Assembly (NCBI RefSeq): GCF_021502675.1
Contig: NZ_JAKFHA010000025.1
Coordinates: 1-64,000, forward strand
Direction: 5' to 3'
DNA: 64,000 nt
From: Yinghuangia soli
GTDB taxonomy: Bacteria; Actinomycetota; Actinomycetes; Streptomycetales; Streptomycetaceae
Position numbers and translations under genes: made by a program. Below the pieces are notes generated by a model. That model was not told the origin of the DNA. It made no database searches and saw only the letters and a program-made list of their open reading frames with translations. The stretch's first letter is position 1, and every line of letters starts with the position of its first letter. This document shows positions 1-64,000 of this stretch, piece by piece.

Positions 1-120
1 TGGCTCCACGGCTTCCGCCGCCTACGGATCCGCTGGGAACGCCGCGACGACATCCACGAAGCCTTCCTCGCCCTCGCCACCTGCCTCATCACGCTCAGGC
101 ACGTACAACGCCTTTGTTAG
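1..120 (+). mobile_element. IS5-family transposase, C-terminal end (cut by window edge)
   Basis: Frame 1 is open from base 1 and ends in TAG at 118-120. The 39 visible residues run from WLHGFRRLRIRWERRDD to a hydrophobic helix ending VQRLC. The RRLxxRWERRxDIHxAF pattern is what I know from the C-terminus of IS5-family DDE transposases. The sequence just after the stop (GTTAGGACCA, then CTAA at 126-129) could be the right inverted repeat and a YTA-type target duplication, but the left end lies outside the window. The catalytic DDE core is not visible, so I cannot say whether the element is intact. Confidence 0.75.
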
Positions 121-149
121 GACCACTAAGGCCTGCTACCGCGCGTCTG

Positions 150-1004
150 CTAGGCGTCCTGCTGCGGCTCGGCGATCATCGCGGTGCCCACCCGCCGGAA
201 GCCGAGTTGCCCGTAGAGCCGGGCCACGTCCTCGTCGCCGGCACTCAGGAACACCAGGTCCACGCCGCTCTCCAGGGCGTCCGCGACCAGGTGCCAGGTC
301 ACCGCGGCGCCGAGCCCCTGGCGGCGGGCGTTGGGCAGCGTCCCGACGCCGACCACTTCGGTCACCGCGCCGCGCGGCTGGTGGCTGCCGACCGCCAGCG
401 GGCCCTTCGCGCCGTACGCCGCGAAGGTGACGGTGCGCCCGGTGCGCAGGCGTTCGCCGACGTACCGCAGTTGCTCGGGCCGGTGCCCGGGAGCGGCGGC
501 GTCGCGCAGTTCGGGGCCGCCGAGGCCGACCGCGGTGCCCGGCTCGGAGAACGCCACCGCGGGGACGCTGTGCACCACGGCCAGGTCGAGCGCGTCGTGC
601 GCGACGCGGCGCACCTCGACCTCGGTGGCGGGCTCCGGGCGCTCGGCGGCGCGGAACTCCTCGGTGTCCAGCACCATCAGCGGGTGCGCGTGCACGTGGA
701 GGCCGGACCGGGCGGCGGCGTCGCGCAGCCCGGGGGTGGTCTCGTGCACCCACTCGAAGGCTTCCGGCAGGCCCAGTTCGCGCTGCCGCAGGCGGACCGC
801 CGCGACGTCGCCGAGGGTGGGCTGGGCCGGGTGCCCGGGCGTGGGCCGGGCGTAGAAGGGCCAGCCGTCGCCGTCCTGCAGGAACAGCGTCAGGGAACCG
901 AAGTCCTCGGGCGGGACGGCGCCGCGCGGGGCGGCGTCGTAGTAGGCCTCGAGGCGGTCCAGCAGGTCGCGGGCGGCCGCGCTCGTCTCCGTCATCTCGG
1001 TCAT
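150..1004 (-). CDS. GNAT-family N-acetyltransferase
   Basis: A 284-residue protein predicted to move an acetyl group from acetyl-CoA to an unknown amine in the cytoplasm. The C-terminal third holds the acetyl-CoA loop (VGVGTLPNARRQGLGAAV, about residues 215-232), followed by a typical beta strand and the LYGQLGFRRVG segment that closes GNAT folds. The N-terminal half is less conserved, so this is a GNAT with an extra N-terminal domain rather than a minimal 150-residue form. I chose ATG at 1004; GTG at 1007 and ATG at 992 are alternatives. The gene ends 30 bp from the IS remnant. Its substrate cannot be read from the sequence. Confidence 0.8.
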   Translation of the reverse strand: MTEMTETSAAARDLLDRLEAYYDAAPRGAVPPEDFGSLTLFLQDGDGWPFYARPTPGHPAQPTLGDVAAVRLRQRELGLPEAFEWVHETTPGLRDAAARSGLHVHAHPLMVLDTEEFRAAERPEPATEVEVRRVAHDALDLAVVHSVPAVAFSEPGTAVGLGGPELRDAAAPGHRPEQLRYVGERLRTGRTVTFAAYGAKGPLAVGSHQPRGAVTEVVGVGTLPNARRQGLGAAVTWHLVADALESGVDLVFLSAGDEDVARLYGQLGFRRVGTAMIAEPQQDA

Positions 1005-1107
1005 CACCTGCCATCCAACCGGAAGCCCGGCGGGCCTTCCACCGGAAAGTCCCGGACGCGCGGTGCGGGCGGGTGCGGCGGCTGTGCCGTACCCGCCCGC
1101 GACCGGG

Positions 1108-1863
1108 TCAGCGGCCGCCGTGGACCGGGACGACCGCGCCGGTGACGAACGCCGAGGCGTCGGAGAGCAGCCACATCACCGCGTCGGCGACCTCCTCGGC
1201 GGTGCCGGCGCGGCCCATCGGGATCGACGAGGCCTTCTCGGCAAGCCGGTTCGGGCGGCCGGCGCCGGCGTGCAGGCCGGTCTCGATGAGGCCGGGGGCG
1301 ACGGCGTTGACGCGGACGCCCTCGGCGGCGACCTCGTGCGCGAGGCCGAGCGTGAGGGTGTCGACGGCGGCCTTGGTCGCGGCGTAGTGCACCCACTCCC
1401 CCGCGCTGCCCAACTGCGCGGCGCGCGAGGAGATGTTGACGATCAGCCCGCCCTTGCCGCCGTGCCGGGTGGACATGCGGCGGACCGCCTCGCGGGCGCA
1501 CAGCATCGCGCCGACGACATTGACGTCGACGGTGCGCTGCACGGTGGCCGCGTCCAGTTCGTCGAAGCGGCCGTGCGCGCCGACCACGCCCGCGTTGTTG
1601 ACCAGCCCGGCGACGGGGCCGCCGAGTGCGGCCTCGGCGGCGTCGAAGAGCCGCAGTACGTCGGCTTCCACGGAGACGTCGCCGGGCAGGGCCGCGGCCC
1701 GGCCGCCGGCCGCCTCGATGTCCGCGACCACCGCGGCGGCGCCGTCCGCGTCGCCCGCGTAGTTCACCGCGACCGCCCAGCCGTCCGCCGCGGCGGCGCG
1801 GGCGACCGCCGCACCGATGCCCTTGCTTGCCCCGGTCACGACGAGGGTTCCCCGGTCTGCCAT
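1108..1863 (-). CDS. SDR-family NAD(P)-dependent oxidoreductase
   Basis: A 251-residue classical short-chain dehydrogenase/reductase. The Rossmann motif TGASKGIG is near residue 8, NNAG near 85, and the catalytic Ser-Tyr-Lys set is in NISS and YAATK near residues 140-160. The glycine-rich end (GAVVPVHGG) is typical of FabG-like enzymes. I chose ATG 1863 because GGGAG sits about 8 nt upstream; a longer reading from 1914 adds 17 unlikely residues. The basic residue after the first glycine motif favours NADP(H). The gene is divergent from the YgiB-like/YgiC-like pair. Substrate unknown. Confidence 0.88.
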   Translation of the reverse strand: MADRGTLVVTGASKGIGAAVARAAAADGWAVAVNYAGDADGAAAVVADIEAAGGRAAALPGDVSVEADVLRLFDAAEAALGGPVAGLVNNAGVVGAHGRFDELDAATVQRTVDVNVVGAMLCAREAVRRMSTRHGGKGGLIVNISSRAAQLGSAGEWVHYAATKAAVDTLTLGLAHEVAAEGVRVNAVAPGLIETGLHAGAGRPNRLAEKASSIPMGRAGTAEEVADAVMWLLSDASAFVTGAVVPVHGGR

Positions 1864-2084
1864 GCGACTGCTCCCGTTGCTCGGTATTTGCGGGTGTTTG
1901 TCGTCCCGATCCAATCACCGGGTGCCTGGCAACCGGGGTGGTGGTGCCGGTAACGTCCTTGCACTCCGTACGGCATACCGCTGCGTATGGCCCGGCCCCG
2001 GCCGGCCCGTCCGGTCTCTGCCAGTCATCCGAGCGCCCGGAGACCAGCCCCGGACGCGCGACACGAGAAGGGTCCGGTGCACCC

Positions 2085-2456
2085 ATGCCCCCGACTTCGG
2101 GGCGGCGCCTGCGGTCCGCGACCGTCGCGGCGACGATGACCCTCAGCCTGGCCAGTGCGCTGACCGGCTGCGGCGGCGGTTCGAAGAAGGCCGAGTGGGC
2201 GGAGATCTGCGTCCACCGCCAGAACCAGGTCCGGGCCTCGGACAGCGAGTGCGTCGTCGACCGGTCCGGTGCGCACGCCTGGTACTACATCCCGCGCAAG
2301 AACGGGAACTCCGTGCCGTCGATGAGCGGTTCGATCAGCCTGGTCAAGGGCGGCACGTTCGACCGCCCGCGCAAGGGCACGATCACGCGCGGCGGGTTCG
2401 GCACCATCAAGCAGGACAGCTCCAGCAGCGGAGGCGGCGGCGTCACGGGCGGCTGA
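2085..2456 (+). CDS. Small lipoprotein, YgiB-like (TRGGFG tail)
   Basis: A 123-residue protein with a lipoprotein signal: basic start, hydrophobic stretch and lipobox ALTGC, so it should be anchored to the outer face of the membrane. Two more cysteines follow (EICVH and SECVV). Near the C-terminus it has ITRGGFG followed by a Ser/Gly tail, closely resembling the TRGGFG tail of E. coli YgiB/YjfM (DUF1190). The downstream neighbour, 83 bp away on the same strand, is a YgiC/YjfC-type ATP-grasp protein, which is exactly the E. coli gene order. Start ATG 2085 follows GAGAAGG. The link to YgiB is inferred from the short tail motif plus gene order. Biochemical role unknown. Confidence 0.7.
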   Translation: MPPTSGRRLRSATVAATMTLSLASALTGCGGGSKKAEWAEICVHRQNQVRASDSECVVDRSGAHAWYYIPRKNGNSVPSMSGSISLVKGGTFDRPRKGTITRGGFGTIKQDSSSSGGGGVTGG

Positions 2457-2539
2457 GCACCGCTGCCCGCACCCGCCTCCGGCACCTGCCGACTCCCCCT
2501 CGCCCGATCCTCCCTTTCCCCCGTCCGGAGCCACCGCCC

Positions 2540-3763
2540 ATGCAGCGCCTGCCCATCGCCCCCCGCCCCGACTGGCGCGACGTCATCGAGTCGCAGGGGA
2601 TGCTGTACTCGGCGACCCGCCTGGACGACGGCGGCGAGGTGCCGTACTGGTTCGAAGAGGCTTACTACAGCTTCTCGGTGGACGAAGTGCTGCACCTGGA
2701 GGAGGTCACCCGGGAGCTGCACGAGATGTGCGTGGCCGCGGCCCGGCACATCCTGGACCGGGGCAGCCTGGAGGCGTTCGGCCTGCCGGAGGAGGCGCGC
2801 GACTACCTGCGGCTCACCTTCGACGAGGAACACCCGAGCCTGTACGGGCGGTTCGACCTGGCGTGGGGCGGCACCGGCGGTGCGCTGCCGCAGGTCAAGA
2901 TGCTGGAGTACAACGCCGATACGCCGACCACGCTCATCGAGGCGTCGATGATCCAGTGGTTCTGGCTGCAGGACCGGTTCCCGGATCGCGACCAGTGGAA
3001 CAGCCTGCACGAGCGCCTGGTCCGGGCGTGGGCCGCGATGAAGCCCCGGCTCCGCTCCGACCTGGTCCACTTCGCGCACTTCGGCGGCACCGACTTCGAC
3101 GAGGAGTGGCTGACCGCGTCCTACATACGCGACACCGCCGACGAGGCCGGGCTGACCACGGTCGGTCTGGAGGTCGCCGATGTGGGCTGGGACGACGGAG
3201 CCCTGCGCTTCGTCGACTTGGACGAGCGGGCCATCGACACGATGTTCATGCTCTACCCGTGGGAGGACATGCTCATCGAGCCGTTCGGTGCGCACGTCCT
3301 CGACCACCCCCGCACCTGCACCTTCCTGGAACCCGCCTGGAAGGTCGTCCTTTCCAACAAGGCCCTGCTGGCCACGCTGTGGGAGCTCTACCCGGGCCAC
3401 CCCAACCTGCTCCCCGCGTACCTGGATTCGCCCCGCGACATGACGTCGTACGTCGCCAAACCGCTGCACGGCCGCGAGGGCGACTCGGTGCGCATCGTCA
3501 CGCCGGACTCCGAATACATCCACCCCACCGTCGAGTACGACGGCTCCGAGGGCTGGTGCTACCAGGAATACGCCCCGCTCCCGAACCTGGACGGCAACCA
3601 GGTCGTCCTCGGCTCCTGGATCGTCGACGGCAAACCGGCCGGCCTCGGCGTCCGCGAATCGGACGGCCCCGTCACGGACTTCTACGCCCGCTTCGTCCCG
3701 CACCTGGTCGACACCCCGGCCCCCGACGAGGCCGACCGTCAGCGCTGGCTCGAGGAGGACTGA
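2540..3763 (+). CDS. Glutathionylspermidine synthase-family ATP-grasp protein (YgiC/YjfC type)
   Basis: A 407-residue protein of the glutathionylspermidine-synthase-like ATP-grasp family, close to the usual 380-410 length of YgiC/YjfC. Visible hallmarks are the EYNADTPT motif near residue 123, YPWEDM near 240, WKVVLSNKALL near 275, and the ATP-binding strand VAKPLHGREGDSVRI near 310. It lacks the amidase half of the bifunctional E. coli Gsp enzyme. Family members are named for glutathionylspermidine synthesis, but this activity is not established for the stand-alone YgiC branch, and actinomycetes generally use mycothiol. It most likely works with the YgiB-like lipoprotein just upstream. ATG 2540 has only weak upstream purines. 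Its end overlaps the convergent AraC gene by 25 bp. Confidence 0.85.
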   Translation: MQRLPIAPRPDWRDVIESQGMLYSATRLDDGGEVPYWFEEAYYSFSVDEVLHLEEVTRELHEMCVAAARHILDRGSLEAFGLPEEARDYLRLTFDEEHPSLYGRFDLAWGGTGGALPQVKMLEYNADTPTTLIEASMIQWFWLQDRFPDRDQWNSLHERLVRAWAAMKPRLRSDLVHFAHFGGTDFDEEWLTASYIRDTADEAGLTTVGLEVADVGWDDGALRFVDLDERAIDTMFMLYPWEDMLIEPFGAHVLDHPRTCTFLEPAWKVVLSNKALLATLWELYPGHPNLLPAYLDSPRDMTSYVAKPLHGREGDSVRIVTPDSEYIHPTVEYDGSEGWCYQEYAPLPNLDGNQVVLGSWIVDGKPAGLGVRESDGPVTDFYARFVPHLVDTPAPDEADRQRWLEED

Positions 3764-4782
3764 CCCCCGTCCCGGCCGCGGGCGCGAAGGGCGGACGGGG
3801 TCGTGGACTGCCAGCGGAGCATGGCGCGGCGCAGGGTGCGGGCGTCGGTGTAGCCGAGTTTGGCGGCGACGTCGCGGAGTGGCAGGTCGGTGTCGCGGAG
3901 CAGGGCGAGGGCCTGGCGTTCGCGGGCGGCTTCGACTTCGGCGCGCCAGGAGGTGCCGAGGGCGGCGAGCCGGCGTTGCAGAGTGCGGCCGCTGGTGCCG
4001 AGGCGCTGCGCGACGCGGTCCAGGGACACCTCGTCGTCGCGGAACGCGGCTTCCAGGGCGGCGGTGAAGCGGTCGTGGCCGGTCGGGACGGTGCGGGTGG
4101 CGGCGAGGGTGCGGTCGGCGTGGTCGCGCAGCACGCGGTCGAGGCCGGGCTGGCTGCCGGGGAGGGTGCGGACGACGTCGTCGAGGAGGAGCGTGACGGT
4201 GTTGGCCTCGGCGCCGAACTCGATGTTGCGGGTGCCGAAGTGCTCGGCGTGCCGGCGTATTCGGGTCGGGGCGCGGTGGGTGAGGGTGAGTTTGAGCGGG
4301 ACGAGCGGTGCCCGGGAGGCCTCGCGGGCGCGGCGCAGGAATATGGCCAGGGCCATGAGGTCGAACGCCTCGGCGACATCCGGTGTGTCGACGGTGACGG
4401 ATTGGCGGATCGTGTAGAGGCTGCCGTTCTCGCTGCCCTGGATGCGGGTGTCGGCGTCGCCGACGAGGTGGAGGTAGTCGACGGCGGTGGCGATCGTGGT
4501 GCGCAGGTCGGGGCCGCAGGTGGCGAGGTAGTCCCAGAGCCCGAACGCTCCGACGGGGGCGGCGTCCGCGGCGCGCAGGGCGACGTGGGGCCCGGATGCG
4601 TCGACGATGAGCTGCTCGCACAGGGCGACCACCGATGCCATGGGCACGCGGATGAGGTCGTCGCCCAGGTCGCGGGGGGCGAGGCCGGGAAGGGCGTCGA
4701 ACCGCGGCGAGTCGCTGCCCGATTGGCGTACGAGCGTGCGGAAGTGCCGCGCGCAGTGGGCCGATGCCGTCCATGTGTGCAC
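3739..4782 (-). CDS. AraC-family transcriptional regulator
   Basis: A 347-residue regulator. The N-terminal two thirds resembles the arabinose-binding-like domain of OruR/ArgR-type AraC proteins (ALRAADAAPVGAFGLWDYL, residues 60-90). The C-terminus carries the two helix-turn-helix units: SLDRVAQRLGTSGRTLQRRL and LPLRDVAAKLGYTDARTLRRA, then the PSALR end. No in-frame ATG fits the domain start, so I use GTG 4782, whose first residues are VHTWTASAH. That leaves 11 bp to the stop of the membrane protein gene upstream, so the two are probably co-transcribed. The 3' end overlaps the convergent YgiC-like gene. Target genes unknown; the co-transcribed membrane protein is the obvious candidate. Confidence 0.85.
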   Translation of the reverse strand: MHTWTASAHCARHFRTLVRQSGSDSPRFDALPGLAPRDLGDDLIRVPMASVVALCEQLIVDASGPHVALRAADAAPVGAFGLWDYLATCGPDLRTTIATAVDYLHLVGDADTRIQGSENGSLYTIRQSVTVDTPDVAEAFDLMALAIFLRRAREASRAPLVPLKLTLTHRAPTRIRRHAEHFGTRNIEFGAEANTVTLLLDDVVRTLPGSQPGLDRVLRDHADRTLAATRTVPTGHDRFTAALEAAFRDDEVSLDRVAQRLGTSGRTLQRRLAALGTSWRAEVEAARERQALALLRDTDLPLRDVAAKLGYTDARTLRRAMLRWQSTTPSALRARGRDGGQSSSSQR

Positions 4783-4793
4783 GGTCGGCGATC

Positions 4794-5309
4794 TTAAGGG
4801 CTGATTCGCGCCACTGCTCGGGTTTTCGGCCGCGCCGGCCGGCGCGGCCGCGGGGCGGTGCGTACGGGCAGCGCCACCGCTGCGCCGGCGGTCAGGCCGA
4901 CGGTGGCGACCGATGCTGCGGCGAGTCCTGCGGCGATCTCGGGGTCCGTGCGCAGCAGGTACGGCAGGGCCACCATCCAGACCGGGGTGAGCAGAACGTA
5001 GATGCCGGCGAGTGCGGCGGTCGTGGTGGCGACGTCGTAGGCCGGGTGCCGGTGCCGGGTCGCGGTGCGGGCCCGGGTGATCCCGGCTGCGGCGGCTCCT
5101 GCCAGTGCGCCGAGGGCGGCGCCGAGCGGCACCTGCTCGGCCAGGTGGAAGTCGATGGCGATGGCGCCCGGGCTGCGCCACCAGTACTCCGCCTCGAGGC
5201 GGCCGACCACGAGGAAGGCCGCGGTCATGATGGCGCTTGCGGCGACGAAGGCTGCTTCGAGCCGCCGCCGCACTGCGGTGGCCGCGCGCGTCCGTCCGTC
5301 GGCGTCCAT
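4794..5309 (-). CDS. Four-helix membrane protein of unknown function
   Basis: A 171-residue hydrophobic protein with about four membrane segments (roughly residues 17-36, 60-80, 92-112 and 125-147) and an Arg/Pro-rich cytoplasmic tail. I recognise no family. ATG 5309 is preferred; a GTG at 5390 would add 27 polar residues and has no better ribosome binding site. It lies immediately upstream of the AraC gene with an 11-bp gap, suggesting one transcript in which the regulator responds to a signal linked to this membrane protein. A transport role is possible but not shown. Confidence 0.6.
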   Translation of the reverse strand: MDADGRTRAATAVRRRLEAAFVAASAIMTAAFLVVGRLEAEYWWRSPGAIAIDFHLAEQVPLGAALGALAGAAAAGITRARTATRHRHPAYDVATTTAALAGIYVLLTPVWMVALPYLLRTDPEIAAGLAAASVATVGLTAGAAVALPVRTAPRPRRPARPKTRAVARISP

Positions 5310-5438
5310 CGCCCCAGGAAACCGGGTGCGCGGCCTCAGGACAACGGGTTGGGGCGGAGTGGCAGTGCCGCGGGCGCGGTTTTCCGCCACTACGCGGGAA
5401 ACCGGGCCTGTCTCTCCTCGGGGCGCGGTGCCCCGGGC

Positions 5439-8400
5439 TCAGGCCTGGTCGTCGACCAGGCCCAACCGGTGGGCCAGGGCGGCCGCTTCGCCGCGGTTGG
5501 CGACCTCCATCTTGGCCAGGATGTTCGACACGTGGACGCTTGCCGTCTTGACGCTGATGAACAGTTCCTCGGCGATGCGCCGGTTGCTGTGGCCTTGGGC
5601 GAGGCGGGCCAGGACCTCGCGTTCGCGCGGGGTCAGGGATGCCGCAACGCCGTTGCCGGTCCCGGGGCCGACGGGCGAGGCGTCGGCAGCGTGCGGTGCG
5701 GACTCGTCGGCTGCGGCTTTCGCGGCGAGGTCGACGCCGAGGCGCCGGGCGAGGAGTTCGGCTGCGTCGCGCAGCGGGACCGCGCCGAGGCCGGCGGCGG
5801 TGGCGTGTGCGGCTGCGAGGGCCTCGGCGGCCTCCGGGCGGCGGCCCGCGGACGCGTACGCGGCGGCCAGGTCGAGCTTGGCGCGGGCCTGGTAGTACGG
5901 CTTGGTGGTCCGCGACCAGGCGGCGTCGGCCTGCTGCCAGCGGGTGACGGGGTCGGGAATTCCGGTGGCGTCGTCGAGCAGCGCGGCGGTGGTCGCGGCG
6001 TAGGCGGCGTCCAGCGGGCAGTCGATGGCCATGCTTGCCGCGAGGTCGCGGATCACCTGGACCGCGGACGCGGAGCCGTCCGGTGCCTCGTCCGGGCCGG
6101 CGGCGGTGCCGCCGAGTTCCGCTTCGGTGCGGGCAGCGTCCGCGGCCAGCGGCCAGCCGTAGCGCTGGTGGCCGACCAGGATGCCCTCTTCGGCCTGGGT
6201 GCGGGCGAGTTCGCGGGCCAGGGCGAGGTTGCCGGCCTCGCGCGCGGCGGCGATCTCGAGGCCGCGGTGCGGGATGCGGCCTTGCGGTTCGAGGTAGCTC
6301 TCGGAGTCCGTGACGTGCCCGCGGGCGCGGTGCTTGGCGGCGGCTTCGGTGTCGCCGCGGTAGGCGGCCAGCTGCGCGAGGATGCGTTCGAGGTGGGACG
6401 TGATGCGCATGCCCGGGTTGAGCGCGCTGGCGTCGGAGGCGACCTGGTCGGCCTCCGCCCAGCGGCCCAGCGAGAGAAGGCTCTCGGCGAGGTTCCCCGA
6501 GGTGAACCCGGTGAGATGGCGCTGGCCGCGCTTCTTGGCGATCTCCAGGGCGCGGACCGCGACCTCGACGGAGTCCTCGTGCCGGCCCAGGCCTTCGAGG
6601 AGCGAGGCGTGGTTGGCCAGGACGTGCACGATCAGGTCGGGGCTGTCGACGTCCTCGGCGAGCCGGATCGAGTCCCGGCCGGTCGCCTCGGCCTCGTCGA
6701 CGTCGCCGCTGTTGAGCAGGAACCAGGCGAGGGTCTTGGAGACGTCCGCCTCGGCGGCCCGGTCGCCGGATGCGCGGGCGATCTCCAGCGCGTCGCGTGC
6801 GTCGCCCACCGCGTCGGCGACGTGGCCGTCGAGCAGCCGGGCGCGGGCGATCTGGATGCGTACCGAGGCGTGCTCGGCGGACACCGGGACGCGGGCCAGG
6901 AGCGCTTCGGCCTTGCGGAGTTCGGCGAAGCCGTCGGCCCGTGCGTGGTTGCGCAGCAGCAGGGCGCGGGCGTGCCAGAGCATCGCGGCGCGGCGGGGTT
7001 CGGCGTCCGCGTCGACGATGTCGAGGGCTTGGCGCAGCAGGGCGAGGCCGCGGTCGGCACTGCTGTGGTAGCGGGCCGCGGCGGCGGCTTCCTCGAGGAT
7101 GTCCAGCTGTGTGGTGCCGCTCAGTTCCGCGGGGTCGGGTAGGCGTTCCCACATGTCCAGGGCGCCGTCGAGGAGGCGCAGCTGCTCGCCGAAGGCGTAG
7201 CGGTCGCCGGCTTGGCGGGCGGCGGCGAGGAGGGCGGGCAGGGCGCGGGCCGGGTTCTCCGCGGCCCACCAGTGCGCGGCGGCGCGGGCCACGGCCTCTT
7301 CGGTGCCGACGAGGTCCGGGAAGTCCTCCAGGATCTGGGCGAACGCGGCGTGTCCGCGCATCCGTTCGCCGGGCAGCAGGTCGTCGGTGGCGGCCTCGCG
7401 GACCAGGGCGTGCCGGAAGGTGTAGCCGTCGCCGTCGCGGGCGGGGGCCAGGACGTAGGCGCCGATGGCGGCGCGCAGTGCGGTGTCGAGAGTGTCGGCG
7501 TCGATGCGGGCGTGCCGGGCGGCGACCTCGGCGAGGAGCCGGTGCGGGACGGTGGCGCCGCCGATGGCGGCGAGCCGGACGACGCGCTGGGCGCTGTCGG
7601 GGAGTTGCTCGATGCGGATCAGGAGCAGGTCGCGCAGCGAGTCGGAGAGCCGGGTCAGTCGCCCGTCGCGGACGCTGCCGGCGAGCTCCTCGACGAAGAA
7701 CGCGTTGCCTTCGGAGCGGCGGTGGACCTGCTCGGCGAGTTCGGCGGACGGTTCGCTGCCGAGGATGCCGCGCAGCTGGTCGGCGACCTGGCCGCGGGTC
7801 AGGCGGGCGAGGTCGGCGCGGCGTACGGTGCGGACCCGTTCGAGTTCGGCGAGCAGCGGCCGCAGGGGGTGGCGGCGGTCGATGGCGTCGGCGCGGTAGG
7901 TGGCGACGAGGAGGACGCGGGCGCGGCGCAGGGTCCGGACCCAGTACGCGAGCAGCTCGCGGGTGGCCGAGTCCGCCCAGTGCAGGTCCTCGACCGCGAT
8001 CACGAGGGTGCGGTCGGCGCTGAGCACCTCCAGGAGGTGCAGGGTGAGGTCGTAGAGCCGGACCCGGTCGGCGCCGTCGCCGTCGCCCGCGGGCCGGCCG
8101 CCGGGGACGAGTGCGGGCGCCAGGCGGGCGAGGTCGGCCTCGCGCCCGGCGGCGGCCTGGGCGAGGCGGTCGCCGAGGGCGCTGTCGAGCATCCGCAGCG
8201 CCCCGGCGATGGGGGCGAACGGCAGGGAGTCGGCGCCGAGCTCGATGCAGCCGCCGACTGCGGTCACCGCGCCGCGGCGGTCGGCCGCGGCGAGGAACTC
8301 CTCGAGGAGCCGGGTCTTGCCCACCCCGGCCTCACCGGCCAGCAGGACCACCGCGGGGGTGCCGCCGTCCGCGGTACGCAGCGCCTCGTCGAGGAGGGCG

Positions 8401-8450
8401 AGTTCGGGCGCGCGTCCGACGAAGACGGGGCTGACCGGGTTGAGCGACAT
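5439..8450 (-). CDS. LAL-type LuxR-family regulator (large ATP-binding)
   Basis: A regulator of about 1003 residues with the layout of LAL/MalT-like activators. An AAA-type NTPase domain has Walker A AGEAGVGKTRLLEEF near residue 45 and a Walker B-like strand LVIAVEDLHWAD near 145. A long helical, TPR-like middle (about 400-860) follows. The C-terminal LuxR helix-turn-helix (LTPREREVLARLAQG and FISVKTASVHVSNIL) lies in the last 65 residues. These proteins usually bind ATP and an inducer, then activate sugar-use or secondary-metabolism genes. Starts at 8450 and 8462 are both possible and neither has a clear Shine-Dalgarno. The target is not evident; the neighbours do not form a biosynthetic cluster. 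Confidence 0.88.
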   Translation of the reverse strand: MSLNPVSPVFVGRAPELALLDEALRTADGGTPAVVLLAGEAGVGKTRLLEEFLAAADRRGAVTAVGGCIELGADSLPFAPIAGALRMLDSALGDRLAQAAAGREADLARLAPALVPGGRPAGDGDGADRVRLYDLTLHLLEVLSADRTLVIAVEDLHWADSATRELLAYWVRTLRRARVLLVATYRADAIDRRHPLRPLLAELERVRTVRRADLARLTRGQVADQLRGILGSEPSAELAEQVHRRSEGNAFFVEELAGSVRDGRLTRLSDSLRDLLLIRIEQLPDSAQRVVRLAAIGGATVPHRLLAEVAARHARIDADTLDTALRAAIGAYVLAPARDGDGYTFRHALVREAATDDLLPGERMRGHAAFAQILEDFPDLVGTEEAVARAAAHWWAAENPARALPALLAAARQAGDRYAFGEQLRLLDGALDMWERLPDPAELSGTTQLDILEEAAAAARYHSSADRGLALLRQALDIVDADAEPRRAAMLWHARALLLRNHARADGFAELRKAEALLARVPVSAEHASVRIQIARARLLDGHVADAVGDARDALEIARASGDRAAEADVSKTLAWFLLNSGDVDEAEATGRDSIRLAEDVDSPDLIVHVLANHASLLEGLGRHEDSVEVAVRALEIAKKRGQRHLTGFTSGNLAESLLSLGRWAEADQVASDASALNPGMRITSHLERILAQLAAYRGDTEAAAKHRARGHVTDSESYLEPQGRIPHRGLEIAAAREAGNLALARELARTQAEEGILVGHQRYGWPLAADAARTEAELGGTAAGPDEAPDGSASAVQVIRDLAASMAIDCPLDAAYAATTAALLDDATGIPDPVTRWQQADAAWSRTTKPYYQARAKLDLAAAYASAGRRPEAAEALAAAHATAAGLGAVPLRDAAELLARRLGVDLAAKAAADESAPHAADASPVGPGTGNGVAASLTPREREVLARLAQGHSNRRIAEELFISVKTASVHVSNILAKMEVANRGEAAALAHRLGLVDDQA

Positions 8451-8462
8451 GTCGGCGAGCAT

Positions 8463-9103
8463 GCCATGCGCTGCATCAAACGGGGCAAGCCACCCCGACA
8501 CACATCCGCTCCGCGCGGACCGCGGACGCGAGACGAGGCAACCACCGCCATCCCGAGCGCGGGAGACGCAGAACCGCAGCCCGCAGGGGAACGGGAGTTC
8601 GCCGGAACGGGGCGGCATGAAGACGGGCCTGTGGGGAGGAGGACTCAAAGCACGGCGGGCAACAGACGCGGGGACGGAGGCTCGACGGGACAGGGGTGGG
8701 CGCTTGGCGGGGAGCGGGCGGGGGCCCGGCGAAACGGCGAGGCGCAGGACCACGGGACGGCAAAGCCACGAAACTGCGCAGCCCCGACGCGGCGGGGTCG
8801 AGGGCCCGGGCTGGCGGCTGGCGGCTGGCGGCTGGCGGCTGGCGGCTGGCGGCTGGCGGCTGGCGGCTGGCGGCAACGTTCTCCCCAGCACCGCAGGCGC
8901 GGCAAGGAACGCGTGGACCAGCGGGCCAACGCAGCACGCGGGGGGCGGGCGACGCAGCGAGGCCACCCGGAAGCGCGGAGCCACGAGGCGGCGAGGCGGC
9001 GAAGGGAGCCCTCTCCCCTCCCCCTCCTCAAATAGGACGTTGGATTACCCACTCCCCCGTTGTGTCTTGTGAAGGCAATCCCCCCGCGATAGGAACAGGC
9101 ATC
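8463..9103. other. Non-coding 640-bp gap with a minisatellite
   Basis: Between the LAL regulator (leaving to the left) and the DUF1214 gene (leaving to the right) I see no convincing coding sequence. The open frames here are Arg/Gly/Trp-rich artefacts of the repeats. The gap holds the nine-copy CTGGCGG array at 8811-8873. Its right end, from about 9030, drops to lower GC (AATAGGACGTTGGATTACC), which is where promoters for the rightward gene would be expected. Confidence 0.6.
8811..8873. repeat. Heptanucleotide tandem repeat, CTGGCGG x 9
   Basis: Nine perfect, uninterrupted copies of the 7-mer CTGGCGG occupy exactly 63 bp. The array is bounded by GGGCCCGGG on the left and CAACGTT on the right. 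Seven is not a multiple of three, yet 21 bp is, so frames read it as a seven-residue repeat, which creates false ORFs on both strands. The perfection suggests recent slippage and a copy number that may vary between strains. Confidence 0.95.
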
Positions 9104-10276
9104 GTGATCATGCAGGTCTCCGGGGCGAGTTGGGGGCAATCGATGGATGCTGTGGGCGAGGCGTACCGCGAGCTGCTCGATGCAGCAGCCGGGCTGGATG
9201 CCGACTGGGCGGCCAAGGTGCCGGACGGGCAGGCACGGCTGGAGGGCTACCACTGGGCGATGTCGCTGCTGTCGATCGCGCAGGACGTGTTCGTGAGCGC
9301 GGATGCCGCGCGGCCGCGGTTCGTCGACATCGTCGGGCCGTACCGCAAGTTCTACGGCGACAACCCGGACGCCTTCTACCAGTTCGCTCCGCTGGATCCG
9401 GCGCGCGGCTACCGGGTGACCGGGCGGCGCGGGGATGCCGTGTACCTGTCGCTGACCGTGTACGGGACGGCGCTGGACAGCACCGGGGACCGGATCGTCG
9501 ACACGGACCGGATCGTCGGCCTGGTCAACGACCGCGACCTCGCCTTCGACGCGGACGGCAGGTTCGAGATCGTGCTCGCCCCCGCGCGGCCCGCCGGGTA
9601 CACGGGTGCGTTCGTGGAGCTCGTCCCGGAGACGGTGTGCGCGATCACCCGCGACTACCTGACCGACGCGGTCGAGGGGCGGCGGGTCGAGTGGCGCATC
9701 GAACCGCTGGGCGCGGACGCGGGGTTCGCCGCCGCGCCGACCGGGCACCGGCTGGACGCGGAGGACCAGGCCGAGCGGTTCCGGGCCGCGGCGCGGTGGG
9801 TCCGGCGGCACGGGCAGATGTTCCCGTCCACCGCGCACACCCCCAACACCGTGGCCGAGCCGTACCCGGTGCCGACCGTGACGCGCGGCTGGGCGGCGGG
9901 CGATGCCTGCTACGCGTCCGGGGCGTTCGCCCTGGACAAGGGCCAGGCACTGGTGGTGCGCGGCCGTTCACCCGAATGCGTGTTCTGGAACGTCTGCTTG
10001 TGGAACGGCTTCCTCACCACGTTCAACTACGAATACCGCGACACCGAGCCGGTCTCCCTCAACGGTGCGCAGGTCCGGTATGAGCCGGACGGCTCCTGGA
10101 CGGTGGTGATCGCCCACGAGAACCCGGGCCGCCCCGAGTGGCCGAACTGGATCTCCACGGCCGGGCACGGCTCCGGGATCCTGTGGTTCCGCTGGTTCCT
10201 GGCCGAGGCCCTGCCCGAGCGCCCGACGGTCGAACTCGTCGAACTTGCCGAACTGGCCGACCCGGCCGGGGTGTAG
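9104..10276 (+). CDS. DUF1214 domain-containing protein
   Basis: A 390-residue protein without a signal peptide or membrane segment. The C-terminal half (about residues 230-385), including WAAGDACYASGAFALDKGQAL and FWNVCLWNGF, matches what I know of DUF1214. The N-terminal half (YRELLDAAAGLDADWAAK, then a fold with FYGDNPDAFYQFAPLD) is typical of the longer actinobacterial members. Function unknown; DUF1214 proteins often neighbour oxidoreductases or sulfotransferases elsewhere. Start GTG 9104 has AGGA about 9 nt upstream; ATG 9110 is an alternative. It stands alone, followed by a 200-bp gap before the L,D-transpeptidase. Confidence 0.75.
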   Translation: MIMQVSGASWGQSMDAVGEAYRELLDAAAGLDADWAAKVPDGQARLEGYHWAMSLLSIAQDVFVSADAARPRFVDIVGPYRKFYGDNPDAFYQFAPLDPARGYRVTGRRGDAVYLSLTVYGTALDSTGDRIVDTDRIVGLVNDRDLAFDADGRFEIVLAPARPAGYTGAFVELVPETVCAITRDYLTDAVEGRRVEWRIEPLGADAGFAAAPTGHRLDAEDQAERFRAAARWVRRHGQMFPSTAHTPNTVAEPYPVPTVTRGWAAGDACYASGAFALDKGQALVVRGRSPECVFWNVCLWNGFLTTFNYEYRDTEPVSLNGAQVRYEPDGSWTVVIAHENPGRPEWPNWISTAGHGSGILWFRWFLAEALPERPTVELVELAELADPAGV

Positions 10277-10480
10277 GAGCCGAATCGACCTCGTGCGGCG
10301 TGCAACCACGGCTCGGACATAAGCGTCGGAATGGATGCGGGCAGGGTGGCACGGGGTACCGATCGCCTTGGTCCGCCCGGGTGAACGCCGAGATGCGCCA
10401 TCCCGGGACCGGCCGTGATCCTGGATGCCTGCCCGCGCCCGCGCGGCATGCGTCCTCCGACCGACTCGAGCAGGAGACCC

Positions 10481-11089
10481 ATGGCAGTCCAGCGAATAGC
10501 CCGACGCTCCGACCGCTCCTCCGATGTCGGCGACGATGACGGTGCAGGCGGGTACGACGCCTCCTCCGCGTCCGGCCCCGACAGCGCTCCGGGTCCCGGG
10601 GCGCGCGGCCTGCGCAGGCCGGTGCGGCGCCTGCTGCTGTCCGCCTCGCTGGCCGGCGCGCTGCTGATGGCGCTGGCTCCGGCGTCCGAGGCGGCCGCGC
10701 CGAAGAAGGCGTCGAACCCGTGCCCGCGCGGCTACGTCCGCATCGTGTGCGTGGACCTGAACAACCAGCAGCTGTGGATGCAGGACAAGAACGGCAAGCG
10801 CACGTTCGGCCCCGTTCCGATCCGCAGCGGCCGCAAGGGCTACCCGACCCGCACCGGGCTGAAGAAGATCTACGTCAAGCGGGTCAAGGACTGGTCGTAC
10901 CTCTACAACGTGTCGATGCCGTACTCGCAGTACTTCGACGGCGGCCAGGCGTTCCACGCGTACGCGGGCAACATCTACAGCCAGCCGGGCTCGCACGGCT
11001 GCGTGAACATGCGGTACTCCGATGCGAAGCGCCTGTACTCGCTCACCAAGACGGGCGACCGCGCGTACATCTGGGGCAAGCGCCGCTGA
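10481..11089 (+). CDS. L,D-transpeptidase (YkuD domain), secreted
   Basis: A 202-residue protein. Residues 1-45 are a long basic and acidic leader, residues 46-72 a signal sequence (RRLLLSASLAGALLMALA with an Ala-rich cleavage region), and the rest a compact YkuD catalytic domain. The active-site motif SHGCVNMRYSDAKRLY is near residue 175, with the conserved His of HAYAGNIY upstream. Such enzymes make 3-3 cross-links in peptidoglycan or attach proteins to it, outside the membrane. ATG 10481 follows CAGGAG at a good spacing. No LysM or other wall-binding domain is present. A GC-rich hairpin at 11112-11157 separates it from the convergent LysR gene. Confidence 0.9.
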   Translation: MAVQRIARRSDRSSDVGDDDGAGGYDASSASGPDSAPGPGARGLRRPVRRLLLSASLAGALLMALAPASEAAAPKKASNPCPRGYVRIVCVDLNNQQLWMQDKNGKRTFGPVPIRSGRKGYPTRTGLKKIYVKRVKDWSYLYNVSMPYSQYFDGGQAFHAYAGNIYSQPGSHGCVNMRYSDAKRLYSLTKTGDRAYIWGKRR

Positions 11090-11111
11090 CCAGGCGTCCC
11101 CCGGATGCACC

Positions 11112-11157
11112 CCGAGGGCGGGGGCGGGCTGCAGTTGCGGCCGGCCTCCGCCCTCGG
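11112..11157. terminator. Bidirectional hairpin between convergent genes
   Basis: CCGAGGGCGG at 11112-11121 pairs perfectly with CCGCCCTCGG at 11148-11157 across a 26-nt loop. There is no T-run, as is common for actinomycete terminators. It lies between the stop codons of the L,D-transpeptidase and the LysR gene and can serve both. Confidence 0.6.
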
Positions 11158-11161
11158 CGTG

Positions 11162-12100
11162 TCAGCGGGCGGGGCCGGCGCCGTCCCCCGCGCCGGCGCC
11201 GGAGTCGGTGTCGAAGACGACGGAGCTGCTGATGCCGCGCGCGAAGCGGTAGAACGCGCGCACCTCGGGCCGCATCGGTTTGCGCGTGGTGGCCAGTCCG
11301 ATGCTGCGGTGCAGCGGTGGGTCGAAGGACCGCATGCGGACCACCGCGTCGAATTTGGCGAGGAGTTCGCGGTACCAGAGCATCGAGCCGAGCCCGCCGG
11401 CCACCGCGGTGAGCCAGGCGGCGCGCTCGTCGGTCTCCAGGACGACCGCCGGCTGCACGCCTTCGGCCGCGAAGAACTCGTCGTAGTCGGTGCGCCGGGC
11501 GCTGCCGCGGCCGGGCACGATCAGCCGCAGGCCGTGCAGGAGGTGCCGGGGCAGCGGGTCGGGCAGGTCGACGTCCGGCGGCGAGACCAGGACGACCTCG
11601 TACGGCCGGATCAGGTCGATCTCGAGGTCGGGCGGGACGGGCAGGTCGGTGAGCCCGACGTCGATGTCGCCGTTGCGCAGTGCCTCGTGGACGGGTTCGC
11701 GGCCGCCGTAGGTGACCACGTCGACGGTGATGCCGGGCAGGTGCCGGGCGAACCGCGGGGACAGTGCGCTGATCATCTGGATGGCGAGGGCGGGGCTGGT
11801 GCCGAGCCGCACCGGGCGCGATGCGGCCGCCGCGGCGGCGGCAGCTGCGCGGCCGCGGCCTTCGCCGATCGCCGCGACGCCGGCCAGCACGCGGTGCGCG
11901 AGCAGCACCACGCTCTCGCCTTCGGGGGTGAGCCGGGCGCGCCCCTGCGCGCGGACGAGTAATTGGACCTTGAGTTCGCGCTCCAACGACTGGACTGCAC
12001 GGGTGATGGCCGGCTGGGCGGTGAACAGTGCCTCTGCGGCTGCCGAGATGCTGCCGTGCTCCACGATCGCGATGAGGTAGCGCAACTGCTGGAGAGTCAC
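11162..12100 (-). CDS. LysR-family transcriptional regulator
   Basis: A 312-residue LysR-type regulator. The N-terminal winged helix (LQQLRYLIAIVEHGSISAAA, then AQPAITRAVQSLERELKVQLL) is complete, and an alanine-rich linker near residues 80-95 leads to the periplasmic-binding-like effector domain. The start is GTG 12100, giving the canonical VTLQQLRYL beginning. It is divergent from the GH1 beta-glucosidase gene 205 bp away, but that gene has its own TetR regulator and palindrome, so the target is open. The Asp/Gly/Ala-rich C-terminal tail is not conserved in the family. Confidence 0.9.
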   Translation of the reverse strand: MTLQQLRYLIAIVEHGSISAAAEALFTAQPAITRAVQSLERELKVQLLVRAQGRARLTPEGESVVLLAHRVLAGVAAIGEGRGRAAAAAAAAASRPVRLGTSPALAIQMISALSPRFARHLPGITVDVVTYGGREPVHEALRNGDIDVGLTDLPVPPDLEIDLIRPYEVVLVSPPDVDLPDPLPRHLLHGLRLIVPGRGSARRTDYDEFFAAEGVQPAVVLETDERAAWLTAVAGGLGSMLWYRELLAKFDAVVRMRSFDPPLHRSIGLATTRKPMRPEVRAFYRFARGISSSVVFDTDSGAGAGDGAGPAR

Positions 12101-12256
12101 GCGCGAGAACTTAGCGAGGCGAAGCGGAGGAAGGGATGCCGGTCCGGGACAAAAGTTGGTAACGGGAGCGGTCGTGCGGGGGCGCCGAGTGGCGCGGCCG
12201 GGCGCGGCGGTCCTGCGGGCAGGGCTATGCCGGAGCGGGGCGGGCGGGTACGCTGC

Positions 12257-12287
12257 CTCGAAAACCGTTCAATGAACGCTTTTCGAG
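12257..12287. promoter_or_regulatory. Near-perfect 31-bp palindrome upstream of the beta-glucosidase gene
   Basis: The half-sites CTCGAAAACCGTTCA and TGAACGCTTTTCGAG flank a single central base and match at 14 of 15 positions. The site ends 18 bp before the TTG start of the GH1 gene, where a bound repressor would block transcription or elongation. The size suits a TetR-type dimer, and the TetR gene directly after the GH1 gene is the natural candidate. It does not resemble the CebR/LacI boxes usual for Streptomyces glucosidases. Confidence 0.75.
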
Positions 12288-12305
12288 AAAGCGCGAGGGT
12301 CCGCC

Positions 12306-13685
12306 TTGAGCACGTCCGGCAGCACCGCACCCGACACGTCCTGGCTCACGCTGCCCGCGGGGTTCCGCTGGCCTGCCGGGTTCCTGTTCGGCGCCTCCAC
12401 GGCCCCGCATCAGGTCGAGGGCAACAACACGTCCAGCGACATGTGGGCGTTCGAGCGCGCCGCCGGGCCCGGCCATCCGCTGCTCAAGGAGCGCAGCGGC
12501 GACGCGGTGGACAGCTACCACCGCTGGCCGGAGGACATGGACCTGCTGGCCGGACTCGGCTTCTCCGCCTACCGGTTCGGCATCGAGTGGGCGCGCATCG
12601 AGCCGGAGCAGGGGCACGTCTCGCGCGCGGCCGTCGCGCACTACCGGGCCATGGTCCGCGGCGCGCTCGACCGGGGCCTGACCCCGGTGGTGACGCTGCA
12701 CCACTTCACCTCGCCGCTGTGGTTCACCGCCCGCGGGGGCTGGACCGCCCCGGACGCCCCCGAGTTGTTCGCGGCGTACGCGACCACCGCGGCGGAGATC
12801 CTCGGCGAGGGCGTGGAGTACGTGGCGACCCTCAACGAGCCGAACATGATCGCGGTGATGCAGGGGTTCCTGCAGGCGGCCGCGTCCGGCGCCGCGGACC
12901 CGTCCGGCAGCGGCAGCGGCACCGACCTCGCCGCCGCGGCCGCCGCGGCCGCCGACCCGGAGGTGCCCGACCGGCACATCCCCGGGCAGGAGCACGGCGC
13001 CGTCGCGCACGGCCTCCCGGCCCCGGACCCGGCCGTGACCGAGGCCCTCATCCGCGCGCACCGCGCCGCCCGGGCCGCGCTCAAGGCCGCCGACCCGCGC
13101 CTGAAGGTCGGCTGGACGGTGGCCAATCAGGTCTACCAGGCGGAGCCTGGTGCCGAGGCCGCCGCTGCCGCGTACTCCGGGCCCCGCGAGGACGTGTTCC
13201 TGGCGGCCGCCCGTGAGGACGACTGGGTCGGCGTGCAGGCGTACACCCGGACCCGGATCGGCCCGGACGGCCCGCTGCCGGCCCCGGCCGACGCCGAGCG
13301 GACGCTCACCGGCTGGGAGTTCTACCCGCCCTCGGTCGGCCACGCGATCCGGCACACCGCGGGCATCGTGGGCCCGGACGTCCCGATCCTGGTCACCGAG
13401 AACGGCATCGCGACCGCGGACGACACCCGCCGCGTCGCGTACACCTCGGGCGCGCTGGCGGCGGTGGCCGAGGCGGTCGCGGACGGCATCGACGTGCGCG
13501 GCTACCTGCACTGGTCCGCCCTGGACAACTACGAGTGGGGCTCCTACCGGCCGACGTTCGGGCTGATCGCGGTGGACCGCGAGACGTTCGAGCGCACCCC
13601 CAAGGAGTCCGCCCGCCTGCTCGGCGCACTGGCCGCCGCGGCCCGCACCGCCCCGACCGACGCGCCGGACGCCCCGGCAGGCTGA
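12306..13685 (+). CDS. Glycoside hydrolase family 1 beta-glucosidase
   Basis: A 459-residue GH1 enzyme expected to release glucose or related sugars from beta-glycosides in the cytoplasm (no signal peptide). The TIM barrel starts with FLFGASTAPHQVEGNN. The acid/base glutamate lies in TLNEPN (about residue 177) and the nucleophile in VTENGIA (about 365). HWSALDNYEWG near the end is the usual GH1 finish. An Ala/Gly/Ser-rich insertion after the acid/base motif (about residues 195-225) is unusual. The start is TTG 12306, with GAGGG 6 bp upstream. It is probably co-transcribed with the TetR gene 28 bp downstream and controlled by the 31-bp palindrome. Confidence 0.92.
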   Translation: MSTSGSTAPDTSWLTLPAGFRWPAGFLFGASTAPHQVEGNNTSSDMWAFERAAGPGHPLLKERSGDAVDSYHRWPEDMDLLAGLGFSAYRFGIEWARIEPEQGHVSRAAVAHYRAMVRGALDRGLTPVVTLHHFTSPLWFTARGGWTAPDAPELFAAYATTAAEILGEGVEYVATLNEPNMIAVMQGFLQAAASGAADPSGSGSGTDLAAAAAAAADPEVPDRHIPGQEHGAVAHGLPAPDPAVTEALIRAHRAARAALKAADPRLKVGWTVANQVYQAEPGAEAAAAAYSGPREDVFLAAAREDDWVGVQAYTRTRIGPDGPLPAPADAERTLTGWEFYPPSVGHAIRHTAGIVGPDVPILVTENGIATADDTRRVAYTSGALAAVAEAVADGIDVRGYLHWSALDNYEWGSYRPTFGLIAVDRETFERTPKESARLLGALAAAARTAPTDAPDAPAG

Positions 13686-13713
13686 TCCGGGCGGGCCGGT
13701 TAGGGTGCCTCCC

Positions 13714-14298
13714 ATGGCGAAACGGGGTCCCTACGAAAAGGGCGAGGCGAAGCGCCGCGAGGTGCTGCTCGCGGCGCTGGAGATCTTCGCGACCGAGGGC
13801 TACCGGGGCACGTCGCTGCGGAAGGTCGCGGCGCGGTGCGATCTGAGCCTGGCCGGCCTGATGCACTACTTCGCGTCCAAGGAGGACATGCTCACGCAGG
13901 TCCTCCGGATGCGCGACGAGGCGGCGAACACGCCCCGGACGGCGGAGCACTCAGTCCAGGACCACCTCGCGACGATCCGCAACAACTCGTCGACGCCGGG
14001 CCTGGTCGAGTTGTTCGTCTCGATGGCCGCGGCGGCCGGCGACCCGGAGCACCCGGCCCACGCGTTCTACGCCGAGCGCTACCCGGTCGTGCGCGAGCAC
14101 GCTGCCCGGCTGCTGCAGACCGCCATGGACGAGGGCCGCATGTCGACCGCGGTGCCCGCGGACCGGGCGGCGGTGATGCTGCTGTCGGTGGCGGACGGCG
14201 TGCAGTTGCAGTGGCTCGTCGACCGCTCGATCGACATGGAGCAGCCGATCGTGGACGCCCTGGCCCTGCTCGGCTACCGGGCCGGCGAGGCCAATTAG
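13714..14298 (+). CDS. TetR-family transcriptional regulator
   Basis: A 194-residue TetR-type regulator. The N-terminal DNA-binding helices are clear (REVLLAALEIFATEGYRGTSL, LSLAGLMHYFASKEDML), and the C-terminal helical domain is of the BetI/TetR_C_6-like size. ATG 13714 has AGGGTG at a good distance; GTG 13705 is less likely. It follows the GH1 gene by 28 bp and so should be part of that operon. The likely role is ligand-responsive repression of the beta-glucosidase through the palindrome at 12257-12287. It overlaps the convergent 102-residue gene by 4 bp. Confidence 0.9.
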   Translation: MAKRGPYEKGEAKRREVLLAALEIFATEGYRGTSLRKVAARCDLSLAGLMHYFASKEDMLTQVLRMRDEAANTPRTAEHSVQDHLATIRNNSSTPGLVELFVSMAAAAGDPEHPAHAFYAERYPVVREHAARLLQTAMDEGRMSTAVPADRAAVMLLSVADGVQLQWLVDRSIDMEQPIVDALALLGYRAGEAN

Positions 14299-14603
14299 TC
14301 CCGGAACTCGCGGCGGCACCAGAAGGACGGCTCCAGGCCCAGGCTCTTGAGCCAGGTCAGCTCGCCCCGGGTGACGATGTCCGTGCCCTGCGCGGCCAGC
14401 AGCGCGAGCACATCGTCGTCCGGGGTGCCGCCCAAGGCACCTAGTACAACCGGCACTTGGGCGGCGGCGACGGTCATGGCGTACTCGTACTCGCCGTCGT
14501 TGAGGTCCTGGCCGTCGATGACCAGGTCCCCGGCGTCGGTCAGCCGCGCGTCCACGTAGAGCTTGCGGGCGGCGTACATGCTCACGGTGCGGTTCCGGCT
14601 CAT
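14295..14603 (-). CDS. Small acidic protein of unknown function (102 aa)
   Basis: A 102-residue soluble acidic protein without signal or membrane segments. It starts MSRNRTVSMYAARKL and has the segment LVIDGQDLNDGEYEYAMTV, which looks like a compact beta-rich fold. I recognise no named family, although proteins of this look are common in Streptomyces. ATG 14603 is preceded by GAGG. It is convergent with the TetR gene, overlapping 4 bp, and lies downstream of the ATP-grasp gene on the same strand, 76 bp away, so it may share that transcript. Confidence 0.7.
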   Translation of the reverse strand: MSRNRTVSMYAARKLYVDARLTDAGDLVIDGQDLNDGEYEYAMTVAAAQVPVVLGALGGTPDDDVLALLAAQGTDIVTRGELTWLKSLGLEPSFWCRREFRD

Positions 14604-14679
14604 CGGCTGCCTCGCTCGTCGCGGTCCGGCCTCGTCAGGCGGTGTCCTGCGCAGGCTACCGCCGGACCGCGGCCCGCGG

Positions 14680-15504
14680 TCAGCGCACGACGGTCGGTGC
14701 CGGGCGGACGAAGGGGCGGTCGTGTGGCGGGAGTTCGACGAGTGGGCCGCCCGCGCGCAGGATCACGTCGAGGATCCGGTCCAGGTCGCAGGCGTAACCG
14801 CCGGACGCCCACGCGGCGTTGGCCTCGACGACCGCCCAGCCGAAGCCGTCGAGCCTGCCGACGTCGACGACGACCGCACTCGGCAGCGCCGCCGCCTGCG
14901 CGGCCAGCATGTGCGCAGCGAAGGCCAGGACCTCGTCCTGCTCCGCGCAGTCCTCGATCGGGGCGATGGCCAAGTCCCCGTCCACCGCGTAACGGCTCGC
15001 CGCCCGCACCTCGCCGTCGAGGACGAACAGCCGGTATTCGCTGCGGAAGGCCACCGCGTCGGAGATCAGCACCGCGGTGTCCGGGTCGGCGGCGTCCGGT
15101 CCCGGCAGCTGCGTGCCGTCCCGGTAGACGCGCGCCGCGAAGGACTTGTCGTTGGGCGGCTTCACGAACGCCGGGCGGCGCAGTTCCCAGGCCTCGGCCA
15201 GCGTGGCCGCGGTGATCCGCCGCCCGGTGAGGTCCTCGGGCAGCCGTGCGAGCCAGTCCTCGGGCGCCTCCAGCAGTCCCAGCGCCAGGTCCGCGGCGAC
15301 CGCGTCGGCGAACAGCGGCCCGGCGTACACGTGCGCGCGCAGACCGGGCGTCCCGGCCAGGTCGGCGGGCACCGTCCACCCGGTCAGGCGCTCGGCCCGC
15401 AGCCCGCGCCGGTGTGCGGCGCTCACCAGTCGGCGGTCCGTGTCGGTGCTGCGCGGCGCGAGGACGAGTACGCGCGGGTCGGGGGCGGTGGCTTGCGTGG
15501 TCAT
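14680..15504 (-). CDS. ATP-grasp domain protein (DUF4343-like)
   Basis: A 274-residue predicted ATP-dependent carboxylate-amine ligase-type protein. The nucleotide-binding core shows FVKPPNDKSFAARVY (about residues 115-130), the metal-binding strand FRSEYRLFVLDGEV (about 158) and the terminal VVEANAAWASGGYACD (about 232), a pattern I associate with DUF4343 proteins. Members may ligate amino acids or small acids, but no substrate is established. It is divergent from the HipA-like/DUF3037 pair with a 97-bp shared upstream region. The ribosome binding site before ATG 15504 is weak. Confidence 0.75.
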   Translation of the reverse strand: MTTQATAPDPRVLVLAPRSTDTDRRLVSAAHRRGLRAERLTGWTVPADLAGTPGLRAHVYAGPLFADAVAADLALGLLEAPEDWLARLPEDLTGRRITAATLAEAWELRRPAFVKPPNDKSFAARVYRDGTQLPGPDAADPDTAVLISDAVAFRSEYRLFVLDGEVRAASRYAVDGDLAIAPIEDCAEQDEVLAFAAHMLAAQAAALPSAVVVDVGRLDGFGWAVVEANAAWASGGYACDLDRILDVILRAGGPLVELPPHDRPFVRPAPTVVR

Positions 15505-15601
15505 GCACGGAGCATGCCGTACCGGCCCGGGACTGCGGCAACACTTTTGCGGGGCCCGCCCCGGGCGGCCGGGGGCCCGGGCGGCAGCTAGGCTGATCTT
15601 C

Positions 15602-16378
15602 GTGCTCCCCCTGGTCCATGCGATTCGCTACGTCACCCCGCTGCGCGAGGGCGGCTCTTTGCCCGGCATCGTCGAGGCCGACGATCTGGGCACGTACGTC
15701 GTCAAGTTCCGCGGCGCCGGGCAAGGTCCCAAGGTGCTCGTGGCCGAGGTCATCGTCGGCGAACTCGCCCGGCGGCTCGGGATGAGCGTGCCCGACCTGG
15801 TCCGGGTCGAGCTCGACCCGGTCATCGGCCGCAGCGAGCCCGACGAGGAGGTGCAGGACCTCCTGCGCGCCTCCGGCGGGCTCAACCTGGGCATGGACTT
15901 CCTGCCGGGCTCGGTCGGCTTCGACCCGGTGGCGTGGCAGCCCGATCCGGAGACCGCGGCGCGGGTGCTGTGGCTCGACGCGTTCACCAGCAACGTGGAC
16001 CGGACGTGGCGCAACCCGAACCTGCTGGTGTGGCACGACCGGTTGTGGCTCATCGACCACGGCGCCGCGCTGTGGTTCCACCACGCCTGGTCGGCCGCCA
16101 AGGCCGCCGCGTCGCGGCCGTACGACGCCTCCGACCACGTCCTCGCCCCCACTGCGGCCGGCCATCTGCGGGACGCCGACAAGGCGCTCGCCCCGCAGGT
16201 CACCCGCGGGCTGCTCACCGAGGTGACCGGTCTGGTGCCGGACGCCTGGCTCGACCCGACCGACGCCGAGCGCACCCTCGGCCTGGACACGCCGGACGCG
16301 CTGCGTACCGCGTACGTCGACCTCCTGCTCGACCGCCTCGCCCAGCGCGAGGCCTGGCTTCCGGCGGACGCCGTATGA
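15602..16378 (+). CDS. Short HipA-like kinase
   Basis: A 258-residue HipA-like protein kinase, much shorter than the roughly 440-residue classical toxin HipA. It lacks the usual N-terminal subdomain. A lysine-bearing strand (TYVVKFRGAGQG, about residue 33) can bind ATP. The catalytic loop reads SNVDRTWRNPNLL (about residues 132-145) and the metal-binding motif LIDHG follows. The start is GTG 15602. The stop overlaps the start of the DUF3037 gene (ATGA), so the two are translationally coupled; a HipA-like kinase beside DUF3037 is a recurring pair. No HipB-like DNA-binding antitoxin is adjacent. Whether DUF3037 neutralises or assists the kinase is unknown. Confidence 0.8.
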   Translation: MLPLVHAIRYVTPLREGGSLPGIVEADDLGTYVVKFRGAGQGPKVLVAEVIVGELARRLGMSVPDLVRVELDPVIGRSEPDEEVQDLLRASGGLNLGMDFLPGSVGFDPVAWQPDPETAARVLWLDAFTSNVDRTWRNPNLLVWHDRLWLIDHGAALWFHHAWSAAKAAASRPYDASDHVLAPTAAGHLRDADKALAPQVTRGLLTEVTGLVPDAWLDPTDAERTLGLDTPDALRTAYVDLLLDRLAQREAWLPADAV

Positions 16379-16770
16379 CCACCGCCCCGCGCCCCCGCGA
16401 ATTCTTCGAGTACGCCCTGATCCGCGTGATCCCGCGGGTGGACCGCGGCGAGTGCATCAATGCCGGAGTCGTGCTCTACAGCCAGGCGTTCGACTTCCTC
16501 GGCGCCCGCACCCACCTGGACGTCCCGCGCCTGTGCGCGCTGGACCCGAGCGCGGACTCGGTCCAGACGCGCGCGGCGCTGGCCGCGTGGGAGCTGGTCT
16601 GCGCCGGTGCGCCGGCCGCCGGTCCGGCGGGTGTCGAGCCGCTCGGCCGCCGGTTCCGCTGGCTCACCGCGCCGCGCAGCGCGGTCGTCCAGCCCGGCCC
16701 GGTGCACGGCGGCCTCACCGCGAATCCGGCCGCTGACCTGGACCGGCTGTTCGATCTGCTGGTGCTGTAG
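16375..16770 (+). CDS. DUF3037 domain protein, partner of HipA-like kinase
   Basis: A 131-residue protein matching DUF3037 by its opening FFEYALIRVIPRVDRGECINAGVVLY and the RFRWLTAPRSAVVQPGPVH segment. It is soluble, with no signal peptide. The ATG overlaps the HipA-like stop by 4 bp, so it should be made in fixed proportion with the kinase. The context suggests a regulator, substrate or adaptor for it. Nothing in the sequence shows DNA binding, which argues against a simple HipB role. Confidence 0.85.
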   Translation: MTTAPRPREFFEYALIRVIPRVDRGECINAGVVLYSQAFDFLGARTHLDVPRLCALDPSADSVQTRAALAAWELVCAGAPAAGPAGVEPLGRRFRWLTAPRSAVVQPGPVHGGLTANPAADLDRLFDLLVL

Positions 16771-16785
16771 CGGGGATGCCGCGGG

Positions 16786-16956
16786 CTAGTTGTCCGTGAC
16801 GAGGAGGACCGCGGTCACGATGGCCAGCACGCTCCAGCCGAACCACATCCACGGGATGCCGTCGTACACGGCGGTGTAGAGCGAGGCGATCGCGAGGTAG
16901 ACCGCCGTGCAGGCGATGAAGCCGCGGCTGGTCGAGCTCGGGGTGACACCGGACAT
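16786..16956 (-). CDS. Small two-helix membrane protein (56 aa)
   Basis: A 56-residue protein with two hydrophobic helices: roughly residues 12-30 (FIACTAVYLAIASLYTAVY) and 35-53 (WFGWSVLAIVTAVLLV). ATG 16956 has a strong GGAGGG upstream, which supports it as real despite its size. It is convergent with DUF3037, with a 15-bp gap, and downstream of the XRE-type regulator on the same strand. Unknown function; its shape is common among small actinobacterial membrane proteins. Confidence 0.7.
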   Translation of the reverse strand: MSGVTPSSTSRGFIACTAVYLAIASLYTAVYDGIPWMWFGWSVLAIVTAVLLVTDN

Positions 16957-17072
16957 AGGGCCCTCCCCTGGGCGGCGGCGTCCTGCCAAGGGGTCCGGGA
17001 CAGGGCCCCTGACTTGCAGGTTAGCGCGCCGCGGCGGGCCGCGGGCCGGTTCCGCGCAGGCGGGGCGCGCGG

Positions 17073-18095
17073 CTATCCGGGGGTGTGCGCCGGGGACGCG
17101 GCCGGGGAGGGCATCCGGACGTAGCCGTGGCCGGTGCAGCCCAGGCGCGGGTTCTCGATCAGCCGCAGGCGGGCGATGTTCTCGACGGTTTCGGCGTCGA
17201 CGGGGGTGTAGACGCTGATGCGCGTCTCGGGGACGTCCAGGTGCATGTGGGTCACCGAGGTCCGCAGTTCGCCGACTTCGGGGTGGTACATGCGCTTGAC
17301 GTAGGTGTCGGTGACGAGGATGTCCTGCCGGGCCCACAGCGCGGCGAAGCGCGGGCTGGCGTTGCAAAGGCGTTCGACGAAGGCCGTCCACGCCGGTTCG
17401 CCGATGTGCCGGCCGTACGCGGGGCGCAGGGCGGCGACCATCCGCGGCATCTCCAACTCCGGTTCCACGAAAGGCGAGCAGCAGTCGGGGCGGGTGAAGA
17501 CGTTCCAGAGCACGTTGCATTCGCCGGGGCCGGCGGCCGCGACGCCGGGGAACATCGCGGCGTAGGTGAAGTTCCAGGCCAGCACGTCCCAGCGGGCGTT
17601 GTAGACGGCCGCGGGCAGCGGGTCCATGTGGTCGAGGATCGTCTGGACCTCGGGGCGCACCATGTCGCCGCCGTCGGGCAGGGCGACGGACGGGATGCCG
17701 GCCAGCCGGTAGAGGTGCTCGCGTTCGGCGACGTCGAGCCGGAGGGTGCGGGCGACGGCGTCCAGGACCTGGGCGCTGGCCTTGATCGGACGGCCCTGTT
17801 CGAGCCAGGTGTACCAGGTGACGCCGACCCCGGCGAGCTGCGCGACTTCCTCGCGGCGCAGGCCGGGGGTGCGCCTGCGGGTGCCGGACGGCAGGCCGAC
17901 GTCGCGGGGCGTGATGCGTTCGCGGCGGCTGCGCAGGAAGGCCGACAGTTCGCCGCGGCGGACGGTCTGCCGGGAGCGCGGGGCGGACGGCTCGCCCGGG
18001 ACGGGCACGTCGTCCGGGCGCACGACCTGGTCCGGCGGCCGGTACACCTCCGCCCGGTTCCGGGTCCGCTCCGCCAGCACCTCGACCTCGCTCAT
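17073..18095 (-). CDS. XRE-family regulator with MmyB-like ligand-binding domain
   Basis: A 340-residue regulator. An acidic/basic N-terminal stretch precedes a helix-turn-helix at about residues 50-110 (ELSAFLRSRRERITP, TPGLRREEVAQLAGVGVTWYTWLEQGR). The C-terminal two thirds matches the MmyB-like ligand-binding domain (YNARWDVLAWN, LWNVFTRPD). Start ATG 18095 has GGAGG 9 nt upstream, whereas ATG 18104 directly abuts that site. The gene is divergent from an EmrB/QacA-type exporter 114 bp away, the classical layout of a drug- or metabolite-sensing regulator controlling an efflux pump. Confidence 0.9.
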   Translation of the reverse strand: MSEVEVLAERTRNRAEVYRPPDQVVRPDDVPVPGEPSAPRSRQTVRRGELSAFLRSRRERITPRDVGLPSGTRRRTPGLRREEVAQLAGVGVTWYTWLEQGRPIKASAQVLDAVARTLRLDVAEREHLYRLAGIPSVALPDGGDMVRPEVQTILDHMDPLPAAVYNARWDVLAWNFTYAAMFPGVAAAGPGECNVLWNVFTRPDCCSPFVEPELEMPRMVAALRPAYGRHIGEPAWTAFVERLCNASPRFAALWARQDILVTDTYVKRMYHPEVGELRTSVTHMHLDVPETRISVYTPVDAETVENIARLRLIENPRLGCTGHGYVRMPSPAASPAHTPG

Positions 18096-18209
18096 GCGCT
18101 CCATCCTCCCTGGCCGGACCGACGCGCGGCATGCCTGTGCCGGGTGCTGCCACTACCGGGATAACCGGGCTCCTGTTACGGGTACCGGCTGCGGGCGACG
18201 GTGGTGCGC

Positions 18210-19625
18210 ATGACCGAAACGACCATCCCCCGCCCTGCCGCGCCCGCTTCCGGGCCGCCCTCCCCCGGCCGCCCCGGGCTGCTGCTCGCCGCGGTGCTCA
18301 TCGGCCAGTTCATGGCCCTGCTCGACGTCTCCGTGGTGAACGTGGCCGGCCCGACGCTGCGGGCCGACCTCGACGCCTCCGGCGGCGCGCTGCAACTCGT
18401 CGTCGCGGGCTACACGATCGTGTACGCGGCGCTCATCGTGACCGGTTCGCGCCTCGGCGGCATGTTCGGCTACCGGCGGCTGTTCATGACCGGGCTGGCG
18501 GTGTTCACCGCCGCGTCGCTGGCCTGCGGACTCGCGCCGGACACCGGTTTCCTCATCGCGGCGCGCGGCATTCAGGGCGCGGGGGCGGCGCTGATGGTGC
18601 CTCAGGTGCTCTCCGTGATCCAGCGGCAGTTCCAGGGTCCGGCCCGGGCCAAGGCGCTGGGCACCTATGCCGCCACGATCGCGGGCGGTGCGGTCGCCGG
18701 GCAGATCCTCGGCGGTGTGCTGGTCGGCGCGGACCTGTTCGGGCTGTCCTGGCGACCGGTGTTCCTGGTGAACGTGCCGGTCGGCATCGCCCTGCTGGCC
18801 TGGGTGCCGCGGCTGATGCCGGACGACCGCGCCGATGTGGCGCGCAGCCTGGACCTGCGCGGTCTGCTGGTGGTGTCGCCGGCGATCGTGCTCCTGGTCG
18901 TCCCGCTGGTGCTCGGCCATGAGAACGGGTGGCCGGTGTGGGGCTGGGTCAGCATGGCGGCAGCCGTGGTGCTTTTCGCGGTATTCGTGCGGGTCGAACG
19001 CGATGTCGCAGGCAAGGGCGGGGCGCCGCTTGTGCCGGGTCGGCTGCTCCGTACGCCGGGGGTGTCCGCGGCGGCCGTGACGATGACGCTGATCATGGCG
19101 TCGTACGCGGGTTTCCTGTTCACCGTGGCGCTGTATCTGCAGGGCGGGCTGGGGTATTCGGCGCTGCACGCGGGTGCGGTGTTCGTGCCGGGTGCCGCGG
19201 CGTTCGCCGCGGTAAGCCTCAACTGGCAGAAGCTTCCTGCGCGTTACCACGCGGTCCTGCCTGCGGCGGCGCTGGTGCCGGTGGCCTTGGCCTACACCGG
19301 CCTGGCCTGGGCGCAGCACGAGCGCGCCGGGCAGGTCGCGCTGATGGCCGGGTTCGCGGCGGTCGGCGGGACGCTGGGGGCCGCGTTCAGCCCGGTGATG
19401 GCGCTGGGGCTGCGGCGGGTGGCGCCCGGTGATGCGCCGGACGCGAGCGGGGTGCTGGCCACGGTCACGCAGTTCGGGCAGGTGCTCGGGGTCGCAGTCT
19501 TCGGGACGGTGTACCTCGAGCGCTTGGACGCGGGGGCGGGTGCGGCCGCGTGGACGACCGGTCTGGGGCTGGCCGGCACGGCCTTGGCGGCGGCGCTGAG
19601 CGCGCTGCTGCTGCGCCGCGCATGA
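18210..19625 (+). CDS. MFS exporter, EmrB/QacA (DHA2) type
   Basis: A 471-residue integral membrane transporter with about 14 predicted helices. The N-terminal motif QFMALLDVSVVNVAGPTL and the GSRLGGMFGYRRLF loop after helix 2 are characteristic of proton-driven DHA2 drug exporters. GIQGAGAALMVPQ (motif C-like region) supports antiport. ATG 18210 is preferred over GTG 18201. Regulation is probably by the divergent XRE/MmyB-like protein through the 114-bp shared region. The substrate could be a toxic compound or a self-made metabolite. Confidence 0.9.
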   Translation: MTETTIPRPAAPASGPPSPGRPGLLLAAVLIGQFMALLDVSVVNVAGPTLRADLDASGGALQLVVAGYTIVYAALIVTGSRLGGMFGYRRLFMTGLAVFTAASLACGLAPDTGFLIAARGIQGAGAALMVPQVLSVIQRQFQGPARAKALGTYAATIAGGAVAGQILGGVLVGADLFGLSWRPVFLVNVPVGIALLAWVPRLMPDDRADVARSLDLRGLLVVSPAIVLLVVPLVLGHENGWPVWGWVSMAAAVVLFAVFVRVERDVAGKGGAPLVPGRLLRTPGVSAAAVTMTLIMASYAGFLFTVALYLQGGLGYSALHAGAVFVPGAAAFAAVSLNWQKLPARYHAVLPAAALVPVALAYTGLAWAQHERAGQVALMAGFAAVGGTLGAAFSPVMALGLRRVAPGDAPDASGVLATVTQFGQVLGVAVFGTVYLERLDAGAGAAAWTTGLGLAGTALAAALSALLLRRA

Positions 19626-19814
19626 GCGGCCCGGGTGGTGGGCGGAGGCGGACGGCACGGATGAACGGCGTATGTGAACGGCCCCCGTGCGCCGCCGAAA
19701 TTGCGGCCACCGTGCAGGTCAGGGGTCCGTAACAGTCCGCGGACCGGTGTCGACTCCCCCGCCCCGGTGTGCCGACAATCGGGCAGGCAATCGCGCGTTG
19801 AGGGGGCAACGGTG

Positions 19815-20618
19815 ATGCGTGTCCAGGGAGTTCGGCTCGGGGTGGCGGCAGTCGCCGCGGTGCTGGTGCTGGTGTCGGCCGGGTGCACCGGGAGCGGCGG
19901 AGGGGGCGGGGGGCCGACCGGGGCCCCGACCAACGACATCGCCCGGGTGCTCGGCGGCGACACCGCGAAGCCCGATCCCGGCGGCGGCACACCCGCGGAG
20001 CCGCCGTCCTCTGCGCCGCCCGCCGAGGACATCCCGCGGGGCAGCGAGGCCATCGAGCTCGCGCACGGGCTGCCGCTGGCGCCTGCCGACTGGGGGCCCA
20101 AGTACCAGCGGCAGGACGGGTACGAGGACGCCTCGCTCACGCGGAGGACGCTCGGTGCGGACTGCAAGGCCTTCGAGGACGGCGACGAGCCGGGCGCGAT
20201 CGCGGCGATGACCCGCTACACGCACGTGCCGGACACCGCGGGCGGTACGCAGATCTACGCGGTGTCCGGCGCGACCGCATACGACAGCGTGGCGCGGGCC
20301 GAGGCGGCCATGGAGTCCACCCGGGCGGACGCGGAGCGCTGCCCGGCCCGCACGCTCGGCAGTGGCGAACGGCTCACCAGCCTGAGCGCCACCGACCTCG
20401 AGGTACCGGATGCCGACGAGCTGATCGTCGTCGAGGCCACTTGGGTGGACGCCCGAGGCGACCGCAGCGCGCCGTACGTCCTGGTCTACGCCCGGCTCGG
20501 ATCGGTCCTGGTCGCCACGCTTGCGGTCGACCTGGCGGCGAAGAGCGCGGAGACCACGCAGGATCTCGCGTTCCACGGCGCCGCGACGATGCTGGTGAAT
20601 CTGAAGGCCCGCCTCTAA
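19815..20618 (+). CDS. Secreted lipoprotein of unknown function
   Basis: A 267-residue lipoprotein. Its signal peptide ends in the lipobox VSAGC (about residue 22), followed by a Gly-, Pro- and Ala-rich spacer (about 23-75). The globular C-terminal part contains two cysteines (ADCKAF and AERCPA), which may form a disulfide, as in PknH-type sensor domains that such lipoproteins sometimes resemble. ATG 19815 has AGGGGG 8 nt upstream. It overlaps the convergent GNAT gene by 4 bp. No enzymatic motif is visible. Confidence 0.8.
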   Translation: MRVQGVRLGVAAVAAVLVLVSAGCTGSGGGGGGPTGAPTNDIARVLGGDTAKPDPGGGTPAEPPSSAPPAEDIPRGSEAIELAHGLPLAPADWGPKYQRQDGYEDASLTRRTLGADCKAFEDGDEPGAIAAMTRYTHVPDTAGGTQIYAVSGATAYDSVARAEAAMESTRADAERCPARTLGSGERLTSLSATDLEVPDADELIVVEATWVDARGDRSAPYVLVYARLGSVLVATLAVDLAAKSAETTQDLAFHGAATMLVNLKARL

Positions 20619-21196
20619 CCGAGCGCGGGGCGGCCGCCGGAGCCCAGTCGGGTGCCGTCGAGCCGCTTGGCGAACAGGGTCGTCGACTGCAGCATGCCGG
20701 ACGCGTCCTGGGCGAAGTCGGGGATCACGCCGCAGTGCGTCCAGCCTGCCGAGGCGTACATCTTCTCGGCGGGGCTGCCGGTCTCGGTGTCGAGGATGAG
20801 CACGGCGAGGCCGCGGCGGCGCGCCTCGGTCTCGGCTGTCTCCAGGAGGCGGCGGCCGAGGCCGCCGCCGCGCGTTCCGGGGTGCACCATGAGCTTCGCG
20901 ATCTCGCCGCGGTGCCGGCCGTTGGGCATCTGGCCGCCGTGGTGGAGCTGGATGGTGCCGACGATGCGCTCGTCGGCGTCGCGGGCCACCCACATCGAGG
21001 CGGTGGTGGCCAGCACGATGTGGCGTCCGCGCCACCACTCCTCGGCGGCCGCGGGGTCCAGGGGTGCCAGGAACCCGACCGAGGCGCCGGCGTCGACGGT
21101 GGCCGCGAGGAGTGCGGCGAGTGCGGGGGCGGCGTCCGCGAGTTCCTCGGCGGCGAGGGGGCTGATGCGGCAGTCCTGAAGGGCGGGGCGGGTCAC
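20615..21196 (-). CDS. GNAT-family N-acetyltransferase
   Basis: A 193-residue compact GNAT enzyme. The acetyl-CoA loop is IAKLMVHPGTRGGGLGRRLL (about residues 98-117), and AEKMYASAGWTHCGVIPDF is the usual C-terminal region with the conserved tyrosine. The overall look resembles small-molecule or antibiotic acetyltransferases. GTG 21196 has AGGAGG 8 nt upstream. It is convergent with the lipoprotein gene, overlapping 4 bp. Substrate unknown. Confidence 0.88.
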   Translation of the reverse strand: MTRPALQDCRISPLAAEELADAAPALAALLAATVDAGASVGFLAPLDPAAAEEWWRGRHIVLATTASMWVARDADERIVGTIQLHHGGQMPNGRHRGEIAKLMVHPGTRGGGLGRRLLETAETEARRRGLAVLILDTETGSPAEKMYASAGWTHCGVIPDFAQDASGMLQSTTLFAKRLDGTRLGSGGRPALG

Positions 21197-21289
21197 GGAC
21201 GGTCCTCCTCGGCACGAGCGATGTCCGCCGCCATCCCACCATTGCGCGGGCGGGCGTGATCATCCGGGCCCGGGGAAGGGGCCCGCGCG

Positions 21290-22585
21290 CTACCCCGTCT
21301 CGCGGCCGTCCGGGCACGCTCCGGGTTCCGGTCCGGGCTCCGGGCCCGTGCCGTTCATCGCTCCCGGCAGGGAGACCTCGCGGCCGACCGGCCAGGCCGT
21401 GGCGGTGTCGTGCACGTTGGCCGGGGCGACACGCCCGGAATGGTCGGCGCGCGGCCCGCCGCGGTAGTCGTCGGGGGCGGCGGTGGGCGGGCAGCCGTCC
21501 GGGAAGTCCGGGGCGAAGTAGCCGGTGATCCGCGGGTCCTTGCGGCGGTAGGTGTGCGTGTACACGCCCCGCCCGGGGCCTGCGTCGGCGCCTTCGCGCA
21601 CCGCGTTGCCGCCCTTGGTGGTGACCGTCGTGGGGGTGAACGCGACGACGATCTCGGCCTGCCCGCCGTCGCGCCAGTTCATCCACGCACCGAGGCTGGG
21701 GTACGCGGACCACTGCCCGCGGACCTTGGCCCAGGCGCTGAAGGCGTCGATGCTGTGGGTGCGCGGCACGATGCCGGCCAGGCCTGCGTCGTCGTACATG
21801 CACCAGGCGAAGACGACTGCCCATGGCACTCCGTCGCGTCCGAACTGCCGCCCCCAGCGGGTCCTGTTGGCAGTGCCCGGGGTGGCGGCCGGGGCCTCGT
21901 AGTCGCCGTCGGGGACCCACAGGACGTGCGCGACCAGACGCTCCCAGGAGGGCCGGATCGCGCGGGGCAGGGTGCGGCCCTGGCTGAGCAGCGGCACCGG
22001 GTGGTGGCCGGGGACCGCGGCGGGCGGCGCGGCGGCCCAGGCCTGCAGGCCGGCCTTGTCGCCGGCGAAGACGTTGGTGTCGAGCGGGTGGTCGGTGTAC
22101 TGGTGGAAGCGCCAGGCGGCCTGGATGCGGGGCTCCCCCGCGGCGGTCTCGTAGTCGGCGATCCACAGGAAGTCGCCGCACTCGTCGTCGGTGCGGAACC
22201 ACCAGTCGCGGTTCGCGTAGAGGCCGACCTTGTGGCCCGGGTAGCGCGCCTTGACCGCGGCCAGCCAGGCGTTCTTACGGGCGGTGCACAGCGAGTCCGA
22301 GACCCCTTGGCCGTACGGCTCGTAGTCGAGCGCGATGAGCTCGTGCGCCGGGATGTCGCCGACCGTGGCGCAGAAGTGCGCGACCTCGTCGTCCACGTCG
22401 TTCTCGGCGTGGAAGAAGTGGTAGTAGCCGAGGACCAGTCCGCGGCGCCGGGCGTCGGCCTGCTTGGCGCGCCAGTTCGCCTGACCGGTCCGGGCGCCCT
22501 CGCTGGCCTTGACGAACGCGAAGACCGCGTCGGCCGGGATCCCGGTCTGGTAGTCGGAAACGTCGTAGCCCTTTGCGTAGCCCAC
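21290..22585 (-). CDS. GH25-type muramidase with CHAP-like C-terminal domain
   Basis: A 431-residue protein. Residues 1-190 are a GH25 (lysozyme-like) domain: GYAKGYDVSDYQTGIP at the start, FAFVKASEG, YYHFFHAENDVDDEVAHF and LIALDYEPYG with the catalytic acidic residues. Residues about 260-400 look like the CHAP-like domain of phage and mycelial lysins (RWGRQFGRDGVPW), but the cysteine normally following GVPW is alanine and the usual histidine is not evident, so this half may be inactive. There is no signal peptide from GTG 22585, so it may act after lysis, use a holin, or be a phage relic. GGGGGC precedes the start. Confidence 0.78.
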   Translation of the reverse strand: MGYAKGYDVSDYQTGIPADAVFAFVKASEGARTGQANWRAKQADARRRGLVLGYYHFFHAENDVDDEVAHFCATVGDIPAHELIALDYEPYGQGVSDSLCTARKNAWLAAVKARYPGHKVGLYANRDWWFRTDDECGDFLWIADYETAAGEPRIQAAWRFHQYTDHPLDTNVFAGDKAGLQAWAAAPPAAVPGHHPVPLLSQGRTLPRAIRPSWERLVAHVLWVPDGDYEAPAATPGTANRTRWGRQFGRDGVPWAVVFAWCMYDDAGLAGIVPRTHSIDAFSAWAKVRGQWSAYPSLGAWMNWRDGGQAEIVVAFTPTTVTTKGGNAVREGADAGPGRGVYTHTYRRKDPRITGYFAPDFPDGCPPTAAPDDYRGGPRADHSGRVAPANVHDTATAWPVGREVSLPGAMNGTGPEPGPEPGACPDGRETG

Positions 22586-22825
22586 CGCTGCCCCCGCCCG
22601 GCCGACCCCGTCGGCGCATTCCGGCCAACCCACCCGTACGGCAGTGTGCTTCGGCCCGGCCCGGGAGGCACGCGATCGCGCCCAGGATCCCTCGAATGGA
22701 GCAATGGAGGAATGGGAGTCGAGCAATGCCACTGTGCAGGATCCGCGGCGGATCGGGAAGGCGGGCAGGCTCGCGGGCCGCTTGCGGACCGGCGCAGCGG
22801 TCTCCTTGCGGGCCTGCCCGCGGAC

Positions 22826-23437
22826 CTACTTGTCGCAGGCGATGCCGTCGCCGTCGCGGTCCAGGCGCCGGCTGTAGCCGGGCTCGCCGCGCTTGATGGG
22901 CGCGACACCGGCGGCCTTGGCCTCCTCGCAGTTCCGGAAGTAGAAGCGCGTGGGTATCCAGGTCGGGAGCGTCGGCTTGTCCCCCGGCTTGGTGGTGGGC
23001 GGCATCGTGATCTTGGTGGGCGTGCCGGTCGGCTTCACCGGCGGCGGCTGCGTGGTCGGGTGCCCCTGGCAGCTCTCCTTCTTGGGCACCGCGCCGAGGT
23101 CCACCTTGTCCTTCGGGTTCGTCGGCCCGGGTGCGGGGGTCTGGTCGCAGACGCGCCACGTGGCGTCGGCCACCGGTGTGCGGTCCTTGCCCGCCGCGTC
23201 GTGGAAGGCGACCTCGGTGAAGCCCGCGGCCTTCACCGCGGCGACCGCGGCACCGAGATCCTGCCCGACGAGGTCGGGCATGTTGACCGTGGGCACCGCA
23301 CCGGCCTGGGACGGGGCTTCCCGGGTCGGCGTGGACGCGCCGCCCTTGTCCTTGCCGGACCCGCTGCTGCACCCCGCCACGGCGAACGAGGCGGCGACGA
23401 GCAGGGCCAGAGTCGTGCGTGCTGCGTGGTCGCGCAT
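22826..23437 (-). CDS. Lipoprotein with PASTA and Excalibur domains
   Basis: A 203-residue lipoprotein. Signal and lipobox VAGC are at about residue 22, then a PASTA-like repeat (NMPDLVGQDLGAAVAAVKAA, about 50-75). A Pro/Thr-rich linker follows, and a C-terminal Excalibur calcium-binding motif ends in DRDGDGIACDK. PASTA domains bind peptidoglycan or beta-lactams and Excalibur motifs bind calcium, so it probably works in the cell wall space. ATG 23437 has GGAGAA upstream. The 5' region holds the permuted tRNA-like element about 180 bp away on the same strand, and the downstream gene is the muramidase. Confidence 0.88.
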   Translation of the reverse strand: MRDHAARTTLALLVAASFAVAGCSSGSGKDKGGASTPTREAPSQAGAVPTVNMPDLVGQDLGAAVAAVKAAGFTEVAFHDAAGKDRTPVADATWRVCDQTPAPGPTNPKDKVDLGAVPKKESCQGHPTTQPPPVKPTGTPTKITMPPTTKPGDKPTLPTWIPTRFYFRNCEEAKAAGVAPIKRGEPGYSRRLDRDGDGIACDK

Positions 23438-23624
23438 GGTCGGCTTCTCCAGGAGGAACAATTCGGTTCCCGGAACCCTAGCGACGCGCTACCCGCAAAG
23501 ACATTCGAACCTGGGATTCCTGCGCGGACGGGACCGTGAAACCGCCCACATTGCGCTGCGTTGCCGGTAATTGGCATCGATCCCATATCGATTGCGGCGG
23601 CAGGTGGCGCCCGAGGACCAAGGC

Positions 23625-23728
23625 GACGGCGGTGAATAGTCCGGTGCTCTGCCAATTGAGCTACGGGCGACCCAAGCCGCCTGAGGGGACTTGAACCCCC
23701 AACCCCCGGATCCGAAGTAACCGCTGTC
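23625..23728 (-). tRNA. Circularly permuted tRNA-like element
   Basis: Reading the minus strand downward, the tRNA 3' half comes first: anticodon 3' stem TCCGG 23710-23706, variable loop GGGTT 23705-23701, T-stem GGGGG, T-loop TTCAAGT 23695-23689, CCCCT, then acceptor 3' strand CAGGCGG 23683-23677 and C73. After TTGG comes a G, then acceptor 5' strand TCGCCCG 23670-23664, TA, D-arm GCTC-AATTGGCA-GAGC 23661-23646, A26 and anticodon 5' stem CCGGA 23644-23640, then CT. The anticodon stems pair 5/5. The acceptor pairs 6/7 counting one U-G, plus an outer G-C. Invariant bases U8, A14, G18, G19, U33, U54, U55, C56 and A58 are present, and A15 can pair with U48. Outside the broken loop GCGGT 23724-23720 pairs with ACCGC 23633-23629, extended by GAC/GTC beyond one mismatch. 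No normal-order partner half is found. Whether it is expressed or charged is unknown. Confidence 0.6.
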
Positions 23729-23867
23729 TGCGCACCGGGCGCCCCCGTTGCCGCACGCTCACGGTAACGGGAAGCCGACCCGGACTCCGAGCCATTTTCC
23801 GGCCGGTGCGCACCTGGCCCGCCCCCGCGTCTCCCGGGGCGTCTCCCGGCGACTCCCCGCGGACATG

Positions 23868-23908
23868 CAGAAGCCCCTCTGCTGCTCCCGTAGGCAGAGG
23901 GGCTTCTG
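23868..23908 (-). terminator. Strong hairpin terminator after the P450 gene
   Basis: CAGAAGCCCCTCTGC (23868-23882) and GCAGAGGGGCTTCTG (23894-23908) form a perfect 15-bp stem with an 11-nt loop. It begins about 60 bp after the P450 stop codon on the minus strand and separates that gene from the tRNA-like element and lipoprotein. Confidence 0.88.
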
Positions 23909-23966
23909 ACTTCCGGCCTGGTCAGGCCGGGGTGTGCGGGGCCGCAGGCGGGCGGCCGGACCGGCC

Positions 23967-25202
23967 TCAGCCGGTGTAGTTCACCTGGAGCTCCTTGATG
24001 CCGTTGATCCACGCGTGGCGCAGGCGGCGGGGCTCGGCGGCCTTGGTGATGTTCGGCATCGCGTTGGCGATGGCCTCGAACATCAGGTTGATCTCCATGC
24101 GGGCCAGGCTCGCGCCGAGGCAGAAGTGCGGGCCGCCGCCGCCGAAGCCCAGGTGCGGGTTCGGGTCGCGGAGGATGTCGAACTTGTCGGGGTTCTCGAA
24201 CACCAGCGGGTCGAAGTTCGCCGAGCTGTAGAAGATGCCGACGCGCTGGCCTTCCTTGATCTCCTGGCCGCCGAGCACGGTGTCGGCGGTGGCGGTGCGC
24301 TGGAAGGACATGACCGGCGAGGAGTAGCGGACGATCTCGTCCGCGGTGGTCTCCGGGCGCGACGTCTTGTACAGGTCCCACTGGTCGGGGTTGTCGAAGA
24401 ACGCCAGCATGCCGTGCGTGATCGCGTTGCGGGTGGTCTCGTTGCCGGCCACCGCGAGCAGCAGCACGAAGAAGCCGAACTCGTCGGAGGAGAGCGAGCC
24501 TTCGGACTCCGCGGCGACGAGCTTGGAGACGATGTCGTGCGCCGGGCAGGCCTTGCGGTTCTCGGCCATGCCCATCGAGTAGAGCATGACCTCGGCCGCG
24601 GCCTGCTGGCCGACCGAGGAGTCCTCGGCGTACTCCGGGTCGTCGTAGCCGAGCATCTTGTTCGACCACTCGAAGATCTTGCCGCGGTCCTCCTGCGGCA
24701 CGCCGATGAGCTCGGCGATGGCCTGGAGCGGGAGTTCGCAGGCGACCTGGGTGACGAAGTCGCCGCTGCCCGCCTTGATCGCGTCGTGCACGATGCGCTC
24801 GGCGCGGTCGGTCAGGGCGTCCTTGAGCGAGTTGATGGCGCGCGGGGTGAAGCCGCGCTGCACGATAGACCGCAGCCGGGTGTGCTCCGGCGGGTCGATG
24901 TTGATCATGATCAGCTTCTGCGCGTCGATGGAGTTGACGTCCATGCCCTCGGCGAAGCGGATGATCGCGGTGTTGCGGTTGGTCGAGTAGATGTCCGGCT
25001 TGGTGGACACCTCCTTGACGTCCGCGTGCCGGGTGACCAGCCAGTAGCCGTCGTCCCGGAAGTTGGAGACCTCGGGGGTCTGCGGGACCCACTTGACCGG
25101 CGCGGTCTGGCGGAGCTCGGCGAACTCCTCCAGCGGGAGGCGCTCGGTGTACAGGTCCGGGTCGGTCGGGTCGAAACCTTCCGGGAGAACCGGACACGTC
25201 AT
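23967..25202 (-). CDS. Cytochrome P450, CYP125-like
   Basis: A 411-residue soluble bacterial P450. The haem-binding loop FGGGGPHFCLGASLAR is near residue 350, the I-helix oxygen-activating motif AGNETTRN near 245, and the ExxR pair in EIVRYSSP near 285. The N-terminal part (LPEGFDPTDPDLYTERLPLEEFAELR) and NIDPPEHTRLR strongly resemble CYP125, the mycobacterial steroid C26/27 hydroxylase, but I infer the subfamily from memory. ATG 25202 has AGGAGG 6-7 nt upstream. No ferredoxin gene is adjacent. It is followed by a TetR gene upstream on the same strand and a divergent Rieske oxygenase, suggesting a small oxidative catabolic locus. Confidence 0.9.
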   Translation of the reverse strand: MTCPVLPEGFDPTDPDLYTERLPLEEFAELRQTAPVKWVPQTPEVSNFRDDGYWLVTRHADVKEVSTKPDIYSTNRNTAIIRFAEGMDVNSIDAQKLIMINIDPPEHTRLRSIVQRGFTPRAINSLKDALTDRAERIVHDAIKAGSGDFVTQVACELPLQAIAELIGVPQEDRGKIFEWSNKMLGYDDPEYAEDSSVGQQAAAEVMLYSMGMAENRKACPAHDIVSKLVAAESEGSLSSDEFGFFVLLLAVAGNETTRNAITHGMLAFFDNPDQWDLYKTSRPETTADEIVRYSSPVMSFQRTATADTVLGGQEIKEGQRVGIFYSSANFDPLVFENPDKFDILRDPNPHLGFGGGGPHFCLGASLARMEINLMFEAIANAMPNITKAAEPRRLRHAWINGIKELQVNYTG

Positions 25203-25257
25203 GGGAGCCTCCTCGGGGCGGGGTGCACAGGTGAATCCGGTGGTTCGGTCGCTCTGC

Positions 25258-25305
25258 GGTGCGGTGGTACGGCGGTGCGGCAGTGCAGTGGTGCGGTACT
25301 GCGGC
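25258..25305. repeat. Imperfect 16-bp tandem repeat between P450 and TetR genes
   Basis: Three 16-bp units beginning GGTGCGG lie at 25258-25273, 25274-25289 and 25290-25305, with degenerate continuation to about 25335. The 214-bp gap around it has no other feature I can support apart from the P450 ribosome binding site. Confidence 0.7.
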
Positions 25306-25416
25306 AGTGCTCTACGGCGTGCGGTGGTGCTGGGCGGGGCGGTGCGCGTCCCGGCCCGCCGGGACGGGGCGTGCAGAGACGTTTTTGTTGCCGTGCCGGG
25401 CAGGTCCGCGGGGGTG

Positions 25417-25995
25417 TTACTCGGGGTCCGCCGCGGCCGGTCTGGCACGGCGCGGCGCGAGCAGCCGCCGGACGATGTCCAGCAGCACGCGGCGCAGTTC
25501 GTCGTCGGGCAGGTGGGTGAAGACCGCCACGGCGGAGTAGATGCCGCCCATCGCGACGGTCGAGGCGACCCGCTGCTCGATGGGGCGTTCGGTGTCGTCC
25601 AGGACGCTGCGGACGCGCTCGGTGATCGATTCGAGCCGCGGCCGTATCGCCCGGTGCGTGCCGACCGAGACGTCGCGGTCGAGGATGACCGCGAGTGTCC
25701 GGTAGCGCAGCAGGAAGTCGACGTACCCCTCGAACAGCACGCGTTGCCGGACCGCCTGGCCCTTGCGCCGCTCGGCCGTGTCCAGGACGCGGTCGAGGTC
25801 GTTGAGGGCGGGGCGCAGCAGGGCGTCGAGGAGCTCGTCCTTCGTGCGGAAGTGGTAGTACAGCGCGGCCTTGGTGACGCCGACGCGGTCCGCGATGGCC
25901 TGCAGGGAGGTGCCGGCGAAGCCGTGCTCGCCGAAGAGCTCGACGGCGGCGGACAGCACCTTGTCGTAGGTGTCCTCCATTGCCGGTGCGGCCAT
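25417..25995 (-). CDS. TetR-family transcriptional regulator
   Basis: A 192-residue TetR-type regulator. The DNA-binding helices are textbook (KVLSAAVELFGEHGFAGTSL, VTKAALYYHFRTKDELL), and the C-terminal domain is helical and of AcrR/FadR-like size. ATG 25995 follows GGGGAGGG; the frame upstream to 26088 is not needed. It sits between the P450 gene (same strand, downstream) and the divergent Rieske oxygenase. It probably controls both through the upstream region, where an imperfect palindrome is found at 26083-26104. Confidence 0.9.
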   Translation of the reverse strand: MAAPAMEDTYDKVLSAAVELFGEHGFAGTSLQAIADRVGVTKAALYYHFRTKDELLDALLRPALNDLDRVLDTAERRKGQAVRQRVLFEGYVDFLLRYRTLAVILDRDVSVGTHRAIRPRLESITERVRSVLDDTERPIEQRVASTVAMGGIYSAVAVFTHLPDDELRRVLLDIVRRLLAPRRARPAAADPE

Positions 25996-26306
25996 CGTCC
26001 CTCCCCTCGGGCTGTGCGGTTTTGCATGGCGTGCGGTCCGGCGTGCGGTCCGCGGCATGAACGTATGTCGAAGGCTGCCGAATGACAAGCCTGATTGGTC
26101 GTCAATTTTCGTCGCGGCCCTGATTCTCCGGGGTTTCCTGCTTGCCGCACGGCAAGTTGGACGACAGCGTGTCCGTGTCCTCGCGGTCGGTGATCATCGG
26201 TCGCATAGCGCGACCCTTGTATGCGCCGGGCCTGCGTGGCACCCTGCGCCCGCCGGCGTGCAGACGCCCAGGCAGGCCATGGCAGGCCCCGGCAGGGAGG
26301 CGCAAG
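25996..26306. other. Divergent control region, TetR / Rieske
   Basis: A 311-bp region without a gene. It contains a lower-GC core (26070-26110: GAATGACAAGCCTGATTGG...) with the palindrome at 26083-26104, where promoters for both directions are most likely. The AGGGAGG at 26294-26300 is the Rieske ribosome binding site. Confidence 0.6.
26083..26104. promoter_or_regulatory. Imperfect 22-bp palindrome, candidate TetR operator
   Basis: The half-sites TGACAAGCC and (reverse complement) TGACGACCA share TGAC-A-C spacing around the centre. The site lies in the AT-richer core between the divergent TetR and Rieske genes. Assignment to the TetR protein rests on position only. Confidence 0.4.
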
Positions 26307-27644
26307 ATGACCGCGACCCAGGACCACCACGCGATCGCCGATGTGCGGCTGCACCAGGGGGTGGACGACGGCACGGCGACGGGTCCGGTGGATGCGTCCG
26401 CGGGGCTGGTGCGGGTGCCCGCGCACCGGTACACCTCCTCGGAGTTCGCGGAGCTGGAGATGCAGCGGCTGTGGCCGCGGACCTGGCAGCTGGCGTGCTG
26501 TGTGGACCATGTCGCGGCGCCGGGCGACTGGTTCGAGTACCGGGTCGGGCCGTATGCGGTGGTGATCGTGCGGGATGCCGGCGGGGAGCTGCGGGCTTTC
26601 CAGAACGCGTGCCGACACCGGGGCAACAGCCTGTGCAGCGGCTCGGGTTCGGGGCTGACCGAGCTCAAGTGCGGCTACCACGGCTGGACGTGGGACCTGG
26701 CCGGGCAGCTGCGGCGGGTGCCGGGCCGCAAGGGCTTCGGCAATCTGAAGATGTCGGAATTCCCGCTGCTGGCCGCCCGGGTGGACACATGGGGCCCGTT
26801 CGTCTTCGTCAATCTCGATCTGCAGGCGCCGGACCTGGACACCTACCTGGAGGCGCTGCCGGCGGACGCGTCGTGGGCGCGCCTCGAGGAGTTCCGCTGC
26901 ACGGCGTCGGTGGTCGGCGACGTCGCGGCGAACTGGAAGACGGTCGCGGACGGCTTCAGCGAGACGTACCACATCCAGACGCTGCACCCGGAGCTGCTGC
27001 GCAACATCGACGACGTCAACGCGCCGCAGCGGCTGTGGGGCCACACCGGCAAGTCCGAGCAGGTGTACGGGCTGGCCAGCCCGCGCTTCAAGGACGGCCT
27101 GCCGGACCAGGAGGTCTGGGACTCGTTCATCGTCACGCAGGGCCAGCGGATGGGGATCGCCGAGCCGGGCCCGATGCCGGAGATCCCGGAGGGGCAGACC
27201 CTCATGGACGTGATCGCCGAGCGGATCCGGGCGCATGTCGCGAAGTCCGGCACCGATCTGTCGGGCTTCGACACGGACCGGATCATGCGGCTGCACCAGT
27301 ACCAGCTGTTCCCGAACTGCTCGGTGCTGCTCACCGCGGACACGCTCAGCGCGCTGGTGGCCCGCCCGGGGCCGACGCCGGGCACCGCCGAGATGGGCAT
27401 CTTCGCGTTCCGGCGCGCGGCGTCGGCGGATGCGCCGTACGCCAAGCCGATGGACCTGCGGGTGGCCTTCGAGGAGCTGGACCTGGGCTACGTGCTCAAC
27501 CAGGACGCGGCGGTGCTGGCCGGCATCCAGCGGGGTCTCACGCAGCCGGGGCTGACCGAGATCGTGCTGTCCCAGGAGGAGAAGCGCGTCATCAACACGC
27601 ACCGCAACCTGGAGCTGTACCTGGGCATCGGTCCGCAGGACTGA
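26307..27644 (+). CDS. Rieske-type ring-hydroxylating oxygenase, alpha subunit
   Basis: A 445-residue non-haem iron oxygenase. The Rieske [2Fe-2S] site is complete: CRHRG near residue 99 and CGYHGWTW near 121. The catalytic domain has the mononuclear iron site in ADGFSETYHIQTLHPEL (about residues 216-232), where the two histidines and a later Asp bind iron. No beta subunit, ferredoxin or reductase gene is adjacent, so it is likely a homo-oligomeric enzyme fed by shared electron carriers. ATG 26307 follows AGGGAGG. It is divergent from TetR and followed by a zinc dehydrogenase, which suggests hydroxylation then oxidation of one substrate class. Confidence 0.9.
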   Translation: MTATQDHHAIADVRLHQGVDDGTATGPVDASAGLVRVPAHRYTSSEFAELEMQRLWPRTWQLACCVDHVAAPGDWFEYRVGPYAVVIVRDAGGELRAFQNACRHRGNSLCSGSGSGLTELKCGYHGWTWDLAGQLRRVPGRKGFGNLKMSEFPLLAARVDTWGPFVFVNLDLQAPDLDTYLEALPADASWARLEEFRCTASVVGDVAANWKTVADGFSETYHIQTLHPELLRNIDDVNAPQRLWGHTGKSEQVYGLASPRFKDGLPDQEVWDSFIVTQGQRMGIAEPGPMPEIPEGQTLMDVIAERIRAHVAKSGTDLSGFDTDRIMRLHQYQLFPNCSVLLTADTLSALVARPGPTPGTAEMGIFAFRRAASADAPYAKPMDLRVAFEELDLGYVLNQDAAVLAGIQRGLTQPGLTEIVLSQEEKRVINTHRNLELYLGIGPQD

Positions 27645-27695
27645 CCGGCGGGCACGCGCGGACTGCCTCCCGGGCCTGGCCTTGCCACCTCATCT

Positions 27696-27723
27696 TTCGA
27701 ATAATCGTCTCAACGATTCGAAT
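27696..27723. promoter_or_regulatory. Inverted repeat flanked by TTCGAAT, upstream of Zn-ADH
   Basis: AATCGT (27703-27708) and ACGATT (27713-27718) form a perfect 6-bp inverted repeat with a CTCA loop. Two copies of TTCGAAT (27696-27702 and 27717-27723) flank or overlap it. The block is AT-rich relative to its surroundings and ends 17 bp before the ADH start, consistent with an operator or core promoter. Confidence 0.55.
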
Positions 27724-27740
27724 AGTCGAGGAGATGGCGT

Positions 27741-28841
27741 ATGAGCGGTCAGGCCAGGGCGGCAGTCTTCCTCGGTGACGGCACCTACGAGGTACGGGAA
27801 TTCCCGATACCCGCGGCGCCGCCCGGGGGTGCCGTGCTCAAGGTCGAGGCGGTCGGCATGTGCGGCAGCGACGTGATGCAGTTCCACGGCCAGAAGCACG
27901 TGCCGGGCGAGTGCAGTCCCGTCGTCCCCGGCCACGAGATCGTCGGCCGCCTGCACGAGGTGACCCCGGAGGCCGCGGCCGGCTGGGGCGTCGCGGAGGG
28001 CGACCGGGTGTGCGTGGACGAGATCGTCAAGTGCGGGCGGTGCCGTGCGTGCCTGGCCTGCGGCGGCGGTCTGTGCAGCAATCTGCACCTGTACGGCTAC
28101 ACCATGGGCCCGGACCACGAGGGCGGCCTGTGGGGCGGCTACGGCGAGTACATGAGGCTGCTGCCCAACACGCATGTGATGAAGGCGCCGGACGGCCTCA
28201 CCGCCGCCGAGCTGACCGTCTTCGAACCGCTGGCCAACGCCCTCAACTGGGTCTCCTCGGTCCGCGTCGGCCCCGGCGACACGGTCGTCGTGCAGGGTCC
28301 CGGCCACCAGGGCCTCCTGTGCGCGGCCGCGGCCCTCGCGCGCGGCGCGAGCCAGGTCGTGGTGACCGGCACCGGTGCGGACGGGCTGCGCCTGAAGACG
28401 GCGCTGGAGCTCGGCGTGCACCACGTGGTCGACGTGGACGCCGAGGACGCCGTCGCCCGGGTCGGCGAACTGACCGGCGGGCGCATGGCCGACGTGGTCA
28501 TGGACCTCACCCCGGTGCCCGCGACCGTGCGCACCGCGCTCGATCTGACCTCGATGTCCGGTGCCCGGGTAGCGCTGGCCGGGCTCAAGCACTTCACGCC
28601 CGTGGACGGCTTGCTGACCGACCTGATCACGCTCAAGAACATGTCGGTCCAGGGCTGCGCGGGGTCCACCCCGGCGGCCATGGAACAGGCCGTACGCCTG
28701 CTCGCCGACCGTCCGTCCATTGCGCGCACGATGGCCGGCACGCACGTCACGCTCGACACCGTCGAGCACGGCATCGCGCTCCTGGAGCGCCGCGCGGCGG
28801 GCGAGGACGCGGTCCACGTGAGCCTCGTGCACGGGGACTGA
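27741..28841 (+). CDS. Zinc-dependent medium-chain alcohol dehydrogenase
   Basis: A 366-residue MDR-family dehydrogenase. The catalytic zinc ligands are in MCGSDVMQFHG and GHEIVG, and the structural zinc cluster has four cysteines in CGRCRACLACGGGLC (about residues 95-110). The nucleotide fold starts at VVVQGPGHQGLL. It oxidises an alcohol or polyol with NAD(P), substrate unknown. ATG 27741 has GAGGAG at good spacing. It follows the Rieske oxygenase by 96 bp with its own inverted repeat, so it may be separately regulated. Confidence 0.9.
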   Translation: MSGQARAAVFLGDGTYEVREFPIPAAPPGGAVLKVEAVGMCGSDVMQFHGQKHVPGECSPVVPGHEIVGRLHEVTPEAAAGWGVAEGDRVCVDEIVKCGRCRACLACGGGLCSNLHLYGYTMGPDHEGGLWGGYGEYMRLLPNTHVMKAPDGLTAAELTVFEPLANALNWVSSVRVGPGDTVVVQGPGHQGLLCAAAALARGASQVVVTGTGADGLRLKTALELGVHHVVDVDAEDAVARVGELTGGRMADVVMDLTPVPATVRTALDLTSMSGARVALAGLKHFTPVDGLLTDLITLKNMSVQGCAGSTPAAMEQAVRLLADRPSIARTMAGTHVTLDTVEHGIALLERRAAGEDAVHVSLVHGD

Positions 28842-28975
28842 ACGGCGTACCGGGGCCTACCGCGATGACACGGCGGGCCCCGGCACGGCATGATGCGCTG
28901 CACGAACAGGCCGGTGGCAGCGGTATCCAGTCCCGTCCCGGCCGCATCCGAAATCCTGCGGGGAGACGCCCTTTC

Positions 28976-30169
28976 ATGCCGTGCGCCAACTGCGGTGCCC
29001 CACTGACCTCGGCCGGACTGTGCCCCGCGTGCGGCGCGGCGCCGACCCAGGCCGCCCATGACCCCTACGCGGCCGGCCCCGGCGGAGCCGTACCGCCGCC
29101 GCCCGGGCCCGGCGCGGGCGCGCCCGGCTCTGCACCCGGCCATCCCGGTGCCGCGCCCGGATTCCCGGGCCAGGCCCCCGGGTTCGCGCAGCCCGGCGCG
29201 CCCGGCATGATGCCGCCCGCCCCCGCGATGCCCGGCGGCACCGGCTGGGGCGGCGGCTACGGGATGGCGCCGCAGTGGTCGCCGTTCCAGTCGATCCAGG
29301 GCCTGGGCACCGCGCTCATGATCCTGTTCGGTGTCGCGGCCGGCACCGGTGTGCTGTCCACGGTCGCGTACTTCCGCCGCGCCTCGGTGCTGGACGACAT
29401 CTCCGAGGGCCGGCTGTGGGACAGCGACCCGGAGGGCGCCGACGACCTGGTCCAGGCGGCCTTGGGCTTCACCGGCGTCGCGATGCTCGCGGTCGCCGTG
29501 CTGATGATCATCTGGCTGTACCGGGCGCGCGCGAACACCGACGGGTGGGCCGCCCCGCCGGCCACGATGAGCTCGAAGGGCTGGGCGATCGGCGGCTGGT
29601 TCATCCCGGTGGCGAACTGGGTGATCCCGGCGATCGTGGTCAACGACACCTGGAAGCGCAGCGACGTCCGCGCCTCGGTGCCGGGCGGCCGTCCCGGGGG
29701 CCGCGGCCTGCTGTGGGCCTGGTGGGTCTGCTACGTACTGGCCACGCTGCTGTATTCGGTGTCCGCGATCACCCGCAAGAGCGAGGACGACGTCAACGAC
29801 GGCGACGTGACCTTCAGCGAGTACGTGGACGCCGGCAAGGCCGCCGACAACACCGCCGGCGTGTCCAGCCTCCTGCTGATCGCCGCCGCGATCCTGGGCA
29901 TCTTCGTGGTCCGCAAGATCGTCGCGCTGCAGAACGAGCGCGTCGGCCTCGGCGGCGGTGCGCCCGGCTACGGCGGCCCCGGCTTCGGCGGCCCGGTCCC
30001 GGCCGGGTACGGCGCCCCGCAGGGCGGCGCCCCGTACCCGGGCGCCCCGTACCCGCCGGCGCCCGGCGCCTACCCGGGCGGCACGGCCGCACCGGCGAAC
30101 CCGTGGGGCAGCGGCCCGCAGCCGCCGCAGGCGCCTCCGTCCGGCGGCATCGACTTCGGCAAGCACTGA
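28976..30169 (+). CDS. DUF4328 membrane protein with N-terminal zinc ribbon
   Basis: A 397-residue protein. Residues 1-25 form a zinc ribbon (CANCG...LCPACG). Residues 26-90 are a Pro/Gly/Ala-rich linker, then a membrane domain with about five helices (about 105-330) matching DUF4328, including KGWAIGGWFIPVANWVIP. A Gly/Pro/Tyr-rich cytoplasmic tail ends at FGKH. Such zinc-ribbon membrane proteins may sense or scaffold, but no function is known. ATG 28976 follows GGGGAG. Its stop codon is the first of a run of in-frame stops made by a 12-bp tandem repeat (30158-30217), and a hairpin follows. Confidence 0.85.
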   Translation: MPCANCGAPLTSAGLCPACGAAPTQAAHDPYAAGPGGAVPPPPGPGAGAPGSAPGHPGAAPGFPGQAPGFAQPGAPGMMPPAPAMPGGTGWGGGYGMAPQWSPFQSIQGLGTALMILFGVAAGTGVLSTVAYFRRASVLDDISEGRLWDSDPEGADDLVQAALGFTGVAMLAVAVLMIIWLYRARANTDGWAAPPATMSSKGWAIGGWFIPVANWVIPAIVVNDTWKRSDVRASVPGGRPGGRGLLWAWWVCYVLATLLYSVSAITRKSEDDVNDGDVTFSEYVDAGKAADNTAGVSSLLLIAAAILGIFVVRKIVALQNERVGLGGGAPGYGGPGFGGPVPAGYGAPQGGAPYPGAPYPPAPGAYPGGTAAPANPWGSGPQPPQAPPSGGIDFGKH

Positions 30170-30217
30170 ACCAAGCGCTGAACCAAGCACTGAAGCGAGT
30201 AGTGAAGCAAGCACCGA
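30158..30217. repeat. 12-bp tandem repeat carrying successive in-frame stops
   Basis: Five units of about 12 bp (consensus AGCAAGCACTGA) start inside the last codons of the DUF4328 gene at 30158, 30170, 30182, 30194 and 30206. As 12 is a multiple of three, the gene's TGA (30167-30169) recurs in frame at 30179, 30191 and 30203. The array probably grew by slippage across the stop codon. Confidence 0.9.
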
Positions 30218-30227
30218 AGCGGTACTT

Positions 30228-30275
30228 CGCGAAGCCCGCCCGGCCCGCCCCAAGCGGCGCCGTGCGGGCTTCGCG
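30228..30275 (+). terminator. Hairpin terminator after DUF4328 gene
   Basis: CGCGAAGCCCGC (30228-30239) pairs perfectly with GCGGGCTTCGCG (30264-30275), with a GC-rich 24-nt loop and a short pyrimidine stretch (CTTTC) after the stem. It lies between the DUF4328 gene and the convergent 58-residue gene and may serve both. Confidence 0.8.
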
Positions 30276-30311
30276 CTTTCCGCGTACTTACTGCCGTCGA
30301 GCCGGCCGGGG

Positions 30312-30488
30312 TCAGAACGCCCCGCGGCCCGATCCCCCGGAGCCCCCGGATCCCCGGCCGCCGAACCGGCGCCGGACCTGCCGGTTCACCTCGGCCTGCA
30401 CCTGCGTCTGCACGTGGCGCCGGGCCGCCCGCCGCGGATTCAAGATCCACGAGAATCGCGGCGCAATGAGCCTGAGCAACGTCCGCAT
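30312..30488 (-). CDS. Small basic protein (58 aa), unknown
   Basis: A 58-residue frame beginning MRTLLRLIAPRFSWILNPRR and ending in a Gly/Ser/Arg-rich tail. GGGGAGCT immediately precedes ATG 30488, and third positions are strongly GC-rich. A short hydrophobic stretch (LLRLIAPRFSWIL) is followed by a very basic helix (about residues 19-42) and a flexible tail, which suggests a membrane- or nucleic-acid-associated peptide. I recognise no family. It is downstream of and codirectional with the exonuclease III gene, 90 bp away. Confidence 0.5.
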   Translation of the reverse strand: MRTLLRLIAPRFSWILNPRRAARRHVQTQVQAEVNRQVRRRFGGRGSGGSGGSGRGAF

Positions 30489-30578
30489 AGCTCCCCCTCG
30501 TCGTCCCCGTCCACCCGCAAGGACGACGCCCGCCGCCCCGCGGTTGCCGCGGCCCGGTCGGGCGTTGCCGGCGGTCCG

Positions 30579-31394
30579 TCAGGCGGCGCCCGGGGACGGG
30601 AAGTCGAAGGCGACCGTGACCGGCGCGTGGTCGGACCAGCGTTCGGCGTAGGTGGCGGCGCGGCCGGTGGTCGCCGTGACGGCGGTCTTGGCCAGGCCGG
30701 TGGTCACGGCGTGGTAGTCGATGCGCCAGCCGGAGTCGTTGTCGAAGGCCTTGCCGCGCATGGACCACCAGCTGTAGGGGCCGGCCTGGCCGGGGTGGAG
30801 ATTGCGGACGACGTCGTGGTAGCCGAGTTCGCCGAAGACGCGGTCGAGCCAGGCGCGCTCGCTGGGGAGGAACCCGGACTTCTTGACGTTGCCCTTCCAA
30901 TTCTTGATGTCGGCTTCGGTGTGGCCGATGTTCCAGTCGCCGCAGACCAGGACCTCGCGGCCGTCGGCGGCGGCCTTCTCGCGCATGCGCACGAGGTGCT
31001 CGGCGAGCTCGGCGAGGAAGCGGTCCTTCTCATCCTGCTTGGGGGTCTCGGCCTCGCCGGTGGGCAGGTAGAGGCTGGCCACCGTGACGCCGGGGAGGTC
31101 GACCTCGAGCCAGCGGCCGGCCTGGTCGAATTCGGCGGAGCCGAAGCCGATGCGGTGCGCGGCCGCCTCGGTGCGGCTGTAGACCGCGACGCCGGCCCGG
31201 CCCTTGAGGACCGAGGGGGCGTAGTAGGTGTGCCAGCCTTCGGGCTCGCGGACCGCGTCGGCGAGCTGGTGCGCCTCGGCGCGGACCTCCTGCAGACACA
31301 CCACGTCGGCGGTGCTGGCGGCGAGCCACTCGGTGAAGCCCTTGGCGGTGGCTGCGCGCAGGCCGTTGACGTTGATCGTGGTCACGGTGAACAT
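30579..31394 (-). CDS. xthA: Exonuclease III (AP endonuclease)
   Basis: A 271-residue enzyme of the exonuclease III family, which cuts DNA at abasic sites and degrades 3' ends in base excision repair. All family motifs are present: INVNGLRAA at residue 8, VCLQEVRAEA near 33 with the metal-binding Glu, ASLYLPTGEA near 106, GDWNIGHTEADIKNW near 150, WWSMRGKAFDNDSGWRIDYH near 212 and the terminal SDHAPV. It begins at ATG 31394. Length and motif spacing fit the Streptomyces ExoA/XthA type. It lies downstream of the flavodoxin-like gene on the same strand. Confidence 0.94.
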   Translation of the reverse strand: MFTVTTINVNGLRAATAKGFTEWLAASTADVVCLQEVRAEAHQLADAVREPEGWHTYYAPSVLKGRAGVAVYSRTEAAAHRIGFGSAEFDQAGRWLEVDLPGVTVASLYLPTGEAETPKQDEKDRFLAELAEHLVRMREKAAADGREVLVCGDWNIGHTEADIKNWKGNVKKSGFLPSERAWLDRVFGELGYHDVVRNLHPGQAGPYSWWSMRGKAFDNDSGWRIDYHAVTTGLAKTAVTATTGRAATYAERWSDHAPVTVAFDFPSPGAA

Positions 31395-31490
31395 CCCGGC
31401 AGGGTACCCAAACGGGGCAAACCTCTGGGGCGCGGCTCACCGGTCGGGCGGTCCGGACGGGCCCGTGTCCCGCGGTGTCCGGCGCGGCGG

Positions 31491-32228
31491 TCAGCGGTAC
31501 TCGGGGTTGGCGAAGTCGAACCGGGCGCCCGCGTCCCAGGCCGCGCGCTGGTTGCCGTAGGCGGGGACGCCGCCCGCGTCCTTGAGCATGCGGGCCAGGT
31601 GCAGGAGGTTCCAGGTCATGAAGGTGGTGTTGCGGTTGGTGAACTCGTTCTGCGGGCCGCCGGAGTCCTCGTCGAGGTACGAGGGGCCGGGGCCGGCCTC
31701 GCCGATCCAGCCGGCGTCGGCCTGCGGCGGGATCGCGTAGCCGAGGTGCTGCAGGCTGTAGAGGACGTTCATCGCGCAGTGCTTGATGCCGTCCTCGTTG
31801 CCGGTGATGAGGCAGCCGCCGACGCGGCCGTAGAACGCGTATTGGCCGGCGTCGTTGAGGATGCCGGAGCAGGCGTAGAGGCGTTCGATGACGCGCTTCA
31901 TGACCGAGCTGTTGTCGCCCAGCCAGATGGGGCCGGCCAGGACGAGGATGTCGGCGGCCATGACGCGCTCGTAGAGGGCGGGCCAGTCGTCGGTGTCCCA
32001 GCCGTGCCCGGTCATGTCCGGCCAGACGCCGACCGCGATGTCGTGGTCGACGGCGCGGAACTCGTCGACGGTGACGCCCTGCCGCCGCAGGATGCCCTGG
32101 CTGATGTCGATGACGCCCTGGGTGTTGCTGACCTCGGGCGAGCGCTTGAGCGTGGTGTTGATGAACAGCGCGCGCAGGTCGTCGTAGCGGGCGGGCGGCT
32201 CGGTGCGGCCGGGGTGCGGGTGGGCCAT
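31491..32228 (-). CDS. Flavodoxin-fold NAD(P)H-dependent oxidoreductase
   Basis: A 245-residue protein of the flavodoxin/FMN-reductase superfamily. The phosphate-binding loop NTTLKRSPEVSNTQGVID is near residue 24, ADILVLAGPIWLGDNSSVMKRVIERL near 90 places FMN, and GGCLITGNEDGIKHC is near 130. The length and the NTTLKRSPEVSNT pattern match FMN-reductase-like proteins annotated as NAD(P)H oxidoreductases in actinobacteria. ATG 32228 has AGGAG 6 nt upstream; the frame to 32297 is an extension. It probably reduces quinones or other small electron acceptors in the cytoplasm. Confidence 0.85.
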   Translation of the reverse strand: MAHPHPGRTEPPARYDDLRALFINTTLKRSPEVSNTQGVIDISQGILRRQGVTVDEFRAVDHDIAVGVWPDMTGHGWDTDDWPALYERVMAADILVLAGPIWLGDNSSVMKRVIERLYACSGILNDAGQYAFYGRVGGCLITGNEDGIKHCAMNVLYSLQHLGYAIPPQADAGWIGEAGPGPSYLDEDSGGPQNEFTNRNTTFMTWNLLHLARMLKDAGGVPAYGNQRAAWDAGARFDFANPEYR

Positions 32229-32358
32229 CGGGACTCCTGGGCGTGCGGAAGGTGCCGTCCCGACAGCCTCTCCCGCACGGGCCGTGATTTGCTGCATATT
32301 CGGATGATTCGCGCGGTATGTCCGCCGAATGACCGATACCGCGGCCCGGCCCCTGCGG

Positions 32359-34044
32359 TCAGCCGCGGGCGCGCCGGACCCGGGCCTCGTCCCAGACCGG
32401 TCCGTCCGTCTCCCGCACGTGGCCGTCGGCGCCGAAGACGAGGAAGCGGTCGAAGGCCTTCGCGAACCAGCGGTCGTGGGTGACCGCGAGGACGGTTCCG
32501 TCGAAGGCCTCCAGGGCCTGCTGCAGGGCCTCGGCGGAGACCAGGTCCAGGTTGTCGGTCGGCTCGTCGAGGAGCAGCAGGTTGGCGCCGGACAGTTCGA
32601 GGAGCAGGATCTGGAAGCGGGCCTGCTGGCCGCCGGAGAGCGTGTCGAAGGACTGCTCGGCGGCGTAGGCCAGTTCGTAGCGGTCCAGGACGCGCGAGGC
32701 TTGTTCCAGGCCCATGCCGGAGCGGTGCGCGTCGCCGCGGTGCAGGATCTCCACGAGGGTCTTCCCGGCGAATTCGGGGTGCTCGTGGGTCTGCGCGAAC
32801 CAGCCGGGCCGCACCCGGGCGCCGAGCCGGGCCTTGCCGGCGTGGGCGACGGGGGCGATGGCGACCTCGCCGACCGGCTGGTGCTCGATGTCGGGGTCGG
32901 AGCCGCCGGCCGCGAGCAGCCGCAGGAAGTGCGACTTGCCGGACCCGTTGGAGCCGAGGACCGCGACCCGGTCGCCGTACCAGACCTCCAGGTCGAAGGC
33001 CTTCATGAGGCCGGTGAGCTCGACGGCTTCGGCGATGACCGCGCGCTTGCCGGTCCGGCTGCCGCGCAGCCGGAGCTTGACGTTCTGCTCGCGCGGGATG
33101 TTCTGCGGCGGCCCGGCCTCCTCGAACTTGCGCAGCCGGGTCTGGGCGGCCTGGTAGCGGGACGCGAGGCCGTCGTTGTAGGCGGCCTTGTTCTTGTACA
33201 TCTGGACGAGCGCCTTGAGCTTGGCGTGCTCTTCGTCCCAGCGCCGCCCGAGTTCCTCGAAGCGTGCGAAGCGGGCTTCCCGGGCGGCGTGGTAGGTGGC
33301 GAACGAACCGCCGTGCAGCCAGGCGGTGTTGCCGGCCGCGCCGAGTTCGACGGTGACGATGCGGTCGGCGGCGTTGGCGAGGAGTTCGCGGTCGTGCGAG
33401 ACCAGCAGGACGGCCTTCTGGGTGTCCCGCAGGGCGGCTTCGAGCCACTGCTTGCCGGGGACGTCGAGGTAGTTGTCCGGCTCGTCGAGGAGGAGGACCT
33501 GGTCGGGGCCGCGCAGGAGCGCCTCGAGGGCGAGGCGCTTCTGCTCGCCGCCGGAGAGCGTGGTGACGGCCCGCCACTTGGCGACGTCGTAGCCGATGCC
33601 GAGGGCGGCGGTGCAGCACTGGTCCCAGACGGGCTCGAGCTCGTACCCGCCCGCGTCGGCGAAGTCGGCGAGGGCTTCGGCGTACCGCATCTGGGTGGGT
33701 TCGTCGTCGGTCTCCATGAGCGCGAGTTCGGCGGTGTCCACGGCGCGCACGGCGTCGCGCACGCGCGGCGGGGCGAGCGAGACGAGCAGGTCGCGGACCG
33801 TCGACTCGTCCCGGATCCGGCCGATGAACTGCGGCATGACGCCCAGTCCCCCGGTGCGCGTGACGGCCCCGGAGTCGGCTTTGATCTCGCCGGTGACGAT
33901 GCGCAGCAGGGTGGTCTTGCCGGCGCCGTTGGCGCCCACGAGTGCGGTGGTGGCGCCGTCGCCGACCCGGAAGGAGACCTCGTCGAGGAGCACGCGCCCG
34001 TCGGGCAGGGAGTAGCTCACCGTGTTGATGTCGATGTGTCCCAC
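32359..34044 (-). CDS. ABC-F family ATPase
   Basis: A 561-residue soluble protein with two ABC ATPase domains and no membrane helices, so it belongs to the ABC-F group acting on ribosomes rather than transport. Domain 1 has GANGAGKTTLL, LSGGEQKRLALE and LLLDEPDNYLD. Domain 2 has GSNGSGKSHFLRLL, LSGGQQARFQILLLE and LLLDEPTDNLD. A charged linker (about residues 240-320) corresponds to the P-site tRNA interaction motif. ABC-F proteins either ease stalled translation or protect ribosomes from antibiotics; the sequence alone does not decide which. It is codirectional with the neighbouring AAA ATPase gene. Confidence 0.92.
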   Translation of the reverse strand: MGHIDINTVSYSLPDGRVLLDEVSFRVGDGATTALVGANGAGKTTLLRIVTGEIKADSGAVTRTGGLGVMPQFIGRIRDESTVRDLLVSLAPPRVRDAVRAVDTAELALMETDDEPTQMRYAEALADFADAGGYELEPVWDQCCTAALGIGYDVAKWRAVTTLSGGEQKRLALEALLRGPDQVLLLDEPDNYLDVPGKQWLEAALRDTQKAVLLVSHDRELLANAADRIVTVELGAAGNTAWLHGGSFATYHAAREARFARFEELGRRWDEEHAKLKALVQMYKNKAAYNDGLASRYQAAQTRLRKFEEAGPPQNIPREQNVKLRLRGSRTGKRAVIAEAVELTGLMKAFDLEVWYGDRVAVLGSNGSGKSHFLRLLAAGGSDPDIEHQPVGEVAIAPVAHAGKARLGARVRPGWFAQTHEHPEFAGKTLVEILHRGDAHRSGMGLEQASRVLDRYELAYAAEQSFDTLSGGQQARFQILLLELSGANLLLLDEPTDNLDLVSAEALQQALEAFDGTVLAVTHDRWFAKAFDRFLVFGADGHVRETDGPVWDEARVRRARG

Positions 34045-34098
34045 GGCGTCCGCGCTCCCGGCTCAGGTCTGGTGTCCGGATGTCGGACCCCAGGCAAC

Positions 34099-37000
34099 CT
34101 ACGCGAGACCCGGCCCGGGTGCGACCCGGTTTGCCCAGGCCTGTTTGACCGCGGTCCAGCGGGCCGCCTCGGGGCCGGTGAGCAGGCCGCGGAGTTCGGC
34201 GAGCTTGAGGAGGTTGGCCTCGGTGTCGGCGCCGAGAGTCTGGGCTTCGGCGGTGTAGTGCCCGGTGACGAGGGCGTCGAGTTCGGCGGGGTCCATGGCG
34301 GGGGTGATGCGTTCCGCGATGCGGTTCATGTTGCGGTAGGAGCCCTGGAGCCGGAACGCGGGTTCGGTGCGGGAGGCGTCGGTGCGGGCGGCGGATTCCA
34401 TGTAGGCGCGGTTGACGGTCAGGACGGTGGCGCGGGCGGCCAGGAGGTGGCGGAGCACGGCGGTGATGCGGTCGAGTTCGGCCGGGGCGTACGCGTGTTC
34501 CAGCCGGTCGGGCCGGACAGGGGCGGTGCCGGCCGGGGCGGCGGCCTGCTGCAGGAGCAGGTCGAGGTCGGCGGTGCCGCGTTCGGCGAGCGGCGCCAGG
34601 ACGGTGTTGGCGGTGAGGGCGTTCTCCACGAAGCTGAGCGCGAAGGCGTCCTGGCGGCCGCCGACGACGTCGCCCAGGTTCCACACGTCGGCGCGGTTGG
34701 CGAGCATGTCGGGGACCCGGAAGCGGCGGCCCTGCTCGGTGTAGGGGTTCCCGGCCATGACGACGGCGAAGCGTTTCCCGCGCAGGTCGTAGGTGTGTGC
34801 CTCGCCGTCCCGGACTCCGGCGATGCGGCGCTGGGCGTCGCAGAGCGGCAGGAACTTCTGGAGGAGTTCGGGCGAGCAGTGCTGGATGTCGTCGAGGTAG
34901 AGCAGGACGTTGTCGGCCGCGGCGAGCGCGAAGTTGGCCTTCTCGATCTCGCGGCGGGAGGTGGCGTCGGGTGCTTCGGCGGGGTCCAGGGAGGTGGCGC
35001 CGCGGCCGAGTGCGGGGCCGTCGATGCGGACGAGGAGCATGCCGAGGCGTTCGGCGACGTACTCGACCAGGGTGGTCTTGCCGTAGCCGGGCGGCGAGAC
35101 GAGCAGGAGCAGTCCGTGGTTGTCGGTGCGTTTGGTGCGTCCGGCCGCGCCGATCTGCTTGGCGAGGTTGTCGCCGACGAGCGGGAGGTAGACCTGGTCG
35201 ACGAGGCGGTTGCGGACGAAGGTGGTGACGACGGACGGCCGGTGGTCGTCGAGGCGCAGCCGGGTGTGTTCGGCGGCGATGACGCGGCGGCGCAGGCCTT
35301 GGTAGGCGCGGAAGGCGGGCGCCTGGCGGGTGCGGAATTCGGCGAGCCGGGGCAGGAATTCGTCGAGGCGCAGGGGCAGGGTGCCGCGTTCGATGCGCGG
35401 GTGGTCGCCGAGCAGGCCGGGGACGGCGGCGCGGGTGTCCGCGGTGCCGGGGTAGCGGGGCAGGTCGGGGCAGAGTTCGAGGGCGACGGCTTCGGCGAGG
35501 TCGCCGGGGTCGGCGGCCTCCCCCGCGGTTGCGCGGTAGGACCCGAGCCAGGCGCGGACCAGCTGCTGCCGGGCGGGGAGGCCGGTGACGCGGCGCAGGT
35601 CCTCGTCGTACGCGTCGGTGCCGACGGCGTGGCGGAACTTGTCGACGAGTGTCCGCGCCGCGGCGGCGGCCACGAATCCGCCGGGGTCACGGGTGCTGCG
35701 GGCGAGTTCCTCGAGGAGGTATTCGGCGGCGCGCTCGGGGTCGGGCGCGGCATCGCCGGCCGGAGTGTTCTCCGCGGCGAACGCGCCGATAAGCAGCGCC
35801 AGTTCCTGACCCAGCGCGGCCATTTCCGGGCCGGCTCCGAAGGCGGCGCGGGCGCGGCCGAGGGACCGGGCGCGCCAGGTCCACTGGCGGCGGGCTTCGT
35901 CGTCGGTGCCGTGCACCCAGAACAGCTGGGCGGCGGCCCGGTCGGCGGCCGGGTAGCGCAGCAGTCCGGCGTCGGCGTGCAGGCGCAGCAGGGTGCGGAG
36001 GATGGCGTGGGCGTCGTGGTCGTGGACGCCGCGTTCGTAGCCTTCGTCGGGTGCGTCCTCGACGGCCTGGTGCAGCAGTGCGGGCAGGTCGGCGGCGGCG
36101 AGGGTGTCAAGGGTGTGGGCGGCCATGAGCCGGGCGGCGAGGTATTCGGCGCGGTAGACGGCGGGTGATTCGGACGGGAGGGTGCGGTCCCACAGCGGTG
36201 CGGTGGCGGTGAAGGCGGGGTCGGTGACGGGGCGCCGGTAGTCGGTGCCGGTGAGGGCGAAGGCCATGTGCCCGGCGTGCGGGACGAGGGTGAGGGTGGG
36301 GGTCCGGGTGGTGACGGCGAAGTGGTGGCGGCCCAGGCGGACCGTGGCGCCTCCGTCGCCGGACAGGTCGGCGCGGTCGCGCAGGGTGCGGGCGGCTTCC
36401 TGCCGGGCGGCTTTGAGCCGTCCGTCGAGTTCCTCGGCGGCGACGTAGTCGCCGAGGGTGCGGAGTTCGGCTGCGGTGCGGTGGATCTTGGCGACGGTCG
36501 GGTCGGCGGCGAAGTAGGCGGTGATCTCGGTGCTGCTGCGCAGGGCGGCGGCGCGGCGGCGGATGCTGGCGAGGATGCGGTGGGCGGAGTCGGCGAGCCG
36601 GGCGGTGTGCCGCGCTCGTTCGTCGACGAGGGCTTGGCGCCGGGCCGCGAAGGCGTTCTCGGTCTCGTCGCGTTTGGCGGCGAGGTCGCGGCGCAGGTCG
36701 TCGAAATCGGGGAAGCGTATGCCGAGGTCTTCGATGCGCAGCAGGATGCGGGCCAGCTGTTCGTCGCAGGACTCGGGGGTGTCGGCGGCGGCCAGGCCTG
36801 CGGTGATGTTCTGGGCCAGCAGGGCGTATTGGGCGGCGGATTCGGCGCGTCCTTCTTCTTCGGCGAGGCTGCGCAAGCGGGCGGCGAGCAGGGCGCGGGC
36901 CCGGGCGAGGGCGCTGTGCACGTCGGTGATGCGGGCGAGGACGCCGGTGCGCACGGTGGCGTCGGCGTCGTCGAGGTCGGTGACCACGGAGGCGACGAGG

Positions 37001-39153
37001 TGCAGCCCGTCGGCGAGTTCGTCGAGCCGTGCGGTGATCGGGGTGCCGTCCGCGACGGAGGTTGCCGCTGCGGCCTGCCGGGCGAGGTCGTCGGCTTCGG
37101 CGCGGGGTGCGGTGAAGGCGTCGGGGCCGCCGAGGAAGGCGGTCGCGCGCCGGCCGGCGGCGGCGAGGTCGTCGCCGAGTGCGGTGTGGAGGGCGGTGAT
37201 GCGGTCGTGGTCGGCGGGGCGCAGTTCGCGCAGGCTGCGGAGCGGGGCGAGGCTGCCCTGGGCGTCGCGGAGTGCGGCGAGCTGCCGGATCCAGCCGTCG
37301 GCGCTGTGCGGCACGTCGTTGCGGGTACGGCGGACCAGGGCGGCGATGCGCGCGGCGGCGTCGTCGACGGACCGGGCTGCGGCGTCGGCGAGTTCTTGGC
37401 CGGCGCGGAATTCGGCGAGGATCTGCGCGGCGGTGGCGCGCAGTGCGTCGAGGGGTTCGTGGAGGCCGCCGAGTCCGTCGTCGGCGAGCCAGTGGCAGCG
37501 GTCGGCGACCCGGGCGGCGGCGTCCAGGAGAGCCTGGTACCCGGCCGCCGTCGCGGTGGTGCCTTCGGCGAGGCGGACGACGGCCAGGGTGTCGGCGATG
37601 CCGTGCACGAGGTCGGCGTTGCCGATGCGGCCGAGCGGTCCGCCGGGTGCGGGCCGGGCCGCGTCGTACGTGTCGGAGGTGTAGGGGCTTGCCCAGACCT
37701 GGACCGGATGGCTGCGGACGGGTTCGGGGTCGCCGCGCAGGATGACGAGGCGGCCGTCGTCGAGGGTGGTGAAGCCGCGGCCGGTGAGCGGGGCGGCGGT
37801 CGTCTTGGCGATGGAGTTGTAGGACTGCAGGAGGGTGCGGCCGTCTTCGGGCCGGTGGAACACGTAGAGGGTGTCCTCGCCGTTGGGCGAGCGGAGGACG
37901 CGCTGCAGGCCCATGCCGCGGGTGTCGGTGTCGAAGGTCTTGTGCAGGCCGGTGCCCAGGTGGAATCCGCCGGGGAAGACGATGCCTTCGTCGCCGGGGA
38001 GCCGGCAGGCGGCTTGGCCGATCGCGTCGAGGCGGACGGCGGTCGCGGTGGTGGTGGCGTGGACGAGGTGGCGCCAGGTGTCCTCTTTGTAGGGGCGGAT
38101 GCGGAGCAGCACGAGGGTGCCGACCCGGGCGTAGTGGATGTCGGCGTCGGCGAGGGACTGCAGGGGTTCGTCGACGGGCTCGCGGTGGACGGTCCCGGCG
38201 GGTGTCTCGGTGTCGTCGGCGGTCTTGACGGTGAGTTCGCCGCCGCAGGTGGAGACGAAGACCGCGCCGTCGGCGACGGACACGTGCGGGTGCCTGCCGG
38301 GGCGGTGGTCCTCGCGGGTGGTCTCGGTCCAGGCGAAGTCGTAGGGCGGCGGGTAGGTGTGGTCGCGGTCGCCGCGTGCGTCGAGGTAGGCGGGGGTGCC
38401 GTCGGCGCCGAGCCGCCAGCGGAGCACGCGGACGTCGTCGGCGCGCGGGCCGGCCTGGAAGACGGCGAGGAGCAGGCCGTCGACGTGCCGCAGGTGCAGG
38501 AGGCGGGCGCCGCGGTAGTAGCGGAAAAGGGCGTCCAGGTCCCGGGCGGCGTCGGGGTGGCCGAACAGCTCCGGGACGGTGTCGAGCCCGGTGGCGGTGA
38601 AGCCCGGGCCGCCGCCCGCTGCGGCGGGGTCCGGCCGGTGGACGCTGAAGGTGCGGCCCGCTGCGGGCCCGTCCGCGGCGCCACCGGCAGGCGCAGGGGC
38701 GCCGAGGTCGACGGCGTTGCCGGGGCTGCCGGGGTTGCCGCCGGCCAGCAGATGCCCGCCGACCCGGACCAGGTCGCGCAGTTCGGTGTCCTCGGCGGTG
38801 CGCAGCCGGGCGGTGCCCAGGAGCCGCAGCCCGGTGGCGCCGAACGCCTCGATGCGGAGCCGGTTGAGCCGGTCCGCGCGGCGCGCGAGCTCGGCGGCCT
38901 GGCCGGCCAGCCGGGCCCGCAGCACCTCGTGGTCGCCGGTCCCCTGCGGTTCTCCCTCGGCAGGATCCTCCGCGCTCTCGGCCGGCGACCCCTCGGTCGG
39001 CGGCCCGGACCGGGCTGCCGCCACGAGCGCGGCGGGCGCCCCCGGCACCTCCCTCGCTGCCCGGCCCGGTCGTCCTGCGGCCGGTCCGGCCGCCTGCTCC
39101 CACCGCTGCCCGTCGCGGCCTTCCGTCCCGTCCGCCACCGTGCGCTCCGTCAC
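34099..39153 (-). CDS. Giant AAA ATPase of flotillin locus (DUF3686-like, 'DNA repair ATPase')
   Basis: A 1684-residue protein. Residues about 1-70 are low-complexity. A short coiled coil (about 70-110) precedes a beta-rich region with repeated short strands (about 150-480). A long helical middle runs to about 1250. The C-terminal AAA domain has Walker A SPPGYGKTTLVEYVAERLG near 1350, Walker B VLLYLDDIQHCS near 1417 and sensor-like VVMAGNPYTEQGRRF near 1470, as in MoxR-like ATPases. Proteins of this architecture are often labelled DNA repair ATPase, without proof that I know of. GTG 39153 has GAGG upstream and lies 11 bp after the flotillin stop, so the two are co-transcribed. Likely an energy-using chaperone or remodeller for the flotillin assembly. 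Confidence 0.85.
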   Translation of the reverse strand: MTERTVADGTEGRDGQRWEQAAGPAAGRPGRAAREVPGAPAALVAAARSGPPTEGSPAESAEDPAEGEPQGTGDHEVLRARLAGQAAELARRADRLNRLRIEAFGATGLRLLGTARLRTAEDTELRDLVRVGGHLLAGGNPGSPGNAVDLGAPAPAGGAADGPAAGRTFSVHRPDPAAAGGGPGFTATGLDTVPELFGHPDAARDLDALFRYYRGARLLHLRHVDGLLLAVFQAGPRADDVRVLRWRLGADGTPAYLDARGDRDHTYPPPYDFAWTETTREDHRPGRHPHVSVADGAVFVSTCGGELTVKTADDTETPAGTVHREPVDEPLQSLADADIHYARVGTLVLLRIRPYKEDTWRHLVHATTTATAVRLDAIGQAACRLPGDEGIVFPGGFHLGTGLHKTFDTDTRGMGLQRVLRSPNGEDTLYVFHRPEDGRTLLQSYNSIAKTTAAPLTGRGFTTLDDGRLVILRGDPEPVRSHPVQVWASPYTSDTYDAARPAPGGPLGRIGNADLVHGIADTLAVVRLAEGTTATAAGYQALLDAAARVADRCHWLADDGLGGLHEPLDALRATAAQILAEFRAGQELADAAARSVDDAAARIAALVRRTRNDVPHSADGWIRQLAALRDAQGSLAPLRSLRELRPADHDRITALHTALGDDLAAAGRRATAFLGGPDAFTAPRAEADDLARQAAAATSVADGTPITARLDELADGLHLVASVVTDLDDADATVRTGVLARITDVHSALARARALLAARLRSLAEEEGRAESAAQYALLAQNITAGLAAADTPESCDEQLARILLRIEDLGIRFPDFDDLRRDLAAKRDETENAFAARRQALVDERARHTARLADSAHRILASIRRRAAALRSSTEITAYFAADPTVAKIHRTAAELRTLGDYVAAEELDGRLKAARQEAARTLRDRADLSGDGGATVRLGRHHFAVTTRTPTLTLVPHAGHMAFALTGTDYRRPVTDPAFTATAPLWDRTLPSESPAVYRAEYLAARLMAAHTLDTLAAADLPALLHQAVEDAPDEGYERGVHDHDAHAILRTLLRLHADAGLLRYPAADRAAAQLFWVHGTDDEARRQWTWRARSLGRARAAFGAGPEMAALGQELALLIGAFAAENTPAGDAAPDPERAAEYLLEELARSTRDPGGFVAAAAARTLVDKFRHAVGTDAYDEDLRRVTGLPARQQLVRAWLGSYRATAGEAADPGDLAEAVALELCPDLPRYPGTADTRAAVPGLLGDHPRIERGTLPLRLDEFLPRLAEFRTRQAPAFRAYQGLRRRVIAAEHTRLRLDDHRPSVVTTFVRNRLVDQVYLPLVGDNLAKQIGAAGRTKRTDNHGLLLLVSPPGYGKTTLVEYVAERLGMLLVRIDGPALGRGATSLDPAEAPDATSRREIEKANFALAAADNVLLYLDDIQHCSPELLQKFLPLCDAQRRIAGVRDGEAHTYDLRGKRFAVVMAGNPYTEQGRRFRVPDMLANRADVWNLGDVVGGRQDAFALSFVENALTANTVLAPLAERGTADLDLLLQQAAAPAGTAPVRPDRLEHAYAPAELDRITAVLRHLLAARATVLTVNRAYMESAARTDASRTEPAFRLQGSYRNMNRIAERITPAMDPAELDALVTGHYTAEAQTLGADTEANLLKLAELRGLLTGPEAARWTAVKQAWANRVAPGPGLA

Positions 39154-39164
39154 CAATTGCCTCG

Positions 39165-41144
39165 CTATCCCTGGCTCTTCACGGTGCTGATGCCGTTGAT
39201 GCCCGCGTTCCGGCCCGGCAGGTCTGCTCCCCCGCTCTCGCTCATGAGCTTCATGAGGAGTGCGGAGACGGTCATGTTCTGCACGTCCGCGGTGCCGAGC
39301 GAGCCGATCATGCGGGTGAGGTCGTCGGTGAAGGACGCGCTGCCGTCTGTCCAGGGGCGGGCCAGGGCCTGCACGGTGTCGGAGTTCTGCACGAACCCGT
39401 CGACGCCCTTGCCCAGGGCGACGGCTCCGACGAGCCGGTCGAGGAAGACGCTTTCGCCGCCCACGATGCTGATGTCGGCGCTCTCCAGCCCGGTGGCGAG
39501 CACGGCGGCCTGTGCTTCGGCAACCTGCCGCTGCACGTCGAGCCCGGCGAGCCGGATCTCCTTCTCGGCTTCGAGGCGCAGCCGGTATTCCTCGTGCAGG
39601 CGGGACGCGTCGTCCAGGGCGGCCATCGCGGCGGCCTTCTCGGTGAGGCCTTCGGCCTCCGACTTGAGCCGCAGCGCGATCGCTTCGGCGGCGACCGCGG
39701 CCTTGCGCTCCTGTACGGCCGCCTCGGCGCGGCCGACCTTCTCCAGGGCGGTCGCGCTGCGCTCCTGCACCTGGACGTCGGCGAGTCCGGCGGCTGCGGC
39801 TTCGGCCTGCAGGCCTTCGGCGAGCCGGATCTTGGCGCGGGCGTCGAGCTCGGCGGCGTCCTGGCGGGCCTGGGCGAGCACGGTGAGTTCGCGGGCTTTG
39901 TGCGCGGCAGCCTGTTCGGCGGCCTCCGCGGCCTTGATGTCCTTGACGAGGTTCTGCTGCGCCTCGGCCTCGGCCTTGATGACGATCGCGGCGCGGGTGC
40001 GTTCGGCGTCCTCGACCGCGCGCAGCCGCTTGATGCTCTCTTCCTGCTCGGCGACGGTCCGGTCGACCGCGACGCGCTCGCGGACCACTTCGGCGATGTC
40101 GCGCCGATTGGTCTCGATCTCGCGGTCGGCGGAGATGCGGGTGAGCTCGGTCTCGCGTTCGCGGCCGATGACCTCGAGCTGGCGGTCCTTCTCGATGCGC
40201 TCGTTCTCGACCGCGATGACGCGCTCGCGGTTCTTCTCGGCGACCGCGACCTCGCGGGCGACGTTCTCGCGGTGCACGCCGAGCTGCTCCTCGGTGCGCA
40301 GGAACGCGGTCTGGGCGCGGAGCCGCTCTTCTTCCTGGACGCGGGCCACTTCGGCTTCTTCGCGGGCCCGCACGGTGGCGATCTCGCGCTGCTGCTTGAG
40401 CTCGGCGTCGGCCTGGCGGCGTTCGAGTTCGAGGATGGCCTCGCGGGCGTCGACGTTCTGCCGGGTGATCTCCTTCTCCTCGGTGCGCCGGAACTCGTTG
40501 GTGCGGACGTGCTCGATCGCGGTGAGCTCGGTGATCTTCTTGATGCCCTGGGCGTCGAGGATGTTGGCGTCGTCGAGCTGGGCCATGGGGGTCTGCTCGA
40601 GGTAGTCGATGGCCGCGTCCTCGAGGCTGTAGCCGTTCAGGTCGGTGCCGATGACCGCGATGATGCGGTCCCGGAACTCCTCGCGGTGGGTGTACAGGTC
40701 GGTGAAGTCGAGCTGCTTGCCGACGGTCTTGAGGGCCTCGGAGAACTTGGCGCTGAAGAACTCCTGCAGGGTCTCCTGGTGGCTGGCCCGGGCGCTGCCG
40801 ATGGCCTGGGCGACCTTGATGACGTCCTCGACGGTCTTGTTGACCCGGACGAAGAACGAGATGCGGATGTCGGCGCGGATGTTGTCGCGGCAGATGAGGC
40901 CGTCGCGGCCGGAGCGGTGGATGTCGATGACCTTGACCGAGATGTCCATGACCTCGGCCTTGTGCAGGATGGGCAGGACGACCTGGCCGGTGAAGGTGAC
41001 GTCGACCTTGCGCATCTTGGAGACGATGAGCGCCTTGCCCTGCTCGACCTTGCGGTAGAGCCGGCTGACGGTGAGCAGCACCGTGACGGCGATGAGGAGG
41101 AGCACGGCGACGAGCACGCCGAGGCCCACGGAGATGGCGTTCAT
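39165..41144 (-). CDS. Flotillin-family SPFH protein (YqiK-like)
   Basis: A 659-residue membrane-anchored flotillin. One N-terminal helix (about residues 4-27) is followed by the SPFH/Band 7 domain (about 30-210; KVEQGKALIVSKMRKVDVTF, FFVRVNKTVEDVIKVAQAIG). A very long charged coiled coil (about 215-540) comes next, then the flotillin C-terminal domain (SIVGGESVFLDRLVGAVALG). It should oligomerise on the inner face of the membrane and organise microdomains. The gene order YqiJ-like, YqiK-like, AAA ATPase matches a recurring bacterial locus, the first two as in E. coli yqiJ-yqiK. ATG 41144 follows AAGGAACC. Confidence 0.93.
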   Translation of the reverse strand: MNAISVGLGVLVAVLLLIAVTVLLTVSRLYRKVEQGKALIVSKMRKVDVTFTGQVVLPILHKAEVMDISVKVIDIHRSGRDGLICRDNIRADIRISFFVRVNKTVEDVIKVAQAIGSARASHQETLQEFFSAKFSEALKTVGKQLDFTDLYTHREEFRDRIIAVIGTDLNGYSLEDAAIDYLEQTPMAQLDDANILDAQGIKKITELTAIEHVRTNEFRRTEEKEITRQNVDAREAILELERRQADAELKQQREIATVRAREEAEVARVQEEERLRAQTAFLRTEEQLGVHRENVAREVAVAEKNRERVIAVENERIEKDRQLEVIGRERETELTRISADREIETNRRDIAEVVRERVAVDRTVAEQEESIKRLRAVEDAERTRAAIVIKAEAEAQQNLVKDIKAAEAAEQAAAHKARELTVLAQARQDAAELDARAKIRLAEGLQAEAAAAGLADVQVQERSATALEKVGRAEAAVQERKAAVAAEAIALRLKSEAEGLTEKAAAMAALDDASRLHEEYRLRLEAEKEIRLAGLDVQRQVAEAQAAVLATGLESADISIVGGESVFLDRLVGAVALGKGVDGFVQNSDTVQALARPWTDGSASFTDDLTRMIGSLGTADVQNMTVSALLMKLMSESGGADLPGRNAGINGISTVKSQG

Positions 41145-41155
41145 GGGGTTCCTTC

Positions 41156-41208
41156 GGTGACATCAGTGACATCGGTGATGTCGGTGGCTTCGGTGGCTTC
41201 ACCGGTGC
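41156..41208. repeat. 9-bp tandem repeats between OB-fold and flotillin genes
   Basis: On the minus strand the gap holds about five 9-bp units of the pattern GAAGCCACC / GACATCACC / GATGTCACY. They immediately precede the flotillin ribosome binding site and follow the stop of the upstream gene. GATGTCACTGATGTCACC could pair with neighbouring GACATCACC to form a small hairpin. Confidence 0.7.
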
Positions 41209-41218
41209 GGGGCCGGGG

Positions 41219-41833
41219 TCAGGCGGACGGGTGCCCCGGGTCGAGCGCCGCGTCGAAGGGCGCCACCCAGAAGAACTCGCCGTCCTCGTCGTAGGCGTAG
41301 AGCAGTCCGGTACCGCCGGCCTCGAATACGTCGGTGCCGTCCTGCCGGACCTGGACGATGGCGGTGGCGCCGTCCCGTGCGGTCACCTCGGCTTGGCCGA
41401 AGTGCGCGTCGACACGGCCCGTGCGGATGATGCACGTGGTGCCGACGAAGTCGCGGCGGGACGGCCCGGGTTCGTCGGGGAACAGGTGGCCGAGGGGCCG
41501 GACGAGAATCCGGGTGGCGGTCCACGCGGCGGCGACCGCGGCGAGGAGGACGCCGGTGCCGGCCGCGGCCGCGGCGGGGTCCGGGAGGCCGGCGTCGTCG
41601 AGCACGACGCCGCCGGCCAGGCTCAGCGCCCAGGCAAAGGCGACCAGCAGCGAGACGGTCACGGTGACGGGCACGCCGCCCAGGCCGAGGGCGTCGCCGC
41701 CGGCGTCGCCTTCGAAGGCGTCGTGCTCGACCGCGCCGGCCAGCACGCACAGCCAGAACATGACGACGACGACCAGGGCGAAGGTGAAGACGAGGGCCGG
41801 AAAGGAAAGCACGGCCGTCATGAAGTCGCCCAC
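41219..41833 (-). CDS. YqiJ-like membrane protein with OB-fold domain
   Basis: A 204-residue protein with three membrane helices: about residues 8-30 (LSFPALVFTFALVVVVMFWL), 52-72 and 85-108. A cytoplasmic C-terminal beta domain follows (GTTCIIRTGRVDAHFGQAEV, about 135-195), resembling the NfeD/YqiJ OB-fold. NfeD/YqiJ proteins are standard partners of flotillins. GTG 41833 has AGGAGG 10 nt upstream; ATG 41821 is four codons further in. It is the first gene of the three-gene operon and divergent from a PucR-type regulator 250 bp away. Confidence 0.85.
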   Translation of the reverse strand: MGDFMTAVLSFPALVFTFALVVVVMFWLCVLAGAVEHDAFEGDAGGDALGLGGVPVTVTVSLLVAFAWALSLAGGVVLDDAGLPDPAAAAAGTGVLLAAVAAAWTATRILVRPLGHLFPDEPGPSRRDFVGTTCIIRTGRVDAHFGQAEVTARDGATAIVQVRQDGTDVFEAGGTGLLYAYDEDGEFFWVAPFDAALDPGHPSA

Positions 41834-42083
41834 CGGAGTTCCCCCTCCTGCGTCCGTACCCGCACTGCGGCGGGCCGAAGTGCGCTGCTGCTGCCGGGAT
41901 ATGCGCCTGCTGCCGGGAAGGCGGCGGGTTCGTCCCCGCCCCCACTGTCCCGACCGGATGCCGTTCTGCGCATTGCCGGGTTCCGGCAATCTTTACGGGT
42001 TCTTTATGCTGGCCTCCGCTGCCCTGCCGATGCGGGGCGGTTTCGACGCGCACGCTCTGTCGAGCAGCAAACGGGGGCCGCAC

Positions 42084-43241
42084 ATGACCGCGACCGGCAC
42101 GACCGGCATGACCGGGGCGACGGGTTCGACCGGCACGGTTGCCGCGACCGGCGGCACCGGCATATCCGAGGACTACCTGGCGGGGTTCACGGTGCTGCTT
42201 GCCGAGGTGTCGGCGACCGGCCGCCGCCTGACCCGCGAGGAGTTGGACGAGCGGCGTGCGGTCGGCGAGCGCACCGCCGAGCAGGGCCACAAACTGGGGC
42301 AGGTGGTGACCGCGCATCTGGCCGCGGCCCGGGAGTCCTGGCCGGCGCTGCCCGGCACGGCCGAGGCGCCGACCGCGCGGGCGGTGACCGCGGTCGCCTC
42401 GGGGGTCCTGGACGCGATCGGCCAGGCGGTGTCCGCGGTGTGCGAGGGCTACGAGCGGGCCCAGCGCCTGGCGGTGCGTCAGGAGGAGGCGATCCGGCGC
42501 GAGTTCATCGACGACCTGCTGTACGGGCGGAGCGATCTGAACCGTTTGGCGGAGCGCGCCGAGCGGTTCGGGCTGCGGCTCGCGCACGAGCATGCGGTCG
42601 CCGTGGCGTCAGGTCCGGAGACGTACGACGACACGCACCCGGTGACGCGGCGGGTGGAGACGGCGCTGGTCGCGCGGTTCGAGGCGCGGCGGGTCCTGAT
42701 GGCCACCAAGGAGGGCAAGCTGGTGTGCGTGGCGCCGGGTTCGCAGAGCGACACTCTGGCGTATTTCGCCGAGCAGGCCCGGATCGCGATGGGCGGCGGC
42801 CGGGTCGCGGTCGGCCGGGCGCACCCGGGCGCGGGCGGCGTCGTGCACTCGTACGAGGAGTCCCTCAACGCGCTGGACCTGGCCGAGCGCATGCCGCTGC
42901 ACGGCGAGGTGCTGCATGCCGCCGATCTGCTGGTCTTCCCGGTGCTGACCCGGGACCGGCAGGCGATGGCGGACCTGGTCCGGACCGCGCTCGGTCCGCT
43001 GCGCACGGCCCGCGGCGGGCCGAAGCCGCTGCTGGACACGCTGTGGGAGTACTTCGACTCGGGGTGCGTGGCCGCGGAGGCCGCGCGGCGGCTGCGGCTG
43101 AGCGTGCGGGCGCTCACGTACCGCCTGGACCGCATCAAGCAGCTCACCGGCTCGGACCCGGCCGATCCGCTGCACCGGTACATGCTGCACACCGCGGTGA
43201 TCGGCGCGAAGCTGCTGGACTGGCCCGCTCAGGAGCTGTGA
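42084..43241 (+). CDS. PucR-family transcriptional regulator
   Basis: A 385-residue regulator. A Thr/Gly-rich start (TGTTGMTGATGSTGTV) precedes a helical N-terminal region, a CdaR-like GGDEF-related middle (about residues 150-280; RREFIDDLLYGRSDLNRLAE) and the PucR C-terminal helix-turn-helix (LLDTLWEYFDSGCVAAEAARRL, LSVRALTYRLDRIKQLTG). ATG 42084 follows GGGGG. It is divergent from the flotillin operon and is a candidate regulator of it, by position only. PucR-type proteins typically sense small metabolites. Confidence 0.9.
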   Translation: MTATGTTGMTGATGSTGTVAATGGTGISEDYLAGFTVLLAEVSATGRRLTREELDERRAVGERTAEQGHKLGQVVTAHLAAARESWPALPGTAEAPTARAVTAVASGVLDAIGQAVSAVCEGYERAQRLAVRQEEAIRREFIDDLLYGRSDLNRLAERAERFGLRLAHEHAVAVASGPETYDDTHPVTRRVETALVARFEARRVLMATKEGKLVCVAPGSQSDTLAYFAEQARIAMGGGRVAVGRAHPGAGGVVHSYEESLNALDLAERMPLHGEVLHAADLLVFPVLTRDRQAMADLVRTALGPLRTARGGPKPLLDTLWEYFDSGCVAAEAARRLRLSVRALTYRLDRIKQLTGSDPADPLHRYMLHTAVIGAKLLDWPAQEL

Positions 43242-43624
43242 CGGAATCGGGTCCAGCCCTCGCGAAGCCCTTGATTGCCCTCCGATCGCCCCTCCGATCG
43301 CCCCCGGTTCCCCTTCCGAAGGCCGCACGGAGCCTTCCCGGCGCCTTGTCGGGTGTCCTGCCGGGTGTGTGAGCCGGCGCGCGCCGGGTTGGTGTGACAC
43401 CCGTGGCGTGCGCCGGGGTGTGTGCCCCCGTGCGCTCCCACCTGCGGCAAGTTCGGCGGTGTGGGCCTTGCCGAACGCGGCGGACACCAGCGATTCTCAA
43501 GAGGAGGTGCCGTTTTGGCAGGTGTCGTTCGTCCACCACACTTGTGCGGCCTCGCTGGCTGCGTCGTAGCCAAGTGCTCGGCACCGAACGGACATGTCAG
43601 GATCGAACGACGCGGGGGTCGGCG
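43242..43624. other. 383-bp upstream region of the XRE-DUF5753 gene
   Basis: No gene is supported. Two perfect copies of CTCCGATCGCCC lie at 43280-43291 and 43292-43303. A promoter-like pair TTGGCA (about 43515-43520) and CACTTG (about 43539-43544), spaced 18 bp, lies about 80 bp before the XRE start and would suit transcription of that gene. Confidence 0.45.
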
Positions 43625-44590
43625 ATGCCGCAGGGACAGGACCCGATGGTCGCGCGCAGGCGTCTCAAGGACGCCTTGCGCCGGCAGCGCGAGGCGGCCG
43701 GGTTCACGCAGCGCCAGGTCGCGGACGAGATGGACTGGTCGCCGTCCAAGCTCATCCGCATCGAGGCCGGGCAGGTCGCGGTGTCCACCACCGACCTGCG
43801 GGCGCTGCTGCAGCATTACGGGGTGGTCGATCCGGTGCGGGTGGCCGCGCTGGAGGCGCTCTCGCGTACCGCGCGCGAGCGGGCCTGGTGGAGCAACTAC
43901 CGCAATGTCGCCAACGCGGACCTGCGGGCGTTCCTCGGTTTCGAGACGTCCGCGTCGATCATCCGCAACTTCGAACCGCTCAATGTGCCGGGCCTGTTGC
44001 AGACGCGCGAGTACGCCCGCGAGATCCTCGCCGCGGTCGACCAGCAGAGCATCGACGAGCTGGTCGACCTGCGCATGGAGCGGCAGGAGCTGCTCACCCG
44101 GGACGAGGCTCCCGAGGTCCACTTCATCATGAGCCAGGCGGTGATCGAACGCGTCGCGGGCGGCCCGCGCGTGATGCGGCGTCAGCTGCGGCACATCGCG
44201 CGGGTGGCGGCCTACCCGAACGTGACGGTGCGCATCGTGCCGTGGACCGTGGGGTTCTTCCCGCGCTACCGCGTCGCCTACACCGTCTTCGAGTTCCCGG
44301 ACGCCGAGGACCCCGCGATCCTGTGCCGAGAGGGCCCCACGGGCGACATCATCACCCGCGAGGGCCCTCTCGAGGACACCCCGAACGACTACCTGGCCTC
44401 GTTCTGGGAGATCGAGCGCGAGGCGCCGGCGACCGATACGCCGGCGCTGCTCCAGGCCGCGATCGACACCATGACCCGGCTGATCGGCGAAGCGGCGCCC
44501 GGTTCACTCACTCCGGTGGACGCGCCGGACGACGAGGACGAGGAGGATCCGGACGGTCAGGAGGAGCCGTTGGCCGGGAGCAGCTCATGA
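43625..44590 (+). CDS. XRE-family regulator with DUF5753 domain
   Basis: A 321-residue regulator of the large Streptomyces family that pairs with DUF397 proteins. The N-terminal helix-turn-helix (RLKDALRRQREAAGFTQRQV, DEMDWSPSKLIRIEAG) covers residues 10-65. The DUF5753 domain (about 95-270) contains NFEPLNVPGLLQTREYAREI and VTVRIVPWTVGFF. The acidic tail (about 295-315) is variable. ATG 43625 has GGGGGTC upstream. Such proteins regulate development or antibiotic synthesis (as WhiJ does), and a DUF397 partner usually acts as antagonist. Here the DUF397 gene is convergent and overlaps the 3' end. Confidence 0.92.
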   Translation: MPQGQDPMVARRRLKDALRRQREAAGFTQRQVADEMDWSPSKLIRIEAGQVAVSTTDLRALLQHYGVVDPVRVAALEALSRTARERAWWSNYRNVANADLRAFLGFETSASIIRNFEPLNVPGLLQTREYAREILAAVDQQSIDELVDLRMERQELLTRDEAPEVHFIMSQAVIERVAGGPRVMRRQLRHIARVAAYPNVTVRIVPWTVGFFPRYRVAYTVFEFPDAEDPAILCREGPTGDIITREGPLEDTPNDYLASFWEIEREAPATDTPALLQAAIDTMTRLIGEAAPGSLTPVDAPDDEDEEDPDGQEEPLAGSSS

Positions 44591-44760
44591 TCATGGACGA
44601 AGACCTGCCAGCCGGGGAGCGAGAAGGTGAGCACAGGACCGTGGGGGTCCTTGGAATCGCGCACCATGATTCCGCCGGAAAAGGCGGTCTCCACACAATT
44701 CGTGGTCGCGCTGGCGGAACTCTTGCGCCAGCGAGGCTCCGACCGGACAGGTTGATCCAC
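44557..44760 (-). CDS. DUF397 domain protein
   Basis: A 67-residue DUF397 protein showing the family signatures WRKSSAS, NCVETAF, VRDSKDPHGPVLTF and the terminal WQVFVHDHE. DUF397 proteins are small partners of XRE-DUF5753 regulators and in some systems behave as antitoxin or antagonist. The start is GTG 44760. It lies on the opposite strand from its likely partner and overlaps the partner's last 34 bp tail to tail, whereas the genes are normally codirectional. Third codon positions are less GC-rich than those of neighbours. Confidence 0.9.
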   Translation of the reverse strand: MDQPVRSEPRWRKSSASATTNCVETAFSGGIMVRDSKDPHGPVLTFSLPGWQVFVHDHELLPANGSS

Positions 44761-45293
44761 CGTTGCGCCTGCCTACTCCCTTGACGATGACCGTGGCGAT
44801 ACCGCGCCGGGACGATTCGCCGCTGCGATACCAAGCGCAGATTCAACCACAGCATAAGGCTTTCCGAGGCTCCTAACCCCGTGCCGCGGCCGCCTGTTCG
44901 CCCATTGGTGCGACGGGCGGGCACCGGTACGAGCGCATGTTCGAGCATGGCCCCGGGCAGCCGTCCGGATGGCCGCTCGCGCGGGGGCTTCGGGCCGGGC
45001 TTCGGGGGCCCGGGAGCGGCCGCACGCGCGGTCGTGCGGGGCCGGCGCGGGGGTGGCCGGGCGCGCGGCGGCGCGCCGTGCAGGCGCGCGGTGTGATGCC
45101 GCGCGCTGCGAGTATGCGGGACGCGATCTCGTGAGCTGCGTGTGCGCTGCCCGGGTGGTGCCGCCCTGGTTGATGCCGGACTGGATGCTGCCTGCCTGGG
45201 TGCTGCCGGGTTGCCACACGACCGGATGACAATGTCGTGAAGCTACTTGGCTGCCTGCCACATGGCTGGCACACTGAGGAGGAGAGAAATCAC
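44761..45293. other. 533-bp gap with 15-bp repeats, no firm gene
   Basis: Several Arg/Ala-rich frames overlap here on both strands, and none has both a good start and a protein-like sequence. A 15-bp repeat lies at 45151-45210. The right edge contains AGGAGGAGA at 45278-45286, the ribosome binding site of the small frame that follows. The stretch from about 45210 onwards has lower GC. Confidence 0.5.
45151..45210. repeat. Four degenerate 15-bp tandem units
   Basis: Units at 45151, 45166, 45181 and 45196 follow the pattern CTGGNTGNTGCCGGN with several differences. On the minus strand they read as a five-residue His/Arg/Pro repeat in a frame that I do not accept as coding. Confidence 0.6.
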
Positions 45294-45479
45294 GTGACGA
45301 TCGGCTACCGCCACGTGGCTTCCGAATTGCCCCGAGGTCGCCATGGCGACGAATCGGGGCAATTCGTTTCCTCTTGGAACATAAGGGATTTCCCCGTTCT
45401 CAGCCTCCCGTGCATACTTGAGACACGCGTATATCGCGTGCCAGCAAACCAGTTCGGGGAGCTGCCTATGGCCGGCTGA
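45294..45479 (+). CDS. Possible small protein (61 aa), low-GC3
   Basis: The frame starts at GTG 45294 behind AGGAGGAGA and ends at TGA 45477-45479. It encodes VTIGYRHVASELPRGRHGDE and a C-terminal half rich in hydrophobic and aromatic residues. The ribosome binding site is excellent, but third positions are only about 60% GC against over 90% in neighbours, and the frame contains a large hairpin (45323-45366). It may be a recently acquired or untranslated element. No family recognised. Confidence 0.3.
   Translation: MTIGYRHVASELPRGRHGDESGQFVSSWNIRDFPVLSLPCILETRVYRVPANQFGELPMAG
45323..45366. promoter_or_regulatory. 13-bp hairpin enclosing a second 14-bp palindrome
   Basis: CGAATTGCCCCGA (45323-45335) pairs perfectly with TCGGGGCAATTCG (45354-45366). 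The loop contains GTCGCCATGGCGAC (45337-45350), itself a perfect palindrome. TTTCCTCTT follows. It could be a terminator or attenuator, or a protein-binding site. Confidence 0.6.
45424..45440. promoter_or_regulatory. CACGCG-TATAT-CGCGTG inverted repeat
   Basis: A perfect 6-bp inverted repeat around TATAT, in an AT-richer stretch about 360 bp before the SH3-like protein gene. It has the size of a dimeric repressor site; no regulator is assigned. Confidence 0.4.
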
Positions 45480-45800
45480 TCCAGACCGACTCGCCGTTTC
45501 CGGCGATTGTCGCTTCTTGCACGGAGTACGCCTTGCCGGGCTTTGCCCGGATCCGCCGCGAAGTTCGCGCGTAGCCGACGCTGGACTTCACGGCCGGGGC
45601 CCTCCGCCCTGTCGTCCGTGCACCGTTGCCGGGCGGCCGATTTCCTGCCCGCGGTCCCCCGCGGGTCCCTTTCGCGCCGGACCGGGCACTGCCGTTGCCG
45701 CGAGCCGCCGCAGCGCCGCCGGGTGCTGCCGGCTCCGCCGCGCTGTGCCGTACCGCGCTGCGGCCTGCCCGCAACCGGCGCATGAGGCAGGGGAGTTCCC
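45480..45800. other. 321-bp gap, no gene supported
   Basis: Long frames exist on both strands (for example minus 45466-45894), but they are Arg/Gly/Ala-rich and lack good starts. I see only the ribosome binding site AGGCAGGGGAG at 45784-45794 for the next gene. Confidence 0.5.
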
Positions 45801-46262
45801 ATGCCCCAGAAATGGCAGACGACCGAGCACTTCCGCACCGACGAACCCGTGGTCGCCGTGTACCGCCCCCGGCGGGGCGCATCCGGCGGCGCATGGGTAT
45901 GCCTGGCGGCCCTGGTGCTGGCCCTCGTGGTCGGCGGCAACGGCTCGTCCGGCGACGGCGGCAGCCCCGGCCCCGGGGCGGCGACCGCCGAGCAGCCCAC
46001 CGGACCGGTCACCGCGACGGTCCGCACCGCCGGTGCGCTTCCCGCGCGTGCACAGGCGGACAGCAAGGCAGCGCACACCGGTTCGCTTCCGTCCGGCGCC
46101 AAGGTCCGCGTCGCATGCCACACGGCAGGCGACGCGGTCCGCGGCCCGAGCGGCCGCAGCACGGTGTGGGTCCAGGTCTCGTACGACGGCGTCGTCGGCT
46201 TCGCGCCGAGCGCCTGGCTGGAGACCCGGGGCGACGTCACGGCGTTGGTCCCGACCTGCTGA
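45801..46262 (+). CDS. Membrane-anchored protein with SH3-like extracellular domain
   Basis: A 153-residue protein. A 35-residue cytoplasmic start contains VYRPRRGASGG, then one membrane helix (about residues 33-50; WVCLAALVLALVVGG). A Gly/Pro/Ala linker leads to a small beta-rich domain (about 75-150; ACHTAGDAVRGPSGRSTVWVQVSYDGVVGFAPSAWL) with the appearance of a bacterial SH3 domain. It ends in cysteine (LVPTC) and has one other domain cysteine, so a disulfide is possible. ATG 45801 follows AGGGGAG. SH3b domains often bind cell wall or peptides. A bidirectional terminator follows. Confidence 0.8.
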   Translation: MPQKWQTTEHFRTDEPVVAVYRPRRGASGGAWVCLAALVLALVVGGNGSSGDGGSPGPGAATAEQPTGPVTATVRTAGALPARAQADSKAAHTGSLPSGAKVRVACHTAGDAVRGPSGRSTVWVQVSYDGVVGFAPSAWLETRGDVTALVPTC

Positions 46263-46267
46263 CAACC

Positions 46268-46302
46268 GCCGTCCGGGGAGCGTGCTTTGCTCCCCGGACG
46301 GC
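46268..46302. terminator. Bidirectional hairpin terminator
   Basis: GCCGTCCGGGGAGC (46268-46281) and GCTCCCCGGACGGC (46289-46302) form a perfect 14-bp stem with a GTGCTTT loop. It lies precisely between the convergent SH3-like protein and IclR genes. Confidence 0.88.
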
Positions 46303-46308
46303 CAGGTC

Positions 46309-47373
46309 TCAGAGGTCGTCCGCGTCCGGGACCCGGCCGTGCAGCGCGGCGGTCACATCCGCCGCGGCCGCGCGTACGCGTTCGCCCAAGGCCGCGACCT
46401 CCCGGCCGGTCAGCGGTGCTGCGTGGTCGATCAGGCACAGCACCACCGCGACGGTCCCGTCCGCGTCGAACACCGGCGCGTTCACCGACGACGCCCGGTA
46501 CAGCGCGTCGGGTTCGATGCTCGCGGGCAGCGCGTCGGCCAAGTCGAAGGCCTGCCCCACTTCGGCCATCGCCCGCCGGAGCGCGGCCGCGTGCCCGGCC
46601 GCATCCCAGTCCCCGGTGCCGAGTTCGATCTCCAGGTCGCGGACGAGTGCGCCCAGCCGGTCCCGCAGCCGGTCCTCGGTCTCCAACGCCCAGCCCCGCT
46701 CCCGCACTCCGGCCAGCGCAGGCGCAAGTTGCCTGCGCGCGGCAGAAACCGCGGCCGATTCGGGCGCGGGGGTCCGGACGTACGGGCGCCCGCCCGGCAC
46801 CCCCGAACCGGCACGGACAGCCGGCGCCGGGGCGGCCGCCCCACTCTGCCCATCAGGGTCGAGCCGCCCCAGCCACGCGTCCACCGCAGCAGCCCCCGCC
46901 CACGCGACCGTCACCGATCCGAGCGGCGGCCGGGGCCGTACGCGGTCGCCCAACCGGACCCCGAGCGCACCCGTCAGCGTGCCGTTCCCGGTCCCCCCGA
47001 GCCGGACCAGTTCGCCGACCCGCAGGTCGTCCTCGTCCGCCGCGTCGCCGCACGGCACGAGTGCAAGCACCCCCAGCCCGGTCTCCGCGGCCAACGTGCG
47101 CATCACCGGGCGGACCAGGTCCAGCGGGGTCTCGCCGGTGGCCGCCGCGCGGCCGGCCGCGACGATGGCGGGGCCGAGCCGGTAGGTGCGGCGCACCGGG
47201 TGGCGGAGCAGCCAGCCGGCCCGGGTCAGCGTGGTGAGCATCGGGTGCACGGTGGCTTTCCCGACGCCGAGCCCGCGCGCGATCTCGGCGAGGGTGAAGT
47301 CGGTGTCGGGGCGGGCGGCGAGCAGGTCGACCAGGGCGATGAGGCGGTCGGTCTGCGGGGACGGTCGGCTCAT
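46309..47373 (-). CDS. IclR-family transcriptional regulator
   Basis: A 354-residue IclR-type regulator. The N-terminal winged helix (ALVDLLAARPDTDFTLAEIA, GVGKATVHPMLTTLTRAGWL) is typical. The effector domain is interrupted near residues 170-205 by a Gly/Pro/Ala-rich insertion, making it longer than the usual 250-270. ATG 47373 gives MSRPSPQTDRLIAL. The gene is divergent from the luciferase-SDR-ADH catabolic cluster with a 137-bp shared region, so it is the likely local regulator of that pathway. Confidence 0.88.
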   Translation of the reverse strand: MSRPSPQTDRLIALVDLLAARPDTDFTLAEIARGLGVGKATVHPMLTTLTRAGWLLRHPVRRTYRLGPAIVAAGRAAATGETPLDLVRPVMRTLAAETGLGVLALVPCGDAADEDDLRVGELVRLGGTGNGTLTGALGVRLGDRVRPRPPLGSVTVAWAGAAAVDAWLGRLDPDGQSGAAAPAPAVRAGSGVPGGRPYVRTPAPESAAVSAARRQLAPALAGVRERGWALETEDRLRDRLGALVRDLEIELGTGDWDAAGHAAALRRAMAEVGQAFDLADALPASIEPDALYRASSVNAPVFDADGTVAVVLCLIDHAAPLTGREVAALGERVRAAAADVTAALHGRVPDADDL

Positions 47374-47510
47374 GGTGGATGGAGCGTAGCGCAGATTCCT
47401 CATACGTTCGCATAGTGCGACTCTTGATTCGCGTATCGCGTCCTGTCAGGGTGACGCTCCGTCAGGGCAGCACGCCCTGGCTCGGCATGACGGAACATCA
47501 GGAGGCCTGG

Positions 47511-48758
47511 GTGTCGGCGGATACAGCGCACTCGGCGCACGCGGCGCACGAAATAGCCACGCAGGTCACCGCAGGTGAGCGGTGGCCGCTGAAGTTCGGG
47601 GTCTTCATGGCCCCGTTCCACAAGGCGGGCCGCAACCCGACCCTGATGCTGGAGCAGGACCTGTCGCTGCTCGAGCATCTGGACCGGCTCGGGTACGACG
47701 AGGCCTGGATCGGCGAGCACCACTCGGGCGGCTGGGAGATCGTCGCGTCCCCCGAGCTGTTCATCGCGTCGGCGGCGGCCCGCACCCGGCACCTGCGCTT
47801 CGGGACCGGCGTCATCTCGCTGCCCTACCACCACCCGCTGCACGTCGCGGACCGCATGGTGCTGCTCGACCACCTGACGCGCGGCCGCGTGATGCTGGGC
47901 GTGGGCCCGGGCCAGCTGGCCTCCGACGCGCACATGCTGGGCATCGACACGGCCCGCCAGCGGGAGATGATGGAGGAATCTCTCGAGGCCGTCACGGCGC
48001 TTCTCGCCGGGCGCGAGCCCGTGACCCGGAAGACCGACTGGTTCACCCTCCAGGACGCGCAGTTGCAGCTGCGGCCGTTCCAGGACCCGTCGTTCGAGAT
48101 CGCCGTGGCGGCCACGTTCTCGCCGGCCGGGCCGCGTACCGCGGGCCGTTTCGGGGCCGGCATGCTGTCCATCGCGGCCAGTCAGGAGGGCGGTTTCGAC
48201 GCCCTGGGCTACCACTGGAACGTCGCCAACGAGGTCGCCGCGCAGCACGGCCGGACCGTGGACCGGCGCAAGTGGCGGCTGATGGGCATGATGCACATCG
48301 CCGAGACGGAGGAGCAGGCCCGCCGCGAGGTGGCGTACGGGCTGCGCGACATCCAGGACTACCAGGCGAAGGTCCTGCCGATCCCGTACGACGCGGATGC
48401 GTCGCTGGACGCGCGCCTGGACCACGGCAATGCGACGGGTTCGTTCATCTGCGGCACGCCGGAGATGGCGGTGCGCCAGATCGAGCGGCTGTGGCAGAAG
48501 TCCGGCGGCTTCGGGACGTACCTGTTCATGGGTGCGGACTTCGCCGACCCGGAGGCCACGCGCCGGTCGTACGAGTTGATCGCCCGCGAGGTGATCCCGC
48601 ACTTCACCGGGCAGTCGGCGGGCCCGGTGGCCTCGCACGACTGGCAGGTGGCGCTGTCCGAACGCTGGCGCGACCAGACCGCGCAGGCGCTCGGCAAGGC
48701 GATGAAGGACTACGAGGCGGACAAGGCCGCCGGTGCGTCCGAGGGAGCGGGAGCATGA
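47511..48758 (+). CDS. Luciferase-like (LLM class) flavin-dependent monooxygenase
   Basis: A 415-residue bacterial-luciferase-like TIM-barrel monooxygenase. The opening FGVFMAPFHKAGRNPTLMLE, then GYDEAWIGEHHSGGWEI and RVMLGVGPGQLASDAHMLGI, are typical of the group, which uses reduced FMN or F420. The C-terminal part (FICGTPEMAVRQIERLW) is conserved in the LLM family. The start is GTG 47511 directly behind AGGAGG; ATG 47487 is an alternative with a poorer site. It is translationally coupled to the SDR gene by an ATGA overlap. Probably the first oxygenation step of the cluster. Confidence 0.9.
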   Translation: MSADTAHSAHAAHEIATQVTAGERWPLKFGVFMAPFHKAGRNPTLMLEQDLSLLEHLDRLGYDEAWIGEHHSGGWEIVASPELFIASAAARTRHLRFGTGVISLPYHHPLHVADRMVLLDHLTRGRVMLGVGPGQLASDAHMLGIDTARQREMMEESLEAVTALLAGREPVTRKTDWFTLQDAQLQLRPFQDPSFEIAVAATFSPAGPRTAGRFGAGMLSIAASQEGGFDALGYHWNVANEVAAQHGRTVDRRKWRLMGMMHIAETEEQARREVAYGLRDIQDYQAKVLPIPYDADASLDARLDHGNATGSFICGTPEMAVRQIERLWQKSGGFGTYLFMGADFADPEATRRSYELIAREVIPHFTGQSAGPVASHDWQVALSERWRDQTAQALGKAMKDYEADKAAGASEGAGA

Positions 48759-49564
48759 CCGCCGACGCCGCCGGCCGGATCGCCGGGAAGGTCGCGCTGG
48801 TCACCGGTGCCGGTGCGGGCATCGGGCGGGCGGTCGCGGAGCGCTTCGTCGCGGAGGGCGCGTACGTGGTGGCCGGCGACATCGACGCCGATGCGCTGAA
48901 GTCGCTGGTCGACGCGTTGGGCGAGGAGCGCGTGGCGGTCGCGTCCTGCGACGTCACCGTCGAGGCGGATGTCGAGGCGCTGGTCGCGCTGGCCGTGGAG
49001 CGGTTCGGCGGGCTGGACGTGGCGGTCGCCAATGCGGGCGGCGGCACGGCGTCCGAGCTGGTCGACCACGACTACGCGGCCTGGCAGCGGGTGGTGAACC
49101 TGTGCCTGAACGGCACGTTCCTGACCGTGAAGCACGCGGGTGCGGCCATGAAGCAGTCCGGGCGGGGCGGTTCGATCGTGAACCTGGCCAGCCTGAACGC
49201 GGTGCAGGCCGGGCGCGGCATGGGTGCGTACTGCTCGGCGAAGGCCGGTGTGGTGGCGCTCACCGAGGTGGCCGCACTGGAGCTGGGCCGGCACGGTGTG
49301 CGCGTGAACGCGGTGCTGCCCGGGCTGGTGCGCACCAAGGCGACGGGCGGCATGTGGCATGTGCCGGGCGTGGTCGAGGAGTACGTGGAGAACGCGCCGC
49401 TGGGGCGTTTCGCGGAGCCGGAGGAGGTGGCCAATGTGGTGCTGTTCCTGGCGTCCGACGAGGCCGGCTTCGTGTCCGGGAGCCAGTACGGCGTGGACGG
49501 CGGTGCGCGTACCGGCCGCTATCCGGACCTGATCGGCGCCATGCAGCGGCTGTCCGGCAGCTGA
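48755..49564 (+). CDS. SDR-family oxidoreductase
   Basis: A 269-residue classical SDR. TGAGAGIGRAVAERF is near residue 18, ANAGGG near 94, catalytic Ser in NLASLNAVQ and YCSAKAG near 163 with the catalytic Tyr/Lys. An aspartate at the end of the second strand (AGDIDAD) favours NAD(H). The start overlaps the luciferase-like stop by 4 bp. In this operon it would oxidise or reduce the product of the monooxygenase. The C-terminal SGSQYGVDGGARTGRYPDL is standard. Confidence 0.9.
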   Translation: MTADAAGRIAGKVALVTGAGAGIGRAVAERFVAEGAYVVAGDIDADALKSLVDALGEERVAVASCDVTVEADVEALVALAVERFGGLDVAVANAGGGTASELVDHDYAAWQRVVNLCLNGTFLTVKHAGAAMKQSGRGGSIVNLASLNAVQAGRGMGAYCSAKAGVVALTEVAALELGRHGVRVNAVLPGLVRTKATGGMWHVPGVVEEYVENAPLGRFAEPEEVANVVLFLASDEAGFVSGSQYGVDGGARTGRYPDLIGAMQRLSGS

Positions 49565-49652
49565 CACTTCCATCCGCCGGTGCGGCGGGTGCGCGGGCCC
49601 GGCGAGGCTGCGCACCCGCCGCGCGGGCAGCCACCGAGGAGGGACGAACCCG

Positions 49653-50699
49653 ATGCGAGCAGCGGTCCTGTACGCCGCGCGCGACCTGCGGATCGAGGAG
49701 GTGCCGGACCCGGTCCCGGGGCCCGGCGAGGTGCTGGTGCGGCCGCGCTTCACCGGCCTGTGCGGCTCCGACCTGCACTTCTGGGAGGGCGGGCTGCGGC
49801 ATGTCGTGAAGGACCCGATCATCCTGGGCCACGAGTTCTCGGCGGAGGTCGTGGAGGTCGGGCCGGGTGTCGGCAATCCGGCGATCCGGCCGGGCGCGCT
49901 GGCCGCGGTCGAGCCGATGTGGACGTGCGGGCAGTGCGCGCCGTGCCGCCGCGGCACGTACAACCTGTGCCGCAACCTGACCTGGCACGGGCTGTCCGTG
50001 AAGGGCGGCGGGATGTCCGGGCTGACCGTGGTCCGGGCGGACATGGTGCACATCCTCCCCGAGTCGCTCACCGCGGAGCAGGGTGCGCTGGTGGAGCCGG
50101 TGTCCGTCGCGCACCACTGTGTGACGAAGGCTCAGGTCGAGCCGGGCGGCAGTGCGTTGGTGCTGGGTGCCGGGCCGATCGGGATCGCGTCGTACCTGGA
50201 CCTGCGGGCCCGCGGGGTGGAGCGGATCTTCGTGTCGGAGCCGTCCGCGGACCGGCGCGCGGCGATCGCGCATCTGGCCGGGCTCACCGGCGGCGGGGCG
50301 GATCTGATCCTCGACCCGGGTGCCGTGGACGTGGTCGCGGCGGTGCGGGAGCTGACGGACGGGGACGGCGTGGACGCGGCGATCGATGCCGCGGGCGTGG
50401 AGCCGGCGTTCCATGCGGGCCTGTCCGCGACGCGGCCCGGGGGCCGGATGGTGACCGTCGCGGTGTACATGAAGCCGGTGACGTTCCACCCTCTGGCGGC
50501 GTTCCTCGGCGGCGTGGACATCGTGGCAAGTTGTGCGTACTGCAACGACTTTCCCGCGGTCATCGACGGTTTCGTGAACGGTTCGTACCCACTCGACGGC
50601 TGGGTCCGACCGATCCCGATGGACGGCGCCGCCGCTGGTTTCACCGCGCTGGAGGCGGGCACAGAACTCAAGCTGCTGGTCGACGTCCAGGGATCCTGA
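49653..50699 (+). CDS. Zinc-dependent alcohol dehydrogenase (threonine/sorbitol dehydrogenase-like)
   Basis: A 348-residue MDR enzyme. The catalytic zinc site is in GLCGSDLHFWEG and GHEFSAEV, and the structural zinc in CGQCAPCRRGTYNLC (about residues 93-107). The nucleotide-binding loop is VLGAGPIGIASYLDLRARG, and EPSADR at the end of strand 2 suggests NAD. It looks closest to butanediol, threonine or sorbitol dehydrogenases. ATG 49653 has GAGGAGGG upstream. It follows the SDR by 88 bp and likely belongs to the same catabolic unit. Confidence 0.9.
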   Translation: MRAAVLYAARDLRIEEVPDPVPGPGEVLVRPRFTGLCGSDLHFWEGGLRHVVKDPIILGHEFSAEVVEVGPGVGNPAIRPGALAAVEPMWTCGQCAPCRRGTYNLCRNLTWHGLSVKGGGMSGLTVVRADMVHILPESLTAEQGALVEPVSVAHHCVTKAQVEPGGSALVLGAGPIGIASYLDLRARGVERIFVSEPSADRRAAIAHLAGLTGGGADLILDPGAVDVVAAVRELTDGDGVDAAIDAAGVEPAFHAGLSATRPGGRMVTVAVYMKPVTFHPLAAFLGGVDIVASCAYCNDFPAVIDGFVNGSYPLDGWVRPIPMDGAAAGFTALEAGTELKLLVDVQGS

Positions 50700-50814
50700 C
50701 GCCCGGACGTCGCGGCCCCGAGCGGCGACGTGCGCCGACGGCCGGGATACTCCCCCGTGCCCGGTCGTCGGCCCCGCCGTACATCCCCCGTACCCCGGCG
50801 ATCTTTCCCGACGT

Positions 50815-50833
50815 TTCTGATACAACGTCAGAA
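50815..50833. promoter_or_regulatory. TTCTGA-N7-TCAGAA inverted repeat before the amidohydrolase
   Basis: A perfect 6-bp inverted repeat around TACAACG, in the AT-richest part of the gap, 34 bp before the amidohydrolase start. Position and size fit an operator or promoter-overlapping site. IclR is the nearest candidate regulator, without further proof. Confidence 0.5.
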
Positions 50834-50867
50834 TCGGTCCCGACCCCGGCGGACGGAGAGCTCCGGC

Positions 50868-51806
50868 ATGCCCACGACTGACGCTCCCGAGCCCGCGGAG
50901 CCGCTCGTCCACCCGGCGGCCGCGCGCTTCCGGATCGTCGACTGCCACCACCATGTGGGCAATGTGCAGGGCACGTTGGGGCTGGGCGGCAGCGCGGACG
51001 GGACCGGTCCGGATACCGAGACGGCGGTAAGGCTGCGGACGATGCGCCGGCATGGCGTCGACGCGTCCGTGGTCACCCCCGGGCACGGCTACCTGCGTCC
51101 CGAAGGCCTCGCCGACACGCGGCGCGTCAACGACGGGATCGCCGCATACCGGGACGCCGCACCACGGGATTTCGCCGCCGCGGTCGGCATCGTCGAACCG
51201 CTGTACGGCCCGGCCGGGCTCCCCGAACTGGTCCGGATCCGCGACGAACTGGGCCTGGTCGGCGTCAGCTTCCACGCCCGCTTCCAGGGCGTCTCGACGG
51301 ACAGCCCGCTGGTCCGGGCGCTGCTCGGGCCCATGGGCGAACTGGGGCTCGTGCCGTTCGTGCACGCCATGGGCGAGGCGCACGGCGAGCCGCTGTGGCA
51401 GGTCCAGGCGCTGGCCCGGGACTTCCCCGACCTGACCTTCCTGGTGCTGGACTGCTTCTCCGACTTCGAGCAGTGCCGCCAGGCGCTGATCGTCGCGGAG
51501 CAGACCCCGAACCTGGTGTTCGACACCTCGCTCGTCTACACGTTCGACCTCGTCGAGCCGTTCCTGCGGCGCTTCGGCCCGGACCGGCTGGTGTTCGGCA
51601 CCGACCTGTACTCGGCGCCGCTGGGCTACCGGCGCAACCACGTCCTCGGACAACTGCTCGACTGCGACGTGCCGGACGACGTCAAGCAGGCGGTCCTGGC
51701 CGGCACGCTCGAACGCCTGCTCGGCCTCCCTGCCGCCACCGCAAGCGTCGACCCCGTCGCCGACACCACCGCTGCCGTCATCTCTGCATCGGAGCCGCGC
51801 CCATGA
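50868..51806 (+). CDS. Amidohydrolase-2-type metal-dependent hydrolase
   Basis: A 312-residue TIM-barrel hydrolase of the amidohydrolase-2 (decarboxylase/lactonase) group. The N-terminal metal site VDCHHHVG is near residue 24, a second histidine lies in PFVHAMGEAHGEP near 165, and the C-terminal aspartate in VFGTDLYSAPLGYRRNH near 243. Members hydrolyse lactones or amides, or decarboxylate aromatic acids. ATG 50868 follows GGAGAG. The stop overlaps the start of the next LLM gene by 4 bp, so both act in one pathway, probably continuing the upstream cluster. Confidence 0.88.
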   Translation: MPTTDAPEPAEPLVHPAAARFRIVDCHHHVGNVQGTLGLGGSADGTGPDTETAVRLRTMRRHGVDASVVTPGHGYLRPEGLADTRRVNDGIAAYRDAAPRDFAAAVGIVEPLYGPAGLPELVRIRDELGLVGVSFHARFQGVSTDSPLVRALLGPMGELGLVPFVHAMGEAHGEPLWQVQALARDFPDLTFLVLDCFSDFEQCRQALIVAEQTPNLVFDTSLVYTFDLVEPFLRRFGPDRLVFGTDLYSAPLGYRRNHVLGQLLDCDVPDDVKQAVLAGTLERLLGLPAATASVDPVADTTAAVISASEPRP

Positions 51807-52846
51807 CCACGCCGGTGCCCGCGTCGGACCGCCCCGCGCTGCGCTTCGCGACCGGCACCACGGTCAAGGACTTCGCGGCGTACACCGAATGGCTGCGGGT
51901 CGCGGAGGACTGCGGGTACGCGATGCTGACCACCGGGGATTCGCAGTCCCTGTGGGCCGATCCGTACGTCGCGCTCACCTTCGCCGCCCAGCACACCACC
52001 GTCCCGCGCCTCGGCGTCACGGTGTCCAATCCGATGACCCGGCACCCGGCCGTGGCCGCGTCGGCTTCCTCGGCGCTGCAGCACATCTCGGGCGACCGTT
52101 TCGTGCTCGGCATCTCGTCCGGCGACTCGGCGCTGCGCAACATCGGGCTGCGCCCGGCGCGGGTCGCCGAGACGGAGGAGTACGTCACCGCGGTCCGCGA
52201 CCTGACCGCCGGGCGGGCCGCGCGCTGGCAGGGCGCCGATCTGGAGCTGCGCTGGCCGCCGCGGCGCACGCCGGTGTGGGTGGCCGCCGAGGGTCCGCGC
52301 ACGCTGCGCATGGCCGGGCGGGTCGCGGACGGCGTGGTGCTGTCGAACAGCCTCACCCGCGAGGCGTACGCCCGGAACCTCGGGCACATCGCGGAAGGCG
52401 CCGCGGAGGCCGGCCGGGATGTTGCCGACCTGGAGGTCTGGTGCATGGCCAACGTCGTGCCCGCGGCGACCGAGCAGGACGGCATCGACCAGGTCCGGTC
52501 GGTGCTGGCGGGCACCGCGAACCACGTCTTCCGGTTCGGCACCGAGGGCAAGGGCCTGCCGGACGCGCTGCGGCCGGCCGTCGAGGAGCTCAAGCGCCGC
52601 TACGACTCGGCGCACCACGCCTCGCCGGAGACCGCCGCGCACAATGCCGCGCTGGTCGATGAGCTGGGGCTGACCGGTTTCCTGGCCGCCCACTCCACGG
52701 TCGCGGGTCCGCTCGGGCACTGCGTCGAACGCCTGCACGAGATCGCCGAGGCCGGGGTGCGGAACCTGGTCGTGGCGCAGTTCGTCCCCGAGCCCCTGGC
52801 CTTCATGAGGACGTTCGCGGACCGCATCGCGCCGCATTTCCGCTGA
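51803..52846 (+). CDS. LLM class flavin/F420-dependent oxidoreductase
   Basis: A 347-residue luciferase-like TIM-barrel oxidoreductase. Key segments are FATGTTVKDFAAYTEWLRVAE, GISSGDSALRNIGLRPARV and PVWVAAEGPRTLRMAGRVADG, the latter typical of F420-dependent methylene-tetrahydromethanopterin-reductase-like enzymes, so F420 is more likely than FMN. The start ATG overlaps the amidohydrolase stop. It is the second LLM protein of the locus and clearly different in sequence from the one at 47.5 kb. Confidence 0.88.
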   Translation: MTTPVPASDRPALRFATGTTVKDFAAYTEWLRVAEDCGYAMLTTGDSQSLWADPYVALTFAAQHTTVPRLGVTVSNPMTRHPAVAASASSALQHISGDRFVLGISSGDSALRNIGLRPARVAETEEYVTAVRDLTAGRAARWQGADLELRWPPRRTPVWVAAEGPRTLRMAGRVADGVVLSNSLTREAYARNLGHIAEGAAEAGRDVADLEVWCMANVVPAATEQDGIDQVRSVLAGTANHVFRFGTEGKGLPDALRPAVEELKRRYDSAHHASPETAAHNAALVDELGLTGFLAAHSTVAGPLGHCVERLHEIAEAGVRNLVVAQFVPEPLAFMRTFADRIAPHFR

Positions 52847-52939
52847 GCCGCGCGGCGTCCCCGGGGCCGCCCGGGGCGGCTCGCCGGGCTCCCGCGATGC
52901 GCCTGCGATCTTGGACGATGATCCGTATATCGTGACGGC

Positions 52940-53827
52940 ATGTCCGCTCAACCGGCCGCCACGGCCCGCATCGCCCTCGTCACCTGCGCCGAGCTGCCGC
53001 AGCTCGACGAGGACGAGATCGCCCCTATCGCCCCGCTCGCCGAACGCGGCATCACCGCGGAGCCCGCGGTCTGGAACGACCCGGCCGTGGACTGGGCCGC
53101 GTACGACCTGGCGGTCATCCGCTCGACGTGGGACTACATCGACCACCACGACGACTTCGTGGCCTGGGCGGACCGCGTCCCGAACCTGGCGAACCCCGCG
53201 GACGTGGTGCGCTGGAACACCGACAAGACCTACCTGCGCGACCTGGCCGAGGCGGGCGTGCCCGTGGTGCCGACCACGTGGCTCGACCCGGACAGCACGG
53301 TGACGCTGCCGACCAGCGGTGAGTTCGTCGTGAAGCCGGCCATAAGCTGCGGCTCGAAGGACACCGGCCGGTACGACCTGGCCGACGCCGCGCAGCGCGC
53401 GCTCGCCGCCGGGCTCGCCACGCGCCTGCTGTCGGAGGGCCGGACCGTCATGGTCCAGCCGTATCTGCACGCGGTCGACACCGCGGGCGAGACTGCGGTG
53501 CTGTTCTTCGGCGGGCATTACAGCCACGCGATCCGCAAGGGCGCGCTGCTGGACGGCCCGGCCGGCGACGTGGGCCTGTACAAGCAGGAGGACATCCGGG
53601 CGCGTGAGGCGACGGACAGCGAGCTGCACGTCGCGCAGCAGGCCCTCGCGGCCGTCCCCGGCGGCGCGGACCGGCTGCTGTACGCCCGGGTCGACGTGAT
53701 CCCGGACGCGGACGGCCACCCGGTGCTCCTGGAGCTGGAGCTGACCGAGCCGTCGCTGTTCCTGCGCTACGACGAGGGCGCGCCGGAGCGTTTCGCGGAC
53801 GCGGTGGCGGCGTACCTCAAGCGCTGA
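52940..53827 (+). CDS. ATP-grasp enzyme (RimK/glutathione synthetase-like)
   Basis: A 295-residue ATP-grasp protein predicted to join a carboxylate to an amine using ATP. The N-terminal Rossmann-like part ends with LAVIRSTWDYIDHHDDFVAW and RWNTDKTYLRDLAEAGVPVV. The ATP-binding strand is GEFVVKPAISCGSKDTGRY (about residue 130). VQPYLHAVDTAGETAVLFF and the terminal PVLLELELTEPSLFLRYDEG carry the metal-binding acids. This is a widespread actinobacterial group of unknown substrate. A strong hairpin follows at 53845-53884. Confidence 0.88.
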   Translation: MSAQPAATARIALVTCAELPQLDEDEIAPIAPLAERGITAEPAVWNDPAVDWAAYDLAVIRSTWDYIDHHDDFVAWADRVPNLANPADVVRWNTDKTYLRDLAEAGVPVVPTTWLDPDSTVTLPTSGEFVVKPAISCGSKDTGRYDLADAAQRALAAGLATRLLSEGRTVMVQPYLHAVDTAGETAVLFFGGHYSHAIRKGALLDGPAGDVGLYKQEDIRAREATDSELHVAQQALAAVPGGADRLLYARVDVIPDADGHPVLLELELTEPSLFLRYDEGAPERFADAVAAYLKR

Positions 53828-53844
53828 CCCACCTCTGCCCGTAT

Positions 53845-53884
53845 GCCCGAGGGGCGCTGCCTGTCATGGCAGCGCCCCTCGGGC
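53845..53884. terminator. Perfect 17-bp hairpin between convergent genes
   Basis: GCCCGAGGGGCGCTGCC (53845-53861) and GGCAGCGCCCCTCGGGC (53868-53884) with a TGTCAT loop. It lies between the convergent ATP-grasp and esterase genes and is the strongest terminator-like structure in this half of the window. Confidence 0.92.
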
Positions 53885-53922
53885 GTTCGCGTCTGCCGGC
53901 CCTCGCCGGGCCGGCCCGCCGG

Positions 53923-55023
53923 TCAGGCCGCCGGGACCTCGTCGCCCGGCGCCGCGGCCGCCTTCGTCGCCGCCATCGCCCGCCGGACCTCGGCCGCGAT
54001 CTCGGCCATGGCTGCCGCGCAGTGGCGTTCCACGCAGGCGAAGCTGGCGAAGCCATGGAAGAGCAGGTCGTACCGCTTGGCCGAGACGTCCACACCGGCC
54101 TCGCGCAGCCGGGCCGCGTACGCCTCGCCCTCGTCGCGCAGCGGGTCGAAGCCGCCCGTGACGACGTGGGTGGGCGGGAGGCCGGCGACGTCCGGGTCGT
54201 GCAGGACGGACAGGCGCGGGTCGTCGGCGTGCGGCATGAAGCCGGAGATCAGGCCGTCGGGGCCGGTCCAGGTCTCGGTGTCGATCACGAAGCCCTTGCC
54301 GTAGGCGTCGCGCGACGGGTACGAGCCGCCTATGTCGGTGGCCGGGTAGATGAGCAGCGTCCAGGCCGGGAGTGCGGTGCCGCTGCGCAGGGCGGCGTGC
54401 CCGACGGCGGCGGCGAGGTTACCGCCCGCGCTGTCGCCGCCGACGCCGATGCGTCCGGGTTCGGCGCCGAAGGCCTCGGGGGTGTCGACGACGTGCCGGA
54501 AGACCGCGAGGGCGTCGTCGTACTGGGCGGGGAACCCGTGCTCGGGGGCCAGCCGGTACTCGGCGGAGAGGACGCGTACCCCGGAGCGCGCGGCGAGGAA
54601 GCGGCAGACCGGTTCGTGGCTGTCCACGCCGCCGAGGATCCAGCCGCCGCCGTGGAAGAAGACCAGCAGCGGGCCGGGTCCGGTCGCGTCCGCGGGCTCG
54701 TAGAGGCGGGCCTTGAGGGGCCCGGCGGCGCCCGGCACGGTCGTGTCGGTGGTGCGCAGGCCGCGGCCTTCGCGGCCGGCGAGGATCGGGCCGCCGCGTT
54801 CGCTGTCCGCACGCAGCCGGCCGAGCTGGTGGAGGCCGCTGGGCATCTGCTTCTGTATCAACCGCATGACCGCGCGGCTGGACGCGGGCAGTTCGCGGCC
54901 GTCGTCGCCGTGCACCCGGGGGCCGGCCATCGGCCGCAGCAGCGGGCCGGGCAGCGCGAAGACGCCGCGGAGCATTGCCGAGGCGGCTCGCGCGCCGCGC
55001 GGGCCGAGACGGGGGGCGGCCAA
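53923..55023 (-). CDS. Alpha/beta hydrolase, hormone-sensitive-lipase (esterase) type
   Basis: A 366-residue esterase/lipase. The oxyanion motif HGGGW (in LLVFFHGGGWILGG) is near residue 120, the nucleophile elbow GDSAGG near 195, Asp in GGFDPLRDEG near 295 and His in LFHGF near 325, so the triad is complete. The N-terminal 80 residues form the cap region. The start is TTG 55023 with GGAGG 6 nt upstream; ATG 54975 is an internal alternative. No signal peptide is visible, so it probably acts on short-chain esters in the cytoplasm. It is divergent from the DUF4429 gene. Confidence 0.9.
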   Translation of the reverse strand: MAAPRLGPRGARAASAMLRGVFALPGPLLRPMAGPRVHGDDGRELPASSRAVMRLIQKQMPSGLHQLGRLRADSERGGPILAGREGRGLRTTDTTVPGAAGPLKARLYEPADATGPGPLLVFFHGGGWILGGVDSHEPVCRFLAARSGVRVLSAEYRLAPEHGFPAQYDDALAVFRHVVDTPEAFGAEPGRIGVGGDSAGGNLAAAVGHAALRSGTALPAWTLLIYPATDIGGSYPSRDAYGKGFVIDTETWTGPDGLISGFMPHADDPRLSVLHDPDVAGLPPTHVVTGGFDPLRDEGEAYAARLREAGVDVSAKRYDLLFHGFASFACVERHCAAAMAEIAAEVRRAMAATKAAAAPGDEVPAA

Positions 55024-55205
55024 GACGGGCCTCCAAGTGCCGGGCCTGACACCCCGCCAGACCGAGTGCAGGCACGCTACCCGACCGCGGTCCCACCTGG
55101 GCATACTCTGCCCCGCCCGAGTGTCGGCGCCGCCCTGTGGGCCTGGACGCAGGACGTCCGGGATCCGGACACGGACGGCCCACTCCTCCCCCATAGGATC
55201 ATCGG

Positions 55206-56126
55206 GTGGCTGACGTGATGACGAAGGACGGGACCTGGACCTTCGACGGGGAGACGATCCGCATCGTGCCCGGGCAGGACCGCGGCGTGCACAGACTGCG
55301 CCGCGTCCTCGGCGAGATCGCGGTGCCGCTGGCGGCGGTGGCGCGGGCGTCGTACGCGCCGGGGCGCAAGGCCGGGCGGCTGCAACTGCGGCTGCGTACC
55401 GGGGCGGACCCGTTCCTGCAGGTCTGCGGCGGCCGGCTCCAGGAGGACGCCGACCCGTACCAGCTGACCGTCGAGAACGACCGGGCCGCGGCAGCCGAGT
55501 ACTTCGCCGAGGAGATCCGCAACGCGCTGCTCCTCGAAGGCGTTCCGGACACCCCGACCGACCGCTATCTGCTGCCCGCCGCGCCGGTGCCGCTCGGCGC
55601 GAACGGGCAGGACGGCAGCGCCGCGTTCGACGGCGAAACCGTGCGCCTCGAATGGAACTGGATCGCCGACGAGCGCAAGCGCGCGACCGGTACGCAGCGC
55701 ATCCCGCTGGCGAAGATCGTCGGCGTGGAATGGCACCCCGCGGTCGGCCTCGACTCCGGCCACCTGCGGTTCCGCGTCGACCCGCCGGCCACGGGCAGCC
55801 AGCAGCCGCAGCACGACCCGTACTGCCTGCAACTGTGGGGCCTGAGGAAGGAGACCGGTACCAGCGCGCTGCTGGCGGCCGCGGTCGTCGCCCGCCTGCC
55901 GCACCCGAACGCCCCGCGCCCCGAGGCACTCCCCGCAGCTGCGGCCTCGGACTCCCCCTCCCCCAGCGCGATTTCCGCCCCCGGTGCCCCCGCTGCAGCC
56001 GAATCCACCGACGACCACGACGTCGTCCTGCGCCGCCTGCGCGAGCTCGGCGACCTGCACCGCGACGGCATCCTGGATGCCGACGAGTTCGCCGCCGCAA
56101 AGGCCGCGCTGCTCCGCCGCCTCTGA
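55206..56126 (+). CDS. DUF4429 protein with C-terminal SHOCT domain
   Basis: A 306-residue soluble protein. Two related beta-rich halves, each starting with a G-x-W-x-FDG or AAFDGETVRLEW pattern (about residues 8-110 and 130-235), match the DUF4429 repeat. A Pro/Ser/Ala linker leads to a SHOCT module (LRRLRELGDLHRDGILDADE, about 270-303). SHOCT modules often mark oligomerising or membrane-associated stress proteins. The start is GTG 55206. Function unknown. Confidence 0.88.
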   Translation: MADVMTKDGTWTFDGETIRIVPGQDRGVHRLRRVLGEIAVPLAAVARASYAPGRKAGRLQLRLRTGADPFLQVCGGRLQEDADPYQLTVENDRAAAAEYFAEEIRNALLLEGVPDTPTDRYLLPAAPVPLGANGQDGSAAFDGETVRLEWNWIADERKRATGTQRIPLAKIVGVEWHPAVGLDSGHLRFRVDPPATGSQQPQHDPYCLQLWGLRKETGTSALLAAAVVARLPHPNAPRPEALPAAAASDSPSPSAISAPGAPAAAESTDDHDVVLRRLRELGDLHRDGILDADEFAAAKAALLRRL

Positions 56127-56196
56127 GCTGTTTCCCGTTGCCGTACGCCCGTCCCGCTCTTGAGGCGGGGCGGGCGTTTCTGCTTCGGTTCAGCCT

Positions 56197-57462
56197 GTGC
56201 ACCCTTCCGCGCAGCTCCTCGACGCCGCCCCGGCCGCCGTCCTGCAGGACGTCCTCGCCCGCTCCGACGCGGCGACGCTGACCTCGCTGCTGAGCGGCCG
56301 GTACGCGCCCGGAGACGCACTGATCTCCCACGTCCTGGAGCGCGGCGCCACCGCGCACCGGGTCGACCTGGCCTCCAACACCGGCCTCGCCCATGCCGCG
56401 TACGACGCACTCGCCGACGACGCCGCCCGGGTACCGCGTCCCGAAGTGGCGGCCCGCCTCCTCGGCAATCTGAGCGTGACCGGCGAGGTGGCCGCCAAGC
56501 TGGTACCGCTGGTCACCGACCCCGCGGCGCTCGGCATCGGTGACGACGGCGCCCACAACTTCCAAGCCGCGCTTGCTTCCCTGTCCGCCTCCGAGGACCC
56601 GCGAGTCCTCATGCGCGTGGCCGCGCTGCTCGACCGCGACGTCAACGCGCTGGGCGGGTACGCCGTCCTCATCCGCTGCTGCCTCGGCCTCCTGGACACC
56701 GCGAGCGCCGAGGCCGTACGCAAGGCGATCGCCTCCGTCCCCGCTTCCACGAAGAACCTCGAGGAGCCGTCCCCCGCCGTCGTCGCCGCCCTCATGGCGC
56801 CCGACAACCGCGGCCTGCTCCAAAGCGCCCTGGAGCACGAGAGCAGCACGCCGGTCATCCTGTCGGCACTCCGCCAGGAGGCGTCCTGGAGCTCCTTCGA
56901 GCAGATGCTGCGCGACCCCCGGCGCTACGGCAGCGACGCATTCGCCGTCGTCTTCCGCGGCCCCCGAGCCCCCCTCGACTGGGACCTCATCCGCCGCGAA
57001 CACCGCCGCTACCCGTTGCGCCACAACGCGCTCGGCGCCCTCGCCCGGCAACCCGACTGCCCCGCTGACCTTGCCGAAGCCAAGGAACCCACGACCCGCC
57101 CCGACTCCCGAAAGCCCCCGCTCCGCTCCCGCATCCAGCCGAGATCGGTGCGCAAAGCCCTCCTCGCCCAACTGGCCGGCAACACCCACAAACTGATGTC
57201 CCAGGACGTCTCCCGAGGCCTCGCCGACGGCGTCCTGTCCGCGATGGACGTCCTCACGCACGGGCGCATCGCCCTCGCCGCCCTGGAAACCCTCCGCTTC
57301 CCCGGCACCCGCCCCGAGGAATCCCGCGCCGCGGTCGCCGCCATCGCCACCACCGCCCTGGGCCCGCGCCCCGAAGCGTGGGCCGTGGCCCTGCGCCTCC
57401 TCCCCGACTTCCCCGGCACGTTCCCCGAACTGATCAGCACAGCCAAGCAGGCAACCCGCTGA
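56197..57462 (+). CDS. Helical-repeat protein of unknown function (421 aa)
   Basis: A 421-residue soluble, almost entirely helical protein. The sequence is a series of Ala/Leu-rich helix pairs (for example VLARSDAATLTSLLSGRYAP, RLLGNLSVTGEVAAKLVPLV), resembling HEAT or ARM-like solenoids, without catalytic motifs. The start is GTG 56197, 70 bp after the DUF4429 gene, so co-transcription is possible. It ends 18 bp from the convergent methyltransferase stop. I recognise no named family. Confidence 0.75.
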   Translation: MHPSAQLLDAAPAAVLQDVLARSDAATLTSLLSGRYAPGDALISHVLERGATAHRVDLASNTGLAHAAYDALADDAARVPRPEVAARLLGNLSVTGEVAAKLVPLVTDPAALGIGDDGAHNFQAALASLSASEDPRVLMRVAALLDRDVNALGGYAVLIRCCLGLLDTASAEAVRKAIASVPASTKNLEEPSPAVVAALMAPDNRGLLQSALEHESSTPVILSALRQEASWSSFEQMLRDPRRYGSDAFAVVFRGPRAPLDWDLIRREHRRYPLRHNALGALARQPDCPADLAEAKEPTTRPDSRKPPLRSRIQPRSVRKALLAQLAGNTHKLMSQDVSRGLADGVLSAMDVLTHGRIALAALETLRFPGTRPEESRAAVAAIATTALGPRPEAWAVALRLLPDFPGTFPELISTAKQATR

Positions 57463-57480
57463 CCCCGTCCGGAACGCCGC

Positions 57481-58299
57481 TCAGACCTTCCGCCCCATTC
57501 CCGCCGCAATCAGCCGACTCGGCGCACCCTCCCCCGACGACTCCGAAGCCGGCTTCTCCGGCCGCCACAACGGAATCTCCACAACCCCCGGCTCCTCGAT
57601 CTCCAGCCCGTCGAAGAACCCGGCAATCTCGGCGTTCGTACGGAAGCGCCCGCTGCCCAGCATCTGCAGGAACACCTTCTCCATCTCATCCGTCACAGGC
57701 GGGGCCGCCTGAAAGTGCGTCAAGAACAGAAAGCTCCCCGGCACCACGGCATCGACGTACTGCCGAACAACCGCCCCCGGGTTCTCCGCATCCCCGAGGT
57801 GATGCACCACGCCGATCATGAGCACCCCCAGCGGCCGTGCCAGGTCGATCAGTTCACGAACCTCGGAACGCCCGAGCACATCCCCCGGATCCCGCAGATC
57901 AGCAGTCACCACGAGCGCGTTGTCGTCCCCGGCCAACAACTCCCGCCCATGCGCGAACACGATCGGATCGTTGTCGACGTACACCACCCGAGCCGCGGGA
58001 TTGGCTGCCTGAGCAACCTGATGGGTGTTCTGCACCGTGGGCAGGCCCGACCCCAAGTCGATGAACTGGTCGATCCCCTGCTCCACCAGGTACCGGACAC
58101 CTCGGGCAAGCACCTCGCGGTGCTCCCAAGCGCTCTCCTTGCTGATCGGCAGCACACCCTGGATCTTCTGGGCCACCGCCCGATCGGAGGCGTAGTTCTC
58201 GCTGCCGCCGAGCATCGCGTCATACACCCGGGCGATGCTCGGCACGGAGACGTCGACCCCATCAGGAACCCGACCCTCGTCCGACCTGTCCGCTCCCAT
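57481..58299 (-). CDS. SAM-dependent methyltransferase, DUF574 family
   Basis: A 272-residue protein of the DUF574/Methyltransf_19 family, very abundant in Streptomyces. Signature segments are PSIARVYDAMLGGSENYASDR near residue 20, FIDLGSGLPTVQNTHQVAQ (SAM-binding loop) near 80, VVYVDNDPIVFAHGRELL near 105, and LGVLMIGVVHHLGD near 150. The substrate is unknown across the family. ATG 58299 has GGGGGAG close upstream. It lies downstream of the M14 peptidase gene on the same strand. Confidence 0.92.
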   Translation of the reverse strand: MGADRSDEGRVPDGVDVSVPSIARVYDAMLGGSENYASDRAVAQKIQGVLPISKESAWEHREVLARGVRYLVEQGIDQFIDLGSGLPTVQNTHQVAQAANPAARVVYVDNDPIVFAHGRELLAGDDNALVVTADLRDPGDVLGRSEVRELIDLARPLGVLMIGVVHHLGDAENPGAVVRQYVDAVVPGSFLFLTHFQAAPPVTDEMEKVFLQMLGSGRFRTNAEIAGFFDGLEIEEPGVVEIPLWRPEKPASESSGEGAPSRLIAAGMGRKV

Positions 58300-58415
58300 G
58301 GACTCCCCCGATTTCCTTGCTTCAAGGACCAGTTGCAGGCACGCGCCCAAGATCGTAGCCCGCCCCCCAACCACCCGGAAGGCACTACCGAGGGCTGCTT
58401 GACCGCCGACCGGCG

Positions 58416-59855
58416 TCAGCTCGGGTTGCGGCCGTTCGTATGCGGCGGGTGGAAGAGCGCGGGGTCGTCGAGCTTTGCGCCTGGCAGGGGGCGGCGCTCG
58501 GCGGCGGCCGCCAGGCGGACCGCGGCCACGGTCATGCGGCCCTGGTGTTCGGCCTGGCGGGCCACCGGGAGCCAGGTCGCTGCCAGAGCCGCCTCGTACT
58601 CGCGGCACCAGCGGGTCACCAGGGCGATCAAGCGGTTCTGTGCGTACCGGAGTTGCGGTTGGGTGCGGGTGCGGGGCTCGTCGTCGAGGAGGTGCAGGAG
58701 CATGGCGGCGGCCCGGAGGGGCAAGCGCCACGTCTGGGCTTGGAGGGACGTGATGTGCGCTCGGGTCAGGGTCAGGTGCGAGGTCGTCGCGGCGGGCGGG
58801 GGCGGTTCCGCTGCGCCGTCCGGGGCGTTGTCGGCGGCGAGGTCGGTCCATTCGTCGGCCAGGACCGGGCACAGGTCGGACAGCCCCCGCGCTGCCCGGA
58901 AGAGCCGGCTGTCCGGGAGTACCGCTCCGACGTCGTCCACCAGGCGGCCCACCTCGACTCCCGCGGCGCGCAGGCGCGTGATGCAGGACAGGATCGCGGC
59001 CTCGGCAGGGGCCTCGGGTGGTCGCGCGTCGTCTACGTATGGGCTTGTCCACATGGGGACTTCGATCAATGCAGTGAGTCCGCCGTGCCGGTGGGGTGCG
59101 TACCAAGTGGACGCCGAGGCCAGTTCCACGTGCGGTCCGAAGCGCTCGTGCTCGCCGGTCTGCGGCATCACGAAGACGCCGGGTGCGGTCTCGGGCCACG
59201 CGAAGGTGTCGAAGGCGCCGCGTTCGATCGGGATCCCCAGGCCTGCGGCGGATGCCGCCAGTGCCGCGGACAGCCCCGGCAGGTCGCGCGTCACCTGGAC
59301 CCAGGTGCCGCCTACGTCGATGCCGTGCAGGGAGCACTGGAGCATCGGGCGCAGCTCGTCGATCACGTCGAAGAGTGCCCGTGTCTCGGGGAGTTCGTCG
59401 CCCGGCGGGCGTAGGGACGGGGCGAGTTCGGGCTGCTCGGCGGCGGCCGGGCGGTAGAAGCCGCGGTGGTGGCCGAGGAATGACTGGACCGGGCTCGGCT
59501 CGGTGCGGTGCAGGCGTGCGCTGTCCGGGTCGAGGCAGAGCAGGAAGTGCCAGACGATGCCCGAACTCGCGTAGATGTCGCGGTACGCCACCGCGTGCCG
59601 GGCGAGCGCCGCGGTGGTCGCCGCGCCCACCACCTCATTGGCGTGCGCCCCCGCGACCACCAGGACGTTGCGGTCGCCGCCTGTCCCGACCGTGAGCAGC
59701 CGGATCGGCTCCCCGCGCTGCGAGGAGCCGATCCGGCGCAATGCACAGAAGTCGGGGTTGCCCTCGGCCAATCCTGTTGCGGTGCGCACGAGTTCGTCGA
59801 CCGACGGATACCGGCCCGCGGCCGTGTCCCGCACCCGGCGCGCCGAACCCGTCAC
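58416..59855 (-). CDS. M14-family zinc carboxypeptidase-like protein
   Basis: A 479-residue protein with an M14 peptidase fold. The zinc ligands HxxE are in VVAGAHANEVVG near residue 65 and the third in CSLHGID near 175. A glutamate suited to catalysis is in TALIEVPMW near 260. After the catalytic domain there is a long helical extension (about 290-470) not typical of simple M14 enzymes. No signal peptide is visible from GTG 59855, so it would be cytoplasmic; an upstream ATG at 59981 adds only Arg/Gly-rich residues. It may trim a peptide product or amide. Context gives no pathway. Confidence 0.72.
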   Translation of the reverse strand: MTGSARRVRDTAAGRYPSVDELVRTATGLAEGNPDFCALRRIGSSQRGEPIRLLTVGTGGDRNVLVVAGAHANEVVGAATTAALARHAVAYRDIYASSGIVWHFLLCLDPDSARLHRTEPSPVQSFLGHHRGFYRPAAAEQPELAPSLRPPGDELPETRALFDVIDELRPMLQCSLHGIDVGGTWVQVTRDLPGLSAALAASAAGLGIPIERGAFDTFAWPETAPGVFVMPQTGEHERFGPHVELASASTWYAPHRHGGLTALIEVPMWTSPYVDDARPPEAPAEAAILSCITRLRAAGVEVGRLVDDVGAVLPDSRLFRAARGLSDLCPVLADEWTDLAADNAPDGAAEPPPPAATTSHLTLTRAHITSLQAQTWRLPLRAAAMLLHLLDDEPRTRTQPQLRYAQNRLIALVTRWCREYEAALAATWLPVARQAEHQGRMTVAAVRLAAAAERRPLPGAKLDDPALFHPPHTNGRNPS

Positions 59856-60094
59856 CGCGCCTGGGCCATCGGAGTCGCCGCCTCGGCCGTCCGTCCGTCG
59901 AGCGGGCGGCTCACGGTCGTCCCCGCCATCGCACCTCCCGGTCCCCGCCCGCGCCGGCCCGAGGCCGCGCGTGCGGTTCATCCGACTTCGTGTGAGGATC
60001 CGGGAGTCGGCGGCGGAGTGTCAACACCGGTACGGGAATCGGCGGTTCGGGAGCGTATGCGCACCTGCGGCAGCGGCGGCCGCGCGGTGCGCGA

Positions 60095-61114
60095 CTACTC
60101 GGAGACCTCCGTGTAGCGCCCTTCCTCGGGCGTCCGCGCGCCGTCCCACGGCGTGCACCGCTCGGACACGTCGACGGCCACGCCGGACGCCGCGAGGGAG
60201 TCCGCCAACCGCTTGGCGGCCGGTTCGGAGAGGAAGTGGTGGCGTACGGACAGGCGCGCGAGGTGGGTGAGCGGCTGGCCGGACAGCAGCGCCTCGGCCC
60301 CGGCGTCGGACAGCATGCCCATGGACAGGTCGAGGGACTCGAGTTGCGCGACGACCGGGGCGACGGCGACCGCGGAGGCCACCTCGTCCTGGATCTCGCT
60401 GTTCATGAGGCCGAGGTGCCGCAGTGCGGGCAGCCGGGTCCCGTCGAGCAGGCCGGCGAGGTCCGCGACGGCCACCGTGCCGCCGTACATCTCCACGCCG
60501 AGCCACAGTTCCAGCCGCTCCAGCGCCGGAAGGTCGGACGCGGCCACCGCGGCCGGCAGGTGCGCGGGCATGCCGCCGGTCTGGAACGCGAGGCGCCGCA
60601 GGTTGGCGTGCGCGACGGGTCGCAGGATCGGGCCCGCCGCCTCGCCGTGCCCGGTGCCGAACCGGTAGCCGAACCCGACCAGCCCGGGGAACGCCTCCAG
60701 CAGCGGGGTGACGTCCTCCGGCGGGATCCACGAGATCTCGTGCTCCTCGCCGACTATGTCGCCGACGAACAGGTGCTGAAGAGCCGGGAACTTGCCGGCG
60801 TGCTCGACCAGGACCGGCACGACACCGTCGGCGCCGTCCAGGATGTCGGTGGCGAAGTAGCCGATGACCAGTGCGCGGACCTTCGTCGTGTCGACCGTCT
60901 TCAGGAACGCCCCGAAGACGTCGGCGAACTCCCACGTGGCATCGAAGTGCGTGGCGATCTTCCAGGCGACCGACTCGGGCGCAGGCGCGGCGGCGGCCAG
61001 CGTGGCGAGGAAGTCGGCGTCCTCTTTCAGGTCGTCGTCCTCGAGGTCGTCCTCGGCCATGAACGTGTGGACCGGGTACCCGCCCAGTTCCTCCAGATGC
61101 CACCGCACGCTCAT
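60095..61114 (-). CDS. STM4015-family leucine-rich-repeat protein
   Basis: A 339-residue soluble protein. The acidic N-terminus (AEDDLEDDDLKEDADFLATL) is followed by WKIATHFDATWEFADVFGAF and a curved series of Leu-rich repeats (LERLELWLGVEMYGG, LRHLGLMNSEIQDE, LESLDLSMGMLSDAG, LARLSVRHHFLSEPA), matching what is called STM4015 family in actinobacteria. It may bind protein partners. In other genomes STM4014-4016-like genes are neighbours, but here none is present. ATG 61114 has GGAG upstream. Confidence 0.8.
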   Translation of the reverse strand: MSVRWHLEELGGYPVHTFMAEDDLEDDDLKEDADFLATLAAAAPAPESVAWKIATHFDATWEFADVFGAFLKTVDTTKVRALVIGYFATDILDGADGVVPVLVEHAGKFPALQHLFVGDIVGEEHEISWIPPEDVTPLLEAFPGLVGFGYRFGTGHGEAAGPILRPVAHANLRRLAFQTGGMPAHLPAAVAASDLPALERLELWLGVEMYGGTVAVADLAGLLDGTRLPALRHLGLMNSEIQDEVASAVAVAPVVAQLESLDLSMGMLSDAGAEALLSGQPLTHLARLSVRHHFLSEPAAKRLADSLAASGVAVDVSERCTPWDGARTPEEGRYTEVSE

Positions 61115-61207
61115 GCCCGCTCCACTCCGTATCCCGAGCCACCTCCGGGCCCGGCCCATGACACTAGGCCCTGCCTCCGACCGCCCGACCGGCGGGCGAC
61201 GTGCGGG

Positions 61208-62110
61208 TCACGGGCCGGTCCGCGGGGCTGCGGCCACCGTCGCGGCCACGAACGCGCGGATGCGCGGATCGTCGTCGTCGCAGGTGCGCCACAGCAGGGC
61301 GAACTCCAGGGGCGGCAGGTCGTGGACCGGCAGGTACACCAGGTCGGGCCGGTTATAGTACTGGGCCAGCTGGGTGTCGCCGAGGACGAGCATGCGGCCC
61401 GCGCTGACCATCGTGAGGGCTTCCAGGTAGGTGGCCACGGGTTCCGTGAACCGTTCGATGCGGCGGCCGGAGGGTGTCCGGGGCGGGGCGTGGAAGTCGA
61501 CGGCGTAGTCCGGGAACGTCGGGACGGCCGTCGGGAGGGTCTCACCGGCGAGGTCTTCCCAGGAGACCGAGTCCATGCCCGCGAACCGGTGGTCGGCGGA
61601 CGCGACGACCACGCGGTTCCGGCGGGCGACGACGGGGCCGACCCTGATGTCGGGTTCGTCCACCGGCAGCGACATGAGCAGGACGTCGACGGTGCCGTCC
61701 CGCAGCTGCGAGACGAAGTGGTGCACCTGGGTCTCGACGACGCGGACGTCGCACTGCGGGTGTTCGGCGCGGAACCGGTGTCGGCCTTGGACGACAAGGG
61801 TGCCGGCCAGCACGCTCATGAAGCCGACCGCCAGTGTTCCGGTGATGTCGTTGCGGGCCAGCCGCGCGCGTTCGAGCGCCTGCTGGATGCCCTGCTGGTG
61901 CGGATGCAGGTCGGCGCGCAGCCTGCGGCCGATGTCGGTGAGCATCACGTGCCGGCTCGACCGGTCGAACAGCCGGACGCCCAGCTGCCGTTCGATCCGC
62001 TTGATGGTCTTGCTGACCAGGGCGGTCGAGAGGAACAGCCGGTCCGCGGTGCGGCCGAAGTGCAGTTCCTCGGCGAGGACGAGGAATATCTCGATGTCCT
62101 GTCTTTCCAT
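61208..62110 (-). CDS. LysR-family transcriptional regulator
   Basis: A 300-residue LysR-type regulator. The N-terminal winged helix is complete (DIEIFLVLAEELHFGRTADR, STALVSKTIKRIERQLGVRL), followed by the effector domain (GTLAVGFMSVLAGTLVVQG). The start is at ATG 62110. It is divergent from the alpha/beta hydrolase and FMN reductase pair with a 278-bp shared region carrying 12-bp repeats and two GATCGTTGA motifs. It is the probable activator or repressor of that pair. Confidence 0.92.
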   Translation of the reverse strand: MERQDIEIFLVLAEELHFGRTADRLFLSTALVSKTIKRIERQLGVRLFDRSSRHVMLTDIGRRLRADLHPHQQGIQQALERARLARNDITGTLAVGFMSVLAGTLVVQGRHRFRAEHPQCDVRVVETQVHHFVSQLRDGTVDVLLMSLPVDEPDIRVGPVVARRNRVVVASADHRFAGMDSVSWEDLAGETLPTAVPTFPDYAVDFHAPPRTPSGRRIERFTEPVATYLEALTMVSAGRMLVLGDTQLAQYYNRPDLVYLPVHDLPPLEFALLWRTCDDDDPRIRAFVAATVAAAPRTGP

Positions 62111-62212
62111 GGTCCGGCCGGTTTCCTTCGTTCGGAGGATTTCGGCCTCAAGACACCGCAGGCCGGGGCGGTGTGACGGCGTGTGAGGCAGCTCACCGGC
62201 GGCAGGTCGCGG

Positions 62213-62248
62213 GACAGGCTGCCGGACAGGCTGCCGGACAGGCAGCCG
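62213..62248. repeat. Three tandem 12-bp repeats (GACAGGCTGCCG)
   Basis: Units at 62213-62224, 62225-62236 and 62237-62248 are identical except for one base in the third (GACAGGCAGCCG). They lie in the LysR/hydrolase control region, about 140 bp before the hydrolase start. Confidence 0.9.
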
Positions 62249-62279
62249 CGCGGGACCGCGCCCGCAGTCCGGGCCGCCC

Positions 62280-62380
62280 CGATCGTTGACGAAGTGCGCA
62301 CGCGCGTTGCCGATTCCCCCGTTGCTCGGCTCCTCCGCAGCCTTGATCGTTGAGGCGTCCCCGAACCTCTCCGATCAAGG
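62280..62380. promoter_or_regulatory. Paired GATCGTTGA motifs before the hydrolase operon
   Basis: GATCGTTGA occurs at about 62281-62289 and 62345-62353, and a related CCGATCAAGG overlaps the ribosome binding site region. Such spaced direct sites upstream of a LysR-controlled operon are candidate LysR boxes. Assignment is by position only. Confidence 0.35.
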
Positions 62381-62388
62381 AACAGCCC

Positions 62389-63264
62389 ATGGCCTTGGTG
62401 CGTCTGCCCGACGTCGCGCACCGCTACGTCTCCATCGACGGGGTCCGCGTCTTCTACCGCGAGACCGGTCCCGCCGACGCCCCCGTGCTGCTTCTGCTGC
62501 ACGGTTTCCCGTCCGCCTCGCACCAGTTCCGCCGCTTGTTCGACGCGCTCGGCGGCGACTACCGGCTGATCGCCCCGGACTACCCCGGCTTCGGCCACAG
62601 CGACGACCCCGACCGCTCGGACGGGCCGTACTCGTTCGCGAAGATGACCGACGCGGTCGAGGGGTTCTGCCAGGCGCTCGGCCTCGACCGTTTCGTCGCC
62701 TACCTGTTCGACTTCGGCGGCCCGGTCGGGCTGCGGCTCGCCGCCCGGCACCCCGAGTGGTTCGCCGGCCTGGTGATCCAGAACTCCAACGCGTACGAGG
62801 AGGGCCTGAGCAACCTCGCCCTCGGGCTGGCAGCGCTCCAGCCCGGCGTCGAAGGCGCGGAGGACCGCCTGCGGGAGATCCTCGTCCTCCCGGTCACGCG
62901 CGGCCAGTACGAGGGCGGCGCCGAGGATCCGGAGCGCATCGCCCCGGACGGCTGGACGCTCGACCAGCACTTCCTGGACCTGCCCGGCCGCAAGGACATC
63001 CAGGTCGACCTCGCGCTGGACTACCACACCAACATCGCGCTGTACCCGGCCTGGCAGGCCTGGCTGCGCGGCAACCAGCCGCCGGCCCTCGTCCTGTGGG
63101 GCCGCAACGACGCGTTCTTCCCGGTGGCCGGGGCGCACGCGTACCGCAAGGACCTGCGGCACGCCGAGGTCCACGAATTCGACACCGGCCACTTCGCGCT
63201 CGAGGAAAAGCTCCCCGAGATCGCCCCGCTCATCGCCGACTTCCTCGACCGGAACGGAAAATGA
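62389..63264 (+). CDS. Alpha/beta hydrolase with Asp nucleophile (dehalogenase/epoxide-hydrolase-like)
   Basis: A 291-residue alpha/beta hydrolase. LLLLHGFPSASHQFRRL (oxyanion HGFP) and LIAPDYPGFGHSDDP are near residues 35-75. The nucleophile elbow reads YLFDFGGPVG, so the attacking residue is Asp rather than Ser, as in haloalkane or haloacetate dehalogenases and epoxide hydrolases. The acid is in WGRNDAFFP and the His in FDTGHFALEE. ATG 62389 follows AAGGA. It is coupled by ATGA to the FMN reductase and divergent from LysR. It may detoxify a halogenated or epoxide compound; the true substrate is unknown. Confidence 0.9.
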   Translation: MALVRLPDVAHRYVSIDGVRVFYRETGPADAPVLLLLHGFPSASHQFRRLFDALGGDYRLIAPDYPGFGHSDDPDRSDGPYSFAKMTDAVEGFCQALGLDRFVAYLFDFGGPVGLRLAARHPEWFAGLVIQNSNAYEEGLSNLALGLAALQPGVEGAEDRLREILVLPVTRGQYEGGAEDPERIAPDGWTLDQHFLDLPGRKDIQVDLALDYHTNIALYPAWQAWLRGNQPPALVLWGRNDAFFPVAGAHAYRKDLRHAEVHEFDTGHFALEEKLPEIAPLIADFLDRNGK

Positions 63265-63860
63265 CCATGACCTCCGTCGCCATCGCCTACTTCAGCGGCT
63301 ACGGCCACACCGCCCGCTTCGCCGACGCCGTGCGCGAGGGCGCCGCGTCCGTCGCAGGCGTCGAGACCCACCTCGTCGCCGTGGATGCCGTCACCGACGA
63401 GCAGTGGGAGATCCTGGACGCCGCCGACGCGATCGTCTTCGGTGCGCCCACCTACTTCGGCGACGTCGCCGGCAAGTTCAAGCTGTTCATGGAGTCCACG
63501 AGCCGCCGCTGGGACGAGCAGGTGTGGGCGGACAAGCTCGCCGCCGGGTTCACGACCTCCGGGGCCAAGTCCGGCGACAAGCTGCAGACCCTGCAGAGCC
63601 TGTCCGTTTTCGCGGCGCAGCACAGCATGCTCTGGGTCAGCCTGGGCCTGCGGCCGGGCTGGAACAGCAGCACCGGCTCCGAGTTCGACCTGAACCGGCT
63701 CGGCGTGTGGCTGGGCGCGGCGGCCCAGTCCAACGGCGATGAAGGGCCCGAGGCCGCGCACCCGTCCGATCTGGCGACCGCGGACCACCTCGGCCGCCGG
63801 GTCGCGGCGCACGCCGTACGCCGGGCGGCCGCCGCCGCGCTCGACGCGTCCGCTGCCTGA
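63261..63860 (+). CDS. WrbA/flavodoxin-like NAD(P)H-dependent FMN oxidoreductase
   Basis: A 199-residue flavodoxin-fold reductase. The FMN phosphate loop is AYFSGYGHTARFADAVREG (about residues 9-27). DAIVFGAPTYFGDVAGKFKLF (about 65-85) matches the WrbA-type second loop, with SMLWVSLGLRPGWN near 115. It probably reduces quinones by two electrons using NAD(P)H. The start overlaps the hydrolase stop by 4 bp (ATGA), so they are co-translated. A bidirectional terminator follows at 63871-63909. Confidence 0.9.
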   Translation: MTMTSVAIAYFSGYGHTARFADAVREGAASVAGVETHLVAVDAVTDEQWEILDAADAIVFGAPTYFGDVAGKFKLFMESTSRRWDEQVWADKLAAGFTTSGAKSGDKLQTLQSLSVFAAQHSMLWVSLGLRPGWNSSTGSEFDLNRLGVWLGAAAQSNGDEGPEAAHPSDLATADHLGRRVAAHAVRRAAAAALDASAA

Positions 63861-63870
63861 CCTCGCACAC

Positions 63871-63909
63871 CCGTCGTCTCCGCGGCGCGGCGCACCGGGG
63901 AGACGACGG
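63871..63909. terminator. Bidirectional hairpin at right edge
   Basis: CCGTCGTCTCC (63871-63881) and GGAGACGACGG (63899-63909) form a perfect 11-bp stem with a GC-rich 17-nt loop. It lies directly after the FMN reductase gene. It could also end a convergent gene coming from the right, such as the one read at 63958-64000. Confidence 0.8.
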
Positions 63910-63957
63910 CCCCCGGTCCACCGCGGGGTCCGAGGTGGCGCTTCGCCCGGACGGCGC

Positions 63958-64000
63958 TCAGCTGCTGCTGGAGCAGGAGGACCCGGAAGAGCAGCTGGAC
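63958..64000 (-). CDS. Possible C-terminus of a Ser/Cys-rich RiPP precursor (cut by edge)
   Basis: On the minus strand the last bases read SSCSSGSSCSSSS followed by TGA (63958-63960): 13 residues made only of Ser, Cys and one Gly. Such tails are typical of core peptides of thiopeptides, linear azole-containing peptides or lanthipeptides, whose Ser and Cys are cyclised or dehydrated. A competing reading on the plus strand starts at GTG 63935 (VALRPDGAQLLLEQEDPEEQ) and cannot be excluded. The two readings share third positions, so GC3 does not help. The leader and modification genes would be to the right, outside the window. Confidence 0.35.
   Translation of the reverse strand, partial: SSCSSGSSCSSSS

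Follow-up and report, generated by a model that had tools for sequence, protein, structure and literature searches.

The window (the whole 64-kb stretch of DNA analyzed here, on contig C18 of the Yinghuangia soli genome) carries, in the space separating a P450 gene from an Excalibur/PASTA lipoprotein gene, a minus-strand element whose parts are listed in Table 1. Read on the minus strand from 23728 to 23625, these parts are a flank strand, an anticodon-stem strand, the T arm, an acceptor strand, a short linker, the second acceptor strand, the D arm, the other anticodon-stem strand, and the second flank strand. A first-pass annotation had read this range as a circularly permuted tRNA gene, and much of what it described is there: the 3' half of a tRNA does precede the 5' half, the anticodon-type stem CCGGA/TCCGG is matched at all five of its pairs, and the acceptor-type strands (CAGGCGG at 23683-23677 and TCGCCCG at 23670-23664) pair at six of seven positions including one U-G, with a single A-C mismatch. 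The T loop has its uridines and the D loop is tRNA-like, A15 and U48 are placed such that they can pair across the two halves, and the flanks outside the split loop do pair, GAC.A.GCGG with CCGC.C.GTC, with paired changes in relatives. The closing stem was found outside 23625-23728, so the range annotated at first covers about three quarters of the element. In all, 35 of the 36 modeled pairs are intact in the window copy.

Table 1. Features of the window element and its upstream hexamer (window coordinates).
Feature	Position	Strand	Sequence	Remark
Weak -10-like hexamer	23761..23766	-	TACCGT	At -20 relative to the start of the model
Whole YrlA-type Y RNA, predicted transcript body	23605..23745	-		About 140 nt; from the R2 and Rfam RF02553 matches
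Closing stem, 5' strand	23736..23743	-	GGCGCCCG	Pairs with 23606-23613
Conserved core	23714..23736	-	GGTGCGCAGACAGCGGTTACTTC	Many invariant or near-invariant alignment columns; motif also precedes Ro60 in named actinomycetes
Basal (flank) helix, 5' strand	23721..23728	-	GAC.A.GCGG	Pairs with 23632-23625
tRNA-like anticodon stem, strand 39-43	23706..23710	-	TCCGG	5/5 pairs with double changes (A1, A3)
T arm	23684..23700	-	GGGGG-TTCAAGT-CCCCT	Loop TTCAAGT; stem 5/5; every cell paired in A1 and A3
Acceptor-like hairpin	23664..23683	-		Capped by TTGG; 7/8 pairs in hairpin form; homologous stems end in short loops
D arm	23646..23661	-	GCTC...GAGC	100% of cells paired (A1, A3), almost invariant
tRNA-like anticodon stem, strand 27-31	23640..23644	-	CCGGA	5/5 pairs with 23710-23706
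Basal (flank) helix, 3' strand	23625..23632	-	CCGC.C.GTC	Pairs with 23728-23721
Closing stem, 3' strand	23606..23613	-	CGGGCGCC	8 bp with 23743-23736

Beside the locus, at 23970-27641, genes for the P450, a TetR-family regulator, and a Rieske/ring-hydroxylating oxygenase are clustered. A long inverted repeat (AGAAGCCCCTCTGC / GCAGAGGGGCTTCT) at 23869-23907, downstream of the P450 gene, was spotted by eye and was not reported by the terminator scan; it is perhaps the P450 terminator. On the other side, a block at 23472-23511 upstream of the lipoprotein gene contains GGTTCGAATG and GCGTCGCTAGGGTTCC on the minus strand; the block is kept in the sister species (G002), and GCGTCGCTAGGGTTCC is found in G001 as well. 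This block is probably the promoter of the lipoprotein gene and not a remnant of a tRNA.

Copies of the element were sought with blastn in 100 genomes, the window's own (G000) and 99 relatives. Contiguous matches spanned the two halves together with the linker; the one in G032, for instance, has 76% identity over query positions 2-140. Many other matches in the same list were ordinary tRNA genes. The fold is established by covariation in two alignments, A1 (24 copies, aligned on sequence only) and A3 (46 copies fitted to the model and hence leaning towards the structure), so that the permuted arrangement with compensatory changes, which the first-pass annotation had proposed looking for in related genomes, was found in both. 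Within A1, 95.1% of cells were paired versus 81.2% in shuffles, pairing fell below 50% when partners were slid by 1 to 3 columns, and both-sided changes occurred at 21 of 36 pairs, with a covariation score of 0.392 versus 0.133 for shuffles and at most 0.099 for the slid controls; in the 46 structure-fitted sequences of A3, both-sided changes occurred at 29 of 36 pairs. Paired changes support every helix except the near-invariant D stem. They include the flank helix, which is paired in 98.2% of A1 cells and doubly changed at three of its seven pairs, and the closing stem, with double changes at 4/8 pairs in A1 and 7/8 in A3. The outer core has the consensus GGTGCG.AG....CGG.TACTTC in the 24-copy alignment, where the T and D arms are near-invariant.

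The covariance model R2, built from 22 copies with none from the window genome, matched the window copy at 23746-23602 with 128.7 bits (E 7.5e-27), and its second-best match in the 64 kb scored 15.9 bits. Folding the minus-strand RNA by itself, also proposed at first, did not return the proposed structure: the minimum-energy fold was a different one (z -0.87; 41 of 200 shuffles were as stable). Support for the predicted fold is comparative. The 15-48 tertiary (Levitt) pair covaries across family copies as well: among 124 parsed of 147 distinct copies, which are related to one another, A15/U48 was found in 43, G15/C48 in 66, a mixed pair in 3, and another combination in 12. The tRNA-like core is hence probably preserved in three dimensions.

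ARAGORN called no tRNA in the 64-kb window, and Rfam at gathering thresholds gave no match there. At a relaxed threshold, the element proved homologous to YrlA: Rfam model RF02553 matched the window copy at 23727-23620 from end to end (model positions 1-114; 42.4 bits, E 3.1e-8). The RF02553 gathering score, a curation threshold and not a biological feature, is 69 bits; falling short of it, the window copy receives no default annotation. Fifteen further loci (14 from relatives and the genome's own second copy) likewise all match YrlA at E <= 1, from 3.6e-10 at best to 0.012 for the weakest (L009), with the own second copy (L002) matching at model positions 24-84 only (E 0.0026); none of the 15 reaches the gathering score, the highest being 56.2 bits.

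PMC8394870, which cites the Salmonella YrlA structure as PDB 6CU1, describes YrlA as a tRNA mimic with an Rsr-binding basal stem and a domain that looks like the D, T, and acceptor arms of a tRNA; this domain is modified by DusA and TruB and binds PNPase. PMC7790460 names the operon rsr-yrlBA-rtcBA, credits the PNPase tether to work in Deinococcus, and cites Chen et al. 2014 for the tRNA-like domain. The element has the same order of parts as Salmonella YrlA and RF02553: a basal stem, an anticodon-type stem, a T arm, a capped acceptor-like hairpin, and a D arm. A basal stem joining the 5' and 3' ends and carrying conserved sequence is present, as is a tRNA-like module made up of a T arm, a D arm, and a sealed acceptor-like arm. 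As with YrlA, the model matches over its whole length and the family is tied to Ro60 genes; unlike Rfam YrlA, the window copy scores under threshold and sits away from rsr, and the conserved core and closing stem are features of the actinomycete copies that differ from YrlA of RF02553. We conclude that the element is very probably a YrlA-type bacterial Y RNA, sited away from its Ro60 gene. Weighing against this identity are the sub-threshold Rfam score, the single-sequence fold, and, as described below, the displaced hexamer with no consensus promoter or terminator, the sister species lacking the RNA, one relative with a good match but no detectable Ro60, and core matches in named genomes with no Ro60 on their stretch. 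The conserved core at 23714-23736 is likely part of the Ro60-binding region, and, by analogy with these systems, the window copy would be transcribed, bound by Ro60, and used to tether PNPase. In the same clusters, YrlA copies are adjoined by compact Y RNAs, 70-76 nt long in 12 of 16 pattern matches, which share the conserved core and the type of closing stem with the YrlA copies but mostly are without the tRNA-like module; these may correspond to Salmonella yrlB.

The family is linked to Ro60. A gene with the TROVE domain of Ro60 was found in 43 of the 44 genomes with a strong match to model R1 and was absent from 53 of the 56 genomes without one, where a strong match means E <= 1e-12, R1 was built partly from sequences of some of the genomes tested, and the counts ignore kinship. 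The three TROVE genomes lacking a strong match (G015, G069, and G085) have a weaker one upstream of Ro60 and on its strand. The one exception in the other direction, G023, carries a YrlA-type RNA of 82 bits (L079:4772-4929) and no detectable Ro60; with the window genome's own Ro60 as query, no match was obtained in G023 and none in the 14 TROVE-negative genomes given, whereas the Ro60 of G015 was recovered. A scan of named genomes for the core motif returned at least 118 stretches, with 80 titles among the matches listed, all of them actinobacterial as read. One stretch, L187 from Kitasatospora, contains the 400 bases compared from contig C35 of G056, a genome of the same family as the window genome, in keeping with a likely place of the latter in the Streptomycetaceae. 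In the 118 stretches obtained, 118 of 149 core matches share the fetched stretch with a Ro60 gene, and all 118 lie on its strand, upstream, and within 2.5 kb of it (median 211 nt); the remaining 31 have no Ro60 on their stretch, 15 of these with at least 2.5 kb of sequence downstream. Y RNAs of this family stand beside Ro60 genes in many actinomycetes. The core motif was also seen in 89 stretches of IMG/VR viral contigs (L278-L360 among them); in 83 of these stretches, 108 of 119 core matches come with a Ro60 gene, prophage and host flank not being told apart.

A mobile element was considered as the source of the window copy and set aside: plasmids gave no match at E 1e-3, and among phages 21 records matched, none over more than 80% of the query. 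Of the best 20 of these 21 records, 18 matched on annotated tRNA-Asn genes and the other two were Gordonia phage Sixama. The Sixama genome (MN484601.1; L367:1466-1605) contains an unannotated YrlA match that covers the whole model (46.8 bits, E 2.2e-9); it lies inside the phage tRNA array, and a gene with the annotation Ro-like RNA binding protein is about 1.3 kb away. Sixama appears to carry a phage-borne pair of Ro60 and Y RNA, and the proximity of the YrlA match to the Ro-like gene supports our reading of the family.

In the window genome, a single TROVE gene was detected (C27:32358-32585 at the domain), encoding a 532-amino-acid Ro60 protein (TROVE E 3.2e-15, with a sub-threshold VWA match). 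Two compact Y RNAs and one YrlA copy, the genome's own second copy, lie directly upstream of it. The window copy is on contig C18 and this only detected Ro60 on C27; it is therefore not adjacent to rsr, and this placement is its least expected feature. Two further copies lie away from Ro60, one on C42 (62 bits; L039:1501-1646), a divergent YrlA-like candidate whose acceptor hairpin is capped by TTCG, and the other, compact, on C33 (40 bits; L042:1501-1619), so that the genome has one detected Ro60 for about six candidate Y RNAs, of which three lie away from rsr. A match on C9 proved to be a tandem pair of tRNA-Ala genes; R1 matches of 33 bits or less were also seen on contigs C45, C12, C2, C67, and C29.

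The placement raises the question of whether the window copy is a relocated Y RNA that is silent or decaying, a variant compatible with its identity as a Y RNA. In G002 the same two genes are neighbors, the P450 part being 87.8% identical at the nucleotide level over 1079 bases, and the space between them contains no Y RNA (best score 9 bits with filters off), which means that the copy was either gained in the window lineage or lost in the sister. Decay would also fit the displaced -10-like hexamer: of 13 Y RNAs chosen for having no other Y RNA closely preceding them, 11 have a TANNNT hexamer 8-10 nt ahead of the model start, the exceptions being G074 at -34 and the window copy at -20; 9 of the 13 come from one genus, making hexamer placement weak evidence. 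A consensus scan of the window copy found no sigma-70 promoter and no terminator. Against decay stand the near-complete set of modeled pairs and an R2 score that exceeds that of the rsr-linked copy of the same genome (128.7 versus 114.1 bits), and we consider a silent or decaying copy unlikely, albeit the alternative that deserves the most weight.

The first-pass annotation had also allowed for a tRNA mimic within a leader RNA. The mimic part comes close to the YrlA identity. The leader part, in which the RNA would act in cis to control the downstream lipoprotein gene (22826-23437), draws on the position of the RNA upstream of that gene and on the same strand; it is improbable, given that the conserved promoter-like block GCGTCGCTAGGGTTCC lies between RNA and gene in the window genome and also precedes the gene in G001 and G002, two loci where no Y RNA was matched at E <= 0.1.

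A permuted tRNA gene is a very unlikely reading. Such a gene would be cut at the flank helix and circularized, and RNase P and RNase Z would open the acceptor to give an Arg-type tRNA. The permuted order with its short linker, the tRNA core bases, the flank helix, and the Levitt pair all fit, and the literature on permuted tRNA genes in Cyanidioschyzon and Thermofilum (PMC3218864, PMC3978253) describes the same combination of a 3' half placed first, a short linker, and pairing flanks, with 1-74 bp between the halves of known permuted tRNAs (PMC3978253). Unlike those genes, the family to which the window copy belongs has no constant anticodon loop, has its acceptor sealed by a variable hairpin, and tracks Ro60. 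The acceptor end is one hairpin of 5-9 bp with at most one mismatch and a short loop in all 23 copies that could be parsed out of 24; in a larger set a closed acceptor stem of 5-10 bp was found in 116 of 144 rows, the other 28 being unparsed or failing the rule, with TCG, TTCG, TCCG, GAAA, and GCGA among the loops. With the acceptor hairpin closed and of varying length in relatives, there are no tRNA ends to mature. Joining the halves had been expected to give an Arg-type anticodon loop; the spacer between the core and the anticodon stem, on the 5' side, is 2-12 nt long in 45 of 46 copies parsed, and the 3' side is variable too, so a common 7-nt loop cannot be built. The window genome has 54 tRNA matches, including ordinary tRNA-Arg genes with anticodons ACG, TCT, CCG, and CCT, which leaves no obvious gap for the locus to fill, and the Rfam tRNA model reaches just 13.4 bits (E 7.5) for a stretch that overlaps the element. 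PMC3978253 further reports that eubacterial tRNA introns are self-splicing, without a splicing endonuclease. A flank helix does exist where a permuted tRNA gene would have its bulge-helix-bulge junction; it fits a Y stem, and what had been likened to the exon-flanking helix of a permuted pre-tRNA is probably part of the basal stem of the Y RNA. The permuted tRNA gene is rejected on the sealed, variable acceptor stems, the inconstant anticodon loop, and the normal tRNA-Arg set, and the tempting but wrong claim of such a gene in a bacterium is thereby removed.

Least probable of all is an eroded tandem tRNA pair with only the inner halves remaining: tandem tRNA-Asn pairs do reach about 59-60 bits with R1 (L028 and L034, the only ones confirmed by ARAGORN), but these match model positions 23-126 only (R1 matches up to about 61 bits in this range were treated as tandem tRNAs and excluded from the Y RNAs), and the reading fails on the permuted order and flanking stems, which are conserved with double changes over 24 and 46 sequences.

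Returning to the YrlA-type Y RNA, its mechanism can be sketched by analogy with Deinococcus and Salmonella. The basal stem with its conserved sequence would be held by the one Ro60 (Rsr) detected in the cell. Above it sits a module that has a tRNA's secondary structure and core tertiary structure, entered through the anticodon stem and sealed at its acceptor end by a hairpin loop; this arrangement explains why the element reads as a circularly permuted tRNA. The tRNA-shaped head may dock a tRNA-binding effector, PNPase in those organisms, and the module may be recognized by tRNA-modifying enzymes, such that the Y RNA would serve as a tether and gate on Ro60 in the decay of structured RNA. For the window copy, we regard the case for this tether mechanism as evenly balanced.

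Some copies retain more of a tRNA than others. A canonical anticodon loop, CTNNNAA, directly precedes strand 39-43 in 40 of 143 parsed copies, whereas shifting the frame by 1-4 bases either way gave 0 to 5; the 144 rows (143 distinct) comprise 46 from relatives and 98 from 68 of the at least 118 named stretches, and since copies are related, the count cannot be read as a probability. In 37 of the 40 the loop is CTNNTAA, with T as the third anticodon base, and positions 34 and 35 vary. The genome's own rsr-linked copy (L038:1501-1647) has CTCATAA, and other examples are L046:1742-1888, L073:1258-1404, and L177:2243-2389; the window copy has no CTNNNAA. In a tree the copies with the loop were scattered and did not form one clade (best clade 13/36, support 0.7). 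ANN-decoding tRNAs carry t6A37. Together with the number of candidates per Ro60 in the window genome, a speculative reading is that actinomycetes combine one Ro60 with dispersed, interchangeable tRNA-shaped adaptors, each perhaps recruiting a different tRNA-binding effector or modifying enzyme; the rsr-linked adaptors with a full anticodon loop, mostly CUNNUAA, would then look as if they mimicked ANN-decoding, t6A-type tRNAs. We hold this doubtful; genomes with several Y RNAs are suited to asking whether different adaptors give one Ro60 different partners.

YrlA in actinobacteria is already in print. The literature gives YrlA as predicted in some mycobacteria as acquired genes (PMC9569102) and in one Mycolicibacterium prophage (PMC8190616), and credits a Y RNA of Mycobacterium smegmatis to Chen et al. 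2014 (PMC4726728). In the portions of the YrlA, Ro60, and Y RNA literature available, actinomycete Y RNAs away from rsr were not recognized; the main papers could still describe dispersed copies. Our results indicate that actinomycete Y RNAs, those tested falling under the Rfam threshold, are frequent neighbors of Ro60 and in some cases are encoded far from it, and that a search restricted to the rsr neighborhood would miss the dispersed copies. ARAGORN called tRNAs inside the YrlA-type RNAs of relatives (tRNA-Ile at L015:1645-1717 and tRNA-Ser at L020:1530-1612 and L031:1943-2015), and some annotated tRNA genes may therefore be parts of Y RNAs. In G062 (L080) and G066 (L084), too, YrlA copies lie away from rsr, and there they have common neighbors that, judged by their translations, resemble a sugar ABC transporter operon.
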